A DNA stretch of 55,980 nt from Clostridia bacterium (GTDB lineage: Bacteria > Bacillota > Clostridia > Oscillospirales > CAG-272), in assembly GCA_017441005.1 (NCBI GenBank), contig JAFSAM010000006.1, positions 1-55,980 of the forward strand. Direction: 5' to 3'. Positions 1 through 55,980 of the stretch are shown here, piece after piece. The translations under genes were made by a program, and so were the position numbers. The notes beneath the pieces were generated by a model. The model did not search any database, was not told where the DNA came from, and worked only from the letters and a program-made list of their open reading frames with translations. Every line of letters starts with the position of its first letter. Position 1 is the first letter of the stretch.

Positions 1-343
1 CCATAGGCTGACGGAAGGGGGCTTGATGTATAGTTACTTATCTTTAAGCCCCACCCCGTCTCGGCTACACCGAGACACCCCTCCCAAAGAAGGGGCTTTT
101 GTTTGCACAAATGAGACCTCCATCTGACGAGGGAGGTGGATCGCCGCTGTGCAAATAATGGGTAATAATTTGCATTGGCGGCGAGACGGAGGGAGAGACT
201 ATATAGGTGAGCGTTTGTACAATCTATATGTTCTATCGGGAGGAGCAAGCCCCTCCCCTACCGATTAGTGCGAGGTTGTACAAAGGCGGATAAAATGATT
301 ATTTGTGCGAAGATGTTTGTTTTTTCTCTCCCTCCCTCGCCGC

Positions 344-372
344 CGCTTCGCTATCCACTGGAGAAGGCTTTT
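344..372 (+). repeat. Repeat module copy 1
   Basis: Begins CGCTTCGCTA, followed by a GGAG core and an AAGGCTTTT end. It matches the copy at 441-470 in the same orientation and a diverged copy at 55194-55225 in the opposite orientation. Confidence 0.65.
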
Positions 373-440
373 GGCTGTGCTTTATCCCTCTCCGTCGGCT
401 CCGCCGACACCTCTCCCGGAGGGAGAGGCTTACTTTGTGA

Positions 441-470
441 CGCTTCGCTACCCGGAGGGAAAGGCTTTTT
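441..470 (+). repeat. Repeat module copy 2
   Basis: Begins CGCTTCGCTA, then a CCGGAGGG core, then AAGGCTTTTT. It lies about 100 bases after copy 1, separated by a double hairpin. The T run after a G-rich core could also act as a terminator. Confidence 0.65.
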
Positions 471-500
471 TTGGGGGACTTTCGACACTTTATCAATTAT

Positions 501-522
501 GAGTAACTATTTGTAGTTACTC
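501..522. repeat. 9-bp perfect inverted repeat
   Basis: GAGTAACTA and TAGTTACTC are separated by TTTG. A T-rich tract follows at 533-539. It could be a hairpin or a protein-binding palindrome; nothing else indicates which. Confidence 0.5.
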
Positions 523-601
523 AATTCTTCCGTTTTTTTCTTTCATAATATTAACATATATATTGATTCTTTTGCGTTAAGGCTTTTTGATGTTTTTGCG
601 C

Positions 602-633
602 AAAAAAAGAATACGGCAAAAACCGTATTCTTT
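602..633 (-). terminator. Rho-independent terminator of the nitroreductase unit
   Basis: Read on the minus strand, GAATACGG and CCGTATTC form a stem with a T-rich loop, followed by a run of seven T. It lies 11 bases past the nitroreductase stop and ends the three-gene minus-strand unit. Confidence 0.85.
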
Positions 634-643
634 CTGCTGTTTA

Positions 644-1165
644 TTACATTACCCAGTTAACAACGTCGGGGTTTTTATCAAAATTACGAACAGCATCGTC
701 TGCCGCATAACCGAGAGCCGCCATTCCCCAAACAAGATTGTTTTCGGGAACGCCTATCTTGTTAAGCTCTGCTCTGACACCGGGATCGTCACACACACCT
801 TTGAACTGATTGATCCATACAGAACCGATGCCAAGTGCATGTGCCGCAAGCATTATATTTTCCATCGCTACCGCACAATCCTCGATACCGTGTGCATTGT
901 CGCGAGGTGTCGAACACAAGATAACCGCATTGGGTCTGTAAAAGCAATAGCCTTCATCACGCCCCAGTTTAACACGCAAGCACTGTGCAAGTGCCTCTAT
1001 TACCTCTGCATTCTGTACAACAGTAAAACGGCAAAGCTGACGGTTCATAGCACTCGGCGCATGATACGCCGCTTTCACTATGGTTTCAAGATCGTTTTTC
1101 TCGATCTTTCTGTCTGTAAAGCTTCTTATACTCCTTCTTTCAAGAAGGCATTTGATTGCATCCAT
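644..1165 (-). CDS. Nitroreductase family protein
   Basis: A 173-residue member of the FMN-dependent nitroreductase family, which reduces nitro compounds, quinones or flavins with NAD(P)H in the cytoplasm. The N-terminal RRSIRSF motif (about residues 11-17) is the family's FMN-phosphate site, and AAYHAPSAMNRQ (about 32-43) and the Gly-rich GIGSVWINQF region also fit. The length is at the short end but complete for the family. A GAGGTT ribosome site precedes the ATG. It is the last gene of a minus-strand unit, 23 bases after the VanY-type gene, and is followed by a strong terminator. The physiological substrate cannot be read from sequence; its place behind two envelope genes gives no clear functional link. 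Confidence 0.85.
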   Translation of the reverse strand: MDAIKCLLERRSIRSFTDRKIEKNDLETIVKAAYHAPSAMNRQLCRFTVVQNAEVIEALAQCLRVKLGRDEGYCFYRPNAVILCSTPRDNAHGIEDCAVAMENIMLAAHALGIGSVWINQFKGVCDDPGVRAELNKIGVPENNLVWGMAALGYAADDAVRNFDKNPDVVNWVM

Positions 1166-1188
1166 AATAACCTCTATCCACGGCCTTA

Positions 1189-2331
1189 TCAGCCGTTGTT
1201 CTCAAGATAAGCAACGTATTCTTCAAGGCACATACCAAGCTCCTTCATTCTTGTTGCGTGATATCTGCCGACGTATCTGAAATGCCAGGGCTCATATATA
1301 ATACCGCCCGTTATCTCCATTTTGTCTTCGGGAAATCTGAGGATAAATCCGAATTTATGACAATTCTCTGCCAACCATTTTGCCTCGGGCTGATACTGAA
1401 AAGACTGGTCTGCACCGGGAAGGGTATGCATATCCACGCAAAGTCCCGCCTGATGCTCACTCGTACCCGGTCTTGCGGAATAAGTCTCAACGATCTTTTC
1501 CGCCTCCTCGCGGCTGTATCCCTTCTTCATTTCGGCAACAAGGTACGTATCATAGAAAAGCTGGTGCTGATATTCATAAGTTCTGTATGCACTCATAACC
1601 GACAACGGATATCCGCTCGGGGTGTTTGTTCTGACCATTCCGCAAGCATCTGCCTCAAGCATAAGTGCTTCAAGCGCTTTTGCCGCATAAAACTGAAGCT
1701 GCTGTGTTTTTCTGCCGTCTTTACGGGTACTCTTTACGTCCGTAAGATTCGGAGGAACATAATCTGCGGGAAGAGGATTTTTCGAATTTACAAGAATCAA
1801 GTAAGCGTCTCTGTGCTCACCTGTGGGATTCATATACATTTCATACGCAGTAAGGTCTGCCGTAAATTCGGGAACGGGCGCAAGAAGCTCGGGAGGAGTT
1901 GTCTCCTCGGGCTCTGTCTCCTCGGTTTGTTCGGGAGTCGTCTGCTCTCCGCTCTCCTCGGGTGATGTCACTGCGGTCTGTTCTTCTGTCCCCGTGGGCT
2001 TACCGTCATCGGAGCCGCCAATAAAATTGAAAAGAACAACGATAGCCACCACTGCCATGATCGCTACAAGAACTATAAGCACCCAAAGGAACTTGTCGTC
2101 ATTTTTGTTGTTACGTGTTGAGGGTGCTCTTCTTTGATTTTGTTTATAACCACCCGAAGGATAGTTGCCTCTGCTCCTCGGATCATAATGCTGTCCCTGC
2201 TGACGGTGCACGGGAGCAACGGGGCGAGCGTTACGCGCCTTTGCTCTCTCTATATCATACGTACCGTACACTCTTGGTTGATTTGCAGGTCGATTGGCAG
2301 ACCCTCTGCCGTTATTACCGGTATTATTCAT
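1189..2331 (-). CDS. Membrane-anchored VanY-type D-Ala-D-Ala carboxypeptidase
   Basis: A 380-residue peptidase of the VanY/DacY (M15B) type, expected to trim D-Ala from peptidoglycan stem peptides outside the membrane. It has a basic, Asn/Gln/Arg-rich cytoplasmic tail (1-80), one membrane helix (about 82-104), a Thr/Glu/Pro-rich spacer (about 108-155), then the catalytic domain. The zinc-site pattern is clear: SAYRTYEYQ, then SARPGTSEHQAGLCVDMH (His and Asp ligands) and EPWHFRYVG near the C-terminus (Glu base and His ligand). ATG at 2331 is chosen because AGGTGG (2340-2345) lies 8 bases before it; a GTG at 2343 is inside that ribosome site. It starts 15 bases after the stalk-domain gene, so the two are probably co-transcribed. 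Confidence 0.88.
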   Translation of the reverse strand: MNNTGNNGRGSANRPANQPRVYGTYDIERAKARNARPVAPVHRQQGQHYDPRSRGNYPSGGYKQNQRRAPSTRNNKNDDKFLWVLIVLVAIMAVVAIVVLFNFIGGSDDGKPTGTEEQTAVTSPEESGEQTTPEQTEETEPEETTPPELLAPVPEFTADLTAYEMYMNPTGEHRDAYLILVNSKNPLPADYVPPNLTDVKSTRKDGRKTQQLQFYAAKALEALMLEADACGMVRTNTPSGYPLSVMSAYRTYEYQHQLFYDTYLVAEMKKGYSREEAEKIVETYSARPGTSEHQAGLCVDMHTLPGADQSFQYQPEAKWLAENCHKFGFILRFPEDKMEITGGIIYEPWHFRYVGRYHATRMKELGMCLEEYVAYLENNG

Positions 2332-2346
2332 AAACTCAACCACCTA

Positions 2347-3342
2347 TCAAGTTTCTGCCGGAACCTCGGGCAGAACAGTAATAAAAGTACATTTATCTTT
2401 GATTGCTTGGGGAAGCTCAAACTCGGATATCGAAGGGCAGGTATCTACCCGCTTGAGCGTGAAGCTGACCTCTTCATTGTCAAAATGTCCCTCTTCATTT
2501 CTGGTCGTATCGCGAAGCACCGTAAGCAAAAGCTTTTCTTCATCAAATGCAACATCTATTCCCACAACATATTCGTCAAAGAAATCGGCGGGAACAAACA
2601 AAGAGCCGTTATGGTTTACCGTCTCGCCGCTCAATCTGACAACGGTACCGTTTATCTCTGCAAAAGGTGATCCGATCTCAAAGCAAACGGTTTCCGCTGT
2701 TTTCTCGTTCGTAATAAATCTGAGCATCTTTCGGTCGCCTGTCATAATAAAGCCGAATTTTTCCGAAATTGCAGTCATATTGACATACAACTCCCCGTTG
2801 TGAACGTATTTCGACGTATCGACGAACATAGCCTTTGTATCGCTTACCTCATGCTCAAGACACAGTTTCAGTCTCATGCCGTCATATACGGGGGGATCCG
2901 TTTCAACTAAGTTCATGTAGAATGCGAGAGAAAATAAGCCCAAAACCGCCGAAAAAACAAGCAAAAACAAAACCGCATAAGCAAGCATCTGTTTGCTTAT
3001 TCCTCTTTTTTTCTTTTTGATCTTGTAACCCTGCGCCCTCTTTGCGCTTCTGCTTATTTCGGGAGCATCGGGGTTAATTCGTTTTGCCTCTTTTGCCGAT
3101 CTTCTCTTCGATGGGGTCTGGTCGTTTATGTTCATTCTTGCGCCCACATTTCCGCCTGTATTTTGCTGCGGACGGTTATTGTCGGGGGGCAAAACGTTTT
3201 GAAAAGGTCTCTCGGGGGAAGGCTGTTCCCTTTGCATCTGAATTCCCGCTTGTGCAGGCTGCCGCGTCGGAATTCTTTTGATTTTTCTTTCAGCAGGCTT
3301 GACTTCCCTTTCGGGCATATCGGGTACTCTGTTCTCTGCCAT
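2347..3342 (-). CDS. Single-pass membrane protein with stalk-like (copper amine oxidase N-like) domain
   Basis: 331 residues. A long disordered, Pro/Gln/Arg/Lys-rich cytoplasmic part (1-125) ends in a KIKKKKRG patch before one membrane helix (about 129-152). The outer part resembles the duplicated beta-hairpin domain called copper amine oxidase N-terminal or stalk domain: ELYVNMTAISEKFGF and SLFVPADFFDEYV fit its xxYVPxxxxxExxG pattern, repeated twice (about 182-270). Such domains are usually wall-associated scaffolds with no enzymatic residues. A strong GGAGGGAG site precedes the ATG. It is first in a unit with a VanY-type carboxypeptidase, which has the same disordered-tail and single-helix design, suggesting a shared envelope role. 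The domain assignment is moderate; the function is unknown. Confidence 0.65.
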   Translation of the reverse strand: MAENRVPDMPEREVKPAERKIKRIPTRQPAQAGIQMQREQPSPERPFQNVLPPDNNRPQQNTGGNVGARMNINDQTPSKRRSAKEAKRINPDAPEISRSAKRAQGYKIKKKKRGISKQMLAYAVLFLLVFSAVLGLFSLAFYMNLVETDPPVYDGMRLKLCLEHEVSDTKAMFVDTSKYVHNGELYVNMTAISEKFGFIMTGDRKMLRFITNEKTAETVCFEIGSPFAEINGTVVRLSGETVNHNGSLFVPADFFDEYVVGIDVAFDEEKLLLTVLRDTTRNEEGHFDNEEVSFTLKRVDTCPSISEFELPQAIKDKCTFITVLPEVPAET

Positions 3343-3428
3343 TCTGTTCTCCCTCCCGTTTTATAAAAATACGTTTCCTCCGTGATGCGTGCATACGCAA
3401 AAACAGAAAAACTATCAATTATTTATAT

Positions 3429-3457
3429 ATTGTAACATATAGGTAGAAAAAAAGCAA
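3429..3457 (-). promoter_or_regulatory. Sigma-A-type promoter for the envelope unit
   Basis: On the minus strand TTGCTT (3452-3457) and TACAAT (3429-3434) are separated by 17 bases. The start codon of the stalk-domain gene lies about 87 bases downstream. Confidence 0.55.
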
Positions 3458-3526
3458 GAGAAATTGAAGCTGCACAATAATTTTTTTGATAAATCGGGAT
3501 AAATCGCAAAAAAACAAAAAAAGCCC

Positions 3527-3555
3527 TTGACAATCGCAAAAATGCGTGCTATAAT
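3527..3555 (+). promoter_or_regulatory. Consensus sigma-A promoter for infC-rpmI-rplT
   Basis: TTGACA (3527-3532), a 17-base spacer, then TATAAT (3550-3555): a perfect match, as expected for a ribosomal operon. The transcript would start near 3562, leaving a leader of about 155 bases before infC. Confidence 0.9.
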
Positions 3556-3561
3556 GTTCGG

Positions 3562-3705
3562 GTAAAAAAAGAAGCAGAACACTCCGTTCTCACCTGTATG
3601 GCATAGACTTGTATGGGTCAATAATCGGTTTCTTGGCATATTTGTGTCAAGTTACTTTGGTTGTGCGGAGTTGTTGCTGATTTCGTGCAATTTTTTATTT
3701 TTTGT
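3562..3705 (+). ncRNA. Structured infC leader, candidate L20 autoregulatory RNA
   Basis: About 145 untranslated bases separate the consensus promoter from the infC ribosome site. The early segment AACACTCCG (3579-3586 region) can pair with CGGAGTTGTT near the end (3666-3675): CTCCG with CGGAG plus flanking pairs, a long-range closing helix. Bacillota infC-rpmI-rplT operons are known to be controlled by L20 binding a leader RNA. Position, length and long-range pairing fit, but I could not run a covariance model. Confidence 0.5.
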
Positions 3706-3719
3706 GGAGGTGTTTTATA

Positions 3720-4271
3720 ATAAAAAACACAAGCGCTAAGGATAACATCATAAACGAGGATATTAAAACAGAGCTGAAATGCTCCGACTCGAAGATGTTT
3801 AGAGTAATTTCAAACGAAGGCGAACAGCTTGGTATGCTTTCCTTCATCGATGCACTCGAAAAGGCTTACGACGAGGATCTTGACCTCGTGCTTATGTCCG
3901 CTCAGTCCGATCCCCCCGTATGCAAGATCATGGACTACGGCAAGTTCAGATTCGATCGCGACAAGAGAGAAAAGGAAGCAAAGAAAAAACAGCAGACAAT
4001 TGAAACAAAAGAAATTCAGCTTTCGTGCAGAATCGACGTAAACGACTTTAACACAAAGGTCAATCATGCTCACAGATTCTTGAAGGGCGGAGACAAAGTT
4101 AAGGTAATCGTAAAGTTCAAGGGACGTCAGATGACCCACCTTGATATTGGCAAACAGCTTCTCGAGCAGTTCAAGGAAGCTTGCACAGAGTTCGGTACTG
4201 TAGAAAAAGCCCCTGTGCTTGAGGGAAGATTTATGTCGATGATGATAGTTCCCGTCAAGAACACAAAATAA
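3720..4271 (+). CDS. infC: Translation initiation factor IF-3, AUA start
   Basis: IF-3 binds the 30S subunit, blocks premature 50S joining and proofreads start codon and initiator tRNA. The product has the family layout: N-domain with INEDIKTEL and SNEGEQLGMLSF, a charged linker, and C-domain with the FKGRQMTHLDIG core. There is no ATG, GTG or TTG at a usable distance after the ribosome site GGAGGTG (3706-3712). The in-frame codons at 3717 and 3720 are both ATA; ATA at 3720 leaves a 7-base spacer and gives 183 residues. A TTG at 3702 lies upstream of the ribosome site and is unlikely. A rare start codon is the known basis of IF-3 self-regulation (AUU in E. coli), so AUA here probably does the same. 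First gene of infC-rpmI-rplT. Confidence 0.93.
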   Translation: MKNTSAKDNIINEDIKTELKCSDSKMFRVISNEGEQLGMLSFIDALEKAYDEDLDLVLMSAQSDPPVCKIMDYGKFRFDRDKREKEAKKKQQTIETKEIQLSCRIDVNDFNTKVNHAHRFLKGGDKVKVIVKFKGRQMTHLDIGKQLLEQFKEACTEFGTVEKAPVLEGRFMSMMIVPVKNTK

Positions 4272-4360
4272 AAAAATTAATACGAAAACAAAAAACGTAA
4301 AAATATTGCGACGCCGTAAAAAGCGTAAAACGCATAATACACGAAAGGAGTTCCATTACT

Positions 4361-4552
4361 ATGGGAAAAATCAAAACACACAGCGCCTCTGCCAAGAGAT
4401 TTACTCTCACTAAGAGCGGCAAGGTAAAGATCAACCATTCGCATCACCGTCATAACCTCGGTCTCAAGAACGCAAAGAGAAAGAGAAGCCTCAGAAAAGC
4501 AGGTTACCTCAGCGAATCTATGGCACCGACCGTTAGAACACTTATTAAATAA
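4361..4552 (+). CDS. rpmI: 50S ribosomal protein L35
   Basis: A 63-residue, strongly basic protein with the family N-terminus KIKTHSASAKRF and the internal HHRHNL segment, full length for L35. L35 is a small late-assembly protein of the large subunit. AAAGGAG lies 12 bases before the ATG. It sits 89 bases after infC and 34 before rplT in the standard Bacillota order, with no promoter or terminator between. Confidence 0.97.
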   Translation: MGKIKTHSASAKRFTLTKSGKVKINHSHHRHNLGLKNAKRKRSLRKAGYLSESMAPTVRTLIK

Positions 4553-4586
4553 TTGAAAAACTGATTGAAAACAGGAGGATAAAACA

Positions 4587-4943
4587 ATGGCAAGAGTTAA
4601 AGGCGCTATGATGACTCGCAAGAGAAGAAATAAAATACTCAAGCTCGCAAAAGGCTACTGGGGCGCAAAGAGCAAGCACTTCAAGATGGCTAAACAGGCT
4701 GTAATGAAGAGCGGCAACTATGCATACATCGGCAGAAAACAGAAGAAGAGAGATTTCCGTGCACTCTGGATCACCAGAATCTCCGCACAGGCTAAGGTTA
4801 ACGGCATTAACTATTCTCAGCTTATGCACGGCCTCAAGCTCGCAGGCATTAACCTCAACAGAAAGATGCTCTCCGAGATTGCAGTATCCGACAAGGAAGC
4901 ATTTGCAGCAATCGTAGCTAAGGCAAAAGAAGCACTTAAATAA
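4587..4943 (+). CDS. rplT: 50S ribosomal protein L20
   Basis: A 118-residue basic protein, full length, starting [18 protein letters not shown], with a long N-terminal helix that threads 23S rRNA and a globular C-domain ([20 protein letters not shown]). L20 is needed for early 50S assembly and, in Bacillota, represses its own operon by binding the leader mRNA; the structured leader at 3562-3705 is the candidate target. An ACAGGAGGA ribosome site precedes the ATG. It is the last gene of the operon and is followed by a strong terminator. Confidence 0.97.
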
Positions 4944-4954
4944 GTTATAACACT

Positions 4955-4985
4955 ACAAAAACCCGGATTTTTCCCGGGTTTTTGT
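4955..4985 (+). terminator. Terminator after rplT
   Basis: ACAAAAACCCGG pairs with CCGGGTTTTTGT across a short loop, with the T tract inside the descending arm. It lies 12 bases after the rplT stop. Confidence 0.85.
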
Positions 4986-5072
4986 GCTACTTTGCATAAG
5001 ATAGAAATTTGTAAAAAAATAGAGAAATGCGGTTGATAATCCGTTATTTTCTCAAAAAGGGAGGTTGTACTT

Positions 5073-5855
5073 TTGGATATTATAACAAGCCGCAACAATG
5101 CACTTATAACCGAAACGGCAAAACTGAAGGAAAAGAAATTCCGCGAAGAAAAAAGGGCCTTCCTTTTTGAGGGAATAAAGTTGACCCGCGAAGCAATTGC
5201 GGAAGGGGTTGAGTTTTTACATATTTTCCTGACGGAAAGGTGTGCCGAAAAATATCCCGATCTTGCCGCACGCAAGGAGGCTGTGATCATTTCCGACTCC
5301 GTTTGCACCAAAATCTCGGAAAACAGTGCCCCCGAGGGCATTGTATGTACGGCAAGATATTTAGACAGGCTTCATAAGGAATTTACTTATGCCGACGAAA
5401 CAGACCTCACGAACGCATGTCTTATTCTTTCGACGATACAAGACCCCGGAAACCTCGGTACCATTGCACGAACCTCAGCGGCATTCGGCAAAAAAACTCT
5501 TATTCTTTCAAAGGACTGTGCAGATATTTACAATCAAAAATCTATCAGAGCCTCTATGGGAGCGCTTTTCAGAACATCTACCTACAGAGTATCTGATCTC
5601 TGCTTGGCAATAGAGAATATAAAATCAAAAGGATACCGTGTTTATGCAACGGCATTAACCAAAAACGCCCTTCCCCTCGGACGAGCGGAAGAAATAAAGG
5701 ATGCGCTTTTCGTCCTCGGCAACGAAGGACACGGTCTTGACGATCGCACGATCAACAGCTGCTCGGGAACGGTGATCATCCCCATGGAAGCCGACGCCGA
5801 GTCGCTCAATGTCGCATCCGCAGCTACGGTTTTATTGTGGGAGGCTTACAGATAA
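5073..5855 (+). CDS. SpoU/TrmH-family RNA 2'-O-methyltransferase
   Basis: 260 residues of the SPOUT class that transfers methyl from S-adenosylmethionine to a ribose 2'-OH in rRNA or tRNA. An N-terminal substrate-binding domain (about 1-100) is followed by the knotted catalytic domain with all three SpoU motifs: IQDPGNLGTIARTSAAFG (motif 1), VLGNEGHGL (motif 2) and IPMEADAESLNVASAATVLL (motif 3). The start is TTG at 5073, supported by AAGGGAGG 8 bases upstream; no better ATG exists. The closest functional class is YsgA/RlmB-like, but the target nucleotide cannot be told from sequence. dprA starts 3 bases after its stop, so the two are surely co-transcribed. It opens the long housekeeping run. 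Confidence 0.9.
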   Translation: MDIITSRNNALITETAKLKEKKFREEKRAFLFEGIKLTREAIAEGVEFLHIFLTERCAEKYPDLAARKEAVIISDSVCTKISENSAPEGIVCTARYLDRLHKEFTYADETDLTNACLILSTIQDPGNLGTIARTSAAFGKKTLILSKDCADIYNQKSIRASMGALFRTSTYRVSDLCLAIENIKSKGYRVYATALTKNALPLGRAEEIKDALFVLGNEGHGLDDRTINSCSGTVIIPMEADAESLNVASAATVLLWEAYR

Positions 5856-5858
5856 TTT

Positions 5859-7088
5859 ATGGACAACATATTATATTGGGTGTGGCTCAGCGAAATTTGC
5901 TCCCCCTCGACCGCCGTATTTAAAACTCTTTTTACAAGATTTGGATCGATTGAGAAAATTTACGATCACACCTTCAAGGAAACAGAAGGTTTCTCGGATA
6001 TACCGAAAAGAATTATCCAAGCCTTAAACAACAAATCCACCGACCGAGCAGAAAAAATCATAAAGACCTGCCAAAAGAAGAACATCGGCATTCTCACGTA
6101 TTCCGATACACTTTATTCCGCAAGGCTCAGAAACATACAGAATCCTCCGGTTTTGCTTTACTATAAAGGCGAATTGCCCTCGTTCGACGAGTCTGTATGC
6201 ATAGGCACCGTAGGCACAAGAACGCCAACCGATTACGGAAAAAGATGCGCTTATGAGTTCATTTTTGATATGACACTCGGCGGTGCTTGTATAGTAAGCG
6301 GGATGGCAAGCGGTATAGATGCTGTGTGTCACACCGCCGCCCTTGATGCGGGCGGCAAGACCGTTGCTGTATTGGGATGCGGAGTAGACATAATATATCC
6401 ATCCGAAAACACAAAGCTTTATAATGATATATGCTTAAACGGAACGGTGATATCCGAATATGCCCCCGGAACGTCCCCCTCCCGCTTCACATTCCCACAA
6501 AGAAACAGGATAATAAGCGGCCTTTCTTTGGGCACACTGATTATTGAAGCGCAGATCAAAAGCGGTGCCATGATAACCGCAAAGCTCGCAAAAGAGCAAG
6601 GACGCGACCTTTTCGCCCTCCCCGGCAGAGTGGGAGAAGCAAACAGTCTCGGCCCAAACGATCTTATCAAAAACGGCGCTTTTGCCGTCAACAGCGCTCG
6701 TGACGTTCTGAAAAAATACGAATTTTTGTATCCTGACAAGATAGACATCGGACGATGTTCCGATCCAACCGCAAAGGAATTAAAAACGGTTGATCTCAAG
6801 CCGTTTTACTCTCAGGAAAAAAAGACGACCGAAGAGCCGAATATTCCCGAACTGTGGGAAAACGACCCCATCGATGCCCCCTCTGCAGACAAGCTGAAAA
6901 AATACGACTTGTTACCCGATGATCAGAAAAATATATGTATTTTGCTGTCAGAATCGTCTCCCTTGACGGCAGAAGATATTTCAAACGGTACAAAAGTTTC
7001 CGTTTCGGACACAATGTCTTCATTGACAATTTTGGAAATTCAAGGTATAGTAAAAGCTATGCCCGGAGGAACTTACGTTCTTTCGTGA
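5859..7088 (+). CDS. dprA: DNA-processing protein DprA
   Basis: 409 residues. DprA binds incoming single-stranded DNA and loads RecA during natural transformation; it is also kept by many non-competent bacteria. The N-terminal SAM-like helices (1-100) precede the extended Rossmann fold: GTVGTRTPTDYG (about 116-127), SGMASGIDAVCH (147-158), VAVLGCGVDIIYP (169-181), FPQRNRIISGLS (212-223) and FALPGR near 252-257. A C-terminal winged-helix domain (about 345-409) follows an acidic linker. It lies directly after the SpoU gene and 39 bases before topA, an arrangement frequent in Bacillota. With the ComM-like ATPase at 27690 it is the second transformation-linked gene here. Confidence 0.95.
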   Translation: MDNILYWVWLSEICSPSTAVFKTLFTRFGSIEKIYDHTFKETEGFSDIPKRIIQALNNKSTDRAEKIIKTCQKKNIGILTYSDTLYSARLRNIQNPPVLLYYKGELPSFDESVCIGTVGTRTPTDYGKRCAYEFIFDMTLGGACIVSGMASGIDAVCHTAALDAGGKTVAVLGCGVDIIYPSENTKLYNDICLNGTVISEYAPGTSPSRFTFPQRNRIISGLSLGTLIIEAQIKSGAMITAKLAKEQGRDLFALPGRVGEANSLGPNDLIKNGAFAVNSARDVLKKYEFLYPDKIDIGRCSDPTAKELKTVDLKPFYSQEKKTTEEPNIPELWENDPIDAPSADKLKKYDLLPDDQKNICILLSESSPLTAEDISNGTKVSVSDTMSSLTILEIQGIVKAMPGGTYVLS

Positions 7089-7127
7089 ACAAATTATAAA
7101 ATCAATCCCATTTGTTGAGGTGTATAT

Positions 7128-9407
7128 ATGTCAAATCTCGTAATAGTTGAATCTCCCGCAAAAGCAAACACAATAAAAGGTTATTTGGGCAGCGGCTACA
7201 AGGTAACCGCTTCAAAGGGTCATGTCCGCGACCTTCCGAAAAGCACCTTGGGTGTCGACCTCGATAACAACTTCGAGGCACACTATATAAATATCAGAGG
7301 CAAGGGTCCCCTGATCGCCGAGTTAAAGAAAGAAGCCAAGAACGCCAACAAAGTATTTTTGGCAACTGACCCTGACCGCGAAGGTGAGGCAATTTCATGG
7401 CATCTGGCGACAGCACTCGGCATCGATCCCGCAAAAGCAAAGAGAATATCGTTCAATGAGATCACAAACAGTGCGGTCAAAGCAGCTATCAAGAACCCCA
7501 AGCCTATCAATATGGATCTTGTAAACTCCCAGCAGACCCGCCGCATTCTCGACAGAATCGTCGGATACAAGGCAAGTCCCTTCCTTTGGAAAACGCTCAA
7601 AAGCGGTCTCTCCGCAGGAAGAGTTCAGTCTGTTGCCACAAGACTTATCGTTGAGCGCGAGGAAGAGATCAGAGCTTTCGTTCCCACTGAATATTGGACG
7701 ATCACAGCCCATCTGCTCACTGCAAAGTCTAAAAGCTTCAAGGCTTCGTTTTACGGAGACAAAAACGGCAAGATCGAGCTGAATGATCAGGCTGATGCAG
7801 ACAAGGTCTACAATGCCGTAAAGAATAGTCCCTTCACCGTAGATTCCGTAAAAAAAGCAATCAAAAACCGTAATCCGGCTCCCCCCTTCACCACCTCCAC
7901 ACTTCAGCAGGAGGCATCAAGAAAGCTCAACTTCCGTTCGCAGAAGATCATGCAGATCGCTCAGGAGCTTTATGAAGGTATAAACATCGGAAGCGAAAAC
8001 GGCGGTGTTCACGGTCTTATAACCTACATGCGTACAGACTCGCTCCGCATCTCCAACGAGGCATCACTCAATGCCGAAAAATATATTAAAGCGAAATACG
8101 GCGACGAATACTACCCTGCTCAAAGAAGATTCTATAAATCAAAATCCACTGCTCAGGATGCTCACGAGGCCATCCGTCCTTCCTCGATGGATTTCGAACC
8201 CGACCGAATCAAGAAATATCTTTCGACAGATCAATACAAACTCTACAAGCTCATTTGGGACAGATTTTTGGCTTCCCAAATGGCATCTGCGCAGCTTAAC
8301 ACCGTAAACGCAGAAATCGTATCAAACGGTTATATCTTCCATTCAAGCGGATACAACGTTAAATTCCCCGGATTTTTGTCTGTATATGATCCCGGAGATT
8401 ACGGAGAATTTGCAGATACCGAAAAGCAGACCAAGCCCATTGAAATAAACGAAGGCGATACACTTGACTGCTCCGAGCTTCTGCCCGAACAGCACTTTAC
8501 AGAGCCCGCCCCCAGATATACCGAAGCCTCTTTGGTAAAGCAGCTTGAAGAAAAGGGAATCGGAAGACCCTCTACCTACACGCCCATCATTACCACCATT
8601 ATAGCAAGAGACTACGTTACACGCGAGGGAAAATCGCTGAAGCCTACCTATCTCGGTGAAATGACCACCAAGCTCATAATGGAAAACTTCCCCGAAATCA
8701 TAGACTACAAGTTCACCGCGCAGATGGAAGACAAGCTCGATGCCATCGAAAACGGTAACGACAATATGCTTAACGTCCTTTCGGATTTTTATGACGGCTT
8801 CAAAGTATGCCTTGCAAAGGCAGAAGAGGCTGCAAAGAACGGCGAGATCGACATTCCGCCCGAAGAAACCGACATAATCTGTGAGCACTGCGGCGTGAAA
8901 ATGATCGTCAAAAACGGCAGATACGGCAAATTTGCCGCCTGTCCCAACTACCCTACCTGTAAGAACACCAAGCCCCTCGATAAGGACGGCAAGTTGAAGG
9001 AACCCAAAAAAGAAAAAGAAACAAAAGAGGCTCCTTCCACGGGTATGATTTGCGAAAAATGCGGTGCGGAAATGGTTATCCGCTCGGGCAAGTTCGGCTC
9101 GTTCTATGCTTGCTCGGCTTACCCCAAGTGCCGTAACACCAAGCAGATCGTAAAGGAAACCGGTGTTTCCTGTCCTCTCTGCGGATCGAAGATCATTACA
9201 AAGCAGAGCGGCAAAAAGCACATTACCTTCTACAGCTGTGAAAAATATCCCGAATGTAACTTCTCATCCTGGGATATACCTACGGGTGAAAAATGCCCTC
9301 AGTGCGGTGATGCACTTCTCGCCAAAAAGCGTAAAAAACTCGTATACTGCAGAAACGAAAAATGCGGCTATAGCCGAGAAGAAAAAAAGAGTAAAGATGA
9401 AAAGTAA
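7128..9407 (+). CDS. topA: DNA topoisomerase I (type IA)
   Basis: 759 residues. It relaxes negative supercoils by cutting one strand through a 5'-phosphotyrosine. The TOPRIM domain starts at [17 protein letters not shown] (4-20) and includes [14 protein letters not shown] (79-92). The active-site tyrosine is Tyr300 in [10 protein letters not shown]. The C-terminal part (about 585-759) has four Cys-rich zinc-ribbon modules, beginning CEHCG, CEKCG, CPLCG and CPQCG, more than the minimal set and useful for DNA contact. GAGGTG precedes the ATG. The stop codon overlaps trmFO by 11 bases, so translation is probably coupled. Confidence 0.97.
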
Positions 9408-10725
9408 TAAAATTAACGTATTCGGAGGGGGACTTGCCGGCTGTGAAGCGGCATATCAGATCGCAAAACGCGGCATTGCCGTCGACCTCTACGAAATGAA
9501 ACCGAAGAAAAAAACTCCCGCACACACAAGTGACGGACTCGGCGAGCTTGTATGCTCAAATTCCCTGCGCAGCAACGTCTTGACAAACGCGGTCGGTCTG
9601 CTCAAGGAAGAAATGCGGCTTCTTGACTCGCTTATAATAAAAGCAGCCTATGCCACACAGGTTGAAGCCGGTTCTGCCCTTGCCGTCGACAGGCACAAAT
9701 TTTCCGAATACATTACAAACGAAATAAAAAGCAATCCCCTTATCAATTTGATCGAGCAAGAGGTATGTGATATTCCCGAGGACAGCATCACGGTCGTGGC
9801 AACAGGTCCTCTTACGTCGGATACTTTTTCAAGATATCTGGAAAACTATCTCGGAAAGAGCCACCTTTCGTTTTTTGACGCCTCGGCTCCCATAGTTGAT
9901 TATTCCACCCTCGATATGAACAAGATCTATGCCGCATCGCGATACGGCAAGGGAGAGGCATCCTATCTGAACTGCCCTATGACAAAAGAGGAATATGACG
10001 TTTTCTACGAAAATCTCATTTCTGCGGAAGAGGCTGTTTTGAAGGATTTTGATACTGAAGAACAAAAAAAGCCTAACGTTTTCGAGGGTTGTATGCCGGT
10101 CGAGGTTATGGCAAGGAGGGGCTACGACACTTTAAGATACGGCCCATTGAAGCCCGTCGGTCTGCCCGATCCCAAGACAGGAAAAGAGCCTTATGCCGTC
10201 ATTCAGCTCAGACAGGAAAATGCTGAAAAGACCATGTACAATCTGGTAGGATTCCAGACGCACCTGACCTTCGGAGAACAAAAAAGAGTATTTTCTCTCA
10301 TCCCCGGTCTTGAAAACGCAACCTTTTTGAGATATGGAGTGATGCACAGAAACACTTTTATCAACTCCCCCACCCTTCTTACACATCATTTCAACATGAA
10401 AAACCGTCCGAACGTATTTTTTGCAGGACAGATGACAGGTGTTGAGGGTTACGTCGAATCAGCCTCGAGCGGTCTTGTTGCCGGTATCAATGCGGCAAAG
10501 CTCGCACTCGAGCAAGAACTTATAGACTTTCCCAACATTACTGCCATTGGAGCGCTCAGCCACTATATCAGCGATAAAAACGTAGTTAATTTCCAGCCTA
10601 TGAATGCAAACTTCGGTCTTGTGGCAAACCTTGATCACAAGGTCAAGGGCGGCAAACGCTTCAGAAACGAGGCACTCGCTGACCGTTCGCTGGAATATAT
10701 AAACGGCATAGCGGATAAAATATAG
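9397..10725 (+). CDS. trmFO: TrmFO, folate-dependent tRNA m5U54 methyltransferase
   Basis: 442 residues, the usual size. TrmFO makes 5-methyluridine at tRNA position 54 using methylenetetrahydrofolate and FAD instead of S-adenosylmethionine. The FAD-binding site is [19 protein letters not shown] close to the N-terminus, followed by [17 protein letters not shown], a signature with a key cysteine. The start is ATG at 9397; the open frame runs further up into topA, but that part is out-of-frame translation of the topoisomerase zinc region. It overlaps the topA end by 11 bases and plsX follows after 29 bases. The topA-trmFO pairing is common in Bacillota. Confidence 0.96.
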
Positions 10726-10754
10726 TTATCCGTACTATTTTAGGAGATGAGTAT

Positions 10755-11774
10755 ATGAGAATCATTCTTGACGTAATGGGCGCAGATAAGCCCGTTGAAG
10801 AATTTGTTAAAGGTGCTGTATCGGCAATAAGCGAATTCGGTTGCGAGGTCACTCTTGTCGGTAACAAAGCCATGATTCAAGAAGCCATTACAAATAACCG
10901 TCTGTCAACGGATCATTTGTATATTGTAAACGCCCCGGAGTTTATAACCATGGAAGACTCCCCAATGAGCGTTGTAAAAGAAAAAAACAACTCTTCTATG
11001 CATGAGGGACTGAAAATGCTTGCCGACGGCAAAGGTGATGCCTTTGTAAGTGCCGGTAATACCGGCGCACTCCTTGCGGGAGCAACCTTTGTAGTAAGAA
11101 GGATCAGAGGTCTCCGAGCGGCAATCGGTACTATCCTCCCCCTTGCAAAGCCCGTACTGCTTGTAGACTCGGGCGCTAATCTCACCGTTACCCCCGAAAA
11201 CCTCGAGCAGTTCGCAAAGATGGGCTCCATCTATATGGAAAAGCTCCACGGAATCAATAACCCGACGGTCGGTCTTCTTAATAACGGAACAGAGCATTCG
11301 AAGGGGCACGAGCTTCAGAGAGAGACATTCTTGCGCCTCTCTGTGTCCGACAGCGTTAATTTTGTAGGCAACATCGAAGGCAAAGACATTCCCTTCGCAA
11401 AAACCGACATCATCGTTACCGACGGCTTTACCGGGAACGTTGTACTTAAGCTCACCGAGGGCTTCGGTAAATTTATGATCGACCAGCTGACACAGCTTTT
11501 CAGCGCAAACCTCCTCGGCAAGTCATCTTATCTTATGCTTAAGAGAAACCTAAAGGATTTCAAAAAGAAGTTTGACGCCTCCGAATACGGCGGTGCTCCC
11601 CTGCTTGGTATTTCAAAACCCGTAATCAAAGCCCACGGCTCGTCCGACGCAAAGGCTGTAAAAAACGCGATCAAGCAAGCAATTTACTACGTAAACACCG
11701 GCATAATCGTTGAGATCGCGCGTCAAACGTCACAGATCTCCCCCAAATCAAAAGAAACCGAAAAGCAAGGCTGA
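10755..11774 (+). CDS. plsX: Phosphate acyltransferase PlsX
   Basis: 339 residues. PlsX converts acyl-ACP to acyl-phosphate, the first step of PlsX/PlsY/PlsC phosphatidate synthesis at the membrane face. Family signatures seen: ILDVMGADKPVEEFVKGA at the N-terminus, DAFVSAGNTGALLAGA (about 95-110), and IVTDGFTGNVVLKLTEG (about 218-234). In Bacillota plsX usually sits near fab genes or acpP; here rnc follows after 4 bases with no acyl-carrier gene between, so the ACP substrate must come from elsewhere. Confidence 0.96.
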   Translation: MRIILDVMGADKPVEEFVKGAVSAISEFGCEVTLVGNKAMIQEAITNNRLSTDHLYIVNAPEFITMEDSPMSVVKEKNNSSMHEGLKMLADGKGDAFVSAGNTGALLAGATFVVRRIRGLRAAIGTILPLAKPVLLVDSGANLTVTPENLEQFAKMGSIYMEKLHGINNPTVGLLNNGTEHSKGHELQRETFLRLSVSDSVNFVGNIEGKDIPFAKTDIIVTDGFTGNVVLKLTEGFGKFMIDQLTQLFSANLLGKSSYLMLKRNLKDFKKKFDASEYGGAPLLGISKPVIKAHGSSDAKAVKNAIKQAIYYVNTGIIVEIARQTSQISPKSKETEKQG

Positions 11775-11778
11775 AAAA

Positions 11779-12504
11779 ATGAACATTACAAACATTAACG
11801 ATTTGATAGGAATTATACAAGGTCTCGAAAAAAAGCTTAATTACACTTTCAAGGATAAGCCGATTTTGATAAAAGCCCTTTCCCATTCTTCATTTTCCAA
11901 TGAACTCAAATCCAAAAACGTAAAAGCCGAGTGCAATGAGAGGCTTGAATTCTTCGGCGACTCAGTCCTTTCGCTTACCGTAAGCGAATATCTTTATACA
12001 AACTATCCCAACCTTCCCGAGGGCGAGCTTTCAAAGGTAAGAGCGGGTACTGTATGCGAAAAGGCACTGGCAAAGTTTGCAAACGAGATCGAGCTCGGAA
12101 AATATCTCTTTCTCGGACACGGTGAGGAGCTATCGCACGGACGCGAAAGAGCGTCTATTCTTGCCGATGCATTCGAAGCCGTGCTTGCGGCTATGTATAT
12201 AGACGGCGGAATTGAGCCCGTAAAAGCATTTTTGCTTCCGTTTGCGACCGAAGAGATCAAGCAGATAGTCGCAAGAGGAAACACCAAGGACTACAAATCC
12301 ATGCTCCAGCAATTTGTTCAGCAGGAGCAGGGGGACATACTTGAATACAAGCTTGTAAACGAATCGGGGCCCGCCCACGACAGAGTGTTTGAAACAGAAG
12401 CATATCTAAACAATAACGTCATCGGCAAGGGTATCGGAAAAAGCAAACGCGAGTCCGAGCAAAATGCCGCAAAAGAGGCGCTTTCCCTCTTCGGTCAGGC
12501 ATAA
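11779..12504 (+). CDS. rnc: Ribonuclease III
   Basis: 241 residues. RNase III cuts double-stranded RNA, maturing rRNA precursors. The catalytic domain holds ERLEFFGDSVLSL (metal ligands Glu and Asp) and ADAFEAVLAAMYIDGG (second acidic pair); a double-stranded RNA-binding domain (about 168-240) ends the protein with GKGIGKSKRESEQNAAKEAL. The chosen ATG is 4 bases after the plsX stop. The open frame extends upstream through plsX, but that portion has no family similarity. smc and ftsY downstream complete a conserved Bacillota neighbourhood. Confidence 0.96.
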   Translation: MNITNINDLIGIIQGLEKKLNYTFKDKPILIKALSHSSFSNELKSKNVKAECNERLEFFGDSVLSLTVSEYLYTNYPNLPEGELSKVRAGTVCEKALAKFANEIELGKYLFLGHGEELSHGRERASILADAFEAVLAAMYIDGGIEPVKAFLLPFATEEIKQIVARGNTKDYKSMLQQFVQQEQGDILEYKLVNESGPAHDRVFETEAYLNNNVIGKGIGKSKRESEQNAAKEALSLFGQA

Positions 12505-12548
12505 AACCAAAGAGACAAAAACCAAACGGGAGACAAAAGCTCTATACA

Positions 12549-13571
12549 ATGACAAGAAAGAATAAACACGTAAATATACCGGTATTTATACCGCATTTAG
12601 GTTGCCCGAATGACTGTGTTTTCTGTAACCAGAAGCACATTTCGGGCACATCTTCTTTTAACAAAACCGATACGGAAGCCATCATCAAAACTGCTCTATC
12701 CACGATCGACACCCAAACAACGCAAACAGAGATCGCTTTCTTCGGCGGAAGCTTTACCGGAATTGACAGAGATGATATGATCTATCTCTTAAAGGTGGCA
12801 AAAAAATTCATCGATAGCGGCAAAGTATCCTCGATTCGTCTTTCCACCCGTCCCGACTACATCGACGAAGAAATATTGGATATTTTGAAGTATTACGGCG
12901 TAAAGGTGATCGAGCTCGGACTTCAGTCCATGGATGACGAAGTGCTAAAACTGTCAAAGCGCGGACACATCGGCGAATGCGCAGTCAAAGCGTGCAAACT
13001 TATAAAAAAATACGGATTCACGCTCATCGGTCAAATGATGATCGGTCTGCCGGGGTCAACCCTCGAAAAAGAGCTTTATACAGCCACTCTTATAGCCGAG
13101 CTTTGTGACGGAGCAAGGGTCTATCCCACCGTTGTTTTGCACCAAACGGAGCTTTGCAAAATGGCGGAATCAGGTAAATACACCCCACTCTCGCTGGATG
13201 ATTCGGTAACACGCACGGGAGAGGTTCTCGAGGTGTTTGATTCATACAAAAAGGACGTGATCAGGATAGGTCTTCAAGCCGGAGACACTCTCTTCGATCC
13301 CGACGTCGTATACGGTGGAGACTATCACCCGGCAATAGGTGAGCTTGCCGAGAATTACGTGTACTACAAGCGCATATCAAATCAGCTCGATAAGCTCAAC
13401 TGCAACGGAAAAAACATCGTTGTATACTGCCCTGTCGGAGCAGTATCGAAGGTGGTCGGACAGAAAAGATGCAATAAGAGCGAGTTAATAAAAAATTATA
13501 AATTAAAATCTATAAAAGTTGTTGAAAAAAAAGACATTATAGGGTATAATATTATAATAGACATATTATAG
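12549..13571 (+). CDS. Elp3/YhcC-like radical SAM protein
   Basis: 340 residues. The radical SAM cluster motif is CPNDCVFCNQ near residues 19-28 (CxxxCxxC binding a 4Fe-4S cluster), followed by FFGGSFTG and IRLSTRPDYID, typical of the Elp3/YhcC-related subgroup with a C-terminal radical-SAM extension. It lacks the acetyltransferase domain of true Elp3. A radical SAM gene between rnc and smc is a recurrent clostridial arrangement; the substrate is not known, with tRNA modification the usual guess. The ribosome site is weak (GGGAG, 16 bases upstream). The last 50 bases carry a promoter for the next gene. Base composition falls to AT-rich at the 3' end. Confidence 0.85.
   Translation: MTRKNKHVNIPVFIPHLGCPNDCVFCNQKHISGTSSFNKTDTEAIIKTALSTIDTQTTQTEIAFFGGSFTGIDRDDMIYLLKVAKKFIDSGKVSSIRLSTRPDYIDEEILDILKYYGVKVIELGLQSMDDEVLKLSKRGHIGECAVKACKLIKKYGFTLIGQMMIGLPGSTLEKELYTATLIAELCDGARVYPTVVLHQTELCKMAESGKYTPLSLDDSVTRTGEVLEVFDSYKKDVIRIGLQAGDTLFDPDVVYGGDYHPAIGELAENYVYYKRISNQLDKLNCNGKNIVVYCPVGAVSKVVGQKRCNKSELIKNYKLKSIKVVEKKDIIGYNIIIDIL
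13522..13550 (+). promoter_or_regulatory. Internal promoter before smc
   Basis: TTGAAA (13522-13527), a 17-base spacer and TATAAT (13545-13550) lie within the last codons of the radical SAM gene, about 130 bases before smc. This would let smc-ftsY be transcribed apart from plsX-rnc. Confidence 0.55.
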
Positions 13572-13679
13572 GCAAATGAATCAAAAACTCAAACTGCAGG
13601 CACGCATTCGGTACATACAAAAAAGCACAGAAACCAACGCGTGTGATAACATAATTTTGAAAGGGGGCTGTTGACAAAG

Positions 13680-16600
13680 ATGAGATTAAAATCACTCGAA
13701 CTTCACGGTTTTAAATCCTTCCCGGATAAAACCACAATAAACTTTGACGACGGCATGACTGTAATCGTCGGCCCCAACGGAAGCGGTAAATCAAACATTT
13801 CCGACGCGATGAGATGGGTACTCGGTGAGTTGTCCAGCAAAAACATCCGCGGAACAAAAATGGAAGACGTAATATTCGGCGGATCTGCCTCCCGAAGCCC
13901 CATGGGGTATGCGGAGGTTTCTCTGCTTATCGACAACACCGGCGACGGCAACAGGATCGACGTCGATTACGACGAGGTCGAGGTCACCAGAAGATATTAC
14001 CGTTCGGGCGAAAGCGAATACATGATCAACAGACGTCCCGCCAGACTTAAGGACATCCACGAGATGTTTATGAATACCGGTGTGGGCAAAACAGGCTATT
14101 CCATCGTCAGCCAGGGCAAGGCTGCCGAGATCATCTCACAAAAAAGCGACGAGAGAAGAAATATTTTCGAAGAAGCGGCAGGTATTTCCAAATACCGCTA
14201 CAAGAAAAACGAAGCAGAGCGCAAGCTTGCCTCCACAAACGATAACCTCCTCCGTCTGAACGATATCAAATACGAGCTTGAAAGCAGAATCGGTCCGCTC
14301 GAAAAAGAAGCCGAAAAAGCCAAAAGATACATCGAAATTTACGACAAGAAAAAGAGTGCCGACATTTCCCTTTGGCTTTACGACACGAAGGAGCTCCGCG
14401 AAAAGCAGAAAAAGGCCGAAGACGATTTCGTTCTTTCCGGCAAAGAGCTTGAAATTGCCGACGAGACCATCCAGTCTCTCGAAAACCAGAGCGAGCGTCT
14501 CTTCATCGCCTCTCAGGAAATGAAGATCAAGACCGAGAAAAATTCAACCGAGCTTCAGAACGCAAATGATAAAAGATACGGCTACGAAGGCAGCCTTAAG
14601 GTTCTCGATAATGACATCGAGCACATTAAACAGCTTAAAGCTCAGTCGGAAAACGAGCTCACCCTCCGTTCCGAAGAGCTTGAAAACACAAAAAAACTTC
14701 TTGAAGCCTCCAAAGCAGAGCTTGTCGAGTTAAAAAAAGCTCTCGAATGCTCCGAAAATGAAAGAGCTACGGCAGACGAGCTGCTCGAAAAATCACTCCT
14801 TGAGCTTGTCGAGCTTGAAAAGCAGCTTGAACAGACCGAAGCCATCATCCGTATGAAAGAGGATGAAGCGGTAAACAAGCAGATCGAGCTTTCCTCTCTT
14901 TCGGGCTCACGAAAGAGCGAGGACGAAAGATGCGCCGTGCTTAAACAAGACATCGAAAACCTCCAAGATTCCATGTCGGTCTTGAGTCAGCGAAGCGAAA
15001 AAGCCGAAAAGACTGTTGAAGGCTATAAAACCAAAGCTGACGAAGCAAAATTGGCAGCCGACGGTTGCGAAAACGAAATACAGTCGATCGAAGGCAAATT
15101 GAAGGAGCTCAACGATAAGCTTAACGCCCTCTACATCGATATGGCATCGAAAAAACAGAGAGCTGAAGCCTTGACAAGAATGGAAGAACACTTCGAAGGC
15201 TATGCAAACAGCGTTCGTTTCGTTATGAACGAAAGCAAGTCGGGCAAGCTTCAGGGTATCTGCGGTCCCGTATCAAAGCTTATATCCGTAAACAGAAAAT
15301 ACACGGTCGCTATAGAAACAGCCCTCGGCGGAAACCTGCAAAACATCGTAGTAAAGGACGAGGACTGTGCGAAAAAGGCAATAGCACTTCTCAAAGAAAG
15401 AAATGCCGGCAGAGCGACATTCTATCCCCTGACCTCGATTCAGGTTCAAAAGCTCAACATAGACGAAAAGAACCTTTCGGCATACAAGGGCTACGTCGGA
15501 ATCGCAAGCAACCTCACCGAATGCGAGGATACATACCGCAAGGTCAGCGACTTTTTGCTCGGCAAAACAGTTGTATTTGACAATATTGACAATGCAAGTG
15601 TTGCCGCAAAGCAGATGAACTACAAAATAAGGCTGGTCACTCTCGACGGTCAACTCATCAATGCGGGCGGTTCATACACCGGCGGTTCCGCCAAAAAAGA
15701 CAGCGGTATGCTTACCCGCGTATCCGAAATAGACAGACTGAAAAAAGAATGCGAAAAGCTCCAAAGCGAGGCCGAAACCGTAACAAAGGATGCCGACGCA
15801 CTCAACAAAGATAAAGAAAACGTTATCAAGAAGCGTGATTCTCTCCTCGGAAACGCTTCCCTGCTCAACTCGCTTCTCAATGCAGAAAACACCCAATACG
15901 AGGTTTTGAAGTCCCAGCTTTCTGCCGATGAAAACACCTTGTCAGAATTGAAAAACGAGCTTGACAGACTCGAAAAGGCAGACGACTTCTACCGCGAAAA
16001 GAAGCAAAACATCGAAAACGAGATCGGCGAGATAAACAAGCTTATTGAACTTGGCAAGGGCGAAGCAGAGTCCGTAAAGAATAATATATCCGCCAAAAAC
16101 AGCGAGATAGAGTCCCTTCGTGAAAGAAACAGCAGTTCCGTCATCCGTCTTACAGAAGACCGCAAGGATATGGAAAACCTGCAGAAAAACGTCGAGTCAA
16201 CCGAAGCGTTGCTTCAGACACTCACCGAAAGAATAGCTCTCGGTGAATCCGAGATACAGAGCCTTGACGAAAAGAAAAAGGCATCTGAAGAAAAGAAAAC
16301 ATCGACAGAAGCTGCTCTTTCCGAGATAATGAAAGACATATCCGTACTCGAGAAAGAAAAAGGCAACTATTCGGAAAAGAACGACGAATACGAAAAGAAG
16401 ACTAACGAGCTCCGTTTGAAGATCAAGGAAAAGACCAATGATCGCGAGCTTATCTTCCGTTCTTACACAAAGCTCGAGGGACTTTGCCAACAGCTGAAAA
16501 ACGAGCTTGACAAATCAAGCGAGCGTATGTGGGACGAATACGAGCTCACTTACTCCTCTGCAATCGAGCTTTCTCTCCCCGAGGTCACTGCCGAAAACAG

Positions 16601-17276
16601 GAGTGAGACATCAAAGATGCTCGCCGAATATAAAAGCAAGCTGAAGGGCCTCGGTCACGTAAACGTAAGTGCTATCGATGAGTACAAAGAAGTCAAGGAA
16701 AGATACGACTACATGCATACTCAAATAACCGACCTTGAGAACGCCGAAAAGCAGCTTTCCGATATCATCGTTAAACTTGAGGCGGAAATGCGCGAAAAGT
16801 TTGCACAGACCATGAAGGACGTAAATATGCACTTCAAGACTGTCTTCCGCGAACTGTTCGGCGGCGGCACAGCAGAGCTTATTCTGACCAATCCCGACGA
16901 CGTATTGACAAGCGGAATCGACATCAATGTCGCTCCTCCCGGAAAGATCATCAAGAACCTTGTTTCACTCTCGGGCGGCGAGCAAGCCTTCGTTGCGATT
17001 GCTCTGTTCTTTGCAATACTTAAGGTAAATCCCACCCCGTTCTGCATATTCGACGAGATCGAATCCGCACTCGACGAGGTCAACGTAGTAAGATTTGCCG
17101 AGTATGCAAGAAAATACTCGGATGCTACACAGTTCATTATGATCACACACAGAAGAGGCACTATGGAATCCGCAGACACTCTCTACGGTGTGACGATGTA
17201 CGAAAAGGGTATTTCCAAGGTGCTCACAGTTAACGTAAAAGACATTGAAGAAAGACTGGGCGTAAAGCTCGAATAG
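13680..17276 (+). CDS. smc: Chromosome segregation ATPase SMC
   Basis: 1198 residues, full length. SMC dimers with ScpA/ScpB extrude DNA loops to resolve and segregate chromosomes. The Walker A motif GPNGSGKSN is at 31-39; two long Lys/Glu-rich coiled coils (about 170-500 and 680-1010) flank the hinge (about 510-660, with GGS/GGSAKK glycines); the C-terminal head has SLSGGEQA (ABC signature), FCIFDEIESALDE (Walker B and D-loop) and THRRGTMESAD. Usual SMC has DEVEAALDE, a minor change. ATG at 13680 gives the classic MRLKSLELHGFKSF start; TTG at 13671 is nearer to AAGGGGG (13661-13667) and cannot be excluded. scpA/scpB are not in the window. ftsY follows after 43 bases. Confidence 0.97.
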   Translation: MRLKSLELHGFKSFPDKTTINFDDGMTVIVGPNGSGKSNISDAMRWVLGELSSKNIRGTKMEDVIFGGSASRSPMGYAEVSLLIDNTGDGNRIDVDYDEVEVTRRYYRSGESEYMINRRPARLKDIHEMFMNTGVGKTGYSIVSQGKAAEIISQKSDERRNIFEEAAGISKYRYKKNEAERKLASTNDNLLRLNDIKYELESRIGPLEKEAEKAKRYIEIYDKKKSADISLWLYDTKELREKQKKAEDDFVLSGKELEIADETIQSLENQSERLFIASQEMKIKTEKNSTELQNANDKRYGYEGSLKVLDNDIEHIKQLKAQSENELTLRSEELENTKKLLEASKAELVELKKALECSENERATADELLEKSLLELVELEKQLEQTEAIIRMKEDEAVNKQIELSSLSGSRKSEDERCAVLKQDIENLQDSMSVLSQRSEKAEKTVEGYKTKADEAKLAADGCENEIQSIEGKLKELNDKLNALYIDMASKKQRAEALTRMEEHFEGYANSVRFVMNESKSGKLQGICGPVSKLISVNRKYTVAIETALGGNLQNIVVKDEDCAKKAIALLKERNAGRATFYPLTSIQVQKLNIDEKNLSAYKGYVGIASNLTECEDTYRKVSDFLLGKTVVFDNIDNASVAAKQMNYKIRLVTLDGQLINAGGSYTGGSAKKDSGMLTRVSEIDRLKKECEKLQSEAETVTKDADALNKDKENVIKKRDSLLGNASLLNSLLNAENTQYEVLKSQLSADENTLSELKNELDRLEKADDFYREKKQNIENEIGEINKLIELGKGEAESVKNNISAKNSEIESLRERNSSSVIRLTEDRKDMENLQKNVESTEALLQTLTERIALGESEIQSLDEKKKASEEKKTSTEAALSEIMKDISVLEKEKGNYSEKNDEYEKKTNELRLKIKEKTNDRELIFRSYTKLEGLCQQLKNELDKSSERMWDEYELTYSSAIELSLPEVTAENRSETSKMLAEYKSKLKGLGHVNVSAIDEYKEVKERYDYMHTQITDLENAEKQLSDIIVKLEAEMREKFAQTMKDVNMHFKTVFRELFGGGTAELILTNPDDVLTSGIDINVAPPGKIIKNLVSLSGGEQAFVAIALFFAILKVNPTPFCIFDEIESALDEVNVVRFAEYARKYSDATQFIMITHRRGTMESADTLYGVTMYEKGISKVLTVNVKDIEERLGVKLE

Positions 17277-17319
17277 TCCGTATATCACATCTAAAAAAGG
17301 CTAAAGGAAGATTAACACC

Positions 17320-18225
17320 ATGTCATTTTTTGAAAAACTTAAAAAGGGACTTTCAAAAACAAAATCATCTATTTTCGGTCAGGTAAACAACCTGTTCAAG
17401 GCTTTCAAAAGGGTCGATGAGGACCTACTTGAAGAGCTTGAAGAATTGCTCATAGCTGCAGACGTCGGCTTTGAATCCACCGAAGAGATCATAGATAAGC
17501 TCCGCACGAGGATCAAAGAAGAAAAGCTTTCGGACGCTGATGAGACCAGGGCTGCTTTGATGGATATTTTGCAAGGGATGATCGGCGAAGGCGAGCCTCT
17601 CAATCTTGACACTACTCCTTCGGTCATACTTGTGATCGGTGTAAACGGTGTCGGAAAGACAACCTCGATCGCCAAGATCGCACACCATCTTATATCCACA
17701 GGAAAGAAGGTCATTCTTGCTGCAGGCGATACATTCCGTGCAGCGGCAATCGACCAACTTTCGATATGGGCTGACCGTGCAGGTGCCGACATAATCAAAA
17801 ACACAGAGGGCTCTGACCCCGCGGCAGTCGTATTCGACGCAGTATCCGCGGCAAAGAGCAGAAAAGCCGACGTGCTTATCATCGATACTGCAGGCAGACT
17901 TCACAACAAGAAGAATCTGATGGATGAGCTTGCTAAGATCGACAGGGTCATCAACCGTGAATTACCCGGCGCCTCGAGAGAAACACTCCTTGTTCTTGAC
18001 TCCACTACGGGTCAGAATGCCGTACGTCAGGCAAAGGAATTCAAGAATTCCGCTGACATTACCGGACTTGTTCTCACAAAGCTTGACGGCACAGCAAAAG
18101 GCGGCATCGTCTTCTCCATCAAAAACGAGCTTGACATCCCCGTTAAATACATCGGTGTCGGAGAAAAGATCGACGATCTTCAGCCCTTCTCTGCCGACGA
18201 GTTTGTAAAAGCACTGTTTGAATAA
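17320..18225 (+). CDS. ftsY: Signal recognition particle receptor FtsY
   Basis: 301 residues, the compact NG form without the long acidic A domain of E. coli. FtsY docks SRP-ribosome complexes at the membrane through a GTP-dependent pair with Ffh. The N domain (about 1-95) is followed by the GTPase domain: [10 protein letters not shown] (about 107-116, G1), [11 protein letters not shown] (G2 region), DTAGRL (G3), [10 protein letters not shown] (G4) and the closing [12 protein letters not shown]. Ribosome site AAAGGAAG. It follows smc, the conserved Bacillota order, and leads into the rdgB-yhbY-nadD group 30 bases on. Confidence 0.97.
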
Positions 18226-18255
18226 TCAAAACTGCTCAAAATACGAGGAAATAGT

Positions 18256-18867
18256 ATGGAAATAGTATTGGCTTCAAGAAACAAAAAAAAGATAGCCGAG
18301 CTTCAGGCAATGATGTCCGATATCAGCGGCATAAACGTTAAGATACTTTCCCTCGATGACGTCGGAATATTCGATGACATCGAAGAAAACGGCAACACAT
18401 TTGAAGAAAACGCACATATCAAGGCATCGGCAGGTGCAGCAAAGGGATATATAACCATCGCCGACGATTCGGGCCTTTGCGTCGATGCATTAAACGGTGC
18501 CCCCGGCGTTCTTTCCGCAAGGTTTTCCGGCGGAAACGATGAGGATAACAATGCACTCCTTATCGAAAAACTGAAAGGTCTGCCCCAAGATAAAAGGACC
18601 GCCCGCTTTGTCACAAACGTTGTCTGCATCTTTCCTGAGCAAAACTATGAAATCAGAACCGAGGGAAAAGCCGAAGGATATATAACCGAGACTCCAATGG
18701 GGACTAACGGCTTCGGATATGACCCGTATTTCTTCTATCCGCCGCTCAGCAAAACGTTTGCGATGCTTACGGCTGAAGAAAAAAATGCCGTCAGTCACAG
18801 AGGAAAGGCAATGAAACAGTTTGTCGAAAAACTCGAAATTGCGGCAAAAGAATTAAATCTACAGTAA
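18256..18867 (+). CDS. rdgB: XTP/dITP (non-canonical purine NTP) pyrophosphatase
   Basis: 203 residues of the HAM1/RdgB family, which hydrolyses dITP and XTP to monophosphates and so keeps deaminated purines out of DNA. Visible signatures: ASRNKKKIAEL at the N-terminus (substrate phosphate contact), DDSGLCVDALNGAPGV with the catalytic aspartates, GTNGFGYDPYFFYP and SHRGKAMKQF near the C-terminus. GAGG precedes the ATG. It sits 30 bases after ftsY and 16 before yhbY, clearly within one transcript. Confidence 0.95.
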   Translation: MEIVLASRNKKKIAELQAMMSDISGINVKILSLDDVGIFDDIEENGNTFEENAHIKASAGAAKGYITIADDSGLCVDALNGAPGVLSARFSGGNDEDNNALLIEKLKGLPQDKRTARFVTNVVCIFPEQNYEIRTEGKAEGYITETPMGTNGFGYDPYFFYPPLSKTFAMLTAEEKNAVSHRGKAMKQFVEKLEIAAKELNLQ

Positions 18868-18883
18868 AAAGGACAAAAACACA

Positions 18884-19174
18884 ATGCTTACATCAAAACA
18901 AAGAGCATATCTCCGCTCGCTTGCAGTTCATACAGACACCATTTTCCAGATCGGCAAGGGCGGAATAAACGACAATATGCTCGAACAGATATCAAATGCA
19001 CTCGAGGCAAGAGAGCTTATCAAGCTTCGTGTTCTTGATAACTCGGGCTACACCTCAAGAGAGGCGGCAGAAGAGATCGCCCCCTTGGTTGAAGCCGAGG
19101 TCGTACAGACGGTGGGCACTCGCTTCGTGCTCTACCGCGAATCCAAAAAGAATAAAAAGATCGAGCTTGTATGA
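18884..19174 (+). CDS. yhbY: YhbY/CRM-domain RNA-binding protein
   Basis: 96 residues forming a single CRS1-YhbY (CRM) domain, linked to 50S assembly. The start MLTSKQRAYLRSLAVH, the QIGKGGINDNMLEQI loop (family GxxG) and the closing VQTVGTRFVLYRESKK all match. Ribosome site AAAAGGA. Its stop overlaps the nadD start as ATGA, so nadD is translationally coupled. yhbY-nadD-yqeK-rsfS is a conserved Bacillota group joining ribosome biogenesis and NAD synthesis. Confidence 0.93.
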   Translation: MLTSKQRAYLRSLAVHTDTIFQIGKGGINDNMLEQISNALEARELIKLRVLDNSGYTSREAAEEIAPLVEAEVVQTVGTRFVLYRESKKNKKIELV

Positions 19175-19809
19175 CTATGAGTGATATAAAAATCGGTATC
19201 TACGGCGGCACGTTCGACCCCGTACATCTGGGGCATATAAGATCGGTATATGCATTTTTGACCGCCTGCGACCTTGACAGACTTTTTATAATGCCTAACT
19301 ATCTCCCGCCGCACAAATCACTCTGCCCCGGCGACGATCCTATGATGAGACTGCAAATGCTCAAGATTGCATTCGGTCCGCTCCCATTCTACAATGATAA
19401 GGTGATCGTGTCCGACTTCGAGATCAGAAACCGCGAAGTAAGCTATACCTACAAAACTCTGGAGCATTTTAAGTGGATCTCGAACGATATAACCCTGCTG
19501 TGCGGAACAGACAATTTTCTGAACCTTGAATATTGGAGAAATGCCGAGCGTATATTTGAACTCGCGAAGATCGCCCACATAGTAAGACCCGGAACGTACG
19601 ACGAGTCGGATGAGATACTGCAAATGAAGGACCGATACAGAGACAAATACGGTGCGACCATAATCGACGTGCCTATGGCTCCGATCGAGCTTTCCTCCAC
19701 AGAGATCAGAGAGAAGATCAAGCGCGGCGAAAACACGTCATACCTTATGCCCCAAAGCGTAAGAGATTTCATAGATCAATACGATCTGTACGGAGAACAC
19801 AATGCATAA
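19171..19809 (+). CDS. nadD: Nicotinate-nucleotide adenylyltransferase
   Basis: 212 residues. NadD adenylates nicotinate mononucleotide to deamido-NAD, the penultimate step of NAD synthesis. The nucleotidyltransferase signature GGTFDPVHLGH (about 11-21) and the ISSTEIRE-like motif LSSTEIREKIKRG near the C-terminus are both present. The ATG overlaps the yhbY stop by 4 bases; an internal ATG at 19177 is an alternative start with only two residues lost. It overlaps the yqeK start by 8 bases. Confidence 0.95.
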   Translation: MTMSDIKIGIYGGTFDPVHLGHIRSVYAFLTACDLDRLFIMPNYLPPHKSLCPGDDPMMRLQMLKIAFGPLPFYNDKVIVSDFEIRNREVSYTYKTLEHFKWISNDITLLCGTDNFLNLEYWRNAERIFELAKIAHIVRPGTYDESDEILQMKDRYRDKYGATIIDVPMAPIELSSTEIREKIKRGENTSYLMPQSVRDFIDQYDLYGEHNA

Positions 19810-20389
19810 ACTAAAAGAAAGCATCAGCAAGAGAATGTCGGAATACCGATACCTCCACACGCTTTCCGTTGCCCGGGAATGCGAAAGGTTGGCTGAAATC
19901 TTCGGGATTGACGGTAAACTGCTTATTACAAGTGCATACCTGCACGATATAACTAAGGAAATGACAGTAGACGAGCAGACCGAGCTTTGCCGTTCTATGG
20001 GAGAGAAGCTTGACGAATATGCCATACTATCCCCTAAAACGTTGCATTCATATTCAGCCCCCGCTTTGATCAAGAGAGACTACCCCGAATTTGCCGATCC
20101 TGAAGTTTTATCGACAGTACGCTGTCACACGACCGGCAAGGAGAATATGACACTCCCCGAAAAGCTGCTCTACCTTGCCGATTACATAGAGCCCACACGA
20201 AGATTCGAAGAATGCAAAAAATTACGCGAATTTTTTTATTCGGATCTTTCGGATCCCCGAAAAAGACTTGACAGTACGATTTTTTTATCTCTTAAATACA
20301 CATTATACGATTTATTGGCAAAAGGAGAATTTATCCACCCCGAAACGGTCAAGGCATACAATTCTCTATGTAAAATAGGAGTATTATAA
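19802..20389 (+). CDS. yqeK: YqeK-family HD-domain hydrolase
   Basis: 195 residues. The YqeK family are HD-domain metalloenzymes shown to split diadenosine tetraphosphate symmetrically, an alarmone hydrolase role. The metal ligands are visible: His in YLHTLSVARECERLA, the HD pair in SAYLHDITKE, His in LHSYSAPALI, and Asp in LADYIEPTR. It overlaps nadD by 8 bases and its stop directly abuts the ATG of the first LCP gene, so three genes are tightly coupled. Confidence 0.92.
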   Translation: MHKLKESISKRMSEYRYLHTLSVARECERLAEIFGIDGKLLITSAYLHDITKEMTVDEQTELCRSMGEKLDEYAILSPKTLHSYSAPALIKRDYPEFADPEVLSTVRCHTTGKENMTLPEKLLYLADYIEPTRRFEECKKLREFFYSDLSDPRKRLDSTIFLSLKYTLYDLLAKGEFIHPETVKAYNSLCKIGVL

Positions 20390-21643
20390 ATGAACAACGG
20401 CACCACAGAAACCGAGATGACAAATACAAAGTTCAAAAAACGAAAGCCGCACAAAAACAAAAAAACGGTAAAAAAAGTTATACTGATCACCCTCGCTGTG
20501 ATATTAACTATAATACTGTTGGTGGTAGGTTTTTTTGCATACCTGTATTTCTTCCACGAGCCCGATAACGGTGCAAACTCCCCTCCTCCGTTTTCTACCG
20601 AAGGGATAAACGATACACCACCGTCTGAAACAGTCCCCGTGGATAAGCCTGTCGAAAGCGGCACAGTTGAAACCACGCCCCCCGAAACACTTCCGGAGGA
20701 ACCCGATTCGCCTTCAAGATCAAAACAGAAAATTTTTAACTTCTTATTTGTCGGCCAGGACAGAATAGCACTAAACACCGATGTTATAATGCTTATAAGC
20801 TTCAATACTACTACAAACAATGTAAACGTACTTCAAATTCCGCGAGACACGTATATTGAGGCGGACAATTATTACGGAAAGATCAACGGTCTCTTTGCGC
20901 ACTACTACCTGAATAACGGTAACAATATCACAAAAGCGCTCCGTATGTTCGCCGACAAACTTGAACAGACACTGTGCATCAAGATACACAATGTAGGTCA
21001 CATAAACCTCGACGGAGTTGTAGCGATGGTTGATGCTATAGGCGGTGTTGACGTAAATGTTCCGTCGCCGATATACTATGCAGACAAGAACCACGTGCGC
21101 AAAGTGCTTCCCGCCGGAAAACAGCACCTTGACGGCGAAAAGGCAGAAATTTTTATCAGACACCGTGCGACCTACCTCCAGGCTGATATAGGCAGGATAG
21201 ATGCGCAAAAAATATTTGTAAGTGCATTTATTCAAAAGCTTAAGGCGAAATTCGGACTGAGCACAATAGCCAGTTTTGTGGATATTGCGTTTGATTACGT
21301 TACTACAGACGTCTCATTGGCAGATTCTGTATTTTATGCAAAACAACTGCTCAATGTCAATATGAACAACATAAAAATGATGTCGATGGTAGGCAGAGGT
21401 GCCTCTGTAAACGGCCTTTCGTGTTGGATCATGGTACGCAAAAACATGCGCGAAATGATCGATCAGTATTTCAACATCTATGACTTTGAGATCACAGATA
21501 CTATTTTTGACCGCGATAAAGCATTTTCCAGTCAGTACTATCCATATATAAACGATATTTACAATTTACAGGACGTCACGGCAAATGACCCGTACAATGC
21601 CGAAGATATTAACGACGGCACTATCAACATACCACACGTATAA
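20390..21643 (+). CDS. LytR-CpsA-Psr (LCP) family protein, copy 1
   Basis: 417 residues. LCP proteins attach teichoic acids or capsular glycans to peptidoglycan outside the membrane. A Lys-rich cytoplasmic tail precedes one membrane helix (about 30-53), then a Pro/Glu/Thr linker beginning EPDNG and FSTEG, then the LCP domain: LNTDVIMLISFN, LQIPRDTYIE (key Arg), GVVAMVDAIGGVDVNVP, LDGEKAEIFIRHRATY and ADIGRIDAQK (conserved Arg and Asp set). It starts at the base after the yqeK stop. A second, related LCP gene follows after 75 bases. Placement between yqeK and rsfS is usual for one LCP gene in Bacillota. Confidence 0.92.
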   Translation: MNNGTTETEMTNTKFKKRKPHKNKKTVKKVILITLAVILTIILLVVGFFAYLYFFHEPDNGANSPPPFSTEGINDTPPSETVPVDKPVESGTVETTPPETLPEEPDSPSRSKQKIFNFLFVGQDRIALNTDVIMLISFNTTTNNVNVLQIPRDTYIEADNYYGKINGLFAHYYLNNGNNITKALRMFADKLEQTLCIKIHNVGHINLDGVVAMVDAIGGVDVNVPSPIYYADKNHVRKVLPAGKQHLDGEKAEIFIRHRATYLQADIGRIDAQKIFVSAFIQKLKAKFGLSTIASFVDIAFDYVTTDVSLADSVFYAKQLLNVNMNNIKMMSMVGRGASVNGLSCWIMVRKNMREMIDQYFNIYDFEITDTIFDRDKAFSSQYYPYINDIYNLQDVTANDPYNAEDINDGTINIPHV

Positions 21644-21718
21644 CCAAATGGGAAATAATCAATAACATATTTTTCAGCTTAGGTTAACCGTCTCCCTCAA
21701 AATCGATTGGAGCGCAAA

Positions 21719-22996
21719 ATGGGAAATAAAAATAAAAAGAACACAACAAAAAAAGAAACAGTAAACACTGTCAAAACACAAGCCGTTGGTGAAAAAAAGC
21801 CCAAAAAAACAATGTCTGCAACAAAAAAAGTGCTTTTGGGTATTCTCATAGTATTCTTGGTCTTGCTTTTGATATTTGCGGCGGTCGCCACATACCTCTT
21901 GGCTTTTTACGAGCCCGACAACGGCAACGATAAACCCGTATTCAGCACCGAAGGCTTGACTCAGGAAACAGAAGCCGATCCGCCGAAAGAATCGGAAAGT
22001 GTAAAAGAAGAAGAAACGGTCGAAGTGCCGTCAGAAGAGGACAAAGATGCTATGTTCAATTTCCTCATTCTCGGAAAAGATAAGGTAGCATTAAACACAG
22101 ACGTAATCATGATACTGAACTTCAACACCAGAAGTAAAAAGCTGTCGGTATTGCAAATCCCGCGAGACACCTACGTTTGTATTAACCACTACGGCTACAA
22201 GTTGAATTCTGTTTACGGACATTATTACAATGAGGGTGTCGCAAACAATAAGAGCGATCCCGAGGATTACGGGCTCAACAAGTTAAAAGAGCTGCTCGAG
22301 CAGAATTTTTGTCTGAAGATCCACAACTACGTTTTGGTTAACCTTGAAGGATTCAGAAATATTGTAGATATCTTAGGCGGCGTTGAAGTAGATATCCCCG
22401 CCGATATGTACTATCTTGACAAAAACCAGGGACTTGAGATCAACCTAAAAAAAGGCCTTCAGGTGCTTGACGGCAAAAAAGCAGAAATGTTTGTAAGATA
22501 CAGAATGGGCTACGTTCAAGCTGACCTCGGCAGAATGGATGCACAAAAGATATTTATGAGTGCATTACTCAAGACAGTAAAAGAAAAAACCAATCTGACC
22601 ACAATTGTAAAAATTGCAAACGAGGTTTTTGACAACATAAAAACCGACGTATCGATAGCAGATATGGTTTATTTTGCAAAAAAACTGCTTTCGATAGATG
22701 CAAACAATATGGTGTTTATGAGCATCAGCGGATATTCTCCCACTCCCCCCGAGGGTTACGTATGGTACTACGTAATAAACCGCGAGGGCACAAGGCGTAT
22801 CATCAATCAATACTTCAATATCTACGAGTTTGAAATAGCCGACTCCATTTTTGACCCACAGAGAATGTTCTCGGGTGAACCATACGCAACGTATTTGACC
22901 TCCTACTATTATACAGATCCCTCGTACGTAATTGGCGGTGACTCACATTCGGCAGAAGATATAAATCAAGGCGGAATAACTATACCGCGAGTATAA
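21719..22996 (+). CDS. LytR-CpsA-Psr (LCP) family protein, copy 2
   Basis: 425 residues, paralogous to copy 1 throughout: Lys-rich tail, membrane helix (about 42-66), linker with EPDNGN and FSTEGL, and an LCP domain with LNTDVIMILNFN, LQIPRDTYVC, ILGGVEVDIPADMYYLD, LDGKKAEMFVRYRMGY and ADLGRMDAQK. Both copies end almost identically (AEDIN..., then ITIP/INIP and V). ATG at 21719 follows GGAG (21709-21712) with a 6-base gap; the upstream in-frame TTG at 21707 is inside that site. The linker is more acidic than in copy 1. A tandem duplication with later divergence is the simplest reading. Confidence 0.92.
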   Translation: MGNKNKKNTTKKETVNTVKTQAVGEKKPKKTMSATKKVLLGILIVFLVLLLIFAAVATYLLAFYEPDNGNDKPVFSTEGLTQETEADPPKESESVKEEETVEVPSEEDKDAMFNFLILGKDKVALNTDVIMILNFNTRSKKLSVLQIPRDTYVCINHYGYKLNSVYGHYYNEGVANNKSDPEDYGLNKLKELLEQNFCLKIHNYVLVNLEGFRNIVDILGGVEVDIPADMYYLDKNQGLEINLKKGLQVLDGKKAEMFVRYRMGYVQADLGRMDAQKIFMSALLKTVKEKTNLTTIVKIANEVFDNIKTDVSIADMVYFAKKLLSIDANNMVFMSISGYSPTPPEGYVWYYVINREGTRRIINQYFNIYEFEIADSIFDPQRMFSGEPYATYLTSYYYTDPSYVIGGDSHSAEDINQGGITIPRV

Positions 22997-23021
22997 ATCA
23001 AACACAAATGAAAGGACAGTT

Positions 23022-23396
23022 ATGAATACAGAAATCAAAGAAATGACTCCCCGCGAGCTTGCAGAATATATTGTAAAGGCCGTTGATGCCAAAAAAGCAA
23101 AAAACATTAAGCTCCTGCGTATCGATGACAAGACGGTACTTGCAGATTACTTCGTTATCTGCGGCGGCAATTCCAACACCCAGATCAAGGCTATCGCAGG
23201 CGAGGTCGAAGAAAAGCTCAACGAGCTCGGCATAGCTCCCCACCACATCGAGGGCTACAACGAGGGCATCTGGACGGTACTTGACTACAGCTCCGTCATC
23301 GTGCACATCTTCAATCGCGAGGCGAGAGATTTTTACAAGCTCGAAAAATTGTGGAGCGACGCGGAAGATGTTGACATCTCCTCGCTTTTGGTATAA
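23022..23396 (+). CDS. rsfS: Ribosomal silencing factor RsfS
   Basis: 124 residues, full length. RsfS binds L14 on the large subunit and blocks joining when nutrients are short. Family markers: LAEYIVKAVDAKKAKNI, DYFVICGGNSNTQIKAIA (about 45-62), and GYNEGIWTVLDYSSVIVHIF. AAAGGA precedes the ATG. In most Bacillota rsfS follows nadD-yqeK directly or after one LCP gene; here two LCP genes separate them. leuS follows after about 60 bases. Confidence 0.96.
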   Translation: MNTEIKEMTPRELAEYIVKAVDAKKAKNIKLLRIDDKTVLADYFVICGGNSNTQIKAIAGEVEEKLNELGIAPHHIEGYNEGIWTVLDYSSVIVHIFNREARDFYKLEKLWSDAEDVDISSLLV

Positions 23397-23457
23397 ACTA
23401 TAGGATAAAATGCAATTAACATTATAAATAATCTACGAAAGGTCAGTGAAACCGAAA

Positions 23458-25863
23458 ATGAGATATAATTTTTCCGAGACCGAAAAGAAATGGCAAAAGA
23501 GATGGGAAGATGAAAAGATCTTTGTTGCCGACGATTCGGACAAGACAAAAAAGAAATTTTACGGACTGGTAGAATTCCCCTACCCCAGCGGCGCAGGTAT
23601 GCACGTCGGACATATCAAGGCATATTCCGGACTTGAGGTAATCTCAAGAAAGAGAAGAATGGAAGGCTACAATGTGCTCTTCCCCATCGGCTTTGACGCC
23701 TTTGGTCTCCCCACCGAGAACTATGCGATCAAGACGGGTATCCACCCCAGAAAGGTAACAGATGACAACATCGTCAGATTTACCGATCAGCTCAAGAGAG
23801 TAGGCTTCTCATTCGACTGGACAAGAACGATAGATACCACTCAGGAGGACTACTACAAGTGGACACAGTGGATATTCCTGAAGATGTTTGAAAACGGTCT
23901 TGTATTCAGAGATACAGCCTTGGTAAACTACTGCCCTCACTGCAAGGTAGTACTCTCCAACGAGGACAGCCAGGGCGGCAAGTGCGATATCTGTCACACC
24001 GACATCGTACAAAAGTCTAAGGACGTATGGTACCTCCGCATAACCGAATATGCGGACAAGCTGCTTCAGGGTCTCGACACTGTCGACTACCTCCCCAACA
24101 TCAAGATGCAGCAGGTCAACTGGATCGGTAAGTCCACAGGTGCATTTGTAAACTTCAAGATCGCAAACAGAGACGATTCTCTCCGCATCTACACCACCCG
24201 TCCCGACACACTCTTCGGCGTAACCTTTATGGTAATCGCTCCCGAGCATCCCATAATCGAAAAATACAGAGACAGCATCAAAAACATTGCAGACCTCGAC
24301 GCATACAAGGAAGAGTGCGCAAAGAAGACCGAGTTTGAAAGAACTCAGCTCGTGAAAGAAAAGACGGGTGTCAAGATCGACGGTCTTTCCGCCATCAACC
24401 CCATCAACAACAAAGAGATCCCCATCTACATTTCCGACTACGTAATGATGGGCTACGGTACGGGCGCTATTATGGCAGTACCCGCACACGACGAAAGAGA
24501 CTATGACTTCGCAAAGAAGTTCGGAATTGACATAATCGAAGTAATCAAGGGCGGAAACATAGCCGAAGCTGCTTATGCAGGCGACGGCGAGATGGTAAAC
24601 TCCGAATTCTTGAACGGACTTACAAACAAAAAAGACTCCATCGCAAAAGTGCTTGAATACCTTGAAGAAAAGGGCATCGGCGAAAAGGGCGTACAGTACA
24701 AGATGAAGGACTGGGCGTTCAACAGACAGAGATACTGGGGTGAACCCATCCCGATCGTACACTGTCCCGTATGCGGAATGGTTCCCGTCCCCTACGAGGA
24801 ATTGCCCCTCAAACTCCCCGAGGTTTCAAACTTCGAGCCCGGAGAAGGCGGCGAATCGCCTTTGGCAAAGATCGATTCCTTCGTAAACTGCACCTGCCCC
24901 AAGTGCGGTGCTCCCGCAAAGAGAGAGACAGACACCATGCCCCAGTGGGCAGGCTCCTCCTGGTACTTCCTCCGTTACATCGATCCTCACAACGATAAAG
25001 CTTTTGCAGATAAAGAAAAGCTCGATTACTGGATGCCCGTCGACTGGTACAACGGCGGTATGGAGCACGTAACCAGACATATGATCTATTCCAGATTCTG
25101 GCACCAGTTCTTGTATGACATCGGCGCTGTTCCTATGGCTGAGCCCTATGCAAAGAGAACAGCACAGGGTCTTATCCTCGGTCCCGACGGCGACAAGATG
25201 AGTAAATCCAAGGGCAACGTAGTTGACCCCAACAACGTTGTTGACGAATACGGTGCCGACGTACTCAGAGTTTACATTCTGTTTATGGGCGACTATGCAA
25301 GTGCCGCTCCTTGGTCCGAAAACAGCGTTAAGGGTTGTAAGCGATTCCTCGACAGAGTTGCGGGAATGGCTGATATGATCAAGGGCGAGGGCGTAACCCC
25401 TGCACTTGAAAGCGCATTCCATAAGACCATCAAAAAGGTTACAGGCGACATTGAGGAGCTTAAATTTAACACCGCGATCGCGGCAATGATGACACTTACA
25501 AACGAGATCTACGATAACGGCGGTCTCACAAAAGATGAGATGAAGATCTTTGTCAAGCTTCTCTGCCCCTTTGCCCCCCACCTTTCCGAGGAGATCTGGG
25601 AAGCTCTCGGCGAAAAGGGCTTCTGCTCGTTGGCTGAATGGCCCACGTACGACGAGGCAAAGACCGTCGACAGCATGGTCGAAATTGCAGTACAGATAAA
25701 CGGTAAGCTCCGCGGAACCTTGATGATCCCCGCAGAGATCAGCAAGGATGATGCTCTTGCTACCGTAAAGAATGACGAAAAGATCAAGCCTTTCATCGAA
25801 GGCAAAACCGTAATAAAAGAGATATTTGTCCCCAAGAAACTCGTTAATTTGGTAGTTAAATAA
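23458..25863 (+). CDS. leuS: Leucyl-tRNA synthetase
   Basis: 801 residues, class I synthetase charging tRNA-Leu. The HIGH-type motif is PYPSGAGMHVGH near the N-terminus; zinc-type cysteines occur in YCPHCKVVLSNEDSQGGKC; the CP1 editing domain includes TTRPDTLFGVTFM and GTGAIMAVPAHDERDYDFAKKF; the KMSKS motif is GDKMSKSKGNVVDP. ATG at 23458 gives the standard MRYNFSETEKKWQ start, though AAAGG (23438-23442) is 15 bases off; an in-frame GTG at 23446 is only 3 bases from that site, so the start is not settled. Unlike thrS it has no T-box, only 61 bases to rsfS. It ends the 21-kb run. Confidence 0.97.
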   Translation: MRYNFSETEKKWQKRWEDEKIFVADDSDKTKKKFYGLVEFPYPSGAGMHVGHIKAYSGLEVISRKRRMEGYNVLFPIGFDAFGLPTENYAIKTGIHPRKVTDDNIVRFTDQLKRVGFSFDWTRTIDTTQEDYYKWTQWIFLKMFENGLVFRDTALVNYCPHCKVVLSNEDSQGGKCDICHTDIVQKSKDVWYLRITEYADKLLQGLDTVDYLPNIKMQQVNWIGKSTGAFVNFKIANRDDSLRIYTTRPDTLFGVTFMVIAPEHPIIEKYRDSIKNIADLDAYKEECAKKTEFERTQLVKEKTGVKIDGLSAINPINNKEIPIYISDYVMMGYGTGAIMAVPAHDERDYDFAKKFGIDIIEVIKGGNIAEAAYAGDGEMVNSEFLNGLTNKKDSIAKVLEYLEEKGIGEKGVQYKMKDWAFNRQRYWGEPIPIVHCPVCGMVPVPYEELPLKLPEVSNFEPGEGGESPLAKIDSFVNCTCPKCGAPAKRETDTMPQWAGSSWYFLRYIDPHNDKAFADKEKLDYWMPVDWYNGGMEHVTRHMIYSRFWHQFLYDIGAVPMAEPYAKRTAQGLILGPDGDKMSKSKGNVVDPNNVVDEYGADVLRVYILFMGDYASAAPWSENSVKGCKRFLDRVAGMADMIKGEGVTPALESAFHKTIKKVTGDIEELKFNTAIAAMMTLTNEIYDNGGLTKDEMKIFVKLLCPFAPHLSEEIWEALGEKGFCSLAEWPTYDEAKTVDSMVEIAVQINGKLRGTLMIPAEISKDDALATVKNDEKIKPFIEGKTVIKEIFVPKKLVNLVVK

Positions 25864-25904
25864 GCAAAAATTTACTTTTTGTAAAAAAAATGCTTAACAA
25901 AGTA

Positions 25905-25933
25905 TTGACATATCAGATGTAAAAGAGTATAAT
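25905..25933 (+). promoter_or_regulatory. Consensus sigma-A promoter of rpsU
   Basis: TTGACA (25905-25910), 17 bases, TATAAT (25928-25933), a perfect match, about 57 bases before the rpsU start. Confidence 0.9.
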
Positions 25934-25989
25934 GTTCTTTAGGAATGGTGACATTCTCTTTTCCAGAGTATGGAGGGAGGGAAAACAAA

Positions 25990-26166
25990 ATGGCAGAAAT
26001 CAAAGTCAAAGAAAATGAATCTCTTGACAGTGCTCTTCGCAGATTTAAGAGACAGTGTGCAAAGTCCGGCGTTCTTGCTGAACTCCGTAAGAGAGAGCAT
26101 TATGAGAAGCCCAGCGTAAAACGCAAGAAGAAATCCGAAGCAGCTCGTAAGCGCAAGTTCAAGTAA
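25990..26166 (+). CDS. rpsU: 30S ribosomal protein S21
   Basis: 58 residues, basic, full length, with [20 protein letters not shown] at the N-terminus and a Lys/Arg tail. S21 sits near the anti-Shine-Dalgarno end of 16S rRNA and helps initiation. ATG at 25990 follows a long purine site GGAGGGAGGG (25972-25981); an upstream in-frame start at 25945 would put this site inside the gene and is rejected. It is a single-gene unit with its own consensus promoter and strong terminator, unlike the usual pairing with a GatB/YqeY-type gene. Confidence 0.96.
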
Positions 26167-26200
26167 TTCGTCACAAGGATTATTTTCATTTTGAACAGTT

Positions 26201-26234
26201 AAAACCCTTTCAGGCAAGACCTGAAAGGGTTTTT
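26201..26234 (+). terminator. Terminator after rpsU
   Basis: AAAACCCTTTCAGG and CCTGAAAGGGTTTT form a 14-bp stem with a 5-base loop, ending in a T run. Confidence 0.95.
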
Positions 26235-26282
26235 AAATTTGTTATGCAACTATACAAGCATTCTTAGCTTTAAAGAAACATC

Positions 26283-26318
26283 CCCGCCTGATGCAATTGC
26301 AACAGACGGGTGTTTTTT
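26283..26318. terminator. Probable bidirectional terminator hairpin
   Basis: CCCGCCTG (26283-26290) and CAGACGGG (26303-26310) pair with one mismatch around a TGCAATTGCA palindrome. T-rich tracts flank both sides (TTTTTT at 26313-26318; T-rich on the minus strand below 26281). It lies just beyond the stop of the minus-strand lipoprotein gene. Confidence 0.55.
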
Positions 26319-26323
26319 ATATA

Positions 26324-27499
26324 TCAATCGAACATATCGGGAGTGTGACGTACTGCTACCCTGGGTAAGCGGTACCGTGCATTCTCATCTTTTTTTGGAT
26401 ATTCCTCATTTGAAAATTCAACAAACAAACACACTGCTCTCACGGTGTCTTCATCAATATTACCGCAATACGTAGAATATTTTTTTCCCAATTCTATATC
26501 AATGATAACGTAACCGCTGTTTTTCAAAATACCGGTAACTTCCCAGCTTATATCGGGAGTTATGCAATATTCATATATGTACAAATGGTTATTCTCGAAG
26601 AATTCCGCATCATATTTTTCTACAATTTCCGGAATACTTTTCGTATACACGGGATCTAAATAATCATAACCGAGAGTATTTCTTTCAAGCCATCTGTTCA
26701 ACTCATCCACACTTTCATAAATTCCTCCGCTGTGAGGCACTCGAGGCGCGCCCCAGCTTTGATGGGTATGATGTCTTGCTCCAACCTGTGTAGTAAAGTC
26801 AGCTTTTACAAAAGGATCCGAATACTCGTGGGGAAGATGTTCGATCTCTATATTATCTCTCATATCCTTCTTTGGAACAAACACCAAAATTCCATCTTTT
26901 TGGTCGACAGATTCGCATTTATTGAGTAGAGTAATTTTCAAGGTATCTTCCGTTACGGTGCACGATTCAACTCTCAAGCTATACTCACTACCCAAACCTA
27001 TAATCACCTCGAAAGTGTTTGCGCACACATAAATAACGTTATGGGTTTCAAAAATCTCTTTCTCTGTCTTTCCGTACCATTTCTTGATGCTATCTTTAAC
27101 AGAATTTGTCCACGGCTCCATCAAATAATCAAGCTGCAAGAATTTTTCAAATTCTTCATAAGTCTTATATACTTCATATACGGGAGAGCTTTCGATAGGC
27201 AATCTATCCTCGTATCTATAATATACTTGTTTAACTTTATATTCTACTTCCCTTTCTTTATTCGGATCGGGAGTATCTGTTTCAAGGACCGTTGTATCCG
27301 CATTGGTTTCTGGTCGTGCCGTCTCTGCAACGGTTTCCGATTCCGGCGTATTTTCGGTTTCGTTTACGTTTTTCGATTCGGATTCAACAATACTCTGTTC
27401 GCCTGTAGCTTCATTACCGTTGTTTTTTTCCTCTCCGCTTTCACAAGAACAAAGAAAAACGAAAAGAAACGCAAGCAATAATACCAAAAGCTTTTTCAT
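26324..27499 (-). CDS. Lipoprotein of unknown function
   Basis: 391 residues. The N-terminal signal ends in the lipobox-like LCSC (Cys19), so the mature protein should be lipid-anchored outside the membrane. Residues about 20-80 are a Glu/Thr/Ser/Asn-rich spacer. The rest contains two similar-looking stretches: VYKTYEEFEKFLQLD followed by FETHNVIYVCANTF, and IYESVDELNRWLERN followed by FFENNHLYIYEYC. Each is then followed by a beta-rich segment with GxGSxYSLRVESC or CITPDISWEV, suggesting a duplicated domain. I do not recognise the family. It has its own consensus promoter and is a single-gene unit between rpsU and the ComM-like gene, on the opposite strand to both. Confidence 0.75.
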   Translation of the reverse strand: MKKLLVLLLAFLFVFLCSCESGEEKNNGNEATGEQSIVESESKNVNETENTPESETVAETARPETNADTTVLETDTPDPNKEREVEYKVKQVYYRYEDRLPIESSPVYEVYKTYEEFEKFLQLDYLMEPWTNSVKDSIKKWYGKTEKEIFETHNVIYVCANTFEVIIGLGSEYSLRVESCTVTEDTLKITLLNKCESVDQKDGILVFVPKKDMRDNIEIEHLPHEYSDPFVKADFTTQVGARHHTHQSWGAPRVPHSGGIYESVDELNRWLERNTLGYDYLDPVYTKSIPEIVEKYDAEFFENNHLYIYEYCITPDISWEVTGILKNSGYVIIDIELGKKYSTYCGNIDEDTVRAVCLFVEFSNEEYPKKDENARYRLPRVAVRHTPDMFD

Positions 27500-27535
27500 A
27501 CAGATCCCCCTTTTTTTGCACTTTAATACAGTATT

Positions 27536-27564
27536 ATTATATCAAAAGCCATAAGCCTTGTCAA
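27536..27564 (-). promoter_or_regulatory. Consensus sigma-A promoter of the lipoprotein gene
   Basis: On the minus strand TTGACA (27559-27564), 17 bases, TATAAT (27536-27541). The start codon is about 37 bases further on, after AAAGGGGGA. Confidence 0.85.
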
Positions 27565-27623
27565 TTTGTTTTTATGTCTATGCTTACGATCAAAAACAAT
27601 ATACCAAAATAAAAATATAATTA

Positions 27624-27652
27624 TTGCAAAAAGCTTACGTTTGTGATACAAT
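27624..27652 (+). promoter_or_regulatory. Sigma-A-type promoter of the ComM-like gene
   Basis: TTGCAA (27624-27629), 17 bases, TACAAT (27647-27652), about 38 bases before the start codon and divergent from the lipoprotein promoter. Confidence 0.65.
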
Positions 27653-27689
27653 TACTGTATATAGATTTAATTTGGAGGATCGTGTCAAG

Positions 27690-29240
27690 ATGCTTTCTAC
27701 AGTGTATTCAGCGGGCGTAATGGGAATAGACGGCTTTGAAGTAACCGTCGAATGTAATATGCAGGATAAGCTTCCCTGCTTCGAAATGGTAGGTCTGCCC
27801 GACGCGGCGGTAAAAGAAGCCGAACAGAGAATACAGGCGGCACTCGAAAACTGCGGATTCGAATTTCCCGACACATCAATTGTAATAAACCTTGCCCCCG
27901 CCGACAAGAAAAAAGAAGGCTCTACTTTTGATATGGCACTTTTGACGGCAATTCTCCATTGCGGCGGCAGTATAAAAAAGACTACCGTCCTCGAGGATAA
28001 ATGCTTCATCGGCGAAATGTCGATGTCGGGCAACTTCAGAAGCGTACGCGGTGTCTTATCTATGGCTCTTTGCGCCAAGAAAATGGGCAGAAAGGAAATA
28101 TTCGTTCCATTAGGCAACGCAAAAGAAGCATCTGTCGTTTCGGGCATAACGGCATATCCCGTAAAAAACGTAAAAGAGCTTGTCGACCATTTGAACGGCA
28201 CAAAATTAATAACCCCCGTCGAATTTGACAGAACAGTATTCGAAAGACAGCGCGACAGCAGTAAGATGGATTTCTCCGATGTTAAGGGTCAGGAAAAAGC
28301 AAAAAGAGCGCTTGAAGTCGCGGCGGCGGGAAATCACAACGTTTTGCTCATCGGTCCTCCAGGAACCGGTAAAAGTATGCTTGCAAAAAGACTGCCCTCC
28401 ATTCTGCCTAAGATCACCTTTGACGAGGCTGTTGAAGCTACAAAAATACACTCGATCGCGGGTACACTGCCCGAGGATTCTCTTATAGTGGAAAGACCCT
28501 TCAGAGCTCCCCACCACACGATGTCGTCGGTTGCACTCTCGGGTGGCGGTGCGATTCCGATGCCGGGAGAGGTCTCTTTGGCACACAACGGAATACTGTT
28601 TCTCGACGAGCTTCCCGAATTCAGAAAGGATGCGACCGAGGTCCTCCGTCAGCCGCTCGAGGACGGCACGATCACCATCACCCGCGCGGCGGGACATTTC
28701 ACCTTCCCCACCTCGTTTATGCTGGTATGTGCGATGAACCCCTGCAAGTGCGGATACTACGGTCATCCTACAAAGAAATGCACCTGCAAGCCCGAGGCGA
28801 TCAGAAAATACGTATCCAAAATAAGCGGTCCTTTGATCGACAGAATCGACATCCAGCTCGAGGTAACGTCACTTTCCTACAATGAGCTTTCAAATAACGC
28901 TCCTGCCGAAAGCTCGGCTGAAATCAGAAAAAGAGTCGATCAAGCAAGAGCTATTGCGGTCGAACGATTCAAAAACGAGACGACCTACAGCGGAAAGCCT
29001 TTGTATTCAAATGCGGATATGACCACGTCCCAGATAAGAAAATACTGTGTGCTTGACAGCAGTGCGCACGATCTTTTGCGCAACGCCTTCGACAAAATGG
29101 GTATGTCAGCACGCGGATATGACAGAATACTGCGAGTTGCAAGGACGATCGCCGACCTTGACAACAGCGAAAAGATCGGTGTAAAGCACGTCGCCGAGGC
29201 GATACAGTTCCGCTCACTCGACAGAAAATACTTTTCATAG
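27690..29240 (+). CDS. comM: ComM/YifB-family Mg-chelatase-like AAA+ ATPase
   Basis: 516 residues, the family's usual length. ComM is a hexameric helicase that promotes branch migration during natural transformation. The N-terminal Lon-like domain (about 1-170, with LPDAAVKEAEQRI and INLAPADKKKEGSTFDMA) is followed by the AAA+ core: GPPGTGKSMLAKRLP (Walker A, about 221-235), GILFLDELPEF (Walker B), a Cys-containing MNPCKCGYYGH loop, and a C-terminal Mg-chelatase domain (RVARTIADLD). ATG at 27690 follows GGAGG (27674-27678) at 11 bases. Upstream in-frame codons lie inside the promoter. Other members of the family have only the name YifB. Confidence 0.92.
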   Translation: MLSTVYSAGVMGIDGFEVTVECNMQDKLPCFEMVGLPDAAVKEAEQRIQAALENCGFEFPDTSIVINLAPADKKKEGSTFDMALLTAILHCGGSIKKTTVLEDKCFIGEMSMSGNFRSVRGVLSMALCAKKMGRKEIFVPLGNAKEASVVSGITAYPVKNVKELVDHLNGTKLITPVEFDRTVFERQRDSSKMDFSDVKGQEKAKRALEVAAAGNHNVLLIGPPGTGKSMLAKRLPSILPKITFDEAVEATKIHSIAGTLPEDSLIVERPFRAPHHTMSSVALSGGGAIPMPGEVSLAHNGILFLDELPEFRKDATEVLRQPLEDGTITITRAAGHFTFPTSFMLVCAMNPCKCGYYGHPTKKCTCKPEAIRKYVSKISGPLIDRIDIQLEVTSLSYNELSNNAPAESSAEIRKRVDQARAIAVERFKNETTYSGKPLYSNADMTTSQIRKYCVLDSSAHDLLRNAFDKMGMSARGYDRILRVARTIADLDNSEKIGVKHVAEAIQFRSLDRKYFS

Positions 29241-29274
29241 GAAAAACTTAACGTCGGTTATTAACATATACAAA

Positions 29275-29302
29275 TTGACAAATCAAACGGAAGTTGTATA
29301 AT
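29275..29302 (+). promoter_or_regulatory. Consensus sigma-A promoter of the transaminase gene
   Basis: TTGACA (29275-29280), a 16-base spacer and TATAAT (29297-29302), about 53 bases before the start codon. Confidence 0.8.
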
Positions 29303-29354
29303 AATATTGATAATCAAATAAACTAAAATACATTCATATAAGGAGATCATTACA

Positions 29355-30194
29355 ATGAAAAACGTAGGTTATTACAACGGCGAGATCGCTCCCCTCGAAG
29401 AACTGAAGGTCAATGCCCTTGACAGAGCGGTATACTTTGGTGACGGCGTATACGACGTTGCTTTTATACATAACAGAAAGCCTGTCGACCTTGACGATCA
29501 CCTTGACAGATTCTACAACAGCTGCAAGCTTTTGAAGATCGAGATCGATATGACAAGAGAGGAAATGGAAAATGTGTTCCTTTCCCTCATTGAAAAGGCC
29601 GACGAAGACGAAAAGGACTTCATTCTTTACTGGCAGATGTCGAGAGGCATCGGTGCTCGTAACCACATTTTCCCCGATTGTAAAAAACCTTCACTCTTTG
29701 CATACATTACACCTAAGAAGATTGGCGACCAGAGCAAGAAGGTCAAGCTTCTTACACAGGAAGACAACCGCTTCTATCTCTGCAACATAAAGACCATCAA
29801 CCTTATTCCCAACTGCCTTGCAAGCGAAGCAGCAAAGCAGGCAGGCTGTGACGAGGCTGTATTCCACAGAGGAAATATCGTTACAGAGGGTTCTCACACA
29901 GCAAACTTTATTATCAAGGACGGCACTGTCATCACTCACCCTCTTGACAACCTCATTCTCCCCAGCATCACAAGAAAGCACGTTCTTGAAATCTGCCGTG
30001 AATTCGGTATTCCCTGTGAAGAAAGAGAATATACCCTCGACGAAATGTTCAATGCCGACGAGGTTCTGATTGGAAGCACTACCACCGTTCTTCTCGCAGC
30101 TGACGAGATCGACGGCAAAAAAGTGGGCGGTAAAAACCCCGACCTTGTAAAGAGAATTCAGGATCTCTACTTTGAAAAGCACGATATGAAATAA
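29355..30194 (+). CDS. dat: D-amino acid (D-alanine) transaminase-like, PLP class IV
   Basis: 279 residues of the fold-type IV aminotransferase family, which includes D-amino acid transaminase, branched-chain transaminase and aminodeoxychorismate lyase. The segment LDRAVYFGDGVYDVAFIHN and the later MSRGIGARNHIFP match the D-alanine transaminase pattern (DRGYQFGDGVYE; RGxxxRxHxFP) better than branched-chain enzymes. The PLP lysine is in CNIKTINLIPN. D-alanine transaminase makes D-Ala or D-Glu for peptidoglycan. AAGGAG precedes the ATG. The M20 amidohydrolase gene starts 19 bases downstream and is probably co-transcribed. Confidence 0.8.
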   Translation: MKNVGYYNGEIAPLEELKVNALDRAVYFGDGVYDVAFIHNRKPVDLDDHLDRFYNSCKLLKIEIDMTREEMENVFLSLIEKADEDEKDFILYWQMSRGIGARNHIFPDCKKPSLFAYITPKKIGDQSKKVKLLTQEDNRFYLCNIKTINLIPNCLASEAAKQAGCDEAVFHRGNIVTEGSHTANFIIKDGTVITHPLDNLILPSITRKHVLEICREFGIPCEEREYTLDEMFNADEVLIGSTTTVLLAADEIDGKKVGGKNPDLVKRIQDLYFEKHDMK

Positions 30195-30213
30195 AAAACG
30201 GAGCTTTACTTAT

Positions 30214-31596
30214 ATGAGTAACTTTTCCAATACTGTTATTGACAATATACAGGATAAGCTGAAAGAGGTTTCGGACTTTCTTTGGGACAATCCCGAGACT
30301 GCTTTTTCCGAAACGAAATCCGCCGCATATCTCTGTAAGGTTCTCTGCGAGGAGGGCTTTACCGTAGAAGAAGGTCTTGCCGATATTGCCACTGCATTTT
30401 CGGGAAGCTTCGGAAACGGCAAGCCCGTAATAGCATTTTTGGGTGAATACGATGCCCTCTCCAACCTTGCACAAGAGGCAGGCGTTATGGAAAAAGGCGA
30501 TGACAAGGGCTGTCCCGGCCACGGCTGCGGTCACAACCTTTTGGGCGCGGGAAGTCTCGGTGCGGCAATCGCAGTAAAACGTTATCTCGAACAGACAAAA
30601 TCTCCCGGTACCGTTGTATTTTTCGGCTGTCCCGGCGAGGAAGGCGGATCGGGTAAGGCTTTTATGGCACGTGACGGCGTGTTTGACGGTGTAGACGTCG
30701 CCTTTACCTGGCATCCCCAAAGCGAAAATAAGGTAAACGTAAATCTCAACCTCGCAAACTGTCAGATACTCTATAAATTCAACGGTATTTCCTCGCATGC
30801 GGGCACGCAGCCCCACCTCGGAAGAAGCGCGCTCGATGCTTTGGAGCTTATGAACGTAGGAGTGAACTTCCTCCGCGAGCACATGCCTATGACCGCCCGC
30901 ATACACTATGCGATCACAAACACGGGCGGTTTCTCTCCCAACGTTGTTCAAAGTCATGCAGAGGTGCTCTATCTTATAAGAAGTGCTGATCTTTCCGACC
31001 TCGCCGAGCTTCGTGAAAGGGTCGACAATATTGCCGACGGTGCCGCTCTGATGACGGGTACTACGGTCGAAAAACAGTTGATAAAGGCTTGCTCAAATGC
31101 TGTAACCAATCACACGCTTCTCAGTGTGCTCTACGATAAGATGCAGGAGATCGGCGCGCCCGTTCCTACGGAAGAGGATTTAAGCTTTGCTTCGGAATTC
31201 ACAAAGAAAGCGCTTTCGCAGTACAAAGCCGCAAACGCAGAGCACCCCATACGGTATGACATTCTCCCCTACAACGGCACAAACGTACAGAGCTACGGCT
31301 CGTCCGACGTCGGAGACGTAAGCTGGGTATGTCCCACAGCACAGATAACTACTGCTACCTACCCGCTCGGAGCACCCGGTCACTCCTGGCAGAAGACCTC
31401 CTACGGAAAGTCCAATCTTGCTCACAAAGCAACCCTATATGCGGCAAAAGTCCTTGCGGCGGCGGCTATCGAGGTAATGGAAAACGAGGAGATCCTCGAA
31501 AAAGCAAAGCAAGAGCATAAGGAACGCACTTCTCCCGACGGCTATATCTGTCCCATTCCAAAGGGTGTTGTTCCCAAAGCGATCGACAAGATCTAA
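30214..31596 (+). CDS. M20-family amidohydrolase (AbgB/HipO-like)
   Basis: 460 residues of the M20 metallopeptidase family, cleaving N-acyl or aminobenzoyl-glutamate type amides. Metal ligands are visible in GHGCGHNLLGAGSLG (about 107-121), CPGEEGGSGK (catalytic Glu and ligand) and TWHPQSENKV; the lid dimerisation domain has SSHAGTQPHLGRSALDALEL. The final GAPGHSWQ supplies the last histidine. The closest pattern is the p-aminobenzoyl-glutamate hydrolase subunit B group, but the substrate is open. No signal peptide, so cytoplasmic. It is the second gene of a pair with the D-amino acid transaminase, perhaps in amino acid salvage. Confidence 0.85.
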   Translation: MSNFSNTVIDNIQDKLKEVSDFLWDNPETAFSETKSAAYLCKVLCEEGFTVEEGLADIATAFSGSFGNGKPVIAFLGEYDALSNLAQEAGVMEKGDDKGCPGHGCGHNLLGAGSLGAAIAVKRYLEQTKSPGTVVFFGCPGEEGGSGKAFMARDGVFDGVDVAFTWHPQSENKVNVNLNLANCQILYKFNGISSHAGTQPHLGRSALDALELMNVGVNFLREHMPMTARIHYAITNTGGFSPNVVQSHAEVLYLIRSADLSDLAELRERVDNIADGAALMTGTTVEKQLIKACSNAVTNHTLLSVLYDKMQEIGAPVPTEEDLSFASEFTKKALSQYKAANAEHPIRYDILPYNGTNVQSYGSSDVGDVSWVCPTAQITTATYPLGAPGHSWQKTSYGKSNLAHKATLYAAKVLAAAAIEVMENEEILEKAKQEHKERTSPDGYICPIPKGVVPKAIDKI

Positions 31597-31607
31597 TCAC
31601 AAAAACC

Positions 31608-31652
31608 AAAGACGGACTTATCGCACAGTGAAGATAAGCCCGTCTTTTTTTG
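31608..31652. terminator. Bidirectional terminator between M20 and GH2 genes
   Basis: AAAGACGGACTTATC and GATAAGCCCGTCTTT pair with one mismatch around a 10-base loop, with a T run on the plus side and T-rich sequence on the minus side. The flanking genes converge here. Confidence 0.85.
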
Positions 31653-31737
31653 TTTTTTATTGTCTTGCTGCCCGACCATATACCGGCTCTACCCGTAACA
31701 TAGAGTGCTAAAGCCCCTCTGTCGTTATGCCGGACAG

Positions 31738-34296
31738 TTATTTTTTATTTTCCACAAAAACACATCTCGGTACGATATCGGATTCATCTATTTCGACATT
31801 GCTTTCTACGGTGATTCGTTTGCTTTCACCCGGCAATAGATCAAAATAGCAATCGGAAAGCAGAATACTTTCGTGGAGCCCGAAGTGTATTCCGTGGGCA
31901 TATATGTCGCTACTTACCGTGAAAGACAACCGTCCGTTTTCGCAGCATACGTTCTTTAGTGTAAGCTCCGCCATTCTCGGAATATCAAGTTGATACTGCT
32001 CACGGTCAAACAAAGTTGCCGTATCGAGTCCTTCTCCCGAGGCAAAAATAACGCCACGTGAAAGATCCAAGCCCTCATCGTTATATTTTGCAACACAAAC
32101 CGCAGGCGAATAGGGCTCAAGGGATACAGCTTTCATATCCGCCTTCATAATATCGCCGTCAAAGGATATATAGCCATAGCTCAATACAGTCTCAAAGGAT
32201 TCCGAAGAGCTGTTTGTCAGATAGATCGCAACCTCTTGCCCTTCTCTTTTCAAAACAAGCCGTCTCGGAGCATACGCTCTTTTCAGATAATAATATACCG
32301 GCTTAGGATTACAGAAATGATCCATTATACTGAATCCGACCTCGCCGAAGCCGTCGTTCATACACCAAAGAACACTTCCGGAGCAATTCGGCTGTACCCT
32401 GATGTGATCCGCCTCATACCCAAGCAACGTTCCCTGAAACAAACCGCCGTATAGACAGTATTCATCAAGAGAAAGCTCCCTTTTACCCGTATAGTATTTG
32501 TGTATCGCATCGCGCACAGCATCCCTTTCAAACGTGTTTCTGTGATGCAAAAACACTGTGCTGTCATAGGCGGTATTTTCTTTTCCTCCGCAATAAGCGA
32601 TCAACGCCTCCTCGGATGAAGGTCCCATTACTCCCCCCTCGGTAATAAATTTACATCTCAAGCAGTCAATGGATTCCTTGGATATCCTGTATTCTTGCTT
32701 TTGAGGATCAAGATTAAGGAAAGGATAGTAATGTCTGTCCCCTCTCTCCTCGCACTCGGGCGAGTCAAAACCTCCGAAGGGTGTGGTACACTGATAACCC
32801 ACCGATACCGTATTGGCGTGGTGTATCTTCGGCAAAAGCGTGTTGTAAATATATGTACCGCCAAAATACTCGGTCGAATCGTACTTTTCAAAAAAGTTCA
32901 TTCCGAGATAATTCATTAGAATGGATGAATTCTCTCCGTTTCCGTAAAACAGCGATAAACAAGGATGGCAACGCAATCGCTTGATCTGATACTCCGCTTC
33001 TTTTTCAACCTCTTTGCAGAAATCTTCAAGATGATCGGGATATGCACCGCAGGCAAAACAAAAGTTTTGAATAACCATAATGCCGTATTTATCGCACATA
33101 TCATAAACCGAGTCGGTTTGATAAATATTACCGTCCCAAAATCTAACCATACAAAAGTGAGCATCTCTCGCCGCAGACAGCAACCTGTCCTGCTGTTCAT
33201 CTCTCACCGATGCATAGAGGTGATCGGTCATAATAAAGTCTGCTCCTCTGCAATAAATCGGCTTTCCGTTCACTGTAAAAGCATATTTTCTTTCTTTTTC
33301 GTTTATGGCAGAGGTGTCAAGCTTGACTGTTCTGATACCCGTTCTTACAGTCCTGCTGTCAGCTGATCCGAAGTTGTTTCTTACGGTCACCTTAACGTCA
33401 TACAATGCCTGTGCTCCGTATCCGTTGGGCCACCAAAGCTTGGGATCTTCGAGAACGAATGAAAAATCAACATAGTTCGTTCCGCATTGGCTGAGATAAT
33501 CCTTTCTTGCAGTATAAACCTTTTTGCCTTCGTACTCCAAAACCATCTCCGCTACACATTCTCTCGCGGTAGTTAAAGCAAGACTTTCAATCTCTGCCTC
33601 GACCAGAAGCCTCGCCTTACCGTCAAAAAGCTCAAGAGTCTCAAATCTGATGTCTCGAACTACGACTTCATCAAGGATCTCCAGTCTGACGTCACCGGCA
33701 ATTGCACAAGTAGCAAGTCTCGGGGATTGATCCCACCCGAAAACATACTGTGGCTTTCTAAGCATGGTTCTTCTGTCATCGCCTCTGCCCTCTCGCCTTC
33801 TTCTGTATTCGCAGGCAACAAAGTCTCTAACTTCGGCAACATCCTCATCCCTTACCCTTTCAAGTCCGGTGCTGATACGTATCAAAACGGTGTTTTCACC
33901 TTTTTTTAAATATGAAATAACATTTTTTCTCAGCGGATACATTGCACTCGAATGATGGCAAATATGGCGTCCGTTCAAAAAAACGTCTGCGTGAACGTCA
34001 AGCATCCCGACAAAAAGTTCAACTCCGTTGGCGCTCAGCTCTTCCTCGGTCAATTCAAACCTCTTCAAAAACCACCAGCTTCGATCTTCCACCCATTGAC
34101 ACTCAAAGCTACCGTTTCCGACGTGCGGATCCTTAATTATTCCGTGTTTTTGCAAAACGGTATGCACATCACATGGCAGTGACGGAACCTCGAGCCATCC
34201 GTCACTCCTTTCAAGTATATTATCGGCTTCATCAATACCGCATTCAAGCGGCATCTCCAACAGTCGCCAATCATCAAGTAATGATATTTTCTTCAA
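31738..34296 (-). CDS. GH2 beta-mannosidase-like glycoside hydrolase
   Basis: About 852 residues of glycoside hydrolase family 2, most like beta-mannosidases. The sugar-binding domain starts near WLEVPSLPCDVHTVL; WW aromatic residues (DRSWWFLKRF) and DPKLWWPNGYGAQALY are typical. The catalytic barrel has FWDGNIYQTDSVYDMCD and QNFCFACGAYPDH; acid/base Glu in FYGNGENS (about residue 455) and nucleophile Glu in FITEGGVMG (about 553). Beta-mannosidases usually show GNNE and SEFG, so both sites are slightly changed. No signal peptide, so it acts inside the cell on imported oligosaccharides. The TTG start at 34296 leaves 7 bases to GAGG; a GTG at 34302 overlaps that site. It has its own promoter with a palindrome over the -10. 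Confidence 0.87.
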   Translation of the reverse strand: MKKISLLDDWRLLEMPLECGIDEADNILERSDGWLEVPSLPCDVHTVLQKHGIIKDPHVGNGSFECQWVEDRSWWFLKRFELTEEELSANGVELFVGMLDVHADVFLNGRHICHHSSAMYPLRKNVISYLKKGENTVLIRISTGLERVRDEDVAEVRDFVACEYRRRREGRGDDRRTMLRKPQYVFGWDQSPRLATCAIAGDVRLEILDEVVVRDIRFETLELFDGKARLLVEAEIESLALTTARECVAEMVLEYEGKKVYTARKDYLSQCGTNYVDFSFVLEDPKLWWPNGYGAQALYDVKVTVRNNFGSADSRTVRTGIRTVKLDTSAINEKERKYAFTVNGKPIYCRGADFIMTDHLYASVRDEQQDRLLSAARDAHFCMVRFWDGNIYQTDSVYDMCDKYGIMVIQNFCFACGAYPDHLEDFCKEVEKEAEYQIKRLRCHPCLSLFYGNGENSSILMNYLGMNFFEKYDSTEYFGGTYIYNTLLPKIHHANTVSVGYQCTTPFGGFDSPECEERGDRHYYPFLNLDPQKQEYRISKESIDCLRCKFITEGGVMGPSSEEALIAYCGGKENTAYDSTVFLHHRNTFERDAVRDAIHKYYTGKRELSLDEYCLYGGLFQGTLLGYEADHIRVQPNCSGSVLWCMNDGFGEVGFSIMDHFCNPKPVYYYLKRAYAPRRLVLKREGQEVAIYLTNSSSESFETVLSYGYISFDGDIMKADMKAVSLEPYSPAVCVAKYNDEGLDLSRGVIFASGEGLDTATLFDREQYQLDIPRMAELTLKNVCCENGRLSFTVSSDIYAHGIHFGLHESILLSDCYFDLLPGESKRITVESNVEIDESDIVPRCVFVENKK

Positions 34297-34319
34297 AAGC
34301 ACACCTCATTTCAGTTTAG

Positions 34320-34331
34320 CTTGAATTCAAG
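34320..34331. promoter_or_regulatory. 12-bp palindrome, candidate GH2 operator
   Basis: CTTGAATTCAAG is a perfect palindrome overlapping the -10 element and the probable start site of the GH2 promoter. A repressor dimer could bind there; no regulator gene is adjacent. Confidence 0.45.
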
Positions 34332-34358
34332 TTTATCAAAGCTTTTTTCAAATGTCAA
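34330..34358 (-). promoter_or_regulatory. GH2 gene promoter
   Basis: On the minus strand TTGACA (34353-34358), 17 bases, TAAACT (34330-34335). The start codon is about 34 bases downstream. Confidence 0.7.
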
Positions 34359-34410
34359 CGTTTTATTTCAAAACACGTTGCTATTTTTACCGTAAAATTT
34401 GAAAAATGAA

Positions 34411-34449
34411 TTTTATACACATTTTTATGCATAAAATCATTTTTATACA
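34411..34449. repeat. Three TTTTATRCA repeats with a central palindrome
   Basis: TTTTATACA at 34411 and 34441 (30 bases apart, about three helical turns) and TTTTATGCA at 34423. The middle copy is part of a perfect 14-bp palindrome TTTTATGCATAAAA (34423-34436). It sits between the divergent GH2 and argG promoters. Otherwise 34303-34705 holds those promoters, an ARG box and no gene. Confidence 0.5.
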
Positions 34450-34616
34450 TTCTCTCGGTTCAGGGCATTACTTTCAAGCACACATCAAAGCAAAAAAGAT
34501 GTATGCTAAATACACAAAAAACACACTCACCATCCGCGTATTTAAGCAATTTTGTACACTCCCGCCCCTTTGATTGTAAATAAATTATGAATTAAAAAAA
34601 TATCCCTCGATAGCCC

Positions 34617-34645
34617 TTGACAAAAGCGCATAGAGTGTGTATAAT
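34617..34645 (+). promoter_or_regulatory. Consensus sigma-A promoter of argG
   Basis: TTGACA (34617-34622), a 17-base spacer, TATAAT (34640-34645), about 60 bases before the argG start. Confidence 0.9.
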
Positions 34646-34668
34646 GTATGCATATTTAAGAAAATGCG

Positions 34669-34682
34669 TGAATATTTATTCA
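34669..34682. promoter_or_regulatory. ARG box (arginine repressor site)
   Basis: TGAATATTTATTCA is a perfect palindrome matching the known ArgR/AhrC consensus (TGAAT, four A/T, ATTCA). It lies about 17 bases past the expected transcription start and 8 bases before the ribosome site AAAGGAG, ideal for repression when arginine is abundant. No argR gene is in the window. Confidence 0.8.
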
Positions 34683-34705
34683 CCACACAAAAGGAGTTAT
34701 ATATT

Positions 34706-35932
34706 ATGAATAAAGAAAACATTAAAAAAGTCGTCCTTGCATATTCCGGCGGTCTCGATACATCCATCATTATTCCGTGGTTGAAGGAAAACTACAACAA
34801 CTGTGAGGTTATTGCGGTTTCCGGTAACGTAGGTCAGGCTGACGAGCTCGAAGGTCTTGAGGAGAAGGCTCTCAAGACGGGCGCTTCCAAGCTTTACGTT
34901 CTCGACCTCACAGAAGAATACGTTGACGATTACATCATTCCCTGCGTAAAGGCGGGCGCAGTATACGAGGAATACCTCCTCGGCACCAGCCACGCACGTC
35001 CCTGCATTGCAAAGGGCCTTGTTGATATCGCTATCAAAGAAGGCGCAGACGCGATCTGCCACGGCTGTACAGGTAAGGGTAATGACCAGGTTCGTTTCGA
35101 GCTTGCTATCAAGCATTTCGCTCCCGGTATGCCCATCATCGCTCCCTGGAGAGAATGGGACATCAAATCCCGTGAAGAAGAGATCGACTATGCAGAAGCA
35201 CACAATATCCCCCTCAAGATAAACAGAGAAACAAACTATTCCAAGGACAAGAACCTCTGGCACCTTTCTCACGAGGGTATGGATCTTGAAGATACAGGCA
35301 ACGAACCTCAGTACGAGAAGCCCGGCTTCCTCGAAATGAGCGTATCTCCCATTATGGCTCCCGACACTCCCACATACGTTACCATCGACTTTGTCGAGGG
35401 TGCTCCCGTTGCTCTTAACGGCGAAAAGATGACTGCAAAGAACATCATCCTCAAGCTCAATGAGATCGGCGGCGCAAACGGCATCGGTATCATCGACATC
35501 GTAGAAAACCGTCTCGTAGGTATGAAGTGCCGCGGCGTATATGAAACTCCCGGAGGCACAATCCTCTACAAGGCACACAGCGTTCTCGAAAGCATCTGCC
35601 TCGACAAGATGACTCTCCACGAAAAGCAGAGAATCGCGATCACATTCGCAGAGCTCGTTTACAACGGTCAGTGGTTCACTCCCCTCCGCGAAGCTCTTTC
35701 CGCTTTTGTTGACAAGACACAGGAAAAGGTTACCGGTAAGGTAAGACTTAAGCTCTACAAGGGCAATATGATCAATGCGGGTGTATGGTCTCCCTACACT
35801 CTCTACAGCGAAGAGATCGCAACCTTCGGTGAAAGCGACTACAACCAGAAGGACGCTGAAGGCTTCATCAACCTCTACGGACTTCCCATCACCGTTCAGG
35901 CGCTCGTTGACAAGAAAAACAACGAAAAGTAA
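34706..35932 (+). CDS. argG: Argininosuccinate synthase
   Basis: 408 residues, full length. ArgG joins citrulline and aspartate with ATP to make argininosuccinate. The P-loop-like [15 protein letters not shown] is near the N-terminus, followed by [16 protein letters not shown] and [20 protein letters not shown] at 34706 follows AAAGGAG (34690-34696). The upstream open frame crosses the promoter and is not translated. The gene is controlled by a consensus promoter with an ARG box and is separated from argH by a strong hairpin. It leads the cluster instead of sitting beside argH without a break, as is often seen. Confidence 0.97.
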
Positions 35933-35950
35933 TTTTTAAACGACAATAGC

Positions 35951-35990
35951 CTTTAAGGAACTGTCAAAAAAGACAGTTCCTTAAAGTGTT
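35951..35990 (+). terminator. Long hairpin between argG and argH
   Basis: CTTTAAGGAACTGTC and GACAGTTCCTTAAAG form a perfect 15-bp stem with a 6-base A-rich loop, followed by a short T-rich tract (TGTTTTAAT). It could end most argG transcripts or stabilise a processed end. No clear promoter follows before argH, so some read-through is likely. Confidence 0.7.
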
Positions 35991-36063
35991 TTAATAAGAC
36001 AGTCGTATTTGGACTGCAAAACACAAAAAAAGACATAAGATCAGCACGAAAGGATTATTCTTT

Positions 36064-37440
36064 ATGGCAAAAATGTGGGCAGGAAGGACCGGCGGCATAA
36101 CCGAAAAGCTGGCAGACGACTTCAACTCATCCATAAGATTTGACTGCAAAATGTACCGAGAGGACATTACGGGCAGTATAGCACACGCAAAAATGCTTGC
36201 AAAGTGCGGAATAATTGAAGAAAGCGACAGAGATGCACTGGTCAGCGGACTTGAAGGCATACTCGCAGATATCGACAGCGGCGTACTCGAATTCGATCCC
36301 GACTGTGAGGACATCCACATGTTCGTCGAACAGGTGCTTACCGAAAGGATCGGTGACGTGGGCAAAAAGCTCCACACCGCACGAAGCAGAAATGACCAGG
36401 TGGCACTCGATATCCGTATGTACCTCAGAGCGAGAACGGACGAGATCATCGAAAAGACCAACAATCTTATAGCAGCCTTCACAAACAAGGCCGAAGAATA
36501 CAAGGATGCAATCCTGCCGGGATATACCCACCTTCAGAGAGCTCAGCCCATCACCTTCGGACATCACCTGATGGCTTATGCTATGATGCTTCTCCGTGAC
36601 GTGGACAGACTGTACGACTGCCGTAAAAGAATGAACGTTTCGCCCATCGGCTGCTGTGCCTTGGCGGGAACGACCTATCAGACAGACAGACAGTTTGAGG
36701 CTGATCTGCTTGGCTTCGACAGTATTACACTCAACAGCCTTGACGGTGTATCCGACAGAGATTTCAGCGTTGAGCTGATGAGCGATATAGCCCTCATTAT
36801 GATGCACCTCTCCAGATTCTCCGAGGAGCTTATCCTCTGGTCAAGCTGGGAATTTAAGTTTGTTGAACTGTCCGACAGCTACACCACAGGCTCGTCTATC
36901 ATGCCCCAGAAAAAGAACCCCGACATGGCAGAGCTGGTAAGAGGAAAAACAGGAAGAGTGTACGGCGATCTTATGACACTTCTCACCTCGCTGAAGGGAC
37001 TCCCCCTTGCATACAACAAGGATATGCAGGAGGACAAGGAGTGCGTATTTGACTCGGTAGAAACCGTAATGATGTGTCTTGATATAACCAAGGGTATGAT
37101 CGAGACTATGAAAGCACTCCCCGATAATATGCTCAAGGCGGCTCAGAGGGGCTTTATAAACGCCACCGACCTTGCCGACTATCTTGTCAAGAAGGGTATG
37201 CCCTTCAGACAGGCATACAAGATCTCGGGAAGCATAGTTGCCGACTGTATAAAGAAGGATCTCGTTTTGGAAACATATCCGCTTGAAGAGTACAAAAAGC
37301 ACAGCGAGATATTTGAAAACGATCTGTATAACGAGATCGACCTTAAGACCTGCGTAGAAAAGCGTATAAGCGAGGGCGGCACCTCGGTAGGCTCGGTAGA
37401 AAAACAGATCAAAATAGTAAGAGGAGCTTTAAGAATATGA
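36064..37440 (+). CDS. argH: Argininosuccinate lyase
   Basis: 458 residues. ArgH splits argininosuccinate into arginine and fumarate. The fumarase/aspartase superfamily signature GSSIMPQKKNPDMAEL is at about 276-291, with catalytic serine and lysine; HTARSRNDQVALDIR (about 102-116) and LPGYTHLQRAQPITFGHH are further family motifs. Length normal. AAAGGA lies 10 bases before the ATG. The last bases overlap argC as ATGA, so argC is translationally coupled. It follows the argG hairpin by about 75 bases. Confidence 0.97.
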   Translation: MAKMWAGRTGGITEKLADDFNSSIRFDCKMYREDITGSIAHAKMLAKCGIIEESDRDALVSGLEGILADIDSGVLEFDPDCEDIHMFVEQVLTERIGDVGKKLHTARSRNDQVALDIRMYLRARTDEIIEKTNNLIAAFTNKAEEYKDAILPGYTHLQRAQPITFGHHLMAYAMMLLRDVDRLYDCRKRMNVSPIGCCALAGTTYQTDRQFEADLLGFDSITLNSLDGVSDRDFSVELMSDIALIMMHLSRFSEELILWSSWEFKFVELSDSYTTGSSIMPQKKNPDMAELVRGKTGRVYGDLMTLLTSLKGLPLAYNKDMQEDKECVFDSVETVMMCLDITKGMIETMKALPDNMLKAAQRGFINATDLADYLVKKGMPFRQAYKISGSIVADCIKKDLVLETYPLEEYKKHSEIFENDLYNEIDLKTCVEKRISEGGTSVGSVEKQIKIVRGALRI

Positions 37441-38369
37441 CAAGAGTATTTATAGACGGAAGCGCAGGAACAACAGGACTTCGTATTTATGACCGTCTTT
37501 CTGAAAGAAAAGACGTTTCGCTCATAATTCTTGACGATGACAAAAGAAAAGACAATAACTACAGAAAAGAAGCGCTCAACAACTGTGATATCGCATTTCT
37601 CTGTCTGCCCGACGATGCGGCAAGAGAGGCGATCACACTTATAGACAACCCCAACACCGCAATAATCGATACCTCCACAGCGCACAGAACAAATGCGGAC
37701 TGGACCTACGGCTTCCCCGAGATCGGAGATTTCAGAAGCAAGGTTGCAAACTCAAAGAGGGTTGCAAATCCCGGATGCCACGCAAGCGGCTTCGTTGCAC
37801 TCGTTCAGCCCCTCGTTAAGGCAGGAATCATCAAGAGTGACGCAAAGCTCTCCGCTTTTTCATTGACAGGCTACTCGGGCGGCGGCAAAAAAATGATCGC
37901 CGAATACGAAAGCGAAGAACGCTCTCCCCTGCTTGACGGTCCCCGTCAGTATGCATTGACACAACAGCACAAGCATCTTAAAGAGATCGTTGCGATATGC
38001 GGTCTCGAAAACGCTCCCGTTTTCTGTCCCATCGTAGGCGACTTCTATGCGGGTATGGAGGTAACAGTTCCTCTGTTCCAAAGCGACATCAACGGCACTG
38101 TCGAGGATATAAAAAACCTCTACAAGAGCCTTTACAATACTGCCCTTCTCCACTATGATGAGGAAGAAGAGGGCGGATTTATGTCGGCAAGTGCATTTGC
38201 CGGCTGTGACGATATGCAGATCACCGTCAAGGGCAATGACGAAAGAATACTTCTCATTGCAAGATTCGACAACCTCGGCAAGGGGGCATCGGGCTCTGCG
38301 ATCCAGAATATGAATATCCTTATGGGTATCGATGAAACGACAGGACTTAAACTTTCAAAGGAGAATTAA
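37437..38369 (+). CDS. argC: N-acetyl-gamma-glutamyl-phosphate reductase, short type
   Basis: 310 residues. ArgC reduces acetylglutamyl phosphate to the semialdehyde with NADPH. The N-terminal nucleotide-binding GSAGTTGLRIYDRL and the catalytic cysteine motif VANPGCHASGF (about residues 108-118) are clear. The length and the DGSAGTTG start place it in the shorter ArgC class (AGPR type 2), not the approximately 345-residue class usual in Bacillota such as Bacillus. It overlaps argH by 4 bases and argJ follows after 7, so it is deep in the operon. Confidence 0.93.
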   Translation: MTRVFIDGSAGTTGLRIYDRLSERKDVSLIILDDDKRKDNNYRKEALNNCDIAFLCLPDDAAREAITLIDNPNTAIIDTSTAHRTNADWTYGFPEIGDFRSKVANSKRVANPGCHASGFVALVQPLVKAGIIKSDAKLSAFSLTGYSGGGKKMIAEYESEERSPLLDGPRQYALTQQHKHLKEIVAICGLENAPVFCPIVGDFYAGMEVTVPLFQSDINGTVEDIKNLYKSLYNTALLHYDEEEEGGFMSASAFAGCDDMQITVKGNDERILLIARFDNLGKGASGSAIQNMNILMGIDETTGLKLSKEN

Positions 38370-38376
38370 ATAAATC

Positions 38377-39591
38377 ATGAAAACGATCAACGGCGGCGTA
38401 TGTGCCGCAAAAGGATTTAAAGCAAGCGGTATCCACTGCGGAATCCGCAAAAACCGTACAAAGAGGGACCTCGCACTTATCTACAGTGAGACCGTTGCAA
38501 CAGCGGCAGCTACATATACCACAAACCTCGTTAAGGGCGCTCCCCTTACGGTAACAAAAAACCACATTGCAGACGGCAAGGCTCAGGCTATCATCTGCAA
38601 CAGCGGTAATGCAAACACCTGCAACGCAAACGGCATTGAGGTTGCAGAAAAGATGTGCGCGCTTTTGGCAAACGAGCTTAACGTAAAAGCAAACGACGTT
38701 GTCGTTGCATCTACCGGTGTAATCGGTCAGCCCCTTCCCTTGGCTCCCATTGAATCGGGTGTAAAGCCCCTCGTTGCGGCACTTTCCGAAAACGGCGGAG
38801 ACGAAGCGGCTGAAGGAATTATGACTACCGACCTCGTTAAAAAGGAGATCGCGGTCGAATTCGAGATCGGCGGCAAGGTATGCCGTATGGGCGGTATCGC
38901 AAAGGGCAGCGGTATGATCCACCCCAATATGGCAACAATGCTCGTGTTCATCACTACCGACACGGCTATCTCGGCAGAAATGCTCCAAAAGGCACTCTCC
39001 GAGGATATAAAGAACACGTTTAATATGATAAGCGTTGACGGAGACACCTCCACAAACGATATGGTTACCGTACTTGCAAACGGTATGGCGGGCAACCCCG
39101 AGATCACAACCGAGGGTAAAGACTTCGATGAATTTATGAAGGCTCTCAACACGGTAAACGTTTACCTCTGCAGAATGATCGCCGGCGACGGCGAGGGCGC
39201 AACTAAGCTTCTCGAATGCTCCGTTAAGGGCGCAAAGGACGAGAAAAACGCGAAGATCATTGCAAAGAGCGTTATCTGCTCCAGCCTCTTTAAGGCGGCA
39301 ATGTTCGGTGCCGATGCAAACTGGGGCCGTGTACTTTGTGCGATCGGCTACAGCGGCGCTGACGTAGATATAAACAAGATCGACGTTTCCTTCCGTTCAA
39401 ATAAGGGCATACTCGATGTATGCAAGAACGGCGCGGGCGTTGAATTCTCCGAGGAAAAGGCAAAGGAGATCCTCCTCGAAAAGGAAATCGAGATCCTCGT
39501 TACGGCAGGCGACGGAAACGCATCCGCTCAGGCTTGGGGCTGTGACCTCACCTACGATTACGTAAAGATCAACGGAGATTACCGTACTTAA
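38377..39591 (+). CDS. argJ: Glutamate N-acetyltransferase (ornithine acetyltransferase)
   Basis: 404 residues. ArgJ moves the acetyl group from acetylornithine to glutamate, closing the recycling pathway, and in some species also makes acetylglutamate from acetyl-CoA. The autocleavage and nucleophile site is in GSGMIHPNMATMLVF, cut between Ala and Thr; the C-terminal GDGNASAQAWGCDLTYDYV is typical. No argA or argE is needed or present nearby, in agreement with a cyclic pathway. Short intergenic gap to argC; argB follows after 36 bases. Confidence 0.96.
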   Translation: MKTINGGVCAAKGFKASGIHCGIRKNRTKRDLALIYSETVATAAATYTTNLVKGAPLTVTKNHIADGKAQAIICNSGNANTCNANGIEVAEKMCALLANELNVKANDVVVASTGVIGQPLPLAPIESGVKPLVAALSENGGDEAAEGIMTTDLVKKEIAVEFEIGGKVCRMGGIAKGSGMIHPNMATMLVFITTDTAISAEMLQKALSEDIKNTFNMISVDGDTSTNDMVTVLANGMAGNPEITTEGKDFDEFMKALNTVNVYLCRMIAGDGEGATKLLECSVKGAKDEKNAKIIAKSVICSSLFKAAMFGADANWGRVLCAIGYSGADVDINKIDVSFRSNKGILDVCKNGAGVEFSEEKAKEILLEKEIEILVTAGDGNASAQAWGCDLTYDYVKINGDYRT

Positions 39592-39627
39592 TTCAAGAAG
39601 TGATAAAACAAAAGGTGGTAAAGTATA

Positions 39628-40488
39628 ATGGATAATATCGCAATGCAAGACAGAGCTGAAATTCTTACCCAGGCACTCCCCTATATAAAGAAATACAACG
39701 GCAAAATTGTTGTAATTAAATACGGCGGCAACGCAATGATCAACGATGAGCTCAAAAAGATGGTAATGGAGGACATCGCCCTCCTCACCGAAATCGGCAT
39801 CAAGGTAGTTCTCGTACACGGCGGCGGCCCCGAGATCAGCGAAATGATGAACAAGGTCGGCAAGAAGGCTGAATTTGTAAACGGTCTCCGCGTGACCGAC
39901 AAGGAAACCATGGACATAGCACAAATGGTACTTGCAGGCAAGGTAAACAAGAACCTTGTAAACCTTCTCGGCACCTTGGGCGCAAAAGCAATGGGTATCT
40001 CCGGCATGGACGGCAGACTCATTGAGGCTAAGATCAAAAACGAGGCATTGGGCTTTGTAGGAGAGATCACAAAGGTTAACATAGAGCCCATTATGGACCT
40101 TCTCAATATGGGCTATATCCCCGTTGTATCGACGATCGGTTGTGACAGCGAGGGCAACGTTTATAACATAAACGGTGATACCGCGGCGGCATACATCGCA
40201 GGCGCACTTCAGGCTGAAAACCTCATTATGACAACAGACATCGTAGGACTTCTCCGCGACGTAAACGATCCTTCATCCCTCATCACAAAGGTAACGGTAA
40301 ACGAAGCAAAGCAGCTTTACCAAGAGGGTGTAATTTCGGGCGGAATGATCCCCAAGGTCGACTGCTGTATAGAAGCAATAATCGAAGGAGTAAAAAAAGT
40401 CGTCATTCTCGACGGCAGAGTTCCCCACTCTATCCTTGTTGAAATTTTGACCGATAAGGGTATGGGTACAATGGTAGTAGGTGATTAA
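39628..40488 (+). CDS. argB: Acetylglutamate kinase
   Basis: 286 residues. ArgB phosphorylates acetylglutamate, often the feedback-controlled step. KYGGNAMINDELKKM near the N-terminus (lysine contacting phosphate), LVHGGGPEISEMM, and the C-terminal SGGMIPKVDCCIEAI are family hallmarks. The N-terminal extension (about 25 residues before the core) is the segment that forms the arginine-sensitive hexamer in related enzymes, so feedback inhibition by arginine is plausible. Ribosome site AAAGGTGG. Its stop is 1 base before the argD ATG. Confidence 0.96.
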   Translation: MDNIAMQDRAEILTQALPYIKKYNGKIVVIKYGGNAMINDELKKMVMEDIALLTEIGIKVVLVHGGGPEISEMMNKVGKKAEFVNGLRVTDKETMDIAQMVLAGKVNKNLVNLLGTLGAKAMGISGMDGRLIEAKIKNEALGFVGEITKVNIEPIMDLLNMGYIPVVSTIGCDSEGNVYNINGDTAAAYIAGALQAENLIMTTDIVGLLRDVNDPSSLITKVTVNEAKQLYQEGVISGGMIPKVDCCIEAIIEGVKKVVILDGRVPHSILVEILTDKGMGTMVVGD

Positions 40489-40489
40489 A

Positions 40490-41659
40490 ATGACAAATAC
40501 AAAGGTAATTGATAAAGAATACGTAGCGGGTACTTATAACCGCTTCCCCGTTGAGATCGTATCGGGCAAGGGCTCGTACGTTTACGATGAAAACGGAAAA
40601 GAATATATCGATATGGGCTCCGGCATCGGTGTAACCAGCTTCGGTATTTCCGATGACGTATGGAAGAATGCTATCATCGAACAGCTCGATAAAGTTCAGC
40701 ACATGTCTAACCTCTATTACACACAGCCCTGTGCCGAGCTTGCAAAGCTTCTTTGCGAAAAGACCGGTATGAAAAAGGTGTTTTTCAGCAACTCCGGCGC
40801 TGAATCAAACGAATGCTCCATAAAGGTTGCAAGAAAATATGCCGCAGAAAAGAAGGGTCCCGAGTATTCCACCATCGTAACATTGGTAAACAGCTTCCAC
40901 GGAAGAACTCTTACCACACTTTCCGCGACAGGTCAGGATCACTATCACGAGCTGTTCCAGCCCCTTACTCCCGGATTTGTACACACTCCCGCAAACGACC
41001 TTGATGCTTTGATCGAAACGGTGAAAAACAACAAGGTTGCCGGAATTATGATGGAGATCATACAGGGCGAGGGCGGCGTACTTCCCCTTGACGGCGAGTT
41101 TGTAAAGGGTGTCGCAAAGTTCGCAAAAGAAAACGACATAGTTCTGATGATAGACGAGGTTCAGACCGGTAACGGCAGAACAGGCGAGCTTTACGCATAT
41201 ATGAACTACGGAATCGAGCCCGATGTTGTATCAACAGCAAAGGGTATCGGCGGCGGTCTTCCCCTCGGTGCAACAATGCTGGGTGAAAAGGTACAGAACG
41301 TGCTCGGCTTCGGTGACCACGGCTCCACCTTCGGCGGAAACCCCGTCAGCTGTGCAGGTGCGATCAGCATTATCAATAGAATCGATGAAGACCTCCTCAA
41401 TGACGTAAAGCGCAAGAGCGCATACGTGTTTGATGCATTCAAGGGTATGGAAGAGGTTGAGTCAGTGTGCGGTCTCGGTCTTATGATCGGCATTAAGCCA
41501 AAGAACAAGACTGCCGCAGACGTTCTCAAGGTTTGTATGGAAAACGGCGTTCTTTGCCTCACAGCAAAGGACAAGATCCGTCTTCTCCCCGCTCTCAATA
41601 TTCCTATGGAAGCACTCGAAAAAGCAGTTGCAGTCATCAAGAATGCTTTGGCTGAATAA
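40490..41659 (+). CDS. argD: Acetylornithine aminotransferase
   Basis: 389 residues, PLP fold type I. It converts acetylglutamate semialdehyde to acetylornithine. FFSNSGAESNECSIKVARKYA, SFHGRTLTTLSATGQ and LMIDEVQTGNGRTGELYAY are typical; the PLP lysine is about residue 251 in STAKGIGGG. ATG at 40490 directly follows the argB stop; the alternative GTG at 40481 lies inside argB and has no better ribosome site. Some enzymes of this class also act on succinyl-diaminopimelate, which cannot be excluded. Confidence 0.95.
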   Translation: MTNTKVIDKEYVAGTYNRFPVEIVSGKGSYVYDENGKEYIDMGSGIGVTSFGISDDVWKNAIIEQLDKVQHMSNLYYTQPCAELAKLLCEKTGMKKVFFSNSGAESNECSIKVARKYAAEKKGPEYSTIVTLVNSFHGRTLTTLSATGQDHYHELFQPLTPGFVHTPANDLDALIETVKNNKVAGIMMEIIQGEGGVLPLDGEFVKGVAKFAKENDIVLMIDEVQTGNGRTGELYAYMNYGIEPDVVSTAKGIGGGLPLGATMLGEKVQNVLGFGDHGSTFGGNPVSCAGAISIINRIDEDLLNDVKRKSAYVFDAFKGMEEVESVCGLGLMIGIKPKNKTAADVLKVCMENGVLCLTAKDKIRLLPALNIPMEALEKAVAVIKNALAE

Positions 41660-41688
41660 TCACCCTTAAACTATAAAAGGAGAAAAAT

Positions 41689-42675
41689 ATGAATTTCAAG
41701 AACAGACATTTTCTCAAGCTTCTGGACTTTACTCCCGAAGAGATCAATTATCTTATAGATTATGCTGCCGAACTGAAGGCACAGAAAAAAGCGGGCATTC
41801 CTCACAGACTTTGCGAGGGCAAGAATATCGCTTTGATTTTCGAGAAGACAAGCACAAGGACCCGTTGTGCATTCGAAGTTGCCGCGGCAGATCTCGGTAT
41901 GCACCCCGTTTATCTTGACTCCACCGGCTCACAGATCGGCAAGAAAGAAAGCATTGCGGATACAGCACGCGTTCTCGGCAGAATGTTTGACGGAATCGAA
42001 TACAGAGGCTTCGGTCAGGACCTCGTAGAAGAGCTTGCACAGTATGCAGGCGTTCCCGTATGGAACGGCCTCACAAACGAGTTCCATCCCACACAGATCT
42101 TGGCTGACTTCCTTACGATCAAGGAGCATTTCGGCGATCTGAAGGGAAAGAAGCTCGTTTATCTCGGTGATGCACGTTACAATATGGGCGACTCCCTTAT
42201 GGTAGGCTGTGCAAAGATGGGTATGCACTACGTTGCCTGCGCGCCCAGGGAATACTTCCCCGTTTCCAACCTCGTTGACAAGTGCCGCGAGATCGCAAAG
42301 GAAACGGGCGCGATCCTCGAGTTTATCGAAGATCCCAAGGAAGCTGTAAAGAACGCAGATGTTCTCTACACAGACGTTTGGGTATCGATGGGCGAGCCTG
42401 ATGAAGTTTGGGCAAAGAGAATAAACGACCTTGTAGGCTACAGAGTTACAAAAGAGCTTATGGAGATCGCAGGTCCTCAGTGCAGATTTATGCACTGCCT
42501 CCCCTCTTTCCACGATTTGAAGACATCGGTAGGACGTTCCCTCTTCAACAGATACGGAATTGACTGTATGGAGGTAACCGACGAGGTATTCGAAAGCGAA
42601 CAGTCGATCGTTTTTGATGAAGCCGAAAACCGTATGCATACGATCAAAGCCATTATGGCGGCAACCTTGGCATAA
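41689..42675 (+). CDS. argF: Ornithine carbamoyltransferase
   Basis: 328 residues. ArgF makes citrulline from ornithine and carbamoyl phosphate. The carbamoyl-phosphate motif [10 protein letters not shown] is near residues 55-64, [10 protein letters not shown] sits mid-protein, and the ornithine-loop motif HCLPSFHD is near the C-terminus. AAAGGAG precedes the ATG. It is the last gene of argHCJBDF and is followed by a strong terminator. No carbamoyl phosphate synthase genes are in the window. HCLPAFHD is more usual; the Ala to Ser change is mild. Confidence 0.96.
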
Positions 42676-42691
42676 AAACTATAATACAACT

Positions 42692-42720
42692 AAAAGGATA
42701 TGAACGCTCATATCCTTTTT
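42692..42720 (+). terminator. Terminator after argF
   Basis: AAAAGGATATGA and TCATATCCTTTT make a 12-bp stem with a 4-base loop and a following T run. Confidence 0.9.
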
Positions 42721-42746
42721 TGTTTTCTTGCAAGATAGCAACAAAT

Positions 42747-42784
42747 AAAAAAGTTTGCACAAGCTATGTTTAGCTTGTGCAAAC
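42747..42784 (-). terminator. Terminator after thrS
   Basis: On the minus strand GTTTGCACAAGCTA and TAGCTTGTGCAAAC form a 14-bp stem with a 4-base loop, followed by a run of six T. It faces the argF terminator. Confidence 0.9.
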
Positions 42785-42796
42785 CTAATAATCAAA

Positions 42797-44596
42797 TTAT
42801 TTCTTGAGCTTATTTCCTACAACGTCGGCGAGGAGTGCTTCAAACTCATCAAGAGAGATAGCACCGAGGTCTTCGCCCGATCTGTGTCTGACGGAAATCG
42901 TGTTATTTTCAACGTCCTTATCACCGAGAATGATCATATAGGGCACCTTTTCCATCTGTGCATTTCTGATCTTGTACTTCAACGTGTTCTGGCTGTCGTC
43001 AAGGACAACACGGTATTTAAGCTTGGAGAGTCTTTCCTCGATCCGCTTTGCATAATCGAGAGCTCTGTCTGTGATGGTAAGGATTCTGACCTGCTCCGGT
43101 GCCATCCAGGTAGGAAGTGCGCCTGCATACTTTTCAATAAGGAATGCCAAAGTACGTTCATAGCAACCGAGCGAAGTTCTGTGAATAATATAAGGAAGCT
43201 TTTTCTGACCGTCGCTGTCAATATAGTACATACCGAATTTTTCTGCAAGAAGCATATCGATCTGGATAGTAACGATTGTATCTTCTTTTCCGAAAACGTT
43301 CTTGTACTGAATATCGAGCTTGGGTCCGTAGAATGCGGCTTCATCTATGCCGATCTCATATTTAACACCGAGGTTGTCAAGGATCTTACCCATAGTCGCC
43401 TGAGCGGTTTCCCACTGCTCTGCAGTACCCTCATATTTCTTTGTGTTTGCGGGATCCCACTGAGAGAATCTGAACGTGCAGTCTTCAAGAAGACCGATCG
43501 TTCCGAGGAAATACTTACAGAGGTTAAGGCAGTCCTCAAACTCTTCTTCGAGCTGGTCGGGACGAAGAACAAGGTGACCCTCGGAAATAGTGAACTGACG
43601 AACTCTGATCAAACCGTGCATTTCACCCGAATCCTCGTTACGGAAGAGTGTGGATGTCTCGCCAAGTCTCATAGGAAGATCACGGTAGCTTCTTGCCGAG
43701 TTAAGATATACCTGATACTGGAAAGGACAGGTCATGGGACGGAGTGCCAGGCATTCTTTCTCTTCGTCGTCGGGATCGCCCATAATAAACATACCGTCAC
43801 GGTAATGATCCCAGTGACCGGAAATCTTATAAAGGTCACGCTTTGCCATAAGAGGAGTCTTTGTAAGCAAGTAGTTATGCTCCTGCTCAATATCTTCAAC
43901 CCAACGCTGGAGAAGCTGGATAACGCGTGAACCCTTGGGCATAAGAATGGGAAGGCCCTGACCGATAGCCTCTACTGTTGTAAAGTAGCCAAGCTCTCTG
44001 CCGAGCTTATTGTGGTCACGCTTTTCTGCCTCCTCAAGTGCCTTCAGGTGCTCTTCGAGCTCGGGCTGTGTGGGGAACGCAGTACCCTTTATACGGGTAA
44101 GCATTTTGTTGTTTTTATCGTTCTTCCAATATGCACCCGACTGGTCCATGATCTTGAAAGCCTTAAGAGCCTTTGTATAGCAAATGTGTGGACCGACGCA
44201 CATATCGATATAGTCGCCCTGCTGATAGAAGGTAATAACGGCATCCTCGGGAAGATCACCGATATGCTCCACCTTGTATATTTCGCCCCTGCTTTCCATA
44301 AGCGCAATAGCCTCGTCTCTGGGGAGGGTAAAAGGCTTGATGGGGAGGTTTTCTTTTATGATCTTTTTCATTTCCTGCTCTATCTTCTGCAGGTCTTCTT
44401 CGACAAGCTTGGTGTCACCAAGGTCTACGTCATAGTAAAAGCCCTTTTCGTTTGCGGGGCCGTAAGCGAAATGAGCGTGGGGGTACAGTCTCTGTACTGC
44501 CTGAGCCAAAATATGAGCCGCAGAGTGGCGAAGAACGTGAAGCTCCTCCTCGGGAGGACAAACGTCTACTCTGCCATCATTGTAAATAACTTTCAT
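42797..44596 (-). CDS. thrS: Threonyl-tRNA synthetase lacking the N-terminal TGS domain
   Basis: 599 residues, class II synthetase. The usual enzyme has about 640, with an N-terminal TGS domain of about 60 residues; here only 20 residues precede the editing domain, which starts at LRHSAAHILAQAVQRLYPHA. The editing site includes HIGDL and CVGPHICYT. The catalytic core has RPMTCPFQYQVY (zinc Cys), VRQFTISEGH (zinc His) and HRTSLGCYERTLAFLIEKY; the anticodon-binding domain closes the protein. AGGTGA precedes the ATG, and the T-box terminator lies only about 40 bases upstream, so no room exists for a missed TGS part. Editing and catalytic domains are complete, so the enzyme should be active. Confidence 0.95.
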   Translation of the reverse strand: MKVIYNDGRVDVCPPEEELHVLRHSAAHILAQAVQRLYPHAHFAYGPANEKGFYYDVDLGDTKLVEEDLQKIEQEMKKIIKENLPIKPFTLPRDEAIALMESRGEIYKVEHIGDLPEDAVITFYQQGDYIDMCVGPHICYTKALKAFKIMDQSGAYWKNDKNNKMLTRIKGTAFPTQPELEEHLKALEEAEKRDHNKLGRELGYFTTVEAIGQGLPILMPKGSRVIQLLQRWVEDIEQEHNYLLTKTPLMAKRDLYKISGHWDHYRDGMFIMGDPDDEEKECLALRPMTCPFQYQVYLNSARSYRDLPMRLGETSTLFRNEDSGEMHGLIRVRQFTISEGHLVLRPDQLEEEFEDCLNLCKYFLGTIGLLEDCTFRFSQWDPANTKKYEGTAEQWETAQATMGKILDNLGVKYEIGIDEAAFYGPKLDIQYKNVFGKEDTIVTIQIDMLLAEKFGMYYIDSDGQKKLPYIIHRTSLGCYERTLAFLIEKYAGALPTWMAPEQVRILTITDRALDYAKRIEERLSKLKYRVVLDDSQNTLKYKIRNAQMEKVPYMIILGDKDVENNTISVRHRSGEDLGAISLDEFEALLADVVGNKLKK

Positions 44597-44629
44597 ACAA
44601 TCACCTATATAATAAAAATTTTTAAATAC

Positions 44630-44916
44630 AAAACAAAAACCCTCGGCGGCAAAAAGACAAAAGTCTTTGCCGTCAAGGGTGCGTATATATAAATGCGCAC
44701 GGTTCCACCTTGATTATTAACTTTAGGAATAAAAACCGTATATCTTTAACGCAGATAAAACGGCAATGCATACTCAAAAAAATTTCCGCATTGCGGCTAC
44801 GGAGCGGTCTTCGTTTTACCGGATCTTGCGAAGGCTCCCAGCAAATGCCCCGCTCTCTGTAAAGATCTTTTATAAAACTACTCTTTCCATCAAACGCCTT
44901 TAAAATATCAATTTCT
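44630..44916 (-). ncRNA. T-box riboswitch controlling thrS (specifier ACC, Thr)
   Basis: The leader holds the conserved T-box AAGGTGGAACCGTGCGC (44711 to 44695 on the minus strand), which pairs with the uncharged tRNA end. A Stem I region with AGAGAGC and a GAAGACCGC specifier loop gives the codon ACC (44806-44808), a threonine codon. A Rho-independent terminator follows: CCCTTGACGGCAAAGAC pairs with GTC...GCCGCCGAGGG (44640-44679), then T-rich sequence (44630-44639). Uncharged tRNA-Thr should favour the antiterminator and thrS expression. Confidence 0.93.
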
Positions 44917-44922
44917 TACGTT

Positions 44923-44951
44923 ATTATAACACCAAAACAATGCGTTGTCAA
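44923..44951 (-). promoter_or_regulatory. Consensus sigma-A promoter of the T-box-thrS unit
   Basis: On the minus strand TTGACA (44946-44951), 17 bases, TATAAT (44923-44928). It lies 9 bases beyond the stop of the dehydrogenase gene. Confidence 0.9.
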
Positions 44952-44959
44952 CAGATTTA

Positions 44960-45910
44960 TCACAAATCCACTCTACATCTTTTTTCGCCTTTTTGGAATG
45001 CTTTTATATTTTCAACGATACCGAGAAGGAGTCTTTCCCTTGCCTCGTATGCCCCCCAGGCGTTGTGAGGTGTGAGCAAAACGTTTTTATAATTCTTGAT
45101 TTCATTGAATGGATGGTCTTCGCCAAATGGCTCTGTCGAATATACGTCGACGCCGATTCCGCCGATCATATCGTTCTTGATGGCATCTGCAAGAGCCTTT
45201 TCGTCGCATACAGCTCCTCTGGCAACGTTTATCAGTATTGCATTTTTCGTCATTTTTGCAATTTTTTCTGCCGAGATAAGCCCCTTAGTACCGTCATTCA
45301 GCGGTGTATGGAGCGATATAATATCCGATCTTTCCATAATTTCATCTATCGAAACGATATCGTAACCGTCAATAGGGGTCCTCTTGTTAGCGATGACCTT
45401 GCATCCCATAGCGGAAGCTATATTTGCGACCTTTTTGCCGATGTTTCCGAGACCTACTATTCCCCACGTCATACCGTCAAGCTCGTGAAATGCAGGCTCA
45501 AGTCTATTGGGAATACCGCTTTTTGTGTACTCGCCCGAAATTACGTAATCATTGTATTCGCGCATACGGGATACGAGCGAAAGTGCAAGCGACATTGTGA
45601 TCAAAGCGACGCTGTTTGTCGAATAGCCAACTACGTTGCAAACGGCAATACCGTGCTGTCTGCAATAAGATACATCAACGTTGTCAAAGCCGGTCGCGGC
45701 AATGCATATAAGCTTCAAATTCTTAGCATAACCCAAATTACTTTCATTAAGCTTGATCTTATTGAGAATGGCTACTTCGCAGTCTGCAATTCTTTCAATA
45801 ACTTCATCGGGCGTGCTGTAGTTATACACAGTCACGTCGCCAACCGAATTTAACGGTTCAAGCGACAAGTCTCTTCCAAGTGCATCGGAATCAAGTACGG
45901 TTATTTTCAT
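44960..45910 (-). CDS. D-2-hydroxyacid dehydrogenase family protein
   Basis: 316 residues, NAD(P)-dependent, reducing 2-oxoacids to D-2-hydroxyacids or the reverse. The Rossmann fold is GIVGLGNIGKKVANIASAMG (about 146-165). The catalytic triad is visible: Arg in INVARGAVCDE, Glu in YSTEPF, His in TPHNAWGAYE. Family members include glycerate, lactate and phosphoglycerate dehydrogenases; there is no ACT domain, so SerA is less likely. Glycerate dehydrogenase/hydroxypyruvate reductase is the closest feel, but unproven. Own promoter; thrS promoter starts just past its stop, with no terminator between. Confidence 0.88.
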   Translation of the reverse strand: MKITVLDSDALGRDLSLEPLNSVGDVTVYNYSTPDEVIERIADCEVAILNKIKLNESNLGYAKNLKLICIAATGFDNVDVSYCRQHGIAVCNVVGYSTNSVALITMSLALSLVSRMREYNDYVISGEYTKSGIPNRLEPAFHELDGMTWGIVGLGNIGKKVANIASAMGCKVIANKRTPIDGYDIVSIDEIMERSDIISLHTPLNDGTKGLISAEKIAKMTKNAILINVARGAVCDEKALADAIKNDMIGGIGVDVYSTEPFGEDHPFNEIKNYKNVLLTPHNAWGAYEARERLLLGIVENIKAFQKGEKRCRVDL

Positions 45911-45941
45911 ATTCTTTCTCCTTGGTAATTACTTTCTATTT

Positions 45942-45970
45942 ATAATACCACACAAAATCTACAAATGCAA
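45942..45970 (-). promoter_or_regulatory. Promoter of the hydroxyacid dehydrogenase gene
   Basis: On the minus strand TTGCAT (45965-45970), 17 bases, TATTAT (45942-45947), about 31 bases before the ATG with CAAGGAG between. Confidence 0.55.
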
Positions 45971-45973
45971 TAC

Positions 45974-46010
45974 AAAAAAATATCCCTCCCCGAATAAGGG
46001 AGGGAATATT
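45974..46010 (-). terminator. Terminator after rubrerythrin
   Basis: On the minus strand AATATTCCCTCCC and GGGAGGGATATT pair with one bulge and a 7-base loop, followed by a T run. Confidence 0.85.
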
Positions 46011-46017
46011 CTTGTGA

Positions 46018-46554
46018 TTAATAGTTTTCAGCCTTAACCTGGAAGTATGCCTTGGGATGCTCGCAAACGGGACACATTTCGGGAGCCTTCTTACCGATGT
46101 GAATGTGACCGCAGTTTGAGCACTGCCAGATAGTCTCGCCGTCTCTGGAGAATACGACCTCACCGTTTACTCTCTCAAGAAGCTTTCTGTAACGATTTTC
46201 GTGTTCCTTTTCGATTCTGCCTACAGCTTCAAAGAGCCAAGCGATTCTGTCGAAGCCCTCTTCCTTAGCTTCTTTTGCGAAAGTAGCGTACATATCTGTC
46301 CACTCGTAGTTTTCGCCCATAGCAGCATCGAGGAGGTTTTCAGCAGTTGTGCCTACCCCGTCATGGAGAAGCTTATACCAGATCTTTGCGTGCTCCATTT
46401 CGTTCTTTGCCGTCTCTTCGAAAATAGCGGCGATCTGAACGTAGCCTTCCTTCTTTGCCTTGGAAGCAAAGTATGTGTATTTGTTTCTTGCCTGAGATTC
46501 GCCTGCAAATGCAGCCATCAAGTTAGCCTCTGTTTTTGTACCTTTCAAGTTCAT
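46018..46554 (-). CDS. rbr: Rubrerythrin
   Basis: 178 residues, standard length. Rubrerythrin reduces hydrogen peroxide in anaerobes using a di-iron site. The ferritin-like domain has [18 protein letters not shown] and [17 protein letters not shown] with Glu/His ligands, plus a second EExxH-like pair ([17 protein letters not shown]). The C-terminal rubredoxin domain has [10 protein letters not shown] and [17 protein letters not shown] precedes the ATG. It follows the Fur/PerR-type gene by 28 bases in one unit, and is the expected target of that regulator. Terminator directly follows. Confidence 0.96.
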
Positions 46555-46582
46555 AGTATTTTCTCCTTTAAATTATATATTA

Positions 46583-46975
46583 TTATTTATTATTATTCGC
46601 ACATTCGGGACATATACCCTCAAAAATAATTTCGTGACCGATAATTTTAAATTCGCAATTCTCTCCGGCAACTTTTTCGATATCTTCATTCGTAGTATAC
46701 ATCGTGTCTACCACTCTTCCGCAGGAAGCACATTTTACGTGATAATGCTTAAATATCGTTTTATCATAACGGTCGGGCCCGTCTAAGACCCTCACCCTGT
46801 AGACCTCACCTTTATCAGCCAGATCGTTAAGCACTCGGTATACCGTCGCCTTACTGACATTCGGACACACTTCTTTAACCTTATCGTATACCGCATCGGC
46901 GGAAGGATGTGTACAACTATTGAGAACAACGTCTTTGATCAAACTCTTTTGATATGTGTTACGTTCTTTTTTCAT
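46583..46975 (-). CDS. perR: Fur-family regulator, PerR-like
   Basis: 130 residues. Fur-family repressors bind DNA as metal-loaded dimers; PerR senses peroxide through metal-catalysed oxidation. The winged helix (about 1-80) has VSKATVYRVLNDLADKGEV; the regulatory domain has HYHVKCASCGRVVD, with zinc Cys pairs CASC and CPEC. Co-transcription with rubrerythrin supports a peroxide role over iron uptake. The promoter contains an inverted repeat ATCCT-AATA-AGGAT (47011-47024) that may be its own operator. AAAGGTGGT precedes the ATG. Fur or Zur is a less likely alternative. Confidence 0.88.
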   Translation of the reverse strand: MKKERNTYQKSLIKDVVLNSCTHPSADAVYDKVKEVCPNVSKATVYRVLNDLADKGEVYRVRVLDGPDRYDKTIFKHYHVKCASCGRVVDTMYTTNEDIEKVAGENCEFKIIGHEIIFEGICPECANNNK

Positions 46976-47005
46976 CCTACACCACCTTTCGCTTTCCTTG
47001 ATGAT

Positions 47006-47034
47006 ATTATATCCTAATAAGGATTATTTGTCAA
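47006..47034 (-). promoter_or_regulatory. Consensus promoter of perR-rbr with internal inverted repeat
   Basis: On the minus strand TTGACA (47029-47034), 17 bases, TATAAT (47006-47011). The spacer and -10 edge hold ATCCT-AATA-AGGAT (47011-47024), a 5-bp inverted repeat in the right place for an operator. It does not match the classic Per box closely. Confidence 0.75.
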
Positions 47035-47090
47035 TAGTTTTTTCTAAAAAATATAAAATTTTTTCCTTTTTTTAGTCCCCCAAAAAACGA

Positions 47091-47118
47091 AAAAAGACCG
47101 TACTTTTTGTGTACGGTC
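47091..47118 (-). terminator. Terminator after the PPIase-like lipoprotein
   Basis: On the minus strand GACCGTAC and GTACGGTC pair around a 7-base loop, followed by six T. Confidence 0.85.
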
Positions 47119-47142
47119 ATATATTTCATATTAGATAAGGAA

Positions 47143-48414
47143 TTATGCCTGAGCTGTTGTATCAGCTTCTGTTGCAGCTGCTTCTGCTTCGGTTTCGGCA
47201 ACAGTCTCATCGGGAGCATCTACGTCGGTTTCTCCGCCTGTAACCTCTGCAGGCTTTGTTTCTTCCGGCTTTGTCTCTGTAGGCTCTTCTGTTTCCTTGG
47301 GTTCCTCTGTCTCGGTTCCCTCGGTGGGAGCATCAAGGTCTTCGGAAGAATCGGTGGACTCATCTGTCTCCGGCTCTACAGAGGTTTCGGGCATATCGTA
47401 AGATACTTCCTCGCCGTCAAGAATCTTTTCAATGATAAGATCCTTGTAAATCAATCTCTCGATAAACTCTTTACCGTATTCGCTTTCAAACTGATCGAGA
47501 CTCTCGTAGTTATATTCCTCTGCAAGACCGGCACCAAGCTCATTATACTTTTCATCTGTAAGTGTGATATCGTTTGTTCTTGCAGTGTGGTAAATTACAA
47601 GCTCTTCTTTTACCTGAGTCTTTGCATAGTTAAGAGCATATTCAAAGAATGCTTCTGCGCTGTCATAACCCATATAAGAGGTCAAGAGGTCCTCGAGAGT
47701 CATATTGTTATAAACAGCCATCTGGTTGTAGTTTGCAATAATGTTATCATAGTATACCTTAGTTTCCTTTTCGGGATACTTGGTAACAAGGCAGGATGCA
47801 AGATAGTCTGTCCATACAAGATCCTTGGACAATGTCTTTACCGTTGCATCACAGAACTCGGCAACGGTACCGTATTCAGCCTTTTCGCTGACCATCTTAT
47901 CGGAAATTGCCGGCATAACTGCAGCCTTAATGCTGTTGATCTTTACGTTAAACACAACGTCCTTGCCCGCAAGAGAAGGATCATTCTCATAGTCCTCGGG
48001 GAAAACCAGCTCGATATCCTTATTGTCACCAATGTTCCAGCCGATAAGCTTGTCCTCAAATCCGGGAATAAACTTATCCGAACCGATTACAAGATCATAA
48101 GCCTTAGAAGAACCGCCCTCAAATGTTTCACCGTCAATCTTACCCTCAAAATCGATATTTACCGTGTCACCGTTCTGAACAGGTCTGTCGGTGATATTCT
48201 CAGTAACCGAATACTCGGATCTGATCTCGTCGATAGCCGCAGTAAGCTCGGTCGCAAGCTTAGCCTTGTCCAGCTTTATGCCATCAAGATCGCCGAGAGA
48301 AATGTATTCGTCAAGGTCATAGTCATAAGCTTTCTTTTTATCTTCGCTTCCGCATCCCACAAGAAGGAGTGAGCATACCAAAACGAGTGCCAAAAGTGAA
48401 ATGAGTCTTTTCAT
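47143..48414 (-). CDS. Trigger-factor-like FKBP-type PPIase lipoprotein with acidic tail
   Basis: 423 residues. Signal with lipobox LLVGC (Cys21). An FKBP-type prolyl isomerase domain occupies about 80-165: GDTVNIDFEGKIDGETFEGG, IPGFEDKLIGWNIGD and VVFNVKINSIK match the trigger-factor FKBP pattern. An alpha-helical region (about 170-335) resembles the trigger factor C-terminal arms. The last 80 or so residues are a Glu/Thr/Pro/Ala/Asp-rich tail without hydrophobic content. True trigger factor is cytosolic, with a ribosome-binding N-domain; here that domain is replaced by a lipoprotein signal, so an extracytoplasmic folding chaperone, comparable in role to PrsA, is a reasonable inference. AGGAG precedes the ATG. 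Confidence 0.85.
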   Translation of the reverse strand: MKRLISLLALVLVCSLLLVGCGSEDKKKAYDYDLDEYISLGDLDGIKLDKAKLATELTAAIDEIRSEYSVTENITDRPVQNGDTVNIDFEGKIDGETFEGGSSKAYDLVIGSDKFIPGFEDKLIGWNIGDNKDIELVFPEDYENDPSLAGKDVVFNVKINSIKAAVMPAISDKMVSEKAEYGTVAEFCDATVKTLSKDLVWTDYLASCLVTKYPEKETKVYYDNIIANYNQMAVYNNMTLEDLLTSYMGYDSAEAFFEYALNYAKTQVKEELVIYHTARTNDITLTDEKYNELGAGLAEEYNYESLDQFESEYGKEFIERLIYKDLIIEKILDGEEVSYDMPETSVEPETDESTDSSEDLDAPTEGTETEEPKETEEPTETKPEETKPAEVTGGETDVDAPDETVAETEAEAAATEADTTAQA

Positions 48415-48584
48415 TGTTTGATAACTCCTTTAGTTAATAAAAATATTACATAATATAATATCACACCTAAACAAAAAAATAAAGAGTTTAATAAATATGT
48501 TTACAATTCGGCAACATTTTCGCCTCTCTCTCCGAAATGTATAAAAAAATATAGTTTTTTTTGATGTTTTTTCTTAAAATGCTA

Positions 48585-48614
48585 TAGACAAAATGAGGAA
48601 AAAAATGTTATAAT
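48585..48614 (+). promoter_or_regulatory. Promoter of the aminotransferase-purC unit
   Basis: TAGACA (48585-48590), an 18-base spacer and TATAAT (48609-48614), about 45 bases before the start codon. Confidence 0.65.
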
Positions 48615-48658
48615 ATAGTGATTTTGAAAAAACGTGCTTGAAAGGAGCATCTTAAACA

Positions 48659-49837
48659 ATGGATTACCAAAATATACTCTCTCAAAAGGTTCAGAAGATT
48701 CAGCCCTCCGGCATCAGAAAGTTCTTTGACATTGCCGCAGAAATGAAGGACGTTGTCTCGCTTACGGTCGGAGAACCCGATTTTGTAACCCCCAAACACA
48801 TCCGTGAGGTTGCTATCAAGAGTCTTGAAGACGGTGCAACCAAATATACTTCCAACAGCGGTATGACCGAGCTTCGTCAAGAGATCGCAAAATACCTCGA
48901 CAGACGTTTCGACACAAAGTACGAGGCTCTTAAAGAGATCATTGTAACAGTCGGCGGCTCGGAAGCTATCGACAACGCGATCAGAGCTTGTGTTAACCCC
49001 GGCGACGAGGTAATCATTCCCCTGCCTGCATTCGTATGCTATCCCCCTCTCGTTGAGCTTGCAGGCGGCAAGCCCGTAATCATCAACACAACAGAAAAGG
49101 ACAAGTTCAAGCTCACTCCCGAGGCATTGAAGGCAGCTATCACCCCCAAGACAAAGATGCTTATCCTCCCCTACCCCAACAACCCCACCGGCGCTATTAT
49201 GACAAGGGAAGATCTTGAGCCCATCGCAGACATCCTCCGCGACACAAACATTCTCGTACTCTCCGATGAGATCTACGGCGAATTGACATACGGCAGAAAC
49301 CACTGCTCCTTCGCAAGCCTTCCCGGTATGTGGGAAAGAACCATCATTGCAAGCGGCTTCTCCAAGGCTTACGCTATGACCGGTTGGAGAATGGGTTACA
49401 TTGCAGCTCCCGCTCCCATCACAGCTCAGATCTTGAAGCTCCACCAGTATGCGATCATGTGCGCTCCCACAACCAGCCAGTACGCTGCAATTGAAGCAAT
49501 CAAGAACGGCGACGAGGACGTTAAGATGATGGCTGAAGAATACAACAGACGCCGTGTTGCTATTATAGAAGGTCTCAATAAGATCGGCATCGACTGCTTC
49601 GAGGCTGAGGGTGCGTTCTATGTATTCCCCAACATCGGCAAGTTCGGTCTTACAAGTGACGAATTCTGCCAGAGACTTCTCCGCGAAGAAGGCGTTGCGA
49701 TCGTTCCCGGCACTGCATTCGGCGAATGCGGCGAGGGCTTTGCAAGAATTTCTTATGCTTACTCGGTTGAACACATCAAGAAGGCTCTCGAAAAGATGGA
49801 GATCTTCGTTGCAAAGATCAAAGCTGAAAAAAAGTAA
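48659..49837 (+). CDS. Class I/II PLP aminotransferase
   Basis: 392 residues, fold type I. Members convert aspartate, tyrosine, phenylalanine or alanine with 2-oxoglutarate. VSLTVGEPDFVTPKHI, TKYTSNSGMTELRQEIA, PYPNNPTGAI and the PLP lysine at about 236 in ASGFSKAYAMTGWRMGY are canonical for the aspartate/aromatic (AraT/PatA-like) group. An Arg in ARISYA binds the substrate carboxylate. The exact amino acid cannot be decided. GAAAGGAGC precedes the ATG. purC begins 36 bases later, and no terminator lies between, so the two are co-transcribed. Confidence 0.92.
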   Translation: MDYQNILSQKVQKIQPSGIRKFFDIAAEMKDVVSLTVGEPDFVTPKHIREVAIKSLEDGATKYTSNSGMTELRQEIAKYLDRRFDTKYEALKEIIVTVGGSEAIDNAIRACVNPGDEVIIPLPAFVCYPPLVELAGGKPVIINTTEKDKFKLTPEALKAAITPKTKMLILPYPNNPTGAIMTREDLEPIADILRDTNILVLSDEIYGELTYGRNHCSFASLPGMWERTIIASGFSKAYAMTGWRMGYIAAPAPITAQILKLHQYAIMCAPTTSQYAAIEAIKNGDEDVKMMAEEYNRRRVAIIEGLNKIGIDCFEAEGAFYVFPNIGKFGLTSDEFCQRLLREEGVAIVPGTAFGECGEGFARISYAYSVEHIKKALEKMEIFVAKIKAEKK

Positions 49838-49873
49838 TCTAAACTATATTTTGATAAAAGAAGGAATAGCTAT

Positions 49874-50557
49874 ATGAAATTAACTTACACAGGCAAGACA
49901 AAAGATGTTTACTCACTTGATAACGGCAACGTAATGCTCAAATTCAAGGACGATTGCACCGGCAAGGACGGTGTATTCGATCCCGGAGAAAACTCTGTAG
50001 GTCTCACCATCGAGGGTATCGGCAAGGCTAACCTCCGTACCTCCGTATATTATTTCGAGATGCTCCACAAGGCAGGCATCAAGACTCACTACGTTTCCGC
50101 CGACATCGAAAACGCAACCATGGAGGTTCTTCCCGGTAAGGTTTTCGGTCACGGTCTCGAAGTAATCTGCCGTCTTGTTGCAACAGGCAGCTTTATCCGC
50201 CGTTACGGTGAATACATTGCAGACGGCACAGTTCTCGAGGGCGGCTACGTAGAATGCACCTTCAAGAATGACGCAAAAGGCGACCCGCTGGTTACCTCCG
50301 AAGGCCTTGCGGCTCTCGGCGTAATGAGCGAGGAAATGTTCAAGTCTATGAAAGAGCAGACACTCAAGATCACCAAGATCGTTGCAGACGACCTCAAGAC
50401 CATTGGTCTCGATCTTTGGGATATCAAGTTTGAGTTCGGCTACAACAATGATGAGGTCATCCTCATTGACGAGATCGCTTCCGGTAACATGAGAGTTTAC
50501 AAGGACGGCAAGATCGTTGAACCCGTTGAGCTCACAAAGCTCATCCTCAACAGATAA
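49874..50557 (+). CDS. purC: SAICAR synthase
   Basis: 227 residues. PurC joins CAIR and aspartate in purine synthesis. [13 protein letters not shown] at the N-terminus, [16 protein letters not shown] in the centre, and [23 protein letters not shown] match the family. It lies outside a pur operon, behind an aminotransferase gene; purine genes such as purE or purB are not nearby. The length is near the lower end of the family (about 230-240). AGAAGGA ribosome site. A strong terminator follows. Confidence 0.93.
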
Positions 50558-50570
50558 TTTCAAAAAAATC

Positions 50571-50603
50571 AATGCTGTGTGCCGATTTTGCGCACACAGC
50601 ATT
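50571..50603 (+). terminator. Terminator after purC
   Basis: AATGCTGTGTGC and GCACACAGCATT form a 12-bp stem with a 9-base loop. The following tract is only moderately T-rich. Confidence 0.75.
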
Positions 50604-50662
50604 ATTTACTATCTTTTATAATCCCAACACTAATCACACTCTAAAAATGATAGAAAGGCGAA

Positions 50663-52078
50663 ATGACAATGCAAGACAATAAAGCAAGATATATTGCACA
50701 ACCGGTAATATTCCCCGTCGGCAAGAAATCAAAAGTATCCGTTATCCCGCTCAAGGGACATCTTTATTTCGAGGACGGCAAGGAGTATATGGTATTCGTA
50801 GTTCCTATGTGCTACAACCGCAAGCTTCCTAAAGCACAGCCTGACCTTATTGTGAAGGCTGAGGGCGGAATGCTCACCTTCGAATACGAATTTGAACACG
50901 AATGTGAATATGAGATCCGTTTCAAGGACGATCCCGAAAAGGCATACAGCCACACCTGCGTATATGCGGTTGAAGAAGATTTGTACGGCCTCCGCCCCCT
51001 CAAAGGCGACCTCCACGTACATACTCCCCGTTCCGACGGCGACGATTACTCGGGCGAACTCGCCTCCAACTTCCGCCACGAAGGCTTTGATTTTATTTTC
51101 GTTACCGACCATAACCGTTATTTCTCATCAGAAGAAGTACAGGACGAGTTCAAGGGCGTAAAGATCGACCTTAATATAATGAATGGCGAAGAGGTCCACA
51201 CTCCCGGAAGCACACTCCACATCGTACACCTCTGCAAGGGCAAGGGCATTGATGAATATTACTGCCACCACACCGAGGAATACGAAAAAGAGGTTGACGA
51301 AATAGAAAAGGAATTTGCCGGAATCGAAGATTCGAGAAAATTGGCAATGGCAAAATGGGCAACCACCAGAATCCACGAGGACGGCGGTCTTGCAATACTC
51401 CCCCATCCCTTCTGGGTTCAAATTACAGAAACCTCAACGTATAACATTGTCCTTCCCCTCCTCGATAAGCTTTTCCACAGCGGATGGTTCGATGCATACG
51501 AAATAAACGGCGGTATGACCGACAACGGAAATGATCTTTCCATTTCCTATTTCAATCAACTCAGATCAGAAGGCTTTAAGATGCCTCTCGTGTCAAGCAG
51601 CGATGCACACAAGACATTTAACGATTCCAAGATCAGATTCGGTAATATTTACACCATCGTTTTTGCAAAGGACAACACAAGAGACAGCATTTTTGAAGCC
51701 ATCAAAAACGGTATGACCTCCCCCGTTCTCCATAAGGTTCAGGACGTTGAATCCAACCACGAATACAGAGTTCAGGGCGACTTCAGACTTGCAATGTATA
51801 CAAGATTCCTGATCGAAAACTATTTTGAGCGCACAAAGACACTCTGCCGTGCAGAGGGCATACTGATGCGCGAATACACACTCGGCGTCGAAGGTGCAAA
51901 GGAAACGCTTGAATCTATGTCGGGCAGATCATATAAGCTCTACAGACACTTCTTCGGCGAGCACGGCGAAAGCTACTACGATATTGCCGAAGACAAGAAG
52001 AGATACGATAAGTATACACAGGTCTGGAAAGACTACGGCATCTACACCAGAGGCGCCGCTATCAAACAACCTAAGTAA
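50663..52078 (+). CDS. PHP-domain metal-dependent phosphoesterase with N-terminal beta domain
   Basis: 471 residues. The N-terminal 110 or so residues are beta-rich, with no clear family match. The PHP domain has its metal ligands in order: GDLHVHTPRSDGDD (about 117-130), FVTDHNRY, NGEEVHT, HIVHLC, ILPHPFW and SSSDAHK. PHP proteins hydrolyse phosphoesters, such as histidinol phosphate, nucleotides or sugar phosphates; the substrate is not told here. The last 100 residues are charged and helical. Two starts are possible, 50663 or 50669, both near AAAGG. It has no obvious promoter of its own and follows a terminator. Confidence 0.8.
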   Translation: MTMQDNKARYIAQPVIFPVGKKSKVSVIPLKGHLYFEDGKEYMVFVVPMCYNRKLPKAQPDLIVKAEGGMLTFEYEFEHECEYEIRFKDDPEKAYSHTCVYAVEEDLYGLRPLKGDLHVHTPRSDGDDYSGELASNFRHEGFDFIFVTDHNRYFSSEEVQDEFKGVKIDLNIMNGEEVHTPGSTLHIVHLCKGKGIDEYYCHHTEEYEKEVDEIEKEFAGIEDSRKLAMAKWATTRIHEDGGLAILPHPFWVQITETSTYNIVLPLLDKLFHSGWFDAYEINGGMTDNGNDLSISYFNQLRSEGFKMPLVSSSDAHKTFNDSKIRFGNIYTIVFAKDNTRDSIFEAIKNGMTSPVLHKVQDVESNHEYRVQGDFRLAMYTRFLIENYFERTKTLCRAEGILMREYTLGVEGAKETLESMSGRSYKLYRHFFGEHGESYYDIAEDKKRYDKYTQVWKDYGIYTRGAAIKQPK

Positions 52079-52089
52079 TAAAACAACAA

Positions 52090-52128
52090 AAAAGACGGTA
52101 TGAAGCAAAAAACTTCACCGTCTTTTTT
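52090..52128 (+). terminator. Terminator after the PHP gene
   Basis: AAAAGACGGTATGAAG and CTTCACCGTCTTTT pair across a short A-rich loop with a T run. Confidence 0.85.
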
Positions 52129-52136
52129 TATATCAA

Positions 52137-52163
52137 CACAAAAAGGGCGGCAAAACGCCGCCC
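52137..52163 (-). terminator. Terminator after the flavodoxin-like gene
   Basis: On the minus strand GGGCGGC and GCCGCCC pair around a 5-base loop, followed by TTTTT. Confidence 0.85.
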
Positions 52164-52171
52164 AATTAACT

Positions 52172-52789
52172 TTATCTGATAAAACTTGTCATAATACCCG
52201 CTTCTTTTTCGGGAAGACCGTATTTTTCTTTGCCGAGAGCAATACTCTTGATAAGAAATGCCATATTGCGGCCGAGCGTACGCATAGTCTGCATACCCTC
52301 CTCGTCCTTTGCAGCATCGCCGGGCAGTCTGCCGTGAACGCTGTTCCAATATTGGCTGGAGGCAATGGGCATACCGCTTATTGTAAAATATTTATTCAAT
52401 TCATCGAACGTAGCCGAACATCCGCCCCTTCTTGCAACCGCGACGGATGCGCCGACCTTCATCGTCTTATTGAATTTCGAGCTATAGAAAAGTCTGTCAA
52501 GCAAACAAACGAGAGTGCCGTTTGCCGAGGCGTAGTAAACGGGACTGCCCACAACAAGTCCGTCTGCCTTTTCAAGCTTTGCGGCGATCTCGTTTACAAC
52601 GTCATCCATAACACATCTGCCGTGCTCCTTGCAGTAAAGACAGCCCTTGCAGCCCTTTATCTCCATATTGCCCACCTGAATGGTTTCTACCTCGATTCCC
52701 TCTTCGACAAGTATTCTTTCGACCTCTCCGAGAGCGATAGACGTGTTTCCGCCCTTCCTCGGACTTCCGTTCAGCATAAGTACCTTCAT
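52172..52789 (-). CDS. Flavodoxin-like NADPH-dependent FMN reductase/iron-sulfur flavoprotein
   Basis: 205 residues. The flavodoxin-type FMN phosphate loop is LNGSPRKGGNTS (about 6-17). Cysteines in KGCKGCLYCKEHGRC could hold an iron-sulfur cluster, as in the iron-sulfur flavoprotein family of anaerobes. GSPVYYASANGTL supports the flavin ring. Its reaction is probably electron transfer or quinone/disulfide reduction. GGAG precedes the ATG. It is downstream of the AraC regulator on the same strand, 120 bases apart; a TATAAT-like element suggests separate transcription. Confidence 0.82.
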   Translation of the reverse strand: MKVLMLNGSPRKGGNTSIALGEVERILVEEGIEVETIQVGNMEIKGCKGCLYCKEHGRCVMDDVVNEIAAKLEKADGLVVGSPVYYASANGTLVCLLDRLFYSSKFNKTMKVGASVAVARRGGCSATFDELNKYFTISGMPIASSQYWNSVHGRLPGDAAKDEEGMQTMRTLGRNMAFLIKSIALGKEKYGLPEKEAGIMTSFIR

Positions 52790-52909
52790 ATCATTATCTC
52801 CGTTTCGTTTTATGTTTTGTTCTTTATTATACTAATAAATGCATATTACGTAAAAATTATATCACAATAGAGAAAAAATGTCCATATTTACAGCATAAAA
52901 TGTCATTAA

Positions 52910-53698
52910 TCAGAAATACATCTTAAAATTATCCCTGTATTTTTTGGGGGACACGTCAAAATGCTTTTCAAATATCTTGTAAAAATACGAAAGATCATAA
53001 AACCCCAGCTCGTCCGCAATTTCTTTGATGGGCATATCTGTGGTGTCAAGATAATCCTTCGCTTTTTCTATTCTTTTTACGGTCCTGTACTGAATGGGAG
53101 ACATTCCGTAGACCGACTTAAAGCGTTTCTGAAATGCACTTCGGCTCAAATGCAATTTCTTTGCAATATCCTCGACCGACATTTCATAATCGCCAGCCAA
53201 AAGCTCTGCGCCCTTGGCTATATATACATCATTTTCTGACCTGTTCTTTATTTCCACAGCCGAGTAAAGTGTGTGAAGAAGCCGATAAAATAAAGACCTC
53301 GTCAAAAGCGAATTGCCCTCATTGCTGTACGACTCAACGACGTCCTTAAAATACCCCGACAATACCTGCATTTTGTCTCCGTAATACAAGACGGGATCTT
53401 TGGTATCACAAAGGTCACCGCCTGTAATATCAAAATTCACAAGATAGTTTTTGACCTCACCGAGACTTATGTCAAATTCAGCCTCGTAGTAGCTCCCCTT
53501 GGGCAGATATATTATGTCGCCCGAATACATCTCGATTTTTTGTCCGTCAAAGGTATAGGTGATGTGACCGTTCAGAAGATACAAGAATCCATAGTCCATT
53601 CTTGCGCTGTTTTTATAGCTGTATTTTTTTGTTCGCCATGTTTGCACAAATGCTCTGTACAACGTGTATTCAGCCTCATTGCTTAAGGTGATGCTCAT
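52910..53698 (-). CDS. AraC-family transcriptional regulator
   Basis: 262 residues. An N-terminal cupin-like sensing domain (about 1-150, with GHITYTFDGQKIEMYSGDI and YLPKGSYYEAEF) is followed by two helix-turn-helix units: VEDIAKKLHLSRSAFQKRFKSV and IKEIADELGFYDLSYFYKIF, closing with SPKKYRDNF. AraC members with this shape bind sugars and activate catabolic genes. AAAGGAG precedes the ATG. It is divergent from the GH30 gene, so control of that gene is likely. Confidence 0.9.
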   Translation of the reverse strand: MSITLSNEAEYTLYRAFVQTWRTKKYSYKNSARMDYGFLYLLNGHITYTFDGQKIEMYSGDIIYLPKGSYYEAEFDISLGEVKNYLVNFDITGGDLCDTKDPVLYYGDKMQVLSGYFKDVVESYSNEGNSLLTRSLFYRLLHTLYSAVEIKNRSENDVYIAKGAELLAGDYEMSVEDIAKKLHLSRSAFQKRFKSVYGMSPIQYRTVKRIEKAKDYLDTTDMPIKEIADELGFYDLSYFYKIFEKHFDVSPKKYRDNFKMYF

Positions 53699-53737
53699 AT
53701 TTCTTCAGCTCCTTTATTATACATTATACACCGTAAT

Positions 53738-53786
53738 ACTAAAAAATACAATCACTAAATCAAAATATACATTTATTCTACTAAAT
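53738..53786. promoter_or_regulatory. Candidate AraC binding repeats in the divergent control region
   Basis: ACTAAAA/ACTAAAT occurs at 53738, 53754 and 53780; the first two continue with AATAxACA-like sequence, so the repeat unit is about 16 bases. They lie upstream of a TATAAT (53795-53800) for the GH30 gene that has no good -35, as activator-dependent promoters often do. Confidence 0.4.
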
Positions 53787-53838
53787 TTCGGCTGTATAAT
53801 AAATAAAAAATACAACTTTAAATACATAGGAGTTATTT

Positions 53839-55176
53839 ATGAAAGCCGATATTTTTACCACAAACAAATACGGAGAATACATTAAAGGTTCGATTTTTGA
53901 CGGCGAAAAGCTTGCCGCGTCAACTGTTGTAACGGAAGACACCTCTTTTGTAAATAACAGCTTCAGAGGCTTTGGCGTCGCAATTACAGGCTCTTCCTGC
54001 TACAATCTCAGCAAGATGGATGCCGAAAAAAGACACGAAATTTTGACACACCTCTATTCACCAAGCGGAATAGGTCTTAAGGTCGGCAGGCTCTCTGTCG
54101 GCTCAAGTGACTATTCGGCGGAGGTGTATACATACGACGACGTACCGAACGACGTTTCGTTAAGTCACTTCTCGATCGAAAGAGACAAAGATTATATTAT
54201 CCCGATAATCAAAGAAATTCTGTCCATCAATCCCGATCTGATGCTTTTTGCATCCCCCTGGTCTCCTCCCGGCTGGATGAAAACAGGCGGCTCGATCGGA
54301 GGCGGATATATGAGAGACAAGTACCTCGACGTTTATGCCGATTATTTTGTAAAATATATTAAGGCATACGAGGAAGAAGGAATCAAGATATCCGCAGTTA
54401 CTATCCAAAATGAGCCCGAGACTCATCAAAACGGTCAAATGCCCGCCTGCAGATGGCATCCCGATACTGAATCAAAATTCGCAAGCATACTCAGAAAAAG
54501 ATTTGACGAAAACAATATAAACACAAAGATCTGGCTTTACGATCACAATTTTATAAGGACCGACAGAGTTAAATGGTGTTTCGAGGAATATCCCGATTTA
54601 AGAAAGGATTGCGCCGGAGTTGCATTCCACTACTATCACGGCGATATTTCTCAAACCACGGTACTCAGAGAGTGCTTCCCTGAGCTTGAGCTTCATTTCA
54701 CAGAGGGCGGCCCCCGTCTCTACGACAACTATGCAACCGACTGGTGCAAATGGGGACTTATGGTAACAAAAGCACTCGTCCACGGCTACGCATCGTTTAC
54801 AGGCTGGAATCTCATGCTCGACGAGATGGGCGGCCCTAACGTAGGTCCATACTTCTGCGGAGGACTCGTCACCCGAAACAGCCAAGATAACGCCCTGTCA
54901 TACAGCGGTCAGTACAAGGTGTTCAAGCATTTTTCTCCCTTTTTAGATAATGCCGCGATCTCTCCCTTGAAATTCAATCGCCACGAGCTGTCGCTTTTCG
55001 CCCACCCCAAGCAGGAAAGATATACCGAAGGCTGTGTTGCACACACCCCCGACGGAAAAACAGTTCTCTTTCTCATTAACCCGTCGGACAAAAAGGAGCA
55101 GCTTCAGTATTATCATAACAATAAATGGTGGTACATCGAAATGATGCCCGACACCCTCGCCACGGTAATTATTTGA
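53839..55176 (+). CDS. GH30 glycoside hydrolase
   Basis: 445 residues of glycoside hydrolase family 30, covering glucosylceramidase, beta-1,6-glucanase and beta-xylosidase types. The barrel has GFGVAITGSSCYNLSKM, LFASPWSPPGWMKTGG, acid/base Glu192 in TIQNEPET and nucleophile Glu289 in LHFTEGGPRL. A beta domain ends the protein (about 360-445). No signal peptide or membrane segment, so it works on imported substrates in the cytoplasm. AGGAG precedes the ATG. Divergent from the AraC regulator, with no transporter in the window. Bond specificity is open; beta-1,6-glucosidase or -xylosidase would both fit. Confidence 0.88.
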   Translation: MKADIFTTNKYGEYIKGSIFDGEKLAASTVVTEDTSFVNNSFRGFGVAITGSSCYNLSKMDAEKRHEILTHLYSPSGIGLKVGRLSVGSSDYSAEVYTYDDVPNDVSLSHFSIERDKDYIIPIIKEILSINPDLMLFASPWSPPGWMKTGGSIGGGYMRDKYLDVYADYFVKYIKAYEEEGIKISAVTIQNEPETHQNGQMPACRWHPDTESKFASILRKRFDENNINTKIWLYDHNFIRTDRVKWCFEEYPDLRKDCAGVAFHYYHGDISQTTVLRECFPELELHFTEGGPRLYDNYATDWCKWGLMVTKALVHGYASFTGWNLMLDEMGGPNVGPYFCGGLVTRNSQDNALSYSGQYKVFKHFSPFLDNAAISPLKFNRHELSLFAHPKQERYTEGCVAHTPDGKTVLFLINPSDKKEQLQYYHNNKWWYIEMMPDTLATVII

Positions 55177-55193
55177 AGCCTAAATAACAAAAG

Positions 55194-55225
55194 AAAAAAG
55201 CCTTCCTCCGAGAGGCAGCGAAGCG
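55194..55225 (-). repeat. Repeat module copy 3, opposite orientation
   Basis: On the minus strand it reads CGCTTCGCTGCC, a CGGAGGAAGGC core and a T run, like the copies at 344-372 and 441-470. It forms one end of the probable mini-element. Confidence 0.6.
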
Positions 55226-55431
55226 TTACTACGCGTAATGAATGACAGTCCGGTGGACTGTCAGAACGCGAGTGTGACCGAACCACAGCGAGACGGGGGA
55301 TCGCGTCAGCGGTGGAAGGAGCCTGCGAAATGTTTAAACTTGTGCAAACTTGATTATCTCGCACTCTCCCTCAGTCTTTTGCTTCGCAAAATCCAGCTTC
55401 CGAGTGATAGGGGTTCCCCGAACCGAGCTTC

Positions 55432-55462
55432 TTGCATATATTTTTTTAAAAAATATATGCAA
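55432..55462. repeat. 15-bp perfect inverted repeat with 1-base centre
   Basis: TTGCATATATTTTTT and AAAAAATATATGCAA are exact reverse complements around a single T. AT-rich; it could be a cruciform, protein site or second terminator. Confidence 0.65.
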
Positions 55463-55464
55463 AA

Positions 55465-55494
55465 AAATAAAGGTATACGAAAATCGTATACCTT
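55465..55494 (-). terminator. Terminator after rplA
   Basis: On the minus strand AAGGTATACGA and TCGTATACCTT pair around a 3-base loop, followed by a T-rich tract. It starts 18 bases after the rplA stop. Confidence 0.9.
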
Positions 55495-55511
55495 ATATTT
55501 TTTATTTTAAA

Positions 55512-55980
55512 TTAACCAAGTTTAGCGTAGTTAATCTTGATGCCGGGGCCCATTGTAGATGCGATTACGCAGCTCTTAATGTACTGACCCTTAGCAGCTG
55601 CAGGCTTAGCCTTGATAACAGCGCCGATGAGTGCATCGAAGTTTTCCTGGAGCTTTTCAGCACCGAAGGAAGCCTTACCGATGGGGCAGTGGATGATGTT
55701 GGTCTTATCAAGACGGTACTCGATCTTACCTGCCTTAGCTTCTTTAACAGCCTTAGCAACATCGGGAGTAACTGTACCTGCCTTGGGGTTAGGCATAAGT
55801 CCCTTAGGACCGAGAACCTTACCGAGACGGCCTACCAAGCCCATCATGTCGGGAGAAGCAACGATTACGTCGAAGTCGAACCAGTTTTCCTTCTGGATCT
55901 TTTCTACGTACTCTTCAGCACCCGCATAGTCAGCACCTGCATCGAGAGCAGCCTGAACCTTGTCGCCCTTTGCAAATACA
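55512..55980 (-). CDS. rplA: 50S ribosomal protein L1, C-terminal part (cut by the window edge)
   Basis: The last 155 or so codons of L1, which forms the mobile stalk near the E site and helps release deacylated tRNA. The reading frame stays open to the window edge; visible are [59 protein letters not shown] and [19 protein letters not shown] at the C-terminus, all family signatures. L1 represses its own operon in many bacteria by binding mRNA. The terminator directly downstream shows that it ends its transcript, so rplJ-rplL, which usually follow, must be elsewhere. Confidence 0.95.

Follow-up and report, generated by a model that had tools for sequence, protein, structure and literature searches.

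A probable AUA start codon for infC in a Clostridia bacterium, and the exchange of AUU, AUC and AUA at the same site among its relatives

In E. coli the gene for initiation factor IF3, infC, starts with AUU and is under IF3 autocontrol, and in Streptomyces infC starts with ATC while sigR, which starts with GTC, is repressed by IF3 (both from passages of PMC5472188). In the relevant part of PMC6097659, B. subtilis infC has an ATT start and belongs to an operon controlled by an L20-bound leader and a terminator. AUU is stated for infC of both E. coli and B. subtilis in a passage of PMC1805508, and excerpts of two further papers give ATT as the infC start in Listeria (PMC13068326) and GTG in red-algal plastids (PMC3667073). 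A section of PMC9845219 cites the title of an arXiv paper on genes that prefer non-AUG starts. Initiation at S. aureus infC was mapped to AUA by retapamulin ribosome profiling, and the authors of that study suggest that infC is autoregulated as in E. coli (PMC13009471, in the portion drawn on here). AUA at infC is therefore already known, and with the S. aureus case in print the AUA described below is no longer surprising in itself; the broader pattern, in which AUU, AUC and AUA drift while AUG is avoided, is the more interesting part. A search of open-licence papers in PubMed Central found no published tally of the start codons that infC uses in Bacillota, and such a survey may exist elsewhere.

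The window, by which we mean the whole stretch of 55,980 nucleotides analysed, comes from a gut-type Clostridia bacterium, whose 2.1 Mb draft genome in 83 contigs is 94% complete. The nearest named records are metagenome bins of Bacillota, Clostridia and Oscillospiraceae, the best four with 59-63% protein identity. Positions 268-520 of the window have at least 62 matches in its own genome, many of them in pieces and with 76-100% identity to portions of it (40 of the 69 initial candidates were scored), which looks like a high-copy repeat family. The genes infC, rpmI and rplT follow one another as one operon on the + strand, with these features:

3527-3555, + strand: promoter TTGACA, 17-base spacer, TATAAT, the -10 being preceded by TG (the scan scored 12 of 12 against the consensus; a consensus assignment only)
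3566-3700, + strand: L20-leader-like RNA (RF00558) upstream of infC-rpmI-rplT (40.3 bits, E 1.4e-6)
3659-3703, + strand: terminator-like stem (3659-3692) with a T-rich tail, in which TTG 3702 begins (terminator scan and sequence)
3706-3712, + strand: Shine-Dalgarno (SD) element GGAGGTG (sequence; position conserved across relatives)
3710-3730, + strand: predicted hairpin of 7 bp, GUGUUUU/AAAACAC, whose loop contains both ATA codons (z -2.83 when 3690-3760 is folded)
3717-3719, + strand: upstream tandem ATA, a less likely alternative start (spacing 6 from GGAGG; codon variable in relatives)
3720-3722, + strand: probable ATA start codon of infC (comparative evidence)
3720-4271, + strand: infC, encoding initiation factor IF-3 of 183 aa if read from the ATA (TIGR00168, IF3_N, IF3_C, PDB IF3 chains)
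4361-4552, + strand: rpmI, ribosomal protein L35, ATG start (PF01632)
4587-4943, + strand: rplT, ribosomal protein L20, ATG start (PF00453)

The identity of the first gene is secure. In profile searches its product scores 197.9 bits against TIGR00168, for which the cut-off is 60, and both IF3_N (PF05198) and IF3_C (PF00707) are above their cut-offs, so that the gene encodes IF3; IF3 chains in the PDB are also matched. The L20-leader-like stretch lies between the promoter and infC, with the terminator at its end. It was found by searching 501 bases with the full model, and its score is below the gathering score of 58.7; none of 20 loci tested had a match to L20_leader (RF00558) at the gathering threshold, and relatives have sub-threshold matches in the corresponding position. 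The fold of the leader RNA is more stable than those of shuffled sequences (z -2.66). By analogy with the published precedent, the operon may be controlled by L20 through this leader.

An earlier note on this DNA had proposed that infC starts with AUA, on the grounds that GGAGGTG is followed 7 bases on by ATA, that another ATA adjoins it, and that ATG, GTG and TTG are missing at the proper distance. Each of these observations holds. Exactly 7 bases separate the SD element from ATA 3720, ATA 3717 immediately precedes it, and the reading frame runs TTG(3702)-TGG-AGG-TGT-TTT-ATA(3717)-ATA(3720)-AAA-AAC. From the in-frame stop upstream as far as the conserved INE motif of IF3, the sole in-frame ATG, GTG or TTG is TTG 3702, which lies 5' of the SD element.

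To place the start, loci were gathered by protein similarity, independently of the start codon. The sample comprised five genomes of the genus (one of them the window's own), 80 named contigs, and genomes sampled from the family, the order and the phylum, of which 185 of 196, 274 of 295 and 146 of 149, respectively, had an infC match. Beyond the regions returned by the searches, 100 were fetched for the family, 40 for the order and 40 for the phylum; sampling within tiers was thus partial, and starts were examined in loci L001-L322. Of these 322 loci with an infC match 316 are distinct, and removal of the six duplicates and of four loci without the anchor motif left 312 for rule-based tallies. 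Two rules were used. The first, which is unbiased as to codon, reads the in-frame codon at a given spacing from GGAGG in the 279 loci that remain after removal of 33 with a weak SD. The second, a picking rule applied to all 312, considers ATH, NTG and CTG codons only.

The comparison that the earlier note had suggested strongly supports AUA as the start of infC in the window. All five genomes of the genus carry GGAGGTGTTTTATAATAAAAAAC at the same place, with ATA ATA AAA AAC in the same position, and virtually every relative sampled has ATT, ATC or ATA at the codon aligned to 3720. Under the spacing rule, the codon at spacing 8-10 is ATT in 120 loci, ATC in 106, ATA in 42 and another codon in 11, that is, ATH in 268 of the 279 distinct strong-SD loci. 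Elsewhere ATH codons are few (16 per 279 at spacing 2-4, 32 at 5-7, 2 at 11-13, 7 at 14-16 and 5 at 17-19), and the signal is therefore specific to the start position. The 11 exceptions, one TTG and ten others, are SD mis-assignments or cases of shifted spacing with an ATH codon still nearby. In 51 of the 279 loci, 17 of them ATA, an in-frame stop is followed by no NTG codon before the conserved N-terminus of IF3 (INE motif), and ATH is therefore the only reasonable start there.

The picking rule gave a concordant picture. It placed 304 of the 312 loci, with ATT in 134, ATC in 115 and ATA in 55, after one locus (L199) was changed by hand from ATA to ATC. Sorted by the codons available, 299 of the 312 distinct anchored loci have ATH only, five have ATH plus a TTG (the additional TTG lying close to a G-rich run), and eight were left for inspection; an NTG codon as the only start at the site was found by the rule in none of the 312. 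The eight unplaced and four unanchored loci were judged by eye to be ATT or ATC, with L076 ambiguous because an in-frame ATG and GTG sit in a weak SD-like region. None of the 316 distinct infC loci, 304 read by rule and 12 by eye, has NTG as its only start at the site. Judged from its sequence and from comparison with these 316 loci, infC of the window starts with a codon of the AUU, AUC and AUA class behind an SD element and has no usable AUG, GUG or UUG. With L199 corrected, ATA is the start in all 5 genus loci, 32 of 134 from the family, 7 of 47 from other families within the order, 4 of 41 from elsewhere in the phylum and 7 of 77 from named contigs. The start codon and the codon after it are linked in L001-L322: AGC comes next in 105 of the 134 loci with ATT, and ATA is followed mostly by GCA (17) or AAA (14) among the 56 counted before the L199 correction. 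This association may be a matter of lineage history or a context effect.

A gene caller restricted to ATG, GTG and TTG would choose TTG 3702, which is an accepted start codon from which the frame is open; the protein would then have 189 aa, and ATA 3717 and 3720 would be ordinary isoleucine codons. However, TTG 3702 has no SD in front of it and begins in the T run of the terminator. It is present in only two of the five congeners (L001 and L002) and absent from L003, L004 and L005, which have no ATG, GTG or TTG near the SD; L003 has no NTG codon whatever from the in-frame stop to the INE motif, and relatives can have an in-frame stop that overlaps the SD or lies after it. As a start without conservation or SD and within a terminator tail, TTG 3702 was rejected, and we regard it as highly improbable. 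A start at ATG 3795 has still less to recommend it. It is the first in-frame ATG, but it lies within the conserved part of IF3, and initiation there would remove residues 1-25, among them the INE motif and a portion of the match to TIGR00168; this truncation of the conserved N-terminus led us to reject it too, and we assign it practically no weight.

The choice between the two ATA codons is closer. A start at ATA 3717, or at both ATAs, is in keeping with the tandem ATA ATA in all five congeners and with a spacing of 6-7 in 6 of the 304 rule-placed relatives. Against it, spacing is 8-10 in the other 298 (L199, corrected by hand, among them), and the codon at the 3717 position differs between relatives (GGC in L086, TCT in L088, ACT in L089, ACC in L093, and also CCT), whereas that aligned to 3720 stays ATA, ATC or ATT in the nearest relatives. 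Because the 3720 codon stays ATH while the 3717 codon varies, 3720 is the likelier start, and initiation at 3717 is improbable.

The 3' end of the SD element lies within the stem of the predicted hairpin at 3710-3730. The hairpin is predicted in all five congeners, and L093 retains the pairing by means of a G-U pair. The start lies in a hairpin loop in 5 of 5 genus loci, where shuffled downstream codons give an expectation of 3.0, and in 78 of 134 family loci (60.1 expected; 77 of 134 by another count), 30 of 47 order loci (21.2 expected), 13 of 41 phylum loci (12.2 expected) and 34 of 77 loci from named contigs (32.8 expected). There was no general gain in folding energy for start hairpins among the genus, family, order, phylum or named loci. 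With an excess over codon-shuffled controls that is modest outside the genus, the hairpin holding ATA ATA is not relied on as a regulatory element.

An unusual initiator tRNA was also considered as a reader of AUA and set aside, as the usual anticodon stem GGG-CTCATAA-CCC is present in three of the five genus genomes, in genes called tRNA-Met(CAT). The window's draft genome has no match to this stem, and its single one-mismatch match is not a tRNA; CTCATAA searched alone was too unspecific for use. The missing stem is probably an assembly gap. Of 32 tRNA matches in the window's genome 30 loci were scanned, and two of these are tRNA-Met(CAT) genes (L329 and L342).

We conclude, with a probability of about 0.85, that infC is translated from the near-cognate AUA at 3720-3722 behind the strong SD at 3706-3712, as part of an IF3 feedback loop. 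The strong SD would set the AUA as the start, and initiator Met-tRNA would read it through a third-position mismatch. IF3 would reject such mismatched initiation complexes, and plentiful IF3 would therefore leave its own mRNA poorly translated while scarce IF3 would let translation rise, the outcome being a feedback loop on the level of IF3. Published precedent suggests that the AUA is used in vivo, and the most likely role of this start is to let IF3 limit its own production; that it would have the same self-control role as the AUU of E. coli, as the earlier note supposed, is a reasonable inference from that precedent.

It could instead be that the AUA start merely keeps IF3 low, with no IF3 feedback in this lineage. 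Non-canonical starts yield about 10% of the expression of AUG in S. aureus reporters in poor medium (a passage of PMC13009471), and among open-licence papers in PubMed Central we found none that tests IF3 feedback in Clostridia. However, low expression could presumably be attained with a weak SD, yet the SD of infC is strong, and throughout the sample it is infC that retains a near-cognate start, not rpmI or rplT. Located by homology as a control from the same operon, the start of rpmI is ATG in 135 of 141 loci and that of rplT in 135 of 138. The restriction to infC therefore fits an IF3-specific role, and low expression by itself is, in our judgement, an unlikely account.

Across the loci compared, a near-cognate AUU, AUC or AUA is conserved at the infC start, which is never clearly AUG. 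We consider it about evenly balanced whether, in Bacillota infC, the conserved element is the third-base mismatch and not a particular codon, with AUU, AUC and AUA drifting freely and AUG, although only a single substitution distant, kept out. The window's genus would be one case in which AUA has become fixed, its tandem AUA AUA lying in the loop of a predicted hairpin, and the set point of IF3 may depend on which codon is used. If the feedback is real, the free exchange of AUU, AUC and AUA without AUG amounts to a phylum-wide natural experiment on what IF3 senses. There is also a practical consequence: gene callers limited to ATG, GTG and TTG misplace the IF3 start here, making the window's frame six residues too long, and very probably do the same in many relatives.

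A T-box leader (RF00230, 102.2 bits) lies at 44672-44903 on the - strand, immediately 5' of an ORF (42797-44596, - strand) that was assigned by eye to threonyl-tRNA synthetase. In E. coli thrS adjoins infC; here, unlike that arrangement, the putative thrS stands apart from infC in the window and has a T-box of its own.

Set beside the described systems, the locus shares most with S. aureus, in which the same gene has the same AUA codon and a strong SD; that start was mapped experimentally, whereas the window's is read from comparison (PMC13009471, same portion). With E. coli it has in common a near-cognate AUH start on infC as an IF3 sensor, but there the codon is AUU and regulation is proven genetically, while in the window it is AUA and the feedback would hold by analogy (PMC5472188, in the passages used). 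Streptomyces infC and sigR likewise have non-canonical starts subject to IF3, as that of the window's infC may be (same passages), with other codons, ATC and GTC, and in another phylum. The B. subtilis operon has the gene order infC-rpmI-rplT, an upstream leader with a terminator and an AUH start in common with the window; it differs in using ATT and not ATA, and the window's L20 leader falls short of the Rfam gathering score (PMC6097659, relevant part).
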